From positions 1-32,832 of the forward strand of contig JALWMP010000174.1 in NCBI GenBank assembly GCA_026996165.1: 32,832 bases of DNA, read 5' to 3'. Under the pieces are notes generated by a model. It had not been told where the DNA came from and ran no database searches. It saw only the letters and a program-made list of their open reading frames with translations. Positions 1-32,832 of this stretch are shown here, in pieces (positions within the stretch are counted from its first letter, which is position 1; the number at the start of each line of letters is the position of its first letter). The stretch comes from Campylobacteraceae bacterium. GTDB lineage: Bacteria > Campylobacterota > Campylobacteria > Campylobacterales > Sulfurovaceae. Made by a program: the position numbers and the translations under genes.

Positions 1-73
1 TCTTTGACACTATATCATCAAAAACATAAACTGGACTGTACAATATATCATCTACATAATTCTCTATAGCCAT
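1..73 (-). CDS. 5' end of an unidentified protein (partial)
   Basis: An open frame on the minus strand starts with ATG at 73 and runs off the window edge. It gives 24 residues beginning MAIENYVDDILY. An AAGGA ribosome binding site sits 7 bases before the ATG, which supports a real start. The fragment is too short to name. It is transcribed in the same direction as the lipoprotein gene upstream of it, from which it is separated by a terminator-like hairpin. Confidence 0.4.
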   Translation of the reverse strand, partial: MAIENYVDDILYSPVYVFDDIVSK

Positions 74-140
74 CTTTAAGTCCTTATTTTAGTTTATATT
101 GTTTATAATAACTAAAATATGTTAAATTATGTTTTAATTT

Positions 141-178
141 TTAAAAAAAATTGCCAATAATTAAAAAAATTATTGGCA
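141..178 (-). terminator. Rho-independent terminator of the glycine-zipper lipoprotein gene
   Basis: An 11-bp perfect inverted repeat (TGCCAATAATT at 152-162, AATTATTGGCA at 168-178) with an A5 loop lies just past the stop codon of the minus-strand gene ending at 185. Read on the minus strand it is followed by a run of eight T residues (143-150), which is the canonical intrinsic terminator layout. Confidence 0.75.
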
Positions 179-184
179 TTAAAA

Positions 185-649
185 TTAACGAGGAGAGATA
201 TTAGAGATAGTTCCACCAGACATAAATACATTAACTGCCTGACCAGGAGTTAACAGAGGTGTTGTTTTATTTATTGGTAAAACAGTTGCAAGAGTTCTTC
301 CACTATTTAACTTAACAATAACTTGTTGACCATAATTTGTATCGAGTTCATCTCCCACAGACCCTCCTACAACACTACCTATTGCTGCACCTAAAACAGA
401 TGCTACTACTTGACCTGAACCTCCACCAACTTGTCGTCCTGCTGCACCACCTGCAACAGTACCAACTATTCCACCAAGAGTATTTCCTACACCATCTCCA
501 TCTATTACTACCTGTCTGACTGACTGAACTATACCTGGCTCTACCTGCATAGTCTGACCTACAGTTGCACGAGAATATCCTTTAGGAGCACAACCTGTTC
601 CTGCAATCATTATCAACGCTAAGGCTGAACTTACTAATATCTTTTTCAT
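185..649 (-). CDS. Glycine-zipper (SlyB/17-kDa antigen-like) lipoprotein
   Basis: The 154-residue product has an N-terminal signal (about residues 1-20) ending in GTGC, a slightly atypical lipobox. It then has a strongly glycine-rich hydrophobic stretch at about residues 55-102 with repeated GxxxG spacing (GGIVGTVAGG, GAAIGSVVGG). This is the glycine zipper 2TM domain of outer-membrane lipoproteins such as SlyB and the Rickettsia 17-kDa antigen. The C-terminal 50 residues form the usual small beta-rich domain. These proteins sit in the outer membrane and support envelope integrity; the exact role here is unknown. An AAGGAC site lies 6 bases before the ATG at 649. The gene stands alone with its own terminator. 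Confidence 0.85.
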   Translation of the reverse strand: MKKILVSSALALIMIAGTGCAPKGYSRATVGQTMQVEPGIVQSVRQVVIDGDGVGNTLGGIVGTVAGGAAGRQVGGGSGQVVASVLGAAIGSVVGGSVGDELDTNYGQQVIVKLNSGRTLATVLPINKTTPLLTPGQAVNVFMSGGTISNISPR

Positions 650-717
650 CTTTTGTCCTTATATATAAAATGACATTTATTCTATCATAAATCTTTTTTG
701 TGTAATTTTTGTGAAGT

Positions 718-837
718 CTATTTCATTAACCAATTTTGTTTAATCTTTCTCTTAAGTGCTTCTTTAACTTCTTTTATTAAACTATTTGCTTTATTATCAA
801 ACACAAATTTAGCCAAATATTCACTCTCTAGCTCTTT
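718..837 (-). pseudogene. Possible C-terminal gene remnant abutting the palindromic element
   Basis: The minus-strand frame encodes about 40 residues of amphipathic, coiled-coil-like composition (…ELESEYLAKF…KEVKEALKRKIKQNWLMK) and ends at a stop at 718. Upstream, the frame continues only into the terminal repeat of the element at 838-1155 and has no ribosome binding site there. Removing the element and joining the flanks gives about ten further codons and then a stop (TAA) with no start codon. So this is either a decayed gene or chance coding potential. Confidence 0.25.
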
Positions 838-1155
838 AAACCTGAGTTCTACGGAATACCATATCCACAAAAGCCTAAAAATAGGTAAGATTTTCAAAAT
901 CAAATTTGCAGGACTAGCTGTAGCTAATTCAAAAATTTTATTTTGGGAAGATTACCTATTTTTAGGCTTCCCTACGGGTTTTACGAGGTTTCCCATATGC
1001 TTAGATAGATTTTTTTGGTAAAACTCCACAACGAAGTGAGGACAATTAACTAGTTAGTCCTGCAAAAATCTATCGTTGCCTATGCAGTGCTTTGCACTCT
1101 CTTCGAGAAAAACCTCGTAAAATTGTGGATATGGTATTCCGTCGAACTCAGGTTT
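838..1155. repeat. 318-bp nested inverted-repeat element (MITE-like or structured RNA)
   Basis: The outer arms 838-870 and 1123-1155 are 33-bp inverted repeats with one mismatch. Inside are a perfect 18-bp pair (871-888 with 952-969), a perfect 13-bp pair (979-991 with 1110-1122, directly abutting the right outer arm), an 11-bp pair (1004-1014 with 1064-1074) and small hairpins (1086-1098). A TTAA occurs at both borders (836-839 and 1155-1158), compatible with a target-site duplication. No transposase or credible ORF is inside. The layout fits a miniature inverted-repeat transposable element or a multi-branched structured RNA. Confidence 0.75.
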
Positions 1156-1282
1156 TAATATACTCACTACAATACTGATATTATCATAATTTTTCTGTAG
1201 AGATTAGTAAAAGATTATAAGTAACACAAAAAAAACACAATTTTACTCTATTATCAGACCATTTAATCTAAAGGATATTAAT

Positions 1283-1684
1283 ATGAAATTTTTAACTTCC
1301 ACTATAGCTACACTAATGATAATAAGTATTACTACTTATGCAGAGACACCAAATCAACCTCACAAACCCAAAAAGAGTTTAGAGCAAAAAAAAGCTCTTA
1401 AAATCTCTAGAATTGACGAACATCTTAGCAAAATAAAAAAACGTAGAGAGTGCATAAATTCAGCTACCTCTTTAGAAAAAATGCAAAGTTGTAGAGTTGC
1501 TAAAAATAGAAACAAACCATTTAAACTAAAAAAAGGTATGACTTTTGAGCAGAAAAAGAGCAGAATTATAGCTAGAATTGACAAACGCATTGCAAAAGTT
1601 GAAGCTGTCAAGTCTTGTGTTCAAAATGCTCTTTCTATAAAAGATATTAAGGCTTGTCTACCTAAAAATCATGGGAAAAAATAG
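1283..1684 (+). CDS. Small basic periplasmic protein with two Cys-paired repeats
   Basis: The 133-residue product has a cleavable signal peptide (about residues 1-20, cleavage near TYA-ET). The mature part is two tandem units of about 45 residues. Each has a lysine-rich EQKK…RID motif, a predicted helix, and a C-x12-C pair (CINS…QSC and CVQN…KAC). Paired cysteines at equal spacing in both units suggest two disulfide-stapled helical hairpins in the periplasm. An AAGGA site precedes the ATG. I do not recognise a named family. Metal or oxidative-stress binding is possible but not shown by the sequence. Confidence 0.75.
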   Translation: MKFLTSTIATLMIISITTYAETPNQPHKPKKSLEQKKALKISRIDEHLSKIKKRRECINSATSLEKMQSCRVAKNRNKPFKLKKGMTFEQKKSRIIARIDKRIAKVEAVKSCVQNALSIKDIKACLPKNHGKK

Positions 1685-1863
1685 ACTTTTTTTCTTTTTA
1701 AATTTGAAGTTTAAGGACATCTTCTTAAGCTTCACTATAAGGTGTACAAATAATATAAATACACAAGATATATATATTTAATACTAATTTGACACAGAAT
1801 AAACCATCTATTTAAATTTTTTAAATAGAAGAAAGACAATCGAACTCTATATAAAATCTGATA

Positions 1864-1872
1864 TGTTATAAT
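1864..1872 (+). promoter_or_regulatory. Extended -10 promoter of modBC
   Basis: TGTTATAAT is a perfect match to the extended -10 consensus TGNTATAAT and lies 24 bases before the TTG start of modB. No clear -35 box is visible, as is usual for Campylobacterota sigma-70 promoters. Confidence 0.6.
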
Positions 1873-1895
1873 AGAGTTAAAAAGGTCTATAACTC

Positions 1896-2558
1896 TTGCA
1901 CGAACTGTTTAATACTCTTTCTAATTTAGATTTAGCCCCCTTTAGTCTGTCGTTTAAACTTGCAACTATTACAACACTTATACTCTTTGTTGTTACCCTA
2001 CCCTTAGCTTGGGTACTCTCTCAAAGTAAATCAAAAGTTAAACCTATTATTGAATCTATAGTCTCTTTACCTCTTGTTTTACCTCCATCTGTTTTGGGTT
2101 TTTACCTTTTAGTGGCATTTAGCTCTTTTGATTTGGCATTTACCTTTAAAGGGTTGGTAATTGCTAGTTGTTTCTACTCTTTACCTTTTATGGTACAGCC
2201 TATGCAAGGTGGATTTGAAAGCCTCAATAAAAACATGATAGAGTCTTCTTACATTGCAGGTAAAAGTAAGTGGATAACACTTTTTAGAGTGGCTTTACCA
2301 AATATTAAACCTGCACTTATGACTGCACTGATTATTACATTTGCTCATACAGTTGGAGAGTTTGGTGTGGTGTTAATGATAGGAGGGAGCATTCCTGATG
2401 AGACAAGAGTAGCCTCTATTGCTATCTATGACTTGATGAATAATTTAGAGTATGAAAAAGCTCATATCTACTCTGCTATTATGTTACTTATTAGTTTCTT
2501 TGTACTTTTGACTGTTTATATATTTAACCATAAACACTTTAAAAGAGTTCGTGCATGA
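1896..2558 (+). CDS. modB: Molybdate ABC transporter permease ModB
   Basis: The 220-residue inner-membrane protein has about five to six transmembrane segments and is the channel subunit of a molybdate (possibly tungstate) importer. The family signature LPLVLPPSVLGFYLL (about 58-72), an EAA-like loop (SSYIAGKSKW, about 118-127) that docks to the ATPase, and HTVGEFGV…IGGSIP (about 151-166) all match ModB. The start is TTG with an AAAAAGG site 10 bases upstream; the protein then begins HELFNTL. The last codons overlap the modC start by 4 bases (ATGA), so the two are translationally coupled. No ModA binding protein is found next to it. Confidence 0.88.
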   Translation: MHELFNTLSNLDLAPFSLSFKLATITTLILFVVTLPLAWVLSQSKSKVKPIIESIVSLPLVLPPSVLGFYLLVAFSSFDLAFTFKGLVIASCFYSLPFMVQPMQGGFESLNKNMIESSYIAGKSKWITLFRVALPNIKPALMTALIITFAHTVGEFGVVLMIGGSIPDETRVASIAIYDLMNNLEYEKAHIYSAIMLLISFFVLLTVYIFNHKHFKRVRA

Positions 2559-3349
2559 TTTCTTTAAAAATAAACAAAACTCTTTGTGGTGCTAAAGGAG
2601 AGATGAGCTTAGAGATTGACTTAGAGATAAGGCAAGGTGAGTTTCTAGCTATTTCTGGTGAGAGTGGAGCTGGGAAAAGTACACTTTTACGAATTTTAGC
2701 AGGTCTTGAAGAGGCAGAAGGAAAAGTGGTTGTAAATGGTCAAAATTGGAATAACTTTCCTGTGCAAAAACGTCAAATTGGTTTTGTCTTTCAAGACTTT
2801 GGACTCTTTGAAAATATGAGTGTAGAACAGAATCTACTCTTTGTTGCAAAAGATAAAGCTTTAGCAGAGGAGCTTTTAAAGATTACTCAACTAAGTGAAC
2901 TTAAAAACAGAAAACCCAATACTTTAAGTGGAGGACAAAAACAGCGTGTAGCTTTGGCTAGAGCCTTTATGAATCGTCCTAAAATTCTACTACTAGATGA
3001 ACCTCTCTCTGCTCTCAATCCTGAAATGAGACTCAAACTACAAAAAGAGATAGTTAAGCTACATCAACGATTTGGTTGTACTACTCTAATGGTAAGTCAT
3101 GACTCTTCTGATATTTATCGTATGGCTTCTCGTGTTATTGTAATGGAGTTGGGAAAAGTTATAAAAGAGGGAACGGCTAAAGAGGTTTTATCTACAGATA
3201 GCTCTTACTTAAGTGGTGAAGTTTTAGAGATTCAAAAAGATAAAGTTGTTGTTTTGGTTGGGCAACAGTTGATTGAGTTAAAAGTCTCCAAAGATAAACA
3301 ACTTAATATTGGAGACTATATTGAAATAGAAGGCTATTTGGCTTTTTGA
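2555..3349 (+). CDS. modC: Molybdate ABC transporter ATP-binding protein ModC
   Basis: The 264-residue cytoplasmic ATPase powers the ModB channel. The sequence shows Walker A GESGAGKST (35-43), Q-loop near residue 80 (FVFQDFGLF), signature LSGGQKQR (124-131), Walker B ILLLDEP (144-150) and H-loop His182. After about residue 200 there is only a short tail resembling a partial TOBE/molybdate-binding domain (LSGEVLEIQ…VVVLVG), so it is shorter than the roughly 350-residue E. coli ModC. The gene overlaps modB by 4 bases. Its 3' end overlaps the convergent FTR gene by 16 bases. Confidence 0.88.
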   Translation: MISLKINKTLCGAKGEMSLEIDLEIRQGEFLAISGESGAGKSTLLRILAGLEEAEGKVVVNGQNWNNFPVQKRQIGFVFQDFGLFENMSVEQNLLFVAKDKALAEELLKITQLSELKNRKPNTLSGGQKQRVALARAFMNRPKILLLDEPLSALNPEMRLKLQKEIVKLHQRFGCTTLMVSHDSSDIYRMASRVIVMELGKVIKEGTAKEVLSTDSSYLSGEVLEIQKDKVVVLVGQQLIELKVSKDKQLNIGDYIEIEGYLAF

Positions 3350-3675
3350 GCCTCTACATACTCAGGAGTACAAAAGATTCCACAGTGACACACACCATCT
3401 TCGGGAATCTCTTTTTCAATAGCAGGTTTACAAGGACAAATTCTATTATCAGCCTCTTTTTGCTCCTCTTTTGTTTCTCCTATTACCATAAAACAGGGAC
3501 AAAAACGTTTACCATATATGAGCTTGTTTCGTGCAAGACCCATAACAACACCTTCATTTACATCTTCATTAGGATTTTGAACCCAACCTCTACTCTCATT
3601 AACTTTTTTAACAAATCTCCAAGTTTTTTCAAGTTCTGTTTTAAACTCCTCTGAGTTCATATCTACATTTTTCAT
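3334..3675 (-). CDS. Ferredoxin:thioredoxin reductase catalytic (beta) subunit homolog
   Basis: The 113-residue cytoplasmic iron-sulfur protein carries the three Cys-X-Cys motifs of the FTR catalytic subunit: CPC (59-61), CPC (80-82) and CHC (96-98), plus Cys102. In the family these cysteines hold a 4Fe-4S cluster next to a redox-active disulfide that passes ferredoxin electrons to thioredoxin. Spacing here is CPC-x18-CPC-x13-CHC, longer than the CPC-x16-CPC-x8-CHC of the plant enzyme. An AAGGAAG site lies 9 bases before the ATG at 3675. The gene is 48 bp downstream of the repeat lipoprotein on the same strand. No ferredoxin, thioredoxin or variable (alpha) subunit is beside it. Confidence 0.85.
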   Translation of the reverse strand: MKNVDMNSEEFKTELEKTWRFVKKVNESRGWVQNPNEDVNEGVVMGLARNKLIYGKRFCPCFMVIGETKEEQKEADNRICPCKPAIEKEIPEDGVCHCGIFCTPEYVEAQKAK

Positions 3676-3723
3676 GCTCTTCTTCCTTACAATATTATAT
3701 ATATGAATACTACTATATTATTA

Positions 3724-4131
3724 TTAATGAAGAGTACTATTTTTATCTAAAAGTATATCTTTCATAAGAGTATTTATCTGTTGTAACATATCTTTAGTTT
3801 TATTTAAATCAATCAATACACTATCTCCATTAACCTCAACACCTAGCCCTTTAGTAAAATTAATATCTTTAATTTTATGCTCTATCTTATTAGCACGACT
3901 CTGCATTTGATTCTCTATTTTTTTCATAAACTCTGTTGTTTTATTCATATCAATAGTAACTTTTTGACCATTAATTTCAAATCCAAGCTCTTTTAAAAGG
4001 TTTTCTTCCTTAACTTCTGAAACTTCTTTTTTTGTTAATTCTTTTTCTTCATTTATTTGAGTTGACCCCTCTGTTCTCTGCTCACAACCACTAAACAATA
4101 ATAATGTTAGTAAAAATAGCTTTTTTTTCAT
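3724..4131 (-). CDS. Small lipoprotein with an internal duplicated motif
   Basis: The 135-residue product has a lipoprotein signal with lipobox FSGC (Cys16). A Glu/Lys-rich linker follows. Two copies of a motif of the form LG-x-E-x-NG-x2-V-x-ID-x-NKT appear at about residues 50-66 and 95-111, each followed by a Met/Gln/Lys-rich helix. The duplication suggests two copies of a small beta-hairpin plus helix. An AGGATA site precedes the ATG. The family is not recognised. It is probably anchored in the inner or outer membrane and faces the periplasm. Confidence 0.7.
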   Translation of the reverse strand: MKKKLFLLTLLLFSGCEQRTEGSTQINEEKELTKKEVSEVKEENLLKELGFEINGQKVTIDMNKTTEFMKKIENQMQSRANKIEHKIKDINFTKGLGVEVNGDSVLIDLNKTKDMLQQINTLMKDILLDKNSTLH

Positions 4132-4349
4132 TATGTATATCCTATAAAATTAAACTTATCTATACTATACCAGTATTACTTAAGTATTTATTATATTTAA
4201 CTATTTATAGTTAAAATTTGTATCTATTTTTACTTAAAAGTAAATATTAATTTTTCACTTTTTCTACACAATTTTCACACAATTATCTTGTAAATTTTTT
4301 TTACATGAACATAATCGTTCTAAAACTATTAATTAAAAAAGGAAACTTT
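4132..4349. promoter_or_regulatory. Divergent intergenic region with two palindromes
   Basis: The region separates the minus-strand lipoprotein gene and the plus-strand NlpC/P60 gene. It contains an 8-bp stem with a 4-base loop (TTTAACTA at 4196-4203, TAGTTAAA at 4208-4215) and a 7-bp palindrome (TTTACTT-AA-AAGTAAA, 4229-4244). Either could be a repressor or activator site acting on both genes. In such AT-rich DNA, chance palindromes are also expected. Confidence 0.3.
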
Positions 4350-5156
4350 TTGAGAAAAATCAAAGAAGTTTCTCTAGCATTTGTGGTTGTTACACCTATC
4401 CTTTTTTCAGGATGTATGCAAGAGAAAATATCAACGATTATCCCAGAGAAGTCTACGGATAAAAAAATAGTACTCAACCTCACCCCAAAAGAGAAGAGTC
4501 AACAAGTACTAAGGCGTAATAGAACAAACAACAGAGAAGAAAAGCTCCCTTTAGCAAAAGTTTATCCTCTACAAGAAGATAATAAAACATTAACTCCATT
4601 ATCATTAGATTCAACTAACACTTCTAATCCACTTGATGAAATTATAAACAATATTGAAGAGACTCATGTAGAGAACATCTACTCCATTAAAGAGCTTACT
4701 ACTCAGTCACTTCCTGTAGATAATAACTGGATAGAAGAGACTAAAGAAGATGAAATTATTAAAACAGCTGAAAAATTTTTAGGTGTTAAGTATGTTTGGG
4801 CAGCTAATGGACCTTCAGCATTTGATTGTTCTGGTTTTACAAAATATGTTTTTAAAGAAAATGGTATTAACCTACCACGTCACTCTAGCCGTCAGGCAAT
4901 GATAGGAGAAAAGATTAGTTTTTCAGAGTTACAAAAAGGTGATTTAGTATTTTTTGATACAACAAAAGAGTTTAAACATATAGTTAATCATGTAGGCATT
5001 TATATTGGAGATAATAAATTTATTCATGCTAGTTCAGGTGGGAAAAAAGTCATAATCACCTCTTTCGATAAGAAAAAATTCTATAAGAATAAATTTCTTT
5101 ATGCTAGAAGAGTAATAAATCAATATGGTAATATTGCTATGAATACTATAAAATAG
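4350..5156 (+). CDS. NlpC/P60 family lipoprotein (peptidoglycan endopeptidase)
   Basis: The protein is a lipoprotein with lipobox FSGC and a C-terminal NlpC/P60 domain of about 120 residues. The catalytic Cys is in FDCSGF, with His in NHVGIYIG and a further His in FIHASS. These enzymes cut peptide stems of peptidoglycan (typically between D-Glu and the diamino acid). I place the start at TTG 4350 because AAAAAGGA ends 6 bases before it and it directly gives a short lipoprotein signal; an in-frame ATG at 4305 lacks such a site and would add 15 residues. From the TTG the protein is 268 residues: Cys22 is lipidated and Cys160, His214 and His226 are the likely catalytic triad. A low-complexity linker separates anchor and catalytic domain. 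Confidence 0.85.
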   Translation: MRKIKEVSLAFVVVTPILFSGCMQEKISTIIPEKSTDKKIVLNLTPKEKSQQVLRRNRTNNREEKLPLAKVYPLQEDNKTLTPLSLDSTNTSNPLDEIINNIEETHVENIYSIKELTTQSLPVDNNWIEETKEDEIIKTAEKFLGVKYVWAANGPSAFDCSGFTKYVFKENGINLPRHSSRQAMIGEKISFSELQKGDLVFFDTTKEFKHIVNHVGIYIGDNKFIHASSGGKKVIITSFDKKKFYKNKFLYARRVINQYGNIAMNTIK

Positions 5157-5157
5157 A

Positions 5158-5184
5158 GTACTTATATCAATTAAGTACCTTTTT
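5158..5184 (+). terminator. Rho-independent terminator after the NlpC/P60 gene
   Basis: A 7-bp perfect stem (GTACTTA / TAAGTAC) with a 7-base loop is followed by CTTTTT. It begins 2 bases after the plus-strand stop and overlaps the 3' end of the convergent PAS gene. Confidence 0.6.
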
Positions 5185-5730
5185 AAAGTTATCAATTAAT
5201 ATATTTAGAACTCCTTTAGGTTTAGCTAAATCTTCTAAAAATTTATCGTAACTTATCTGTTTTTGCTCTAAAAATGTTTCTAGGTAACGAAGAGACTCGT
5301 CTATTCCTCCTCTTTTTTCAGCTAAAATCATGTTTTTATACAAATCTTCAAAAAGATTACTAACATGAGTAGGAGCAATTCGGCTATAAGAGTTAAAGCT
5401 TCTTAAATCTCCTTTATCATTATGCTCAACTAAAATATCTGTAGTTAACCAATAATATTCACCATTTTTTGATAAATTTTTAATAACTACAGAAATATCT
5501 TTTCCAGCAAGAATTGATTTCCATATCATATAGAAAATCGCTTTTGGCATATCTGGATGACGTAAAATATTATGTTCTACTCCTATTAACTCTGTAGCTG
5601 TGTAGCCAGAAACATCACAAAAATTTTTATTAACAAAAGTAATTCTTCCTTTACTATCTGTTTTACTAACTATAAATTTTTTCTTTGAGAATTCTACCTC
5701 TTTATTTTGAATAATTGGTCTATATAGCAT
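5167..5730 (-). CDS. Stand-alone PAS sensor protein, Aer/CetB-like energy taxis protein
   Basis: The 187-residue cytoplasmic protein has one PAS domain (about 18-120) of the Aer/CetB type: VSGYTATELIG, then HNILRHPDMPKAIF, then KNLSKNGEYYW. The corresponding Aer segment binds FAD and senses redox or oxygen state. There is no transmembrane segment and no methyl-accepting domain, which matches the Campylobacter bipartite arrangement in which CetB (PAS) signals through the separate transducer CetA. The C-terminal 60 residues are helical and could be the contact to such a partner. No CetA-like gene is within the window. An AAAAGGCGA site precedes the ATG. Confidence 0.8.
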   Translation of the reverse strand: MLYRPIIQNKEVEFSKKKFIVSKTDSKGRITFVNKNFCDVSGYTATELIGVEHNILRHPDMPKAIFYMIWKSILAGKDISVVIKNLSKNGEYYWLTTDILVEHNDKGDLRSFNSYSRIAPTHVSNLFEDLYKNMILAEKRGGIDESLRYLETFLEQKQISYDKFLEDLAKPKGVLNILIDNFKKVLN

Positions 5731-5918
5731 TTAATTGTCGCCTTTTATATTATAAAAATTATTTTAACCTATTATTTATAAATAGATTATTTAATAAAAA
5801 AATTATATTTAAAACTGATAGTTTATTTAATCACAAAAAACAATAAAAAATAAGTATAGATTTTTCTTTAAAAAAATGCTAAACTATATAACTATTGATA
5901 AAATAAGAAAGGTCTATT

Positions 5919-7583
5919 ATGTTAAAAAAGCTCCATCTATTTTTTATGTTTCCTCTGCTTCTAATACTCTTTACAGGTTGTAACCATGAACCTGTTGCTA
6001 AAGGTGAAGGCTCAAAAATCATTGGTACAGTTACTTATGATAGAATCCCTAGTAAGACAAATGCTTATGGTGAAGTAAAGCTTGATTATGACAATATCAA
6101 ACAAAAAACAGCTAAATATGTTGTAGTCAAAGCAGTTGATGAAAATGGTCAAGAACTAGCAAAAACGACAACAAATGATAAGGGAGAATATGTTCTCTAT
6201 GTTCCTAAAAATACTGATGTAAAAATTCGTGTCTATGCAAGAATGTTTAAAGAAGGAGTTTGGGACTTATCGGTTGTAGATAATACAAATATGAAAGCTA
6301 TGTATGTTATAGAAGGAGGACTGCATAACAGTGGTGATGGAACAACAAAAAGAGACTTAAGAGCTGCTTCTGGTTGGGACGGTCATAGTTATTCAAAACC
6401 AAGAGATGCTGCTCCATTTGCTATCTTAGATAGTATCAATACTATTATGCAAAAAATACTTAAAGCTAATCCAAACATTAAATTTCCACACTTATTAGTT
6501 GACTGGTCACCAAATAATGTAGCAGCAGGAGGAGACCCATCACTTGGACAAATTGTTACTTCTAACTATGATGGAAACAATAATCTTTGGATTTTAGGAG
6601 ATGCAAACTCAGATACAGATGAGTACGATGACCATATTATTATTCATGAATGGTCACACTTTTTTGAAGATAAATTTTCACGTTCAGACTCTATAGGAGG
6701 ACCTCACTCTGCTGGAGATTCTCTTGATATTCGTGTTGCATTTGGAGAAGGATTTGCTAATGCCATGTCAGCTATTGCTACAGATAACCCAATCTATTTT
6801 GATACCTCTGGACCAAATCAATCTACTGGTTGGTATATGAACATTGAGAGTGCAACTAGAGAAAATCCTGGTTGGTTTTCAGAGGCTTCAGTGCAGAGAA
6901 TTCTTTATGATTTATATGATGCTCACAATGATGGAACAGACAATTTACATTTAGGATTTAAACCTATATTTAATGCTATGGTAACTAAAGAGCGTAATGC
7001 TAATGCTTTTACTAGCCTATTTACCTTTATTACAGCAATTAAAAGTGAAAACCCTTCTAAGAAAGATGACATAGATAATGTTGTTGCAGGAGAAAGCATT
7101 AACTCTATTAAAGATATTTATGGAAACTATAGAACTAATTCTGCTCAAGGAATGTATACAAAACCTGTCTATCGAAATTTAGAAGTGGGAAAATGGGTAA
7201 CTGAATGTAACCAAAATACCTTTGGTGTCTATAACAAATTAGGAAACCGTACTTATATGAAAATCAATATTGATTCACCTGATATATATACTATCTCTGC
7301 AAAACCTTATGGTGGAGAGTATGGTGACCCAGATATTGTACTTTATAAAGCAAAGTATCCTTTTAAATCAATGGGAATGTCTCCTCTTGAAGGAACAAGT
7401 AGTGATGAATTAACCATTAATCTAACCCCTGGTAAATACATTGCAGAAGTTTATGATGCCTCTTTTAATAATAGCTGTTTTGTTGTAGCACTCAAAAAAG
7501 GTATGGGTACTCTTCAAAAAACAAAAGGTAAAATACTTAAACCTATGATGAAGAGAAGACCTATGAGAATGCCTCAGTACTAA
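5919..7583 (+). CDS. Secreted lipoprotein with HEXXH metallopeptidase motif
   Basis: The 554-residue lipoprotein has lipobox FTGC (Cys21). Residues about 33-110 form a beta-sandwich, carboxypeptidase-regulatory-like domain (IIGTVTY…DKGEYVLYVPK). A zinc-peptidase motif follows: HEWSH (243-247) with a downstream glutamate in GEGFANA (Glu277), as in gluzincin-type enzymes. Residues about 430-530 look like a PPC-type beta domain (KPYGGEYGDPDIVLYKA, GKYIAEVYD). The end is basic and Met/Pro-rich (MKRRPMRMPQY). It probably cleaves proteins at the cell surface or in the periplasm; the substrate is unknown. The secreted protein 58 bp downstream is likely co-transcribed. Confidence 0.75.
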   Translation: MLKKLHLFFMFPLLLILFTGCNHEPVAKGEGSKIIGTVTYDRIPSKTNAYGEVKLDYDNIKQKTAKYVVVKAVDENGQELAKTTTNDKGEYVLYVPKNTDVKIRVYARMFKEGVWDLSVVDNTNMKAMYVIEGGLHNSGDGTTKRDLRAASGWDGHSYSKPRDAAPFAILDSINTIMQKILKANPNIKFPHLLVDWSPNNVAAGGDPSLGQIVTSNYDGNNNLWILGDANSDTDEYDDHIIIHEWSHFFEDKFSRSDSIGGPHSAGDSLDIRVAFGEGFANAMSAIATDNPIYFDTSGPNQSTGWYMNIESATRENPGWFSEASVQRILYDLYDAHNDGTDNLHLGFKPIFNAMVTKERNANAFTSLFTFITAIKSENPSKKDDIDNVVAGESINSIKDIYGNYRTNSAQGMYTKPVYRNLEVGKWVTECNQNTFGVYNKLGNRTYMKINIDSPDIYTISAKPYGGEYGDPDIVLYKAKYPFKSMGMSPLEGTSSDELTINLTPGKYIAEVYDASFNNSCFVVALKKGMGTLQKTKGKILKPMMKRRPMRMPQY

Positions 7584-7641
7584 GAGATATTATCACAAAA
7601 ATAGGGTAAAATTTAACATATTAATTAAAAGGAAAAATACC

Positions 7642-8220
7642 ATGAAAAAAATGATATTCATCTTAGTTCCACTATTTATAGTTGGACTATATGCTAACAG
7701 CAAAAAAATAAAGTTAGATGACAATACTACTATAAAAAAGAGTATAGATAGTAAAAATATAGTTGAAGGTACAACCGTTGGAAAATACTCTAAACCAGGT
7801 GCACCTATTGATATGAGCTATAAAACGACTAAAGTAGACAGTAATGAAACTGCCGATGTTAATATTACATTAACAACTACAGCTAGAAATGGGAAAGTAT
7901 TGGTTAGTATGAGTATTGATAACAACTTAACATTAGTAAATAGTGTAGATACTAACCAAAGTTTTGATATTTCACCAGATAATAAATCTTTTCATATTAA
8001 TATGAAAGTTCGTTCAGAAAAGGAAGGGCTTTATTATATTCGTCTTCTTACAAAAGTTGAAACAGGACTACATCCAAAATTACGCTCTTTTGCAGTACCT
8101 GTTATGATTGGAGAAAATCCAAGACCAAAAACAAAAGCTGGAGTAACTTTTCTAAAAGCAAAAAGTGGAGAGAACATCTCCGTCTCTAAAGCTATTGAGA
8201 CTATTGAAGTTATTAAATAA
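7642..8220 (+). CDS. Secreted beta-rich protein, partner of the HEXXH lipoprotein
   Basis: The 192-residue product has a signal peptide (about 1-18, cleavage near LYA-NS). The mature part is a single beta-rich domain with alternating hydrophobic strands (VNITLTTTARNGKVLVSMSI, KSFHINMKVRSEKEGLYYIR), resembling an immunoglobulin-like fold. An AAAAGGA site precedes the ATG. It follows the metallopeptidase gene by 58 bp and shares its direction, and a terminator follows it, so the two probably form an operon. No named family is recognised. It could be a substrate, chaperone or inhibitor of the peptidase. Confidence 0.65.
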   Translation: MKKMIFILVPLFIVGLYANSKKIKLDDNTTIKKSIDSKNIVEGTTVGKYSKPGAPIDMSYKTTKVDSNETADVNITLTTTARNGKVLVSMSIDNNLTLVNSVDTNQSFDISPDNKSFHINMKVRSEKEGLYYIRLLTKVETGLHPKLRSFAVPVMIGENPRPKTKAGVTFLKAKSGENISVSKAIETIEVIK

Positions 8221-8240
8221 AAACAATACTTTCTTCTACT

Positions 8241-8268
8241 AACTCCCATAAAATTGGGAGTTAATTTA
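8241..8268 (+). terminator. Terminator after the HEXXH-lipoprotein operon
   Basis: A perfect 8-bp stem (AACTCCCA / TGGGAGTT) with a 6-base loop lies 20 bases after the stop at 8220 and is followed by a weak T-rich run (AATTTAT). Confidence 0.6.
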
Positions 8269-8326
8269 TCTAATATTATGGTTAGGTAGTTAAAATCAAA
8301 AATACCAAAATTTTATCTTTTTTCGA

Positions 8327-8332
8327 TATAAT
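8327..8332 (+). promoter_or_regulatory. -10 box of the rpmI-rplT promoter
   Basis: A consensus TATAAT lies 47 bases before the rpmI start, preceded by a T-rich stretch (8311-8323) in place of a -35 box, typical for Campylobacterota. It is followed by a G/C-containing initial transcribed region (ACGCGACC). Confidence 0.55.
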
Positions 8333-8378
8333 ACGCGACCTCATTCTCTATGAGCAATAAATTTAGAAAGGAACGAAC

Positions 8379-8573
8379 ATGCCAAAAATGAAAAGCGTTA
8401 AAGGTGCTGTAAAGCGTTTTAAGGTTAAAAAATCTGGTAAAATCAAAAGAGGGACTGCATTTAGAAGTCACATTTTGACAAAAGTAGATGGTGCACACCA
8501 TAGAGCTAGTAGAAAAGCTAAATATGTAGACCAAGCAGATGCTAAAAAAATTAAAGAGATGATTGTTAACTAA
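8379..8573 (+). CDS. rpmI: 50S ribosomal protein L35
   Basis: The 64-residue very basic protein matches bL35 in length and pattern: [16 protein letters not shown] at the start, then [15 protein letters not shown] and [12 protein letters not shown]. It is a component of the large ribosomal subunit. An AAAGGA site precedes the ATG at 8379. It is followed by rplT after 118 bp, the conserved gene order. The infC gene (IF3), which precedes rpmI in many bacteria, is not here; a secreted-protein gene precedes it, and rpmI has its own promoter. Confidence 0.97.
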
Positions 8574-8603
8574 TTTTAGTTAAACTTCAAAAAAGACAAA
8601 GAC

Positions 8604-8650
8604 TCCTAAAATTATTAGGACAAGTTCATTTTTTAAAAAATTAAAAATGA
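8604..8650 (+). promoter_or_regulatory. Structured rpmI-rplT spacer, possible L20 control region
   Basis: The 118-bp spacer contains a 6-bp hairpin (TCCTAA 8604-8609 with TTAGGA 8615-8620) and a second one (TCATTTTTTAA 8626-8636 with TTAAAAATGA 8641-8650). L20 is known in E. coli and Bacillus to repress its own operon by binding RNA near this position. Whether these hairpins mimic the L20 site on 23S rRNA cannot be decided by eye. Confidence 0.3.
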
Positions 8651-8691
8651 CACCAATACTAAAAATATAGTAATTAGGTAAAGGAAATATA

Positions 8692-9048
8692 ATGAGAGTA
8701 AAAACTGGTACAGTTAGACATAGACGTCATAAAAAACTATTAAAACAAGCAAGAGGATTCTACTCAGGTAGAAGAAAACACTTTAGAAAAGCTAAAGAGC
8801 AATTAGAACGTTCATTAGTTTATGCTTATAGAGACAGAAGACAGAAAAAAAGAGATTTCAGAAGACTTTGGATTGTTAGAATTAATGCTGCTGCAAGACT
8901 AAATGGAATGAACTACTCAACATTTATGCACGGTCTTAAAGTTGCTAACATTGAACTTGATAGAAAAATCTTAGCAGATATGGCAATGAATGCACCTGAA
9001 GCATTTACAAAAGTTGCAGAAGCTTCTAAAGCTGCACTTTCTGCATAA
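8692..9048 (+). CDS. rplT: 50S ribosomal protein L20
   Basis: The 118-residue basic protein is a full-length bL20: [54 protein letters not shown], and [11 protein letters not shown]20 binds 23S rRNA early in assembly of the large subunit and often represses its own operon. An AAAGGA site precedes the ATG at 8692. It is the last gene of the rpmI-rplT unit and is followed by a strong terminator; pheS/pheT do not follow. Confidence 0.97.
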
Positions 9049-9065
9049 GTCAATAGTAACTATTT

Positions 9066-9093
9066 AAGGAGAGTAAAATCTCTCCTTATTTTT
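9066..9093. terminator. Rho-independent terminator between rplT and the BY-kinase gene
   Basis: A perfect 8-bp stem AAGGAGAG / CTCTCCTT (9066-9073 and 9080-9087) with a 6-base loop is followed on the plus strand by ATTTTT. It ends at the stop codon of the convergent minus-strand gene. It terminates rplT and may serve both sides. Confidence 0.75.
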
Positions 9094-11413
9094 ACTTCCC
9101 ATATCCATATCCATATCCATAAGCATCTTTACCATTTCTTTTACTACTATAGTTCAAAATAAAACCAATGTTTTTCAAATTATTCTTTTGACTAATATCT
9201 TCTAGTACAGATACAAATGATTTTTCAGCTTTTCCCTCTCTAAAAACTATTAAGTTTAAATCTGCTAATTTCATTAGATGAATGGTATCGCTTACTAACC
9301 CTACAGGAGCAGAATCAATAAAAATATAATCATAACGTCTCTTCAAAATATCTAAAAGCTCTGTAAGTCGTGAAGAGAGTATCAATTCAGCAGGGTTTTC
9401 AGGTATTGGTCCAGAGGTAATTACATGTAAATTGGTATATTTAGTTGCAAAAATAATATCTTGAATAGTATCTTCTCCATTTAAATAACTACTCATTCCT
9501 CTATTATTTTTAAGACCAAAATAGGTATGAAGAGTAGGTTTACGTAAATCTAAATTTAAAATAATAGATTTATATCCAGCCATTTGAGTAATAGCTGCTA
9601 AGTTTGCAGTAATAGTTGTTTTTCCTTCACTTGCTTCAATAGATGTCAATAAAATAACTTTAGCTAAACCAGATTCATCTTTTTTAGGAAGATAAGAGCG
9701 TAAAGTTCTATAACTCTCAGTAAAAGGTGAATTTTTTTCATTATAAACTTCTAGTTGAACACTTTTTTTATTAAGTTGTGGAACAACTCCTAAAATAGGA
9801 TATTTACCTAAACTCTCTAACTCCTCTTTACTATTAATTTTTACATTAAGAGTTTGTAGTATAACAGCCAATACAATACCAACTAAAAGCCCTATAAGAA
9901 ATGAAGAAATTAGAATTAATGTTCTCTTTGGCTTAATTGGGTTAGATAGAGTATGAGCGTGTTCTACTACTTTATAATCAGATAGAGTTGAAACAATAAG
10001 TAATTCACTCTCTGTTTTTTTCTTTAATAAATAATCATACATAGAAGAGGAGACCGCATAGCCTCTTTTAATATTTACCATCTTTTTTTCTTTAATAGGT
10101 AAATGTTGAATCTGTTTCTCTAAAGTTCTCTTTTCTTGAATTAAAAAACTATTTTTCTGCTTTAGACTCGATTTTAAATTTTTCATATTTAAAATAATCT
10201 TTTTTCTAATATTTAAAATTTGTCTTCTAATATTAATAAGTTTAGGGAATTTATCTGTATATTCAATCTTTAATTCGCTCTCTTTTAACTGGAGTGATTG
10301 TAAAGATTCAATAAGCTTAATAGTAGGTTTGTCATTAAGTTCTACTAGAGATGGTGCTATTGAGTCTAAAGTTTGATTGTGTCGTGCAAAGATAATAAGG
10401 TTTTCTAATAACTTCTCTTTTAACTGATTTTCTGAAATCTGAACCTCTAAGTCTGCCAATTTTTTAATATAGTCATTAGCTTGACTTGATGACTTTACAA
10501 TTTTATTTTTAATTTTAAAATTTTTTAATTTACTCTCTGAACTCTCTAAATCTTTACGAATTAAATCTAAACGCTCATTAATAAAAGTAAGTATCTTATT
10601 ATTCTGTTCATTTTTAGCATTGATACTCTGTTCAATAAAACTCTCCATTAAGGCATCAATATAGGCACTAGCACGTTCAGGGATATTATCTTCATAAGAT
10701 ATTTTAATTAATGGACTATCTGGACTCATCTGTGAAATTTTCAATTTACTCTTAACTATTTCATCAAAGACAAGACGAGAATCTCCATTAAACTTTACTT
10801 TTATTGGTTCTTTAAAATCAAAATTTTTATGAACTACAAAAGAGAAGTCCTTATTTTTTATCTCTTTATCATAATCAAATATTTTATTCTCTTCTAGCTC
10901 ACTCTTATCACCTATTAATGAGAGAAGGAAGTCTTTAATTGAAGATGGATAACGAAGTATAAAGCCTTTTTCTTTTGGAATAATTATAAACTTCTTTCCA
11001 ATAATTTTTCTATTTATAATATTTATATTTTTTATCTCAATAGGAGTATTTTTATATATCTCTATATCTCGATAATCCTCTGTTTTATAATAGTTAACAT
11101 CTAAAGTAACTTTTTCTAAAGCTTTCTTATTTACTAAAAATGTTTTTAAAATTTCTGTCTCTTTCTCTGTTTTACCTGAATTACTACTAAAAGAGAAGGT
11201 ATTTAACAATAAATCATTAACCGTTGCTCCTTTTGATTTTGATTTAACTTCTAAAATACTATTCGCCTGATAAATTGACGGTGTAAAATATAACTTAACA
11301 AACATTAATAATGTACTTATTAATGTAAAAGATATAATTAACCACTTATAGTTTTTAATAATTTTAAAAAACTTCTCTAAATTTAATTCACTCTCATCTC
11401 TCTTATGTTCCAT
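9092..11413 (-). CDS. Wzz-type chain-length regulator fused to BY-kinase (exopolysaccharide co-polymerase/tyrosine autokinase)
   Basis: The 773-residue inner-membrane protein has a Wzz domain (about 10-110) with a first transmembrane helix near 28-48, a long periplasmic coiled-coil (about 265-480) and a second helix near 497-518. The cytoplasmic tyrosine kinase follows. Walker A SEGKTT ends at residue 600, Walker A' is LDLRKP (about 621-626) and Walker B is IFIDSAP (about 697-703). The C-terminal Tyr-Gly tail has four tyrosines (765, 767, 769, 771), the expected autophosphorylation cluster. Such proteins couple polysaccharide chain length and export to phosphorylation cycles. It is divergent from the polysaccharide genes starting at 11641. 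The Tyr tail is encoded by a 6-bp tandem repeat at 9098-9121. Confidence 0.92.
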   Translation of the reverse strand: MEHKRDESELNLEKFFKIIKNYKWLIISFTLISTLLMFVKLYFTPSIYQANSILEVKSKSKGATVNDLLLNTFSFSSNSGKTEKETEILKTFLVNKKALEKVTLDVNYYKTEDYRDIEIYKNTPIEIKNINIINRKIIGKKFIIIPKEKGFILRYPSSIKDFLLSLIGDKSELEENKIFDYDKEIKNKDFSFVVHKNFDFKEPIKVKFNGDSRLVFDEIVKSKLKISQMSPDSPLIKISYEDNIPERASAYIDALMESFIEQSINAKNEQNNKILTFINERLDLIRKDLESSESKLKNFKIKNKIVKSSSQANDYIKKLADLEVQISENQLKEKLLENLIIFARHNQTLDSIAPSLVELNDKPTIKLIESLQSLQLKESELKIEYTDKFPKLINIRRQILNIRKKIILNMKNLKSSLKQKNSFLIQEKRTLEKQIQHLPIKEKKMVNIKRGYAVSSSMYDYLLKKKTESELLIVSTLSDYKVVEHAHTLSNPIKPKRTLILISSFLIGLLVGIVLAVILQTLNVKINSKEELESLGKYPILGVVPQLNKKSVQLEVYNEKNSPFTESYRTLRSYLPKKDESGLAKVILLTSIEASEGKTTITANLAAITQMAGYKSIILNLDLRKPTLHTYFGLKNNRGMSSYLNGEDTIQDIIFATKYTNLHVITSGPIPENPAELILSSRLTELLDILKRRYDYIFIDSAPVGLVSDTIHLMKLADLNLIVFREGKAEKSFVSVLEDISQKNNLKNIGFILNYSSKRNGKDAYGYGYGYGK
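9098..9121 (-). repeat. Hexanucleotide tandem repeat (TATGGA) coding the kinase tyrosine tail
   Basis: On the minus strand the end of the kinase gene reads three TATGGA units followed by TATGGG, giving four Tyr-Gly dipeptides before a final Lys. Unit gain or loss by slippage would stay in frame and change only the number of tyrosines. Confidence 0.85.
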
Positions 11414-11640
11414 CTTAAAAAAATCCTCTGTATATTAAAATTGTTTACTTCTATAATATCTTAAATATTATATCATATTTTATAACAATAAAAGAAGTCA
11501 TTTCAAACTTTTCTTTAAAATATAAATTAATTTTTTATTTATATATTTTTTTCTATTAAAAAATGTTTCTATAAAGTTATATATGATACACTTTGAAATA
11601 AATTTCAATAAAAACTAAGATAATAAATTAAAGGATACTT
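11414..11640. promoter_or_regulatory. Divergent control region of the polysaccharide locus
   Basis: The 227-bp very AT-rich region separates the BY-kinase gene (minus) from the deacetylase gene (plus). A perfect palindrome TTGAAAT-AA-ATTTCAA lies at 11593-11608, 32 bases before the plus-strand start. A TATGAT -10-like box lies just upstream of it (11582-11587), so the palindrome would fall in the start or leader region. AAAGGA precedes the ATG at 11641. Confidence 0.35.
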
Positions 11641-14355
11641 ATGAAAAAGTTACTAATTCTCATTGCACTATTTACATATTCTCTTGTTGCTAATACCATA
11701 ACATTAACTTCAGATAATGAACAATCTGGTGTTATTAATCAAGGAGATACACAATACTATAAAATAGTAGCTACAGCAAATGAAACTTTAGATGTATTAC
11801 TAAATCAACTATCTAATGATGCTGACCTATATGTAAAAATAGGAGAAAAACCAACACAAAATAATTATGATTGTAAATCAGAAAACAGTGATCAAAATAA
11901 TGAGACTTGTCTCTTAAGCATACCACAAAATAGTGATGTATTTATTGCTGTTTATGGTTTTAGAACAGCTCAATATACCATAAAAGCAACACTCTCTATA
12001 CCAAATAATGAAACAATGGTTCTACACTCAGGAGTAGCTACAACTGATACTGTTATTAAAAATGCTATGAAATATTATAAGATTGCAGCTACAGCAAATG
12101 AAACCTTTAATCTACTACTAAATCAACTATCTGATGATGCTGACCTTTATGTTAAGATAGGTGAAAAACCAACTTCTAGTAGTTACGATTGTAAATCAGA
12201 GAATAGTGGTCAAGATAATGAGACTTGTCTCTTAAGCATACCAGAAGATAGTGATGTATTTATTGCTGTTTATGGTTTTAGAACAGCTCAATACAATATA
12301 AAAGCAACACTATCTACACCAAATAATGAAACAACTATACTACACTCTGGAGTACCTGTAACTAATACTGTTATTAAAAATGCTATGAAATATTATAAGA
12401 TTGCAGCTACAGCAAACGATACCTTAGATGTACTACTAAATCAACTATCTGATGATGCTGACCTTTATGTTAAGATAGGTGAAAAACCAACTTCTAGTAA
12501 TTATGATTGTAAATCAGAAAATAGTAATCAAAACAATGAAAACTGTCTACTAAATATTACAGAAAATAGTGATGTTTTTATTGGTATTTATGGATTTAAA
12601 ACAGCTGATTATCAACTAGAGGCTAATATAGAATCCTCTGAAGCACCTACTTCAATTATATATGAAGATGCTGAAGACCAAACTACAGATAGATGGAGTA
12701 TTACAGACAACACTCCCGATGGTGCAACAGTAAGTAATGTATATGATGCAGATAGAGCAAGTAGAGTTATTAAATTTACAGGAACTGATAACTATGAAAA
12801 CCAATATCAAATAGGAGGAGAGTGGAATAATGTTACAAATAAAAATCTTCTTTTTGACCTTAAAACTACACAAGGATATATTATTGATGTTACAGTCTCT
12901 ACTCCAAATGGTGAAAGATACTTAAGATATATAGACAACAATTTATCATTTATAGAGTCTGAATCTGACATGATAACTCATGGTTTAGGTTATTTCTCTA
13001 CTGATGGTAAATGGCACAGACATCAACGTAATTTAGAAAAAGATTTAAAAGATTTAGAACCAAACAATACAATTACATCTGTAGACTCTTTTGCTATTCG
13101 TGCTATTGCAAGTATTGATAACATAGAACTCTTTAGTAGCCCTAAAAAAGTTTATGAAAATGCAGAAGACCAACAAACTAGTCGATGGAGCATTGCAAGT
13201 GGACCTCAAAATGCAACTATAGAGAATCAGTATAATCAAGCTAAAGCTAGTCGAGTTATCTCATTTCAAGGAGACAATACAACAAATAGCTATATTATTG
13301 GTGCAAAATCTGATGATAATAATTCTTGGAATGATACAATACATCATAATTTAAAATTTAGTTTTTTAAGTAGTAATAGTTTTGAAATATCTCTCTTTAT
13401 TAAAACCCAAAAAGGAGATAAAGTACTCAAATATACTAATCAACAAATTAGCTATAAAGAGACTCAAAATGATACTATATCTTATGGATTAGGAGAAACT
13501 GCCTCAGATGGAAATTGGCATACTTTTATTAGGGACATTGATAGTGACATTAAATATTTTGATAATAACAATAGCCTATTAGCTATATATGGTCTTCTTG
13601 TTGTTGGTAACTCTAAAATTGATGATTTGGAACTCTTTAATGTTTTTCAACCTAAAGGACATAAGGCTGGATTTTCCTTAACTTTTGATGACTATGGTGT
13701 AGATAGTTGGTACTCAATGAGAGATATATTTTTAAAATATAATGTAAAAGCTACATTTTTTGTTAGTCAATTCCATACTCTATCAGATAGAGAGGTTAAC
13801 AAACTAAAAACATTAAAACAAGATGGTCATGAGATAGGGTGTCATACATATAGTCATTTAGGTATAGGAAGAGATTTTAATTATGATAATAATCGTATTG
13901 ATGAGTATTTAAACTCTCAAATAATACCAGCTTACAATAATATGAAAAATGCAGGGTTTAATCCTGTTAGTCTTGCCTACCCTTATGGAGAACACAATGA
14001 TGCCTATGATAATGCAGTAAGAAGCTATTTCCCTTATTTAAGAACTACTGCATCTGATGACAATAGAAGACTTTCTCAACTTGATGAGATATTTCATAAA
14101 AAAGGAGAACACTATAATATATTGGCTGGAGATGGAATAGACAATCATTATAATAATGATATTGAAGAGGTAAGAGAAGCCTTAATAAAAGCTAGAGAAA
14201 ATGGAGAGATTATTACTCTTTATGCACACAGAGTAGAAGATGATAATAGTAGTTATGCTATCTCTCCTCAAAAATTAGAAAATATTATAAAAATAGCACA
14301 AGAGGTAGGTTTAAAGTTCTATACATTTAAAGAATCGTATACTATAGGACAATAA
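11641..14355 (+). CDS. Secreted multidomain polysaccharide deacetylase (3 PPC + 2 beta-sandwich + NodB)
   Basis: The 904-residue exported protein has a signal peptide (about 1-17, cleavage near LVA-NT). Three tandem PPC-type beta domains follow (about 20-120, 121-226, 227-330), each with a C…C pair. Next are two homologous domains of about 160 residues starting YEDAEDQ (341) and YENAEDQ (505), resembling carbohydrate-binding jelly rolls. The C-terminal NodB-homology domain spans about 675-900. Its catalytic site is visible: TFDD (681-684), metal-binding H735 and H739 in HTYSH, and AYPYGEHN (779-786). It probably removes acetyl groups from the exported polysaccharide or from peptidoglycan. It starts a three-gene unit with the next two ORFs (2-bp gap to the next). 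Confidence 0.85.
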   Translation: MKKLLILIALFTYSLVANTITLTSDNEQSGVINQGDTQYYKIVATANETLDVLLNQLSNDADLYVKIGEKPTQNNYDCKSENSDQNNETCLLSIPQNSDVFIAVYGFRTAQYTIKATLSIPNNETMVLHSGVATTDTVIKNAMKYYKIAATANETFNLLLNQLSDDADLYVKIGEKPTSSSYDCKSENSGQDNETCLLSIPEDSDVFIAVYGFRTAQYNIKATLSTPNNETTILHSGVPVTNTVIKNAMKYYKIAATANDTLDVLLNQLSDDADLYVKIGEKPTSSNYDCKSENSNQNNENCLLNITENSDVFIGIYGFKTADYQLEANIESSEAPTSIIYEDAEDQTTDRWSITDNTPDGATVSNVYDADRASRVIKFTGTDNYENQYQIGGEWNNVTNKNLLFDLKTTQGYIIDVTVSTPNGERYLRYIDNNLSFIESESDMITHGLGYFSTDGKWHRHQRNLEKDLKDLEPNNTITSVDSFAIRAIASIDNIELFSSPKKVYENAEDQQTSRWSIASGPQNATIENQYNQAKASRVISFQGDNTTNSYIIGAKSDDNNSWNDTIHHNLKFSFLSSNSFEISLFIKTQKGDKVLKYTNQQISYKETQNDTISYGLGETASDGNWHTFIRDIDSDIKYFDNNNSLLAIYGLLVVGNSKIDDLELFNVFQPKGHKAGFSLTFDDYGVDSWYSMRDIFLKYNVKATFFVSQFHTLSDREVNKLKTLKQDGHEIGCHTYSHLGIGRDFNYDNNRIDEYLNSQIIPAYNNMKNAGFNPVSLAYPYGEHNDAYDNAVRSYFPYLRTTASDDNRRLSQLDEIFHKKGEHYNILAGDGIDNHYNNDIEEVREALIKARENGEIITLYAHRVEDDNSSYAISPQKLENIIKIAQEVGLKFYTFKESYTIGQ
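11770..12660 (+). repeat. Three in-phase 318-nt tandem repeats inside the deacetylase gene
   Basis: The sequence GCTACAGCAAA recurs at 11770, 12088 and 12406, exactly 318 nt (106 codons) apart, and long flanking stretches are nearly identical, most strongly between units 2 and 3. Each unit encodes one PPC domain. The high nucleotide identity points to recent duplication or gene conversion and makes copy-number change by recombination likely. Confidence 0.85.
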
Positions 14356-14357
14356 TT

Positions 14358-15218
14358 ATGAAATTAAAACTATTAAGTACTATCTTTATAATAACAAATA
14401 TATATGGAACACCTAATCTACTTTTTAAATCATCTTTTGAAGATGGGGTATATTTAGAAAAACCAGATAGAAAAGATAGTACTGTATGGTGGCAAAATAT
14501 AAAAGGACATGACAATAGTAATTTTGAATGGCCTATAACCTTAAATGGTGAAAAAGGCGAATTTCAGATGATTATCAATGATAAAAATATTACAAAATAT
14601 ATTCAAAACAGTTTAGTAGTTGTTAATGGTATTGATAACAATAAGAGTCGTGTATTGCATCAAAAAGTAATAAAAAAGGAGCATCGTTGGTCACAAGACC
14701 CTTACGTTGTATATACTAAAAATAGAGAACAAAAGAGACTCTACATTCGTTACTCTCTAAAATATCCTAGAGATTTAGCCCAAAAGTTGGGAAGAGACGG
14801 TTGGTTAACTTTCTGTCAATATAAAACTACTAGTGATGACCGTTTAACCTATTATATATATACAGATAAAAATAAAAAACTCTACTGGCATGTTCATGAA
14901 GATAATGTAGTTGTAGATGGTGTTCCATATAAAGAGTATTGGCATCAAGATAACTACAGTAAAGTAAAACAAGGAGAGTGGTTTGATGTAGAGATATATT
15001 GGAATAGAAGTAAAAACAGTGATGGAAGAGTTTGGTTAGCAGTTGATGGTAAAGTTGTTATTGATTATAAAGGACAAACTATGAGAAAAGACCCAATCAA
15101 TGAGATGATGTTATTTACAAATTATGCTATTGCTCCTATTGAACAGTGGGTTGACAATATAGAAATTTGGGACGATTTTCCTTGTGGCATAGGAAAAAGT
15201 TGTCATAAAAAAAGATAA
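14358..15218 (+). CDS. Secreted heparin-lyase-like (jelly roll) protein
   Basis: The 286-residue product has a signal peptide (about 1-17, ending IYG-TP) and one concanavalin-like beta-jelly-roll domain. SSFEDGVYLEKPDR at the start and the segment EWFDVEIYWNRS…VWLAVDGKVVIDYKGQ near 208-240 match the heparin-lyase I-like polysaccharide lyase family. It may cleave or bind the polysaccharide made by this locus, for example to trim chains during export. Catalytic residues cannot be fixed by eye, so binding without cleavage remains possible. It begins 2 bp after the deacetylase stop, so the two are co-translated. Two Cys near the C terminus (CGIGKSC) could form a disulfide. Confidence 0.7.
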   Translation: MKLKLLSTIFIITNIYGTPNLLFKSSFEDGVYLEKPDRKDSTVWWQNIKGHDNSNFEWPITLNGEKGEFQMIINDKNITKYIQNSLVVVNGIDNNKSRVLHQKVIKKEHRWSQDPYVVYTKNREQKRLYIRYSLKYPRDLAQKLGRDGWLTFCQYKTTSDDRLTYYIYTDKNKKLYWHVHEDNVVVDGVPYKEYWHQDNYSKVKQGEWFDVEIYWNRSKNSDGRVWLAVDGKVVIDYKGQTMRKDPINEMMLFTNYAIAPIEQWVDNIEIWDDFPCGIGKSCHKKR

Positions 15219-15243
15219 ATATAATGAAATAGAAAGAAAATAA

Positions 15244-16041
15244 ATGAAGTTAATTAAATATATTTTTATAATTTTAGGATTTTTACTACTTATACTTTTC
15301 GTCAATAATCTTTATTATCATTATAAAGAGGAGAAGGTCATAACTAAATATATATCTGATATGAATATCAAAAGAAGTGATTTTAATACCACTACAGAGT
15401 ACTTCTCTAGCATATCAGACTACGTTAATAATGATTTTAATACAGATATAAAGACTTGGAAACACTCAGATTTATTAGGAAGGTCTTTTTTAAGAAATAG
15501 CGTCCTAGAACTTTTTGAAATCAAAGAGGGTGTTTGTGGGGAAGGAACAAGGGTTATGATTAGAATTTTGCAATCACTTGGATATAACGCTTCTCGAATC
15601 GCTTTTTACGATAAAGAGTTTGGAGCTGCTCATGCACTAGTATCTGTTATGATAGGAGATAACGAAATAATTGTAGATAGTATTAACTTTAATAAAGAGT
15701 TACATAAAATTTTAAGAAACAATAAAATAAATATGAAAATGATAAATATAGTTCACTACAACAACAGATTTTCAGACTCAAACAAAACTAAATCTTCAGA
15801 GTTTTCTAACTTTTTTAAAGAGCATTACTCAATCTACTCTTATGAATCAATTCCCTATGTTAAGTTTGCATCAAAACTAGGTGCAGATAAACTTATATTT
15901 AACCTTAGTAGACCAAACAGATATATATCATACTTAGCTGAATCAGTTTATCTTATTAAAGCTTTATTAGCCTTTATAGCACTTATTTTCTTAATATTTA
16001 TCTATTATTTCTTAAAAAGAGTAATGAACAGAAATCTTTAA
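15244..16041 (+). CDS. Membrane-anchored transglutaminase-like protein
   Basis: The 265-residue protein has a transmembrane helix at each end (about 5-25 and 237-258) enclosing a domain outside the cytoplasm. That domain has the transglutaminase/papain-fold triad: Cys98 in GVCGEGTR, His130 in AAHALVSV and Asp145 in IIVDSINF. Such domains act as cysteine proteases, amidases or cross-linking enzymes. It lies 25 bp after the lyase-like gene and probably belongs to the same transcript. A link to modification of an amide- or amino-bearing polysaccharide is possible but inferred only from position. Confidence 0.7.
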   Translation: MKLIKYIFIILGFLLLILFVNNLYYHYKEEKVITKYISDMNIKRSDFNTTTEYFSSISDYVNNDFNTDIKTWKHSDLLGRSFLRNSVLELFEIKEGVCGEGTRVMIRILQSLGYNASRIAFYDKEFGAAHALVSVMIGDNEIIVDSINFNKELHKILRNNKINMKMINIVHYNNRFSDSNKTKSSEFSNFFKEHYSIYSYESIPYVKFASKLGADKLIFNLSRPNRYISYLAESVYLIKALLAFIALIFLIFIYYFLKRVMNRNL

Positions 16042-16201
16042 AAAAATAATATCAAAACTTAAGCTAAAAAACAGTATATTTTATTTAAGAAATAAATTTA
16101 ATATTGTTTTTTATATAATATTAAAATAATATCAATAATTATTTTAAATTAATATATTATGTGATATTATGTTATAAATAAAATTAGGATACTGTATTTA
16201 G
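16042..16201 (+). promoter_or_regulatory. Likely promoter region of the wzx-to-GT26 operon
   Basis: This 160-bp AT-rich gap is the only sizeable gap within the plus-strand polysaccharide genes. TGTTATAAA at 16170-16178 resembles an extended -10, and an AGGAT sequence precedes the ATG at 16202 by 11 bases. A separate promoter for the downstream nine-gene operon is likely. Confidence 0.45.
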
Positions 16202-17449
16202 ATGAAAGAGATATTTAGAGGTTCATTTATAATTTTTATATTTAAAATACTAGGTGCATCTTCACTGTTTTTAACCTATATCATGATTCCTCGATATTAT
16301 GGAGTTGAGATTTTTGGTATTTTTAACCTTACATTTGCACTCATAATGGTAGCTACTGTTATCTCTAGGGTTGGTTTAGATATTTATGTTGTTCGTGTTA
16401 TTGCTACATTAAAAGAGAAAAGAGACATATCTCTCTTTATAAAATCTATTTTAAAAATTTTGTTTATAACAAGTATTTTAGTCTCTATACTAATACTTCT
16501 TCTATCAGGAGTTATAAATAAATACCTTTTTAAATCAATAGATGCAACGACTTATCTTACTTTTTTGGCAATAATGGTTCTACCATATACACTATTTAAT
16601 GTACTTGTTGAGATATTTAGAGCATTAGATGATATTAAAATATACTCTTTTTTTAGAAACCTTTCTCAAAATGGTTCTATTGCTCTACTTTTAGCAATCT
16701 CCATATTTTTTTCTCTAAATTGGAATCCTGTCTATATTCTCTTTAGTGCAATTACTATTATAAGCCTCTCATTGATTATTGTACTCTATAGATTTCTAAA
16801 AATACGAGATATATCTATATTAATAAAAGGCTTCTACCAAGATAAGATACTAAAACACTCCTATCCTATGTTTTTAACAGCATCAGTTATGTTTCTAATG
16901 GGGTATGTAGATAGTTTTATGATTTCATACTACTTAGATGAGTATCAAGTTGGTATTTATGGTGCATGTATTAGTCTCTCTATGATTATTACCTTTATAC
17001 CTATGGCAATAGGTGGATACATTTCACCTAAAGTTGCTCAAGCCTATAGTAACAAAGAGACTCAACAGGTCAAATCAATCTTTAAAGACTCAGTAAAACT
17101 TATTGCTATTACTACTATTCCTATCTTTATAGCTATTTTATACTTTTCAGATTTCTTTCTAGGACTATTTGGTCAAGAGTTTACTATTGCAACTACAACA
17201 CTTATGATTGTCTCTATTGGGTATCTCTCTGAGTCTCTTTGTGGACCTGTTGGATTTATCTTAAATATGACAGACAATCAGCATATTTTTATGAAGATAT
17301 TATTGATTTCTCTATTTATTAATATTTTATTTAATGCTCTATTGATTCCAATCTATGGCATTAATGGTGCTGCTATTGCGCTAATGCTCTCTATGCTCTT
17401 TTGGACAATCTCTAGTCTTATAGTTCTAAAAAAGAAGAAGATAATATGA
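16202..17449 (+). CDS. Polysaccharide flippase (Wzx/RfbX family)
   Basis: The 415-residue integral membrane protein has roughly 12-14 hydrophobic helices and the MOP-superfamily pattern. The N terminus is FKILGASSLFLTYIMIPRYYG, with polar charged residues between helices and a conserved late segment IPIYGINGAAIALMLS (about 381-396). It flips undecaprenyl-linked oligosaccharide repeat units across the inner membrane for polymerization by the adjacent Wzy. It heads an operon; its last codons overlap the next gene by 4 bases (ATGA). Confidence 0.85.
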   Translation: MKEIFRGSFIIFIFKILGASSLFLTYIMIPRYYGVEIFGIFNLTFALIMVATVISRVGLDIYVVRVIATLKEKRDISLFIKSILKILFITSILVSILILLLSGVINKYLFKSIDATTYLTFLAIMVLPYTLFNVLVEIFRALDDIKIYSFFRNLSQNGSIALLLAISIFFSLNWNPVYILFSAITIISLSLIIVLYRFLKIRDISILIKGFYQDKILKHSYPMFLTASVMFLMGYVDSFMISYYLDEYQVGIYGACISLSMIITFIPMAIGGYISPKVAQAYSNKETQQVKSIFKDSVKLIAITTIPIFIAILYFSDFFLGLFGQEFTIATTTLMIVSIGYLSESLCGPVGFILNMTDNQHIFMKILLISLFINILFNALLIPIYGINGAAIALMLSMLFWTISSLIVLKKKKII

Positions 17450-18648
17450 CTCTAAAACTAATTCTTTTCTATATTATTGGATTTATTATTTTATATCTTG
17501 AACCTATTCATGTTGCAGGAGTATCTTTTGGAATTTTATGGAAACTAGTACTGATAATGTTGCTGTTTTTACCAATTTTATACAAAATTTTAAAAGAGAA
17601 GTATATGGAGACATTTACTTTTTTAATAATTATTTTTGCATTAAAAATATTAATCTCATATACCTCTATGGACTATATTGTTAGTACGCTAACTCTCTTT
17701 ACAAAAGAGCTAATGCTTCCAATACTATACTTTTTCTTTATACTTAAGCTTGATGAAAAGAGTTTACTATTTTTAGCTAAACACTTCTCTATATTGATTA
17801 TCCTCTCATTTGTACCATATATGCTACATATTTTAACTCCACTATGTCATGGTTATAACTTAAGTGCCTATGGTCTTGATAATCAATATGGTTTAGTTGG
17901 ACCATTTATGAATCCACATACTGCATCAATATCATTAGCATTTGCACTTATTGTTATAACTAGACATATTAGTAGAGATAATACAAAAATAGAAAATGCT
18001 TTTCTTCTTTTTATTTTACTTCTTGGTCTATATGAGATTCTACTTACCTATGTTAGAACAGGGTTTGTTGTATATATAATTGTCGGATTATACCTGCTCC
18101 TTAAAAATATTACTCTAAAAAAGATGGTTTTACTTATTACTCTTGCTATTACCCTATTTATGGGAGGTGTTTACCTATATAACACAAATGATATTGTGCG
18201 AATGAGATTAAGTGATAAAAATAAATATGTTAAAAAAGCACAACCTGGTTCAGGTAGGTTACAGTATTGGCAGTCAGCTGTTGAAAATTGGTTAGATGAT
18301 GAAGATATTGTAATTTTTATTGGATTAGGTGAGGTATATGCTATGGATAAAATGGAAGATAGAATAGGAGAGAGACTATTTGCTCATAATAAATTTTTTC
18401 AAGTGCTTCAACGAGAAGGTTTAATTGGGTTTGGTCTTCTGTTAGCCATCTTATTTTCTTTAAAATCTTTTTTATCAAAACATAGAGAGTCCAAATACTA
18501 TACTACTTCTGTTGCAATATTTATAGGAATACTTACTGAAATGATGTTTCAAGGTGGATTCTATTTTAACGTAATGTTCCTCTTTGCTATCTATCTAGCT
18601 CTACTTAAAAAAGATTATCTTGAACATATAAATAAAGGTAAAAACTAA
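17446..18648 (+). CDS. O-antigen polymerase/ligase family membrane protein (Wzy/WaaL type)
   Basis: The 400-residue protein has about ten to twelve transmembrane segments and one larger periplasmic loop (about 255-320). The loop ends with the Wzy_C signature around AHNKFFQVLQREGLIGFG (about 306-323), which contains the family's H-N…G..G pattern. By context it polymerizes flipped repeat units, working with Wzx and the Wzz-kinase. The start overlaps wzx by 4 bases and the stop overlaps the next start by 1 base (TAATG). Sequence alone does not separate polymerase from ligase. Confidence 0.82.
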   Translation: MTLKLILFYIIGFIILYLEPIHVAGVSFGILWKLVLIMLLFLPILYKILKEKYMETFTFLIIIFALKILISYTSMDYIVSTLTLFTKELMLPILYFFFILKLDEKSLLFLAKHFSILIILSFVPYMLHILTPLCHGYNLSAYGLDNQYGLVGPFMNPHTASISLAFALIVITRHISRDNTKIENAFLLFILLLGLYEILLTYVRTGFVVYIIVGLYLLLKNITLKKMVLLITLAITLFMGGVYLYNTNDIVRMRLSDKNKYVKKAQPGSGRLQYWQSAVENWLDDEDIVIFIGLGEVYAMDKMEDRIGERLFAHNKFFQVLQREGLIGFGLLLAILFSLKSFLSKHRESKYYTTSVAIFIGILTEMMFQGGFYFNVMFLFAIYLALLKKDYLEHINKGKN

Positions 18649-19739
18649 TGACAACTAAACATAAAGTATTAATAAGCGTACCGAGTCTATCGGGTACAGG
18701 TGGAGTTACCTCTTTTTGGAATGCACTCTTTAAATCTTTTAAAGAGTATAAAGATATTGAGTTTAAAATCTTAGAGATTGGAGGACATGGAAAAAATATA
18801 TTTGGTCCTATTGTAGACCAGTGGAGATTTCATAACTCTTGCACAAAAGAGATAGATATAGCACTAATAAATCCATCTCTACTAAATAGAAGCTTTTTTA
18901 GAGATGGACTCTTTGCTAAACAACTTAGCTCTAAAGATATCCCTTTTATTGTATTTTTTCATGGTTGGGATTTAGAGTTTGAAAAGGTTGTTGAGAGACG
19001 CTATATTAACTTTTTTTTAAACTCTTTTGGTAAGGCTAAGACCATATTTACACTCTCTCAAGACTTTAAAGAGAAGATGATTGAGTGGGGTTATAGAGGA
19101 GAGATTGTAGTAGAGACAACAACAGTAGATGACTCTTTAATCTCAAATTTTTCTTTTGAAGATAGAGAAAAAAATTTAAAGAGAAAAGAGACCATAAAAA
19201 TTCTATTTTTAGCTCGTATTGTAAAGACAAAAGGTGTCTTTAGAACCATAGAAGCGTTTAAAAATCTATCAAAAGAGATAGATAATATAGAACTAATTAT
19301 TGCAGGTGATGGAGAGGATTTTGATGAGGTTAAAAGAGTTTCATCAGGCATAAAAAATATCCATATAGTAGGAAATGTTCAAGGTCAAGAGAAGATAGAT
19401 ATTTTTAAAGAGTGTGACATCTACTCTTTCCCTACTAATTATGGAGAGGGTTTACCTATCTCTGTACTAGAATCTATGCTATTTGGTATGGCAATTATAA
19501 CAACTAATGATGGTGGATTAAAATATTTCTTTCAAGATGAAAAGATGGGATACCAAATCGACCCTACAGATATTGATGAGTTAACAAAAAGGCTAAAAAG
19601 ATTAATTTTAAACAGAGATAAGATTTTAGAGTTTGGTAAGTTTAACTTTAACTATGCACAAGAGCATTTAACAAATACTACAGCAGTAAAACGTCTATAC
19701 CCATATTTAACAAGAGAGAAGAGCAATGTCAACAAATAA
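18648..19739 (+). CDS. Glycosyltransferase family 4 (GT-B fold)
   Basis: The 363-residue cytoplasmic enzyme has the GT4 layout. The N-terminal domain has a glycine-rich loop (SLSGTGGVTSF). The C-terminal nucleotide-sugar domain starts near KILFLARIVKTKGVF (about 183-197) and has the E-x7-E motif in GEGLPISVLES (about 266-276). It adds one sugar to the lipid-linked repeat unit; donor and acceptor are not evident. It overlaps the preceding gene by 1 base and the following one by 14 bases. Confidence 0.88.
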   Translation: MTTKHKVLISVPSLSGTGGVTSFWNALFKSFKEYKDIEFKILEIGGHGKNIFGPIVDQWRFHNSCTKEIDIALINPSLLNRSFFRDGLFAKQLSSKDIPFIVFFHGWDLEFEKVVERRYINFFLNSFGKAKTIFTLSQDFKEKMIEWGYRGEIVVETTTVDDSLISNFSFEDREKNLKRKETIKILFLARIVKTKGVFRTIEAFKNLSKEIDNIELIIAGDGEDFDEVKRVSSGIKNIHIVGNVQGQEKIDIFKECDIYSFPTNYGEGLPISVLESMLFGMAIITTNDGGLKYFFQDEKMGYQIDPTDIDELTKRLKRLILNRDKILEFGKFNFNYAQEHLTNTTAVKRLYPYLTREKSNVNK

Positions 19740-20868
19740 ACTATTAGAGTCCTATCTACTTTGTGATAATTTAGAAACCTATGACCCATATGATATTTGG
19801 AAGAGCAGTATTGGAATGAAAATAAAAAAACTCTACTATAAAAATAAATATCTAGGATTACTACCAGCAGGAGTATTAACTATTTATGACTTCTATATTA
19901 ATAACCAACTCAGAATAGGTTATAGAAAACAGGAGTATCCAGTTGTTAGAGCTCAAGCTGTATTAGCTTTACTAAATCTATATAAAAAAGAGAGAGATGA
20001 GAAATATCTTAAGTATGCAAAACTACACATTGACTGGTTACTAAAAAATAGCTCAAAAGGATATAGTGGTTACTGTTGGGGAACAGGGTTTAAAATAGTT
20101 ATCTCCGATACGCTTATATATGATGAAAATACACCATTTAGTACAAATACACCATACATTTTAGAAGCACTATTTAACTACTATAAGACTACTCACGATA
20201 ATGAAATTTTAAATGTTTTAAAAAGTGTTTATCAATTTTATGAAAAAGATTTAGTTGTACTAGAAGAGGATGATAATCTCTTAATTACCTCTTATGGACC
20301 ATTTAAAGACAGAGTTGTTACTAACTCTGTTTCATACACAATGTTTGCTTACTCTATTTTTTATCAAATAATAGATGAAAAAGAGTATATTGAGAAAAAA
20401 ATAAAAAAGATGTATAACTTTATTGTCTCTGTTCAAAAGGAAAATGGTAGCTGGTTCTATGCTCCTTATGATAACAACTCTTTTATAGACTGTTTTCATT
20501 CTGTTTTTGTACTCAAAAATATTATAAAAACCCAAAAAGTAGTTCAGCTTGAAGCTAATGATACTATTGAAAAAGGGTATAGATATATTCAAGAGAACTT
20601 CTACAATAACCAATATGGACTCTACAAAAGATTCTCTGTCTCCAATAAACCATCTATTGTTAAGTTTGACCTCTATGACAATGCAGAGATGCTACTCCTT
20701 GCTAAACTAAAAGAGGATTTTGAAACAGTAGAGAGACTTGAAAAGAGTATCTTACAGTTTATCAAAAGAGACCAAATATACTCTATTATAGATTTTTTTG
20801 GATTTAAAAAAAATAGAAATACTCTAAGATGGGCAGCAATGCCTTATATATTAGCAAGGAGCTTATAG
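19726..20868 (+). CDS. Predicted alpha/alpha-toroid protein of the polysaccharide operon
   Basis: The 380-residue protein has no signal peptide. It contains repeated helix pairs with aromatic and glycine-rich turns (GYSGYCWGTGF, NGSWFYAPYD, NQYGLYKRF), the look of six-hairpin or toroid folds seen in glycosidases, uronyl epimerases and terpene-cyclase-like proteins. Similar proteins are known in exosortase-type exopolysaccharide loci. No catalytic residues can be named with confidence. It could be a sugar-modifying enzyme (hydrolase, lyase or epimerase). It overlaps the genes on both sides (14 bases and 1 base). Confidence 0.6.
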   Translation: MSTNKLLESYLLCDNLETYDPYDIWKSSIGMKIKKLYYKNKYLGLLPAGVLTIYDFYINNQLRIGYRKQEYPVVRAQAVLALLNLYKKERDEKYLKYAKLHIDWLLKNSSKGYSGYCWGTGFKIVISDTLIYDENTPFSTNTPYILEALFNYYKTTHDNEILNVLKSVYQFYEKDLVVLEEDDNLLITSYGPFKDRVVTNSVSYTMFAYSIFYQIIDEKEYIEKKIKKMYNFIVSVQKENGSWFYAPYDNNSFIDCFHSVFVLKNIIKTQKVVQLEANDTIEKGYRYIQENFYNNQYGLYKRFSVSNKPSIVKFDLYDNAEMLLLAKLKEDFETVERLEKSILQFIKRDQIYSIIDFFGFKKNRNTLRWAAMPYILARSL

Positions 20869-21395
20869 TGAAACCTCTACAACTAGTTGTATACTACTTA
20901 ATTATATCTAAACTACCCCACTCAAGATTTCATATTATCTTTAATAAGATTCGATGTTGGTATGTCTGTAGAGTATTAAAGATAATGAAAGAAGATACAA
21001 ATAACTATTTTGAAGAGAATGTATATATAGGAGATACTTCTAAATTGACAATAGGGAAACATTGTCATATCAATGAAAATATCTTTATACAAGGAGCTAA
21101 CATAGGTAACTACGTAATGATAGCTCCTAATGTAACCCTATTAAACTCTCTTCATAACTACCAAAATGTAGATGTTCCAATGATTATGCAAGGGGGTGTA
21201 GAGAATCTAAACCCAACTATTGAAGATGATGTATGGATAGGAAGAAATGCAATTATAATGCCAAATATTACAATAGGAGAAGGCTCAGTAGTTGGTGCTG
21301 GTTCTGTTGTAACAAAAGATGTAGAACCCTATACTGTAGTAGGTGGAATTCCTGCAAAGCTCATTAAAAGGAGAAAAAGATGTGTGGAATCTTAG
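20868..21395 (+). CDS. Left-handed beta-helix (hexapeptide) O-acetyltransferase
   Basis: The protein is a LbH acyltransferase. After a basic N-terminal helix it shows hexapeptide repeats (IGKHCHINENIFIQGANIGNYV) and the late signature VWIGRNAIIMPNITIGEGS with VVGAGSVVTKDVEPYTVVGGIPAKLI. It most likely moves acetyl from acetyl-CoA to a sugar of the repeat unit. I choose GTG at 20868 as start because AAGGAG lies 6 bases before it and it overlaps the previous stop (TAGTG), giving 175 residues; an ATG at 20829 would lie inside the previous gene without a good site. It overlaps the next gene by 16 bases. Confidence 0.85.
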   Translation: MKPLQLVVYYLIISKLPHSRFHIIFNKIRCWYVCRVLKIMKEDTNNYFEENVYIGDTSKLTIGKHCHINENIFIQGANIGNYVMIAPNVTLLNSLHNYQNVDVPMIMQGGVENLNPTIEDDVWIGRNAIIMPNITIGEGSVVGAGSVVTKDVEPYTVVGGIPAKLIKRRKRCVES

Positions 21396-23233
21396 GCTCA
21401 GTCAATAAAACTTTTGAAAATGATACATTAGAGTTAATTTCACATAGAGGACCTGATGATAGTGATATTGTTAAACTTGTTCATCAAAACAATACCATTT
21501 CTCTAGGTCATGTTCGTTTAGCTATTCAAGACCTATCAGAGGCTGGACATCAACCAATGTACTCAGCTTCAAAAAAGTATATTATTATTTTTAATGGTGA
21601 AATCTATAATCACCTTGAACTAAGAGAAGAGCTTAAAGAGATAGAGTTTAGAGGACACTCAGATACAGAGACTATTGTTAACTATATTGAGAAGTTTGGT
21701 ATTGACTCTATTAGAAAATTTAATGGTATCTTTGGTTTAGCAATTTTTGATATAGAGCATCAAAAGCTATACTTAGCCAGAGATAGATTTGGAGTTAAAC
21801 CTCTCTACTACTACCATAATGATAAAGAGCTTATATTCTCTTCTGAAATGAAACCTATTTTAAAGTTAGTTCCTAATTTAAAATTAGATATAGATGCACT
21901 TAACGAGTATTTAGTTTTACGCTATAACCCATCTCCAAAAACTATGGTTCAAAATATAAAAAAAGTATATCCAGGAGAGATACTAGAGTATAGTCTAAAT
22001 CAATACACTTTAAATAGAGTTACAAATATAAATGAGAAACTTATCTCTTCTATTAAAATAGATGAAAGCAAAAGTGAAGCCTACTGGGTAGATGCAGTTA
22101 GTGATGCCTTAGAGTCAGCAGTAGAACGACAAATGATAGGAGATGTTGAAGTAGGTAGTTTTCTCTCAGGCGGCATAGACTCTGCACTTATTACTGCTAT
22201 TGCTTCAAAATACTCAAAACATAAAATAAAAACGTACTGTATTGGATTTAATGGTTCTGCAAAATTCAATGAAGCCAACGATGCAAAAAGGTCTGCTGAA
22301 ATTTTAGGTACTCAACACTATGATATTATTGCAAACTCAAATGAGTATATGAAAATTTTAGAAAAGTCCACCTACATTAATGAAGAGCCTAATGGAACAG
22401 AAAATACTTTTGCTCAATATGAAGTGAGTAGACTTGGTGCTAAATATACTAAAGTTATATTAGCAGGACAAGGTGCTGATGAAATTTTTATGGGTTATGG
22501 AAAATACTCAGCCGAATTAAAAAGAGAGAAGTACCTCCTACTTATTCAATTAGCTAAACAGTTTAAATTTCTATTCTCCTCTCCAAAGTACCATAAACTT
22601 CAACGTGCAATCTACAGTTTGACAGAGCAAGACCCACTAAAACGTTTTGAAAAAATATATACCGTCTATCAAGAAGAGGAGAGACAGAGACTCTTGAAGA
22701 GTAGATTTATTAACCAAGAAACAGGAGTTAGCTACTTCTATAATCTTATTCCAAATGAATTAAATGCTTTAGATAAGATGTCCATTCTTGATACCTATAC
22801 CTCATTAAGCGATGAACTTCTTATGTATGGAGACAAAATGACTATGGCTACCTCTATTGAGATGAGAGTTCCTTTTTTAGACAATGACCTTGTTTCACTT
22901 GTTCAAAAAATACCTCACCACTACAAAATAAAAAATGGAATACATAAATATATCTTAAAAGAGGTAGCAAAAAAATATCTGCCTGATGAGATTATAAATC
23001 GTCCTAAAAAGGGGTTTGATATGCCTAGCTTAGAGTGGTTTCAAAATGAACTCAATGGAGATATTATGGAGCTTCTTACCTCAAAAGAGTCTCTTATTGC
23101 AAACTATGTAGATAAAAAAGAGATAGAACAGATTGTCTTAAACTATAAAAATAGAATGGAGTTTGATGTCCGTAAAATTTATCTACTTATGAGTATTGAA
23201 CATCTACTTCAACTACTAAAAAAAAGTATATAA
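21380..23233 (+). CDS. Asparagine synthase-type glutamine amidotransferase (AsnB/WbpS-like)
   Basis: The 617-residue protein has an N-terminal class II glutaminase domain with the nucleophile Cys2 (MCGILG), NGEIYNH (72-78) and RGHSDTE (91-97). The C-terminal synthetase domain has the PP-loop SGGIDS (263-268) that binds ATP. Glutaminase releases ammonia, which amidates an adenylated carboxylate. In polysaccharide loci this type amidates uronic acids or amino acid substituents (as proposed for WbpS), rather than making asparagine. The AAAAGGAG before the ATG and the 16-base overlap with the acetyltransferase gene place it firmly in the operon. It is followed after 14 bp by the FemAB-like gene. 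Confidence 0.9.
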   Translation: MCGILGSVNKTFENDTLELISHRGPDDSDIVKLVHQNNTISLGHVRLAIQDLSEAGHQPMYSASKKYIIIFNGEIYNHLELREELKEIEFRGHSDTETIVNYIEKFGIDSIRKFNGIFGLAIFDIEHQKLYLARDRFGVKPLYYYHNDKELIFSSEMKPILKLVPNLKLDIDALNEYLVLRYNPSPKTMVQNIKKVYPGEILEYSLNQYTLNRVTNINEKLISSIKIDESKSEAYWVDAVSDALESAVERQMIGDVEVGSFLSGGIDSALITAIASKYSKHKIKTYCIGFNGSAKFNEANDAKRSAEILGTQHYDIIANSNEYMKILEKSTYINEEPNGTENTFAQYEVSRLGAKYTKVILAGQGADEIFMGYGKYSAELKREKYLLLIQLAKQFKFLFSSPKYHKLQRAIYSLTEQDPLKRFEKIYTVYQEEERQRLLKSRFINQETGVSYFYNLIPNELNALDKMSILDTYTSLSDELLMYGDKMTMATSIEMRVPFLDNDLVSLVQKIPHHYKIKNGIHKYILKEVAKKYLPDEIINRPKKGFDMPSLEWFQNELNGDIMELLTSKESLIANYVDKKEIEQIVLNYKNRMEFDVRKIYLLMSIEHLLQLLKKSI

Positions 23234-23247
23234 AGGTTATAAAAGAG

Positions 23248-24264
23248 ATGAATAAAAAGATAGAAAAGCAATCTAGTAGTGTTACACTAGTTCACCATGA
23301 ACCCAAAGAGAAGTTGCCTATTTTTGCAACTAAAAACTTCCTTAAATCAAAAAGTACAATATATGGTTGGTTTGTTAGTGATGATTTTATACTCCCTTTT
23401 ACTATAGACAAAAAACTCATTTTTAAAAGGTTGATTTTTACAACAGAAACCATCTACTTAAATAAAGATTTAACTTTGTCCAAAGAGAGAGAGTTTCTAA
23501 ATAGTGTTGTTACATATTGTAAAAGAAACAATATAGCCGACTTTATTTTTAAGGCTCAAGCTAATGCCATATTTAATACTTATCCTGATGGCTCAGAAGT
23601 AGTTAAATGGGGAACATACCAACTCAAACTTGACAAATCAATGGAGGAGATATTAAGTAAATTTTATGCTAGAGATAGAACAAAAGTAAGAAAAGCCATT
23701 AAGCTTGGTGCTACTGTAAGAACAACAAATGATATAAAAAGTGTCTATGAAAATATTAAAGAGACATTTTTAAGACAAAATAGTCTTCTATATCCAAGTT
23801 TAGATTATTTAGAGACATTAAATAATAATTTAGAAAACAACTTTGTACTATTTGTTGTTGAACACGATAGTAAAATACAAGGCTCTATGGTTATTATTTA
23901 TGATGAAAATAGAGCTTATTATCTCTATGGAGGAAGCATTAGAAAACCTATTACAGGAAGTATTAACCTTATGCACTATAGAGCAATGGAGTATTTTAAA
24001 GAGAAAAATCTTGACTATTACGATTTTGTAGGAGCAAGAGAGTGTGTAGAAGAGGGTTCAAAATATGAAGCACTTCAAAAGTTTAAAAGCAGATTTGGAA
24101 CAACACTAAAAATGGGATATGCGTTTAGAGTGGTTATTAACCCTTTTAAATATAAGCTATTTAATCTAACTGTTCAGAGCTATTTTAAAATAAAAAAGAG
24201 TTCATATATAGACCCAATAGATAGCATAAGGAGATGCAATGAACAACATACTAATAACTCTTGA
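23248..24264 (+). CDS. FemAB/GNAT-like acyl- or aminoacyltransferase
   Basis: The 338-residue cytoplasmic protein resembles the FemAB-related proteins found in exopolysaccharide loci. It has a double GNAT-like fold, with RDRTKVRKAIKLGA (about 148-161), AYYLYGGSIRKPITGS (about 222-237) and YDFVGARE…KFKSRFG (about 257-280). FemAB proteins use aminoacyl-tRNA to add amino acids to lipid-linked peptidoglycan; relatives in these loci may instead acylate a sugar amine. Substrate here is unknown. It overlaps the next gene by 26 bases. Confidence 0.78.
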   Translation: MNKKIEKQSSSVTLVHHEPKEKLPIFATKNFLKSKSTIYGWFVSDDFILPFTIDKKLIFKRLIFTTETIYLNKDLTLSKEREFLNSVVTYCKRNNIADFIFKAQANAIFNTYPDGSEVVKWGTYQLKLDKSMEEILSKFYARDRTKVRKAIKLGATVRTTNDIKSVYENIKETFLRQNSLLYPSLDYLETLNNNLENNFVLFVVEHDSKIQGSMVIIYDENRAYYLYGGSIRKPITGSINLMHYRAMEYFKEKNLDYYDFVGARECVEEGSKYEALQKFKSRFGTTLKMGYAFRVVINPFKYKLFNLTVQSYFKIKKSSYIDPIDSIRRCNEQHTNNS

Positions 24265-25237
24265 CTATGAGCTATTTTTTGGTTCAAAAGTTGGAACTAT
24301 AGAAAATTGTATTTTAACCCCTACTGCAAAACTACTAAAGGTTTTAAATAGATATAAGATTAAAGCTACTTTTTTTGTAGATAGTGGCTATCTTGTTAAA
24401 CTAGAAGAGTTAAAAGAGCAGTTTCCTATATTGGAGAAAGAGTATAAAGCTATCTATTCTCAAATCAAAACATTAGATAGAGATGGTCACTCAATTCAAC
24501 TTCATATTCACCCACATTGGGAAGATAGTACCTTTGATGGAAAAAGATGGAATATGAATACTAAGAGATTTAGACTTCATCAATTTTCTGAAACAGAGAT
24601 AGACAATATCGTATATCGTTATAAAAAAGTTTTAACTAATATAGTGGGAGATAAAGTCTTTGCATATCGTGCAGGTGGGTGGTCTATTCAACCATTTCCA
24701 AAAATCAAAAATGCACTAAAAAAACATAATATCTATTTAGATAGTACTCTTTTTAAAAATGGAAAAAATGATAGTCATACTCACTATTTTAACTTTGAAA
24801 ATATGCCTAACAAAACAGAGTGGAGATTTGAAGATGACCCATTAGAAGAGAAGAAAGATGGCTTTTTTAAAGAGATACCTATTAGCGACTATAGGCTCTC
24901 TCCTCTCTTCTTTTGGAAGTTGGTATATTTTAAAAAATTTGGAGGAGAAGAACATAAGAGTTTTGGAGATGGCTCAGCTGCTGGTGGTTCAAAACTTGAT
25001 AAATTAAGAATGTTAACAAGATATACTCACAGTGTTGTCTCTATAGATAGTTACAAATCCTCTTTCTTAAAAAATGCTTATCAATCTTTTTTAAAAAGAA
25101 AAGATAATAAAAACTTTGTTATTATAGGACATCCAAAATCTATGAGTGAATATTCATTGAAAAAATTAGAAGAATTTATTTTAAGTAATAAGAAAAGAAA
25201 TTATATAACCATAAGGAGCTTTAAAAATGAATCATAA
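24239..25237 (+). CDS. Polysaccharide deacetylase-like protein (cytosolic, NodB-type)
   Basis: The 332-residue protein begins MNNILITLDYELFFG with no signal peptide. Asp9 and Glu11 (LDYE) take the place of the NodB TFDD motif, and H89, H91 and H93 in LHIHPHW are the likely metal ligands. YRAGGWSIQPF (about 143-153) matches the third NodB motif (RxPxG-like). The pattern is closest to the deacetylase-like proteins of exosortase-associated loci. It probably deacetylates an N-acetylated sugar in the lipid-linked intermediate, freeing an amine for the FemAB-like enzyme beside it; this last step is inference. Overlaps are 26 bases upstream and 11 bases downstream. Confidence 0.78.
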   Translation: MNNILITLDYELFFGSKVGTIENCILTPTAKLLKVLNRYKIKATFFVDSGYLVKLEELKEQFPILEKEYKAIYSQIKTLDRDGHSIQLHIHPHWEDSTFDGKRWNMNTKRFRLHQFSETEIDNIVYRYKKVLTNIVGDKVFAYRAGGWSIQPFPKIKNALKKHNIYLDSTLFKNGKNDSHTHYFNFENMPNKTEWRFEDDPLEEKKDGFFKEIPISDYRLSPLFFWKLVYFKKFGGEEHKSFGDGSAAGGSKLDKLRMLTRYTHSVVSIDSYKSSFLKNAYQSFLKRKDNKNFVIIGHPKSMSEYSLKKLEEFILSNKKRNYITIRSFKNES

Positions 25238-25919
25238 AATAATAAACAACTATAAAATCAATGCCTTTGAATCAAAAGAGAAGTTTCTACAAGAGATTGC
25301 AGAGACTAAAGCTATCTTAGTAGCTATGAATGCTGAAAAAATTATTAAAAATGATGAAAAACTAAGGTCTATTGTCAACAATAATATTGGCTACCCTGAT
25401 GGTATAGGAGCTGTTCTTGCACTACGACACAAAGGAGTAAAAGCTATAAAAATAGCAGGTAGCGAATTTTGGCTAGATATTATAAAAAGATTTAAAAAAG
25501 AGAAAAAATTCTACTTAATTGGCTCAACAGAACAAGTAATTAAATCAACAGTAAAAAGATTAAAAAGAGAGTACCCTGAGATTCAAATTGTTGGGTATCA
25601 AAATGGTTTTTTAAAAAAAGGAGACAAAGAGAGGTTAGAGCAGTCTCTACAAAAGAGTAAACCAGATATTGTTTTTGTAGCACAAGGAAGTCCAAGACAA
25701 GAATTTTTAATGAATGATTTGATGAAAAAATACCCAGCTCTATATATGGGATTAGGTGGTAGTTTTGATATATATGGAGGAGATAAAAAGAGAGCCCCTC
25801 GCCTTTTTTTAAAATTGGAACTTGAGTGGTTCTATCGACTCCTGAAAGAACCTACACGACTTGGTAGACAACTATCTCTAGTAAAATTTATTTTTCATAT
25901 GGGAACAAATAGATTATAA
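25227..25919 (+). CDS. WecG/TagA/CpsF family glycosyltransferase (GT26)
   Basis: The 230-residue protein matches GT26 throughout. It has the acceptor-site region GYPDGIGAVLALRHKG, the Rossmann-like FYLIGSTEQVI, then KPDIVFVAQGSPRQEFLM, MGLGGSFDIYGGDKKRAP and a C-terminal basic helix with EWFYRLLKEPTRLGRQ for membrane contact. Members transfer ManNAc, ManNAcA or glucose to undecaprenyl-linked GlcNAc, usually as the second sugar. AAGGAG precedes the ATG. It closes the operon. The initiating phosphoglycosyltransferase that would act before it is not in this window. Confidence 0.92.
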   Translation: MNHKIINNYKINAFESKEKFLQEIAETKAILVAMNAEKIIKNDEKLRSIVNNNIGYPDGIGAVLALRHKGVKAIKIAGSEFWLDIIKRFKKEKKFYLIGSTEQVIKSTVKRLKREYPEIQIVGYQNGFLKKGDKERLEQSLQKSKPDIVFVAQGSPRQEFLMNDLMKKYPALYMGLGGSFDIYGGDKKRAPRLFLKLELEWFYRLLKEPTRLGRQLSLVKFIFHMGTNRL

Positions 25920-25921
25920 AG

Positions 25922-25951
25922 TTTTAAGCTCTCTATATGAGAGCTTGAAAA
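25922..25951. terminator. Shared hairpin between convergent GT26 and lsrK-like genes
   Basis: A perfect 8-bp stem AAGCTCTC / GAGAGCTT (25926-25933 and 25939-25946) is extended by TTTT on the left and AAAA on the right with one bulged G. The symmetric T-left/A-right layout fits a bidirectional terminator for the two convergent genes. Confidence 0.6.
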
Positions 25952-25960
25952 AATTACTAT

Positions 25961-27514
25961 CTAAACTCCTGGTGCTTTCCACATACTTTTTGTTAACCCT
26001 TTTTCAACCAATTTCAACTGACTTTTGTAAATATCTTGCCACTTTTTTTGTAAAACTTGATAGACTCTATAATTATCTTGATTTGGAGTATACTCTCTTT
26101 GCCAACGTACTAATTTTTTAGAAGCACTAGAGATAGAGTCGTAAACCCCTGCCCCAACTCCTGCAGCCATAGCTGTACCAAGAGCAGTAGCCTCTGTTAC
26201 TTTTGGAATTTTTACTCTACACCCTGTAACATCAGCTAAGATTTGACACCATAACTCTCCTTTACTTGCTCCACCTGCAAAAACAATCTCTTTCGCTTTT
26301 ATATTGGTAAACTCCTCTATCTTTTTTAGATTAATTGCAGAGACAATACAAGCGTTCTCTTCCAATGCTCTAAACATAGAAGCTTTATTACAAACATTAG
26401 GGTCAATAGAGAGATTAATAAAACTTGGACTAGCATGATACCACTTGCCATAGTTCATAACATCAGAGAAGATAGGCATAATCTCATAAGAGCCAATAGG
26501 AACATCTTTTGCCTTCTCTTCTAAAATCTTATAGACATCTATATCTTTCTCTTTAGATTCAAGTTTCTCTATATCACAGAAAGCATCTCTAAACCAACGC
26601 ATTACTAAACCAGAGAAAAAGGTAATCCCCTCTGCTTGTGAAAGTCCCTTAATTACATGAGGGTTAATACGCATAGAGATATTTTCTGGTGGTTTAGTAT
26701 ATGAGCTAATATTTACTACCTGTTGCCAAAAAGAGCCACCTAAAATTGCAACTTGTCCTAGTTCTGTTACTCCTAATCCTGCTGAACCTAACTGAACATC
26801 ACCTCCACCCATTACTACTTTAGTAGAGCTATGAAGCACCGTCTCTTCATTTGTAACATTTCCAATAACTGTACCTGTCTCATAAACAGGAGGAAATATA
26901 TCATATTTTAGTCCTACCTCTTTTGCCATCTCTTTAACCCATTGACGCTTTTTAAGAGAGAAAATTCCTGTAGTTCCTCCATTACTTGGTTCTGTTGCAA
27001 TAACCCCTGAAAGTTTTGCCAAAACCCAGTCACTAATCATAGAGATATAAGCTACTCTCTCATATAACTCAGGTTCATGATTTTTAAGCCATAACAAACG
27101 AGGCAATGCCCCCAAAGCAAAAGTCTGTCCAGAGATAGCATAAAACTCCTCTTCTACACCTTTAAAATGCTCTCTAAGATACTTTACCTCATCAGAAGCA
27201 CGAGCATCAACATTGGCAACTGCCCAAAGCTCTTTTCCCTCTTTGTCATAAAGTACAATACCCTCACGCATAGATGTTGCAGAAACAGCTACAATATGCT
27301 CCGACATCAAACCTGATAAAGCCTTAGCCTCTTTAATACACTCTTTTATTAATTCCCAATTTTTCTTAGTATCAAAGCCCATAGAGTTAGGAACTCCATC
27401 AACCTCTAAATGCGTCCATTCACGACTTGCTACAGAGATTTGATTTCCCTCATCATCAAAAATTACAGCACGAACAGAACCTGTTCCTGCGTCTATTGCC
27501 ATTAGGTATTGCAT
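25961..27514 (-). CDS. lsrK: Autoinducer-2 kinase (LsrK-type FGGY kinase)
   Basis: The 517-residue cytoplasmic kinase of the FGGY family closely follows E. coli LsrK along its length. Shared segments include MAIDAGTGSVRAVIF, SATSMREGIVLYD, MISDWVLAKLSG, PSNGGTTG, GGGDVQLG, GSFWQQVVN, MRWFRDAFC, SFINLSIDP, FAGGASKGELW and the end GLTKSMWKAPG. LsrK phosphorylates linear DPD (AI-2) at C5, trapping the signal in the cell. An AGGA site precedes the ATG at 27514. It lies 120 bp downstream of a class II aldolase gene and an LsrG-like gene; no lsrACDB transporter, lsrR or lsrF is in the window. Another FGGY substrate is less likely given the match. Confidence 0.87.
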   Translation of the reverse strand: MQYLMAIDAGTGSVRAVIFDDEGNQISVASREWTHLEVDGVPNSMGFDTKKNWELIKECIKEAKALSGLMSEHIVAVSATSMREGIVLYDKEGKELWAVANVDARASDEVKYLREHFKGVEEEFYAISGQTFALGALPRLLWLKNHEPELYERVAYISMISDWVLAKLSGVIATEPSNGGTTGIFSLKKRQWVKEMAKEVGLKYDIFPPVYETGTVIGNVTNEETVLHSSTKVVMGGGDVQLGSAGLGVTELGQVAILGGSFWQQVVNISSYTKPPENISMRINPHVIKGLSQAEGITFFSGLVMRWFRDAFCDIEKLESKEKDIDVYKILEEKAKDVPIGSYEIMPIFSDVMNYGKWYHASPSFINLSIDPNVCNKASMFRALEENACIVSAINLKKIEEFTNIKAKEIVFAGGASKGELWCQILADVTGCRVKIPKVTEATALGTAMAAGVGAGVYDSISSASKKLVRWQREYTPNQDNYRVYQVLQKKWQDIYKSQLKLVEKGLTKSMWKAPGV

Positions 27515-27536
27515 TTTATTTTCCTATTTTTTTATT

Positions 27537-27637
27537 GGGCTGACATGGTAGAGGTCGCCACTACTTAATTTTTAAAGGGCAGACACGGAGGTCACCCCTA
27601 CTTAACTCTCAAAGGGCAGACACGGAGGTCGCCCCTA
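27537..27637 (-). repeat. Three tandem copies of a 37-40-bp GC-richer hairpin repeat
   Basis: Units start at 27537, 27577 and 27614 with the form GGGC-AGACACGGAGGTC-GCCCCTACTTAA. The first unit is diverged. Each can fold as GGGC-GAC / GTC-GCCC with one bulged A. The GC content is well above the surroundings. They fill the gap between the aldolase and kinase genes, and the last copy supplies the aldolase TAG stop. Such dispersed intergenic repeats occur in many bacteria. Confidence 0.85.
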
Positions 27638-28819
27638 CATTTTATTTTTTTGTAATTTTGCCTGTTCTAGTTCCCAATACTCCATAGCAAAACTATCTTC
27701 TAACGAAATTGATTCATACCCTCCAAGCCTATCGGCTCTCATAACAGCTAACATAGTATGCTCTACAATATCATTAATAATATTTGCCTCTTTCTCATCT
27801 CTTCCGATAGATATAACCCCAAACCCTTGAACTACAGCATAGTTAGGAGCAGGATTAAGCATAATCATATCAGGTTTTGCAAAAGTTTCAAAATACTCTT
27901 TATAACCCTCTACAAAATCCTCTAGTTGCTCATCTAAATTATTGTTATCAACAATAAGTGGTTGATGTTTAGTACGAATAATATGCTCTGGGGTTAAAAC
28001 TCCACGAGTAGCAAACTCCTCTAGGTAAGGATTAGAAGCATAGTTAAGAGCTAGTTGTGTTTGGTTAAGCTTAAGAACTACTTTATGCTCTTTTATATCT
28101 TTTATTTTATGCTTAAACTCCTGCATATCAAATCCTGTAGGTTCAATTTCATCGAACGTCAAATCTGCATTGGCAAGTAAAAAATCTTCTGCTTTTGAAA
28201 CAGCCTCAATCATCTTATTGTAAGAGTTTTTAGCATCATTATCAAATGTAAAAATCCCATGATTGAGTAAAATAATTCCCTCACAACTCTCCCAATCAAA
28301 CTCTCTTGTCATCTTATATATCTCATGAGCTAAAATAAACCCTGGCATAACATAAGGAACAATTAAAAAGTTAGGATAGAGTTTTTCAATATATTCTCGA
28401 CCATTAACTGAATTTGAAATAGTTACTATAGCATCAGCATGAGTATGGTCAACAAACTTAAAAGGAATAATTGCATGTAAAATTGCCTCAACAGATGGAT
28501 TAGGTGCAGAGCTATCAATCATTGCTCTCTTTTGTTCTGCTACCATATCGGTATCACTCAACTTTTCAAGCTTTGCCATCTCTAAAAGAGAAGAGAGTTT
28601 TACAGGTGCAAATCCTTCAGCCTTAATAGTTGCTAAATCCCAACCAGAACCTTTTACATATAGTATCTCTTCATTATCTACCTTGCTCTTAACAGAGGTA
28701 TTTCCCCCACCATGAAGTACCAACTCGCTATTTTGTCCAAGTAGATTTGAGGAGTAGACACGCAGTTCTAAATCACTTTTATAGTCACTTGCCTCTTTAT
28801 CATTCCATAAATTTTCCAT
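27635..28819 (-). CDS. Class II aldolase, aldolase half of the bifunctional aldolase/SDR family
   Basis: The 394-residue cytoplasmic protein matches the N-terminal aldolase domain of the roughly 680-residue bifunctional aldolase/short-chain dehydrogenase family (rhamnulose-1-phosphate aldolase type). It shows VLHGGGNTSVK (about 35-45), YVKGSGWDL, the metal-binding DHTHADAI (about 122-129) and LLNHGIFTF (about 184-192). It ends soon after EYWELEQAKL, just where the SDR domain would start, and its stop codon lies in the repeat at 27614-27637. So it is a natural stand-alone form or a truncation. It starts directly after the ABM gene stop (TAA-ATG). Class II aldolases split ketose-1-phosphates to DHAP plus an aldehyde. 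Confidence 0.85.
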   Translation of the reverse strand: MENLWNDKEASDYKSDLELRVYSSNLLGQNSELVLHGGGNTSVKSKVDNEEILYVKGSGWDLATIKAEGFAPVKLSSLLEMAKLEKLSDTDMVAEQKRAMIDSSAPNPSVEAILHAIIPFKFVDHTHADAIVTISNSVNGREYIEKLYPNFLIVPYVMPGFILAHEIYKMTREFDWESCEGIILLNHGIFTFDNDAKNSYNKMIEAVSKAEDFLLANADLTFDEIEPTGFDMQEFKHKIKDIKEHKVVLKLNQTQLALNYASNPYLEEFATRGVLTPEHIIRTKHQPLIVDNNNLDEQLEDFVEGYKEYFETFAKPDMIMLNPAPNYAVVQGFGVISIGRDEKEANIINDIVEHTMLAVMRADRLGGYESISLEDSFAMEYWELEQAKLQKNKM

Positions 28820-29113
28820 TTAACCTAAAACCTCTAGCTCATTGGTATATTTATGTTCACAGTATGGCTCATAACTTGATTTGTAAATTGCATAATGCTC
28901 ACTTGCCTTATGACCATCTAAAGCCTCTTCACTCTCCCAAGACTCATACGCCATAAATTTTCTAGGGTTATCTTTATACTGAAAAATTTCATAGAAAATT
29001 ACACCTTTTTCTGCTTTGCTTGGTTTTACCATTGCTGTTAGCAACTCCTTCATCTTTGCTATACTTGTCTCATCATCTTTTGCTATAAAGGTTACACGTT
29101 TTGTTATTGTCAT
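28820..29113 (-). CDS. ABM-fold protein, LsrG-like isomerase or monooxygenase
   Basis: The protein is a small ABM (antibiotic biosynthesis monooxygenase) ferredoxin-like barrel with the typical pattern KGVIFYEIFQYKDNPRKFMAYESW…HKASEHY. LsrG, which isomerizes phospho-AI-2, belongs to this superfamily. Its position as first gene before the aldolase and the LsrK-type kinase supports a similar role, although ABM proteins are diverse. I choose ATG 29113 (97 residues, starting MTITKRV) because GGAG lies 6 bases before it; the ATG at 29125 has no such site. The stop is immediately followed by the aldolase start. Confidence 0.75.
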   Translation of the reverse strand: MTITKRVTFIAKDDETSIAKMKELLTAMVKPSKAEKGVIFYEIFQYKDNPRKFMAYESWESEEALDGHKASEHYAIYKSSYEPYCEHKYTNELEVLG

Positions 29114-29232
29114 CTGTTTCTCCATATTTTTAATAACAGATTATAGCAAAGGAACTCCTTTTTCCAAAAACAAATTTAATAAAAAAAGAAGATAATTACC
29201 TTCGACAGACATTCACTTTTTCTTTTTTTTGG

Positions 29233-29274
29233 TTACTTTTCTTTCTTTGTAATGAAACAAAGAAAAAAAAGTAA
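29233..29274. repeat. 18-bp inverted repeat (TTACTTTTCTTTCTTTGT type)
   Basis: The arms at 29233-29250 and 29257-29274 pair over 18 bp with one mismatch and a 6-base loop. It lies 16 bp past the ligase stop, ahead of the ABM gene. It has no canonical U-tract in either direction. Similar TTTCTTTG/CAAAGAAA palindromes are scattered in many proteobacterial genomes, so it may be a dispersed repeat that also ends transcription. Confidence 0.6.
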
Positions 29275-29289
29275 TAGAAAACAATAATA

Positions 29290-30105
29290 TCAAAAAGAGT
29301 CACGAACCCTCAAAAAAACAGGAAACCTCGGTTTTCCATACCTAGTAAAGCCATTATATTTAAATGTAACATTAGAATCTAAAGCAGGAGGACTCTTCCT
29401 CTCCTCTAAAGAAAGACCAGAACCAATCTTTAAAAGCTCACCATGCCAAGAGCAAATCAAAGCTCCAACCATTTCCTTAAATTTCCCATGCCCTTTAGTA
29501 TAACCACGAACTACACACTCATCATCTTGAAATGATTTTACCTTTAAAGCCTCAGAAGTTCTCTTCTCAATATAGATAGCTAAAGGATTACGAACTACTA
29601 ACCCCTCACCTCCCATCTTCTCTACTCTTTTCAGTTCACTCTTTAGATGTTCACCACCTTTACAGATATGCTGAGGAATAATCTTTATAAATTTATTAGG
29701 ATGTTTTTTAAGCCACTTTTTTAAAACCTCTAGCCTCTCCATAACTCCACCCTTTTGATGAGGCACTTCAAAAATATTGTAGCTTATCTCTTGCCACCCA
29801 TCATGAGCAGTTTGACTATTTACAATAGAGCTAATATGTTCAAACTCTCCTCGCTTTGTCCACAACTCACCATCTATCTCAAAGGGTGGGAAATCTTTAA
29901 TAAACCACTTAGGAACAGTAAACTCTTTTCCACTACGCGATATAAGTTTTTTTCCTGTCCAGTAGCCACGAATACCATCGAGCTTTTCACTCATTAACCA
30001 CCCTGTTACATTTACATCCCCTCTATAGCTTTTTAGAAGTAAGAGATTTGGTTTTTCTGCAAACAGAAACAAAGAAAAAAGGAAATATAGAACTATTTTA
30101 TACAT
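29290..30105 (-). CDS. ligE: Secreted ATP-dependent DNA ligase (LigE type)
   Basis: The enzyme is a minimal ATP-dependent DNA ligase with a signal peptide. From ATG 30105 it is 271 residues, starting MYKIVLYFLFSLFLFAEKP, which fits export to the periplasm. The nucleotidyltransferase domain shows motif I SEKLDG (catalytic Lys that takes AMP), then FEIDGELW (motif III region), GGEGLVVRNP (motif IV) and EALKVKSF (motif V). A small OB domain follows. There are no extra domains, as in LigE, which is thought to seal nicks in incoming DNA. The start overlaps the upstream ATPase gene by 8 bases. An in-frame ATG at 30135 would add ten residues. Confidence 0.85.
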   Translation of the reverse strand: MYKIVLYFLFSLFLFAEKPNLLLLKSYRGDVNVTGWLMSEKLDGIRGYWTGKKLISRSGKEFTVPKWFIKDFPPFEIDGELWTKRGEFEHISSIVNSQTAHDGWQEISYNIFEVPHQKGGVMERLEVLKKWLKKHPNKFIKIIPQHICKGGEHLKSELKRVEKMGGEGLVVRNPLAIYIEKRTSEALKVKSFQDDECVVRGYTKGHGKFKEMVGALICSWHGELLKIGSGLSLEERKSPPALDSNVTFKYNGFTRYGKPRFPVFLRVRDSF

Positions 30106-31426
30106 CTTTAATAACCCCATCAATATCATCAACACACAATAACCGATACTCTACCTCATACCCCTTAAACTTCTGCAATATATTAACCGACTTTCTAACA
30201 AGTTCATCTCTATTTAGTCGTTTAGCCGATAACTTTACCTCACAGAGCAGTAACTTCTTATCTATCTCATCTACAGCAACAATGTCTATCTCATTTTGAT
30301 TGCCACGCTCCCAATAGTTACCAATGCTTGTATATATCTGCTTCTCTCTTAAAAGTTCCATAAAGAGTTTTTCTAAAAACTTCCCTTTAAAGGTAGAAAA
30401 ATCTCTATGTATAATGCTCTTTAAACGCTCATATGCCTCTGCTTCAACTATGGAGTTATACTTATAGATAAAGCGAAACCAAAAGGCTAAGAAGTTATCT
30501 GTTATCTCATACTTTTGTACTTTAGCATTTGGTTTTGAACCTATAGGCTTAATGCTTTTTATGATGTTATAGTCACTCTCCAAACGACTCAAATGCCCTG
30601 AAATATTTTTTTCTAATATAGACTCTATCTCTGTTTTAGAGGTTTTTGACGACGCAATAAGACTCAAAATAGAAAAGTAAGTACCATACTCTTTTCCAAA
30701 CTCTTCAATGAGCCTATTTTTACCCTCATCTAAAAAGAGTGAATTGGCTCGTACTATCTCATCTATCATGCTCTGTTCATTAAAGCTATCATAAAGAACA
30801 AAGAGTTCTATATACTTTGCTACCCCTCCTGTAAGTACATAAAAGTCCAATAGATTTTGAGGAGTGTAAGCATTATGGTCTTCTAATATCTCTTTTAACA
30901 CCGAAACTCTTAAAGGCTTTAGGTCAATCTTAAAATCAGCACGACCAAAAAGTGGCTCTTTTTTATCTTCATAGATTTTTTTCATTAACGAATAGACCGA
31001 CCCACAAGCTATAAAATGCACTCTACTCTCATTTTTATACAAATCCCAAAGTTTTTGAATAGAGGAGTAGATGCTCTCATTGATTTTATAAAACTCTTGA
31101 AACTCATCAATAATCACAGTAAAAGCCTGTTTTTTACCTAACTCTAACAGATACTCAAAAAGCTGTTCAAACTTTTTTATCTCGCCTACTATTTTAACCC
31201 CTAACTTCTCCTCTATCTCTTGGGCAAACTCTTCACACAAAAGAGCTTCATTCTTTTTAGAGACAAAAAAGTAGACTCTTTTATCTGTTGAAAAGTTTTG
31301 CAGAGCCAAAGTAGTTTTACCCACACGCCTACGACCTATAAGCATGGTCATAATGGATTGTTTGCTTTTAAGTTTGTCTGCTCGTTGTAGAAGAGCTAGT
31401 TCATCTTCTCGATTGTAGAATTTCAT
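30098..31426 (-). CDS. Archaeal-type ATPase with DUF234 PD-(D/E)XK-like domain
   Basis: The 442-residue cytoplasmic protein has an AAA/STAND-like ATPase domain with Walker A GRRRVGKTT (31-39) and Walker B FTVIIDEFQEF (about 117-127), followed by a winged helix region (about 245-300). The C-terminal DUF234 domain has a nuclease-like core: NEIDIVAV and LLCEVKLS (about 388-410), the D…E-x-K pattern of the PD-(D/E)XK fold. Such genes are common and mobile; their role is not established. It overlaps the secreted ligase gene by 8 bases, suggesting co-expression. AAAGG precedes the ATG. Confidence 0.82.
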   Translation of the reverse strand: MKFYNREDELALLQRADKLKSKQSIMTMLIGRRRVGKTTLALQNFSTDKRVYFFVSKKNEALLCEEFAQEIEEKLGVKIVGEIKKFEQLFEYLLELGKKQAFTVIIDEFQEFYKINESIYSSIQKLWDLYKNESRVHFIACGSVYSLMKKIYEDKKEPLFGRADFKIDLKPLRVSVLKEILEDHNAYTPQNLLDFYVLTGGVAKYIELFVLYDSFNEQSMIDEIVRANSLFLDEGKNRLIEEFGKEYGTYFSILSLIASSKTSKTEIESILEKNISGHLSRLESDYNIIKSIKPIGSKPNAKVQKYEITDNFLAFWFRFIYKYNSIVEAEAYERLKSIIHRDFSTFKGKFLEKLFMELLREKQIYTSIGNYWERGNQNEIDIVAVDEIDKKLLLCEVKLSAKRLNRDELVRKSVNILQKFKGYEVEYRLLCVDDIDGVIKDV

Positions 31427-31456
31427 ATAATAACCTTTATTATGATAACTTGGGTT

Positions 31457-31465
31457 ATTATAACA
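31457..31465 (-). promoter_or_regulatory. Extended -10 promoter of the ATPase-ligE unit
   Basis: On the minus strand TGTTATAAT exactly matches TGNTATAAT, 30 bases before the ATG at 31426. A 7-bp inverted repeat (AATAACC…GGTTATT) lies between the promoter and the start and could be an operator. Confidence 0.5.
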
Positions 31466-31488
31466 TATAATTTATTTTAAGCAATATT

Positions 31489-32832
31489 CTACCCCACCAA
31501 CTCCAAAGCCAACCTTTTAGCCCCTTTAAAATCTGCCTTACCTGTTCCAAGCTTTGGAACCTCATTAACCTTAAAATAACTACTAGGAACAAAAAGAGGA
31601 TTCATCTCTAACTCTTTGATTTTACTCTTTAACTCCTCTAAATCTTGCTCTCCTTCTAACAATAGAACCACTCTTTCGCCCTTTTTGCTATCTGGAATAG
31701 CTGTAATAGCAATATGACTCTCCTCATCAATACATTTTCTAATCTCTTGCTCAACTAAACCAAGACTTACCATCTCTCCACCAATCTTAGCGAAACGGCT
31801 ATAACGGTCAACAATAGTTAAAAAACCATCTTCGTCTAAATGACCTTTGTCACCTGTAATATACCATCTAATACCATCTATCTCTTTTATCACCTCATCT
31901 GTTTTTTTATCATTTTTAAGGTAACCCTTCATAACTTGCACCCCACCAATAAGTATCATGCCATCTTCACCTACAGGTAGAGGCTCAAAACTCTCAGGCT
32001 CTACAATCATAATAGCAGTTCCCGATATTGGCATACCAATAGTTCCTGCTTTTGCTCCTACTTGAATATGGTAGGTATCAGGAACAATGGCATCATGAAC
32101 ATTACATGAGGCTACAGGAGTTGTCTCTGTTGCTCCATACCCCTCCCAAATATCTTTTCCAAAACGCTCTTTAAAGAGTTTAGCTATCTCTTTTGGTAGC
32201 TTCTCTGCACCTGCAACGACCATTCGTAGTGTCTCAAACATCTTTGGGTGAATTTTTCTATTTCTTGCATAGAGTCTATAGAATGTTGCTGTACCAAAAA
32301 GCAAGGTTGCTCTATATTTGGTAGCTAACTTAGCAATAGCTAAACCATCAGTTGGGTCTGGGTGGCACACAACAGGTATTCCCTCTACTAAAGGTGCAAA
32401 AGTAGTAACAGTTAGACCTAAAGAGTGAAAAATTGGTAAATTTCCAATCATTACATCATTTTGGGTAGGGTTAACTAGATTGGTAAACTGCTTAATATTA
32501 CCTAAGATATTTTGATGGGTTAGCTCTATGCCTTTTGGTGTCCCCTCACTTCCACTTGAGTATAAAATAGATGCCACACTAGAGTTAGAGACCGATTTAA
32601 TATAGAACAGACGCAATAAAGCAGTAGGTAGAAACTTTGCTTGAAGAAAGGTGAACAACTGTTCTGCTTTAGAGATAGTAGTTTTTATATCTTCTAAGTA
32701 AAAGACCTCAACCCCCTCTAGTGCCTCAGTTAAGTCAAACCCTTTAGCTTTAAGCTTGGTTATAAACTGTTTAGAGCTTATTATCTGTTTTATATCGGCT
32801 AGTTCAATAGCATACTTTAGACTCTGTGTTCC
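31489..32832 (-). CDS. aas: Acyl-[ACP] synthetase, C-terminal part of Aas-type protein (5' end outside window)
   Basis: The frame is open to the window edge (first residues GTQSLKYAIELADIKQ), so the gene extends beyond it; 447 residues are visible. It is an adenylate-forming enzyme: AMP motif YSSGSEGTPKG, then FGTATFYRLYARN, VVAGAEKLP, EGYGATET, the YITGDKG turn, RYSRFAKIGGEMVSLG, and C-terminal LGTGKADFK with the catalytic Lys. The order and wording match the synthetase half of Aas, which reacylates 2-acyl-lysophospholipids through acyl-ACP at the inner membrane. The LplT-like and acyltransferase halves would lie beyond the window. The gene is followed by a separate promoter for the ATPase gene. 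Confidence 0.87.
   Translation of the reverse strand, partial: GTQSLKYAIELADIKQIISSKQFITKLKAKGFDLTEALEGVEVFYLEDIKTTISKAEQLFTFLQAKFLPTALLRLFYIKSVSNSSVASILYSSGSEGTPKGIELTHQNILGNIKQFTNLVNPTQNDVMIGNLPIFHSLGLTVTTFAPLVEGIPVVCHPDPTDGLAIAKLATKYRATLLFGTATFYRLYARNRKIHPKMFETLRMVVAGAEKLPKEIAKLFKERFGKDIWEGYGATETTPVASCNVHDAIVPDTYHIQVGAKAGTIGMPISGTAIMIVEPESFEPLPVGEDGMILIGGVQVMKGYLKNDKKTDEVIKEIDGIRWYITGDKGHLDEDGFLTIVDRYSRFAKIGGEMVSLGLVEQEIRKCIDEESHIAITAIPDSKKGERVVLLLEGEQDLEELKSKIKELEMNPLFVPSSYFKVNEVPKLGTGKADFKGAKRLALELVG

What the first reader, a model, noticed from the sequence alone, without database searches (positions are those of the whole stretch)
838..1155. Compact element of nested inverted repeats with no coding capacity
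Outer 33-bp arms with one mismatch enclose an 18-bp perfect hairpin arm pair, a 13-bp pair stacked on the outer stem, and further short hairpins. The layout is an outer stem opening into several branches, more regular than AT-rich chance would give, with TTAA at both borders. It could be a MITE or a mobile structured RNA.
Basis: partly seen in the sequence, partly recalled or inferred. Interest (0 to 1): 0.62.

Follow-up and report, generated by a model that had tools for sequence, protein, structure and literature searches.

The report
Mobile hairpin element with swappable ends
The 318 bases are one copy of a small, gene-less jumping DNA found in about a third of sampled genomes of one bacterial order; its folded centre is conserved while its ends match those of different, unrelated transposons, which suggests one core that several kinds of transposase can move.

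Summary
Window 839-1154 (316 bp, flanked by the 3-bp duplication TTA) is a non-coding inverted-repeat element with a branched fold (z = -15).

It is one member of a large family. Copies are dispersed in the window's genome, an exact empty site exists in a relative, and a covariance model finds the core in 121 of 399 genomes of the order (34 of 87 genera). The core is always about 224 nt and folds into a four-way junction. 72 of 81 pairs show compensatory change and 97% of cells are paired.

Two results go beyond an ordinary MITE:
1. The outer 14-18 bp belong to unrelated transposon types, each with its own duplication length. One type matches IS982-family ends (3 bp), one matches IS5-family ends (4 bp), and one is flanked by TA, with no donor found. 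Two types coexist in one genome.
2. Each of the two large hairpins folds better on its own, opposite strand in all 92 copies tested. The element is two inverted, strand-specific hairpins, not a single one-strand RNA.

Best reading: a structured non-autonomous transposon with exchangeable ends, moved by resident IS transposases. What the hairpins do is inferred. No match was found in Rfam, plasmids, phages or the papers searched.

The parts
839..1154 (+). whole element (316 bp; core orientation +); the 267-bp form is the commonest full-length relative of this end type
   Evidence: BLAST copies, alignment of 32 copies; cmsearch R1 core match 861-1132 +, 163 bits
836..838 (.). left copy of the 3-bp target-site duplication TTA
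   Evidence: flank comparison; empty site in relative G026 reads CTCTTTAATATACTCA
1155..1157 (.). right copy of the 3-bp target-site duplication TTA
   Evidence: as above
839..852 (+). left terminus of IS982 type (AACCTGAGTTCTAC; consensus AACCTGAGTTCGAC)
   Evidence: same 14 bp end a 1038-bp IS982-family element with 3-bp duplication in relative G030 (L324) and a broken one in the same genome (L229)
1141..1154 (-). right terminus of IS982 type (GTCGAACTCAGGTT on +)
   Evidence: as above
839..870 (+). 5' arm of outer stem P1 (32 bp)
   Evidence: P1 is about 30-32 bp in all end types
1123..1154 (+). 3' arm of outer stem P1
871..969 (+). hairpin H1, which folds better on the + strand; conserved tandem GA/GA internal loop (AGAT/AGAT)
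908..932 (+). conserved apical motif of H1 (GCAGGACTAGC-TGTA-GCTAATTCAA)
   Evidence: alignments A1, A3
970..978 (+). mini-hairpin CCCTACGGG at the junction (CCC/GGG nearly invariant)
979..1122 (-). hairpin H2, which folds better on the - strand; inverted homologue of H1
1044..1063 (-). apical motif of H2, the same motif as H1 read on the - strand (GCAGGACTAACTAGTTAATT)
1018..1043 (+). 26-nt insert in the H2 loop (GTAAAACTCCACAACGAAGTGAGGAC); in L002, L005 and L068 the same module sits inverted at the equivalent point of H1
   Evidence: alignment of copies
1084..1106 (+). 23-nt double-hairpin insert between H2 and the outer stem (GCAGTGCTTTGCACTCTCTTCGA)
   Evidence: alignment of copies

Best explanation
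It is a non-autonomous DNA transposable element (MITE-like) made of a conserved, structured ~224-nt core bounded by short terminal repeats that different IS transposases recognise. SHOWN: it inserted as DNA, with duplications of fixed length for each end type. The window's end type is that of IS982-family elements (3-bp duplication); another end type is that of an IS5-family element (4 bp); a third is flanked by TA. One homologous core carries all of them. INFERRED (likely): resident or visiting IS transposases move the element in trans, and the core has changed its ends several times and passed between host families. INFERRED (less certain): the core's two inverted hairpins each act as single-stranded nucleic acid on their own strand. 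A read-through transcript entering from either side, or the 5' strand exposed at either end during transposition or replication, therefore shows the same hairpin first. I favour the transcript version: an orientation-independent RNA hairpin that a host factor binds or processes, letting copies persist between genes in either direction. About 0.8 for the transposon-with-exchangeable-ends part; about 0.45 for action in RNA and about 0.3 for action in single-stranded DNA.
For: Multicopy and dispersed in own genome and in many relatives. Empty site. Duplications: 23 of 30 copies exactly 3 bp (AACCTGAGTTC ends; one of the 30 is misassigned), 23 of 39 exactly 4 bp (GGGCACCTCTAA ends), 22 of 32 TA on both sides (TTACCGCACC ends). 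IS982 link: 1038-bp IS in G030 with AACCTGAGTTCGACA...TGTCGAACTCAGGTT-type ends and TTT duplication; broken IS982 with the same ends and ATA duplication in the window's own genome. IS5 link: IS with GGGCACCTCTAAAAACCC ends, CTCT duplication, DUF772 + DDE_Tnp_1 transposase. Two end types in complete genome G063. Covariation: 97.2% cells paired, 72 of 81 pairs with two-sided change, 0 of 500 shuffles, slid controls at most 48%; 29 of the 30 strongest covarying column pairs are in the structure. Strand rule: H1 better on + and H2 better on - in 92 of 92 copies and 20 of 20 clusters, p = 2e-6 each; same with DNA parameters, 89 and 92 of 92. Orientation to neighbouring genes is balanced, 23 against 25. 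Core tree: host families intermixed, F2 and F6 ends in more than one place.
Against: No intact matching transposase was seen in the window's genome (incomplete, 86.6%) or in several well-assembled carriers; G063 has no DDE_Tnp_1 match at all. Only the outer 14-18 bp are shared with the ISs. The IS5-type donor was found only in a viral contig from elsewhere. No donor was found for the TA-flanked type. The number of end exchanges is not firmly fixed by the tree: one origin of the F2 and F6 ends is not excluded by well-supported branches. There are no expression data, so the hairpin function is inference.
Confidence: 0.75

Rival explanations
1. Ordinary IS-derived MITE family: an internally deleted IS whose interior has no function. 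Structure and compensatory changes come only from hairpin-templated correction of palindromic DNA (arms copied from each other).
For: TIRs, TSDs and small size are standard for MITEs; matching two-sided changes also occur in P1; palindromes in DNA are known to be corrected arm to arm (own knowledge).
Against: Templated correction would remove internal loops and wobble pairs, yet the GA/GA loop, the U.G pair and the apical motif persist across 20 divergent clusters and several end types. The interior is shared between elements with unrelated ends, and the core length is held near 224 nt. The strand rule needs selection on one strand.
Confidence: 0.15
2. A single structured non-coding RNA gene (one strand) that happens to be mobile.
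For: Very strong covariation, no Rfam match, four-way junction of constant size.
Against: H2 is worse on the strand where H1 is good in every copy. Orientation to genes is balanced. No promoter above chance in the window copy.
Confidence: 0.08
3. REPIN-like element: a pair of inverted hairpins mobilised as single-stranded DNA by a Y1 (RAYT) transposase.
For: Two inverted strand-specific hairpins per element.
Against: Six of sixteen carrier genomes tested, all 1-contig, have no Y1_Tnp match although they hold the element, and 10 of 14 non-carriers do have one. No conserved tag at the hairpin base. Terminal repeats and target duplications point to DDE-type insertion.
Confidence: 0.05
4. Remnant or satellite of a single unidentified autonomous transposon whose ends diverged, so the different end types are one evolving family.
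For: End types largely follow the core tree; no donor found for the TA-flanked type.
Against: Duplication lengths differ (2, 3, 4 bp), a property of the transposase. Two end types match ISs of different families.
Confidence: 0.1

Closest known systems
Bacterial MITEs in general (RUP, NEMIS/Correia, Nezha, QMITE; review PMC10969869)
   Same: small, AT-rich, no coding capacity, TIRs, target duplications, stem-loop transcripts predicted, mostly intergenic
   Different: those are tied to one parental IS; here one conserved structured core is found with ends of several unrelated transposon types
MITECca01 of Cardinium, derived from an IS982-family element (PMC9769881)
   Same: about 240 bp with IS982-type inverted repeats, presumably moved by the parental IS
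   Different: described there as derived from its parental IS; no core shared across end types or hosts is reported in the passages I read
REP/REPIN and GTAG/CGTC palindromes (PMC3733652, which lists Sulfurovum)
   Same: inverted pair of single-strand hairpins, intergenic, multicopy
   Different: 20-40 bp units with GTAG or CGTC tag and, for GTAG, Y1 transposases; no TIR with fixed duplication; Y1_Tnp is absent from several carriers here
Mobile structured RNAs (group II intron derivatives, HEARO/omega RNA; own knowledge)
   Same: conserved branched fold in a mobile unit
   Different: no protein, no Rfam match, DNA-type insertion, hairpins kept on opposite strands

Membership tests
MITE (non-autonomous DNA transposon) | short, no coding capacity | tested here: met
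   mostly 262-342 bp, stops in nearly all frames
MITE (non-autonomous DNA transposon) | terminal inverted repeats | tested here: met
MITE (non-autonomous DNA transposon) | target-site duplication and empty sites | tested here: met
MITE (non-autonomous DNA transposon) | ends match an autonomous IS able to act in trans | tested here: met
   IS982 for the window's type; IS5 for a second type; not found for the TA type; action in trans itself is not testable here
MITE (non-autonomous DNA transposon) | interior derived from or specific to the parental IS (common in MITEs, not strictly required: foreign interiors are allowed) | tested here: not met
   same core with several unrelated end types; only 14-18 terminal bp shared with the ISs
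REPIN/REP | Y1 (RAYT) transposase in the genome | tested here: not met
   absent from G147, G249, G344, G430, G372, G168, all carriers
REPIN/REP | GTAG or CGTC tag at hairpin base | tested here: not met
   hairpin bases vary freely between clusters
REPIN/REP | two inverted single-strand hairpins | tested here: met
known Rfam RNA family | match above the family's gathering score | tested here: not met
   none in the window; no credible match at relaxed threshold
single-strand structured RNA | all helices preserved on one strand | tested here: not met
   H2 favours the - strand in 92 of 92 copies

The most novel reading that the evidence does not exclude
The core is an independent genetic parasite: an orientation-independent pair of strand-specific hairpins that survives by repeatedly acquiring the terminal repeats of whatever IS family is active in its host, so that it is moved by unrelated transposases (IS982, IS5, a TA-targeting one and others) and its conserved hairpins act on a host factor in RNA or single-stranded DNA.
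Probability: 0.45. Interest if true: 0.85.

Novelty: new variant of a known kind. Interest (0 to 1): 0.74.

Why it matters
MITEs are usually viewed as decayed ISs, each tied to its parent. A structured core conserved across an order, with ends from transposases of different families, would be a mobile element defined by its core instead of its ends, and evidence that something in the core is worth keeping. It gives concrete tests: do two unrelated transposases move the same core, and does the strand-specific hairpin matter in RNA or in DNA? In practice it is a common unannotated repeat in these genomes (at least nine full-length and several shorter copies in the window's genome, about 20 or more copies of one type in G063) that may break assemblies and lies next to many genes.

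Tried and rejected
Coding function: no open frame is kept, and the near-constant inserted length of 270 (element plus duplication) is not kept strictly. Rfam family: none. Autonomous copies with the same termini at IS distance in G024, G021, G055, G063, G110, G040 and others: none by exact 11-12-bp pattern; the spaced pairs in C29 and C137 of the own genome enclose host genes, so they are truncated copies. DDE_Tnp_1 hits in carriers: only the broken IS982 next to copy L002 carried the termini. Donor of the TA type: 20 solo ends fetched, all truncated or complete elements, no transposase seen. Tertiary pairing between the H1 and H2 loops (their motifs are complementary): no convincing covariation beyond the secondary structure, apart from 54/69 inside H1. 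Plasmid and phage collections: no match; core motif in viral contigs: none. A search of another phylum was not possible, so absence elsewhere is untested apart from the exact 18-mer of the window's own end type, whose non-Campylobacterota hits look like chance. First impression that + strand G.U pairs prove a + strand RNA was withdrawn after splitting by hairpin.

Full report
OBSERVATION. Inverted arms 835-870/1123-1158 (36 nt, 94%), 871-907/933-969, 979-991/1110-1122 and smaller ones were recovered. The 318 nt fold at -139.9 kcal/mol against -64.8 +/- 5.0 for dinucleotide shuffles, z = -15.2; the other strand gives z = -14.0. Exact borders from copies are 839-1154, flanked by TTA on both sides.

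MOBILITY. A search of the window's own genome (1.86 Mb, 192 contigs) returns nine full-length copies (79-100% identity), several shorter forms and many copies cut by contig ends. An exact 18-mer of the end finds further copies in MAGs titled Campylobacteraceae and Nitratifractor; a few chance-like hits in other phyla lack the rest of the end. Relative G026 has the left flanking DNA running straight into the right flank without the element: it reads CTCTTTA-ATATACTCA where the window has CTCTTTA-[element]-TTAATATACTCA. G011 also has both flanking genes without it, but its insertion point is too diverged to read. In this end type the commonest full length is 267 bp; 293, 316 and 342 bp forms carry inserts of 23-26 nt in loops; forms of 122-215 bp are deletions.

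ONE CORE, MANY GENERA. BLAST with the 267-bp form hits 49 of 120 relatives, and in distant genera only the interior aligns. Those distant copies have wholly different outer arms but the same fold, with a four-way junction in which P1, H1, a CCCNNNGGG mini-hairpin and H2 abut with almost no unpaired base. In 13 divergent copies, 66 of 82 predicted pairs show two-sided changes. A covariance model (R1) finds the core in 121 of 399 genomes of the order, 34 of 87 genera, scoring about five candidates per genome. In a wider draw of the phylum all matches stay in that order. Nearly all hits span model positions 1-224, and core length is mostly 221-228 nt.

STRUCTURE IS UNDER SELECTION. On 92 aligned copies 97.2% of pair cells are standard pairs; 72 of 81 pairs have two-sided changes; 0 of 500 shuffles reach any of the measures; sliding the partner by 1-3 columns drops pairing to 38-48%. 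The alignment was fitted to the model, so some lean is expected, but an unguided covariation ranking puts 29 of its top 30 pairs in the structure. Loops are conserved: the AGAT/AGAT tandem-GA loop, the apical GGACTA...TAATTC motif and the CCC/GGG mini-hairpin.

THE STRAND RULE. H2 is an inverted homologue of H1. Wobble pairs sit on the + strand in H1 (weighted G.T 68, A.C 9) and on the - strand in H2 (5 and 20). Folding each hairpin and its complement, H1 is more stable on + in 92 of 92 copies and 20 of 20 clusters (mean 12.6 kcal/mol); H2 is more stable on - in 92 of 92 and 20 of 20 (mean 7.2); Wilcoxon p = 2e-6 each. DNA parameters agree, 89 and 92 of 92. The model was built on the + strand, so it cannot have caused the H2 result. 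The element is thus end - hairpin > < hairpin - end. This argues against one RNA being the unit. Orientation relative to neighbouring genes is balanced (23 same-direction, 25 opposite among tandem settings) and 79 of 94 sites lie between predicted genes (a crude ORF caller).

THE ENDS BELONG TO DIFFERENT TRANSPOSONS. Copies sort by end sequence, and duplication length follows the end type. AACCTGAGTTCGA: exactly 3 bp in 23 of 30 (one of the 30, L153, is misassigned). GGGCACCTCTAA: exactly 4 bp in 23 of 39. TTACCGCACC: TA on both sides in 22 of 32. Smaller groups have AGGCGACTCCAA, GAGACCACTGCACAG and AGACTTCTTGCA ends. In the window's own genome an AACCTGAGTTC element sits in a broken IS982-family gene (NF033520, E = 6e-19), and that IS has the same ends and a 3-bp duplication, ATA. 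In G030 a 1038-bp IS982-family element has AACCTGAGTTCGACA...TTGTCGAACTCAGGTT ends and duplication TTT; in G092 a 957-bp one has nearly the same ends. A viral contig holds an IS5-family element (DUF772 + DDE_Tnp_1) with GGGCACCTCTAAAAACCC ends and a 4-bp duplication, CTCT. So the element shares 14 bp with IS982 members and 18 bp with the IS5 member, and nothing further inward was recognisable. P1 is nonetheless about 30-32 bp in every type. Complete genome G063 holds many copies of both the 4-bp and the TA types.

TREE. On a tree of 124 cores without P1, end types cluster (8 changes for 6 types; 5 is the minimum; shuffles average 61). F5 (GAGACC) is one clade, F3 (TTACCG) is one clade apart from two rows mis-scored by motif matching, and F2 (GGGCACC) and F6 (AGACTTC) each occur in more than one place, although starred branches do not exclude single origins. 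Host families f1, f6, f9, f16 and f20 are intermixed, which suggests transfer between hosts. End exchange is therefore supported by the different end types on one core, but the count of events is loose.

MECHANISM. Shown: DNA-type insertion with type-specific duplications, and structure kept by compensatory change with a strand rule. Inferred: movement in trans by IS982-, IS5- and other transposases; acquisition of new ends by recombination or nested insertion with ISs (L229 shows one such nesting). The symmetric hairpins suggest a device that works whichever way it is read. I favour read-through transcripts, because most copies lie within tens of bases of genes and direction does not matter; single-stranded DNA during transposition or replication is the main alternative. 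Minimal P1-only palindromes (22-55 bp) with duplications occur in G024 and G055, so the core can be lost after or before insertion.

KNOWN OR NOT. No Rfam family, no plasmid or phage match, and no paper found on such an element in these bacteria (open-access papers only). The closest are MITEs (PMC10969869), the IS982-derived MITE of Cardinium (PMC9769881) and REP-type palindromes (PMC3733652). REPIN membership fails: several carriers have no Y1 transposase.

LIMITS.

Noticed in passing
window 1018-1043 and 1084-1106; L002, L005, L053, L068: Small 23-26-nt modules are inserted at fixed points in hairpin loops; one occurs inverted at the equivalent point of the other hairpin, and L053 carries a related module in both arms of H2, as if hairpin units themselves had been copied in.
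   Followed up: partly
L106 (G080:C64): The left terminal repeat (GAGACCACTGCACAGTATAAGCACCCATA) is present twice in tandem.
   Followed up: no
L290, L291, L292, L293: Tiny palindromes of 22-55 bp made only of the outer stem; at least two (L290, L293) are still flanked by a 4- or 3-bp duplication.
   Followed up: partly
L163, L165, L167, L168, L169, L171: Remnants beginning AGACTTCTTGCA lie just downstream of TATAAT-like sequences and upstream of start codons, so element ends may have become 5' untranslated leaders.
   Followed up: no
L004 (G000:C138) and L040 (G011:C165): The same insertion with identical element and 98.4% identical 3-kb flanks in two genomes that are 81-91% alike elsewhere: recent transfer of the region or a binning mix-up.
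   Followed up: partly
L061 around 542-900: Other long palindromic repeats (for example around CAATGAATTAA and TTCATTGGCATTGG) lie next to a truncated copy; a second unrelated repeat family may be present.
   Followed up: no
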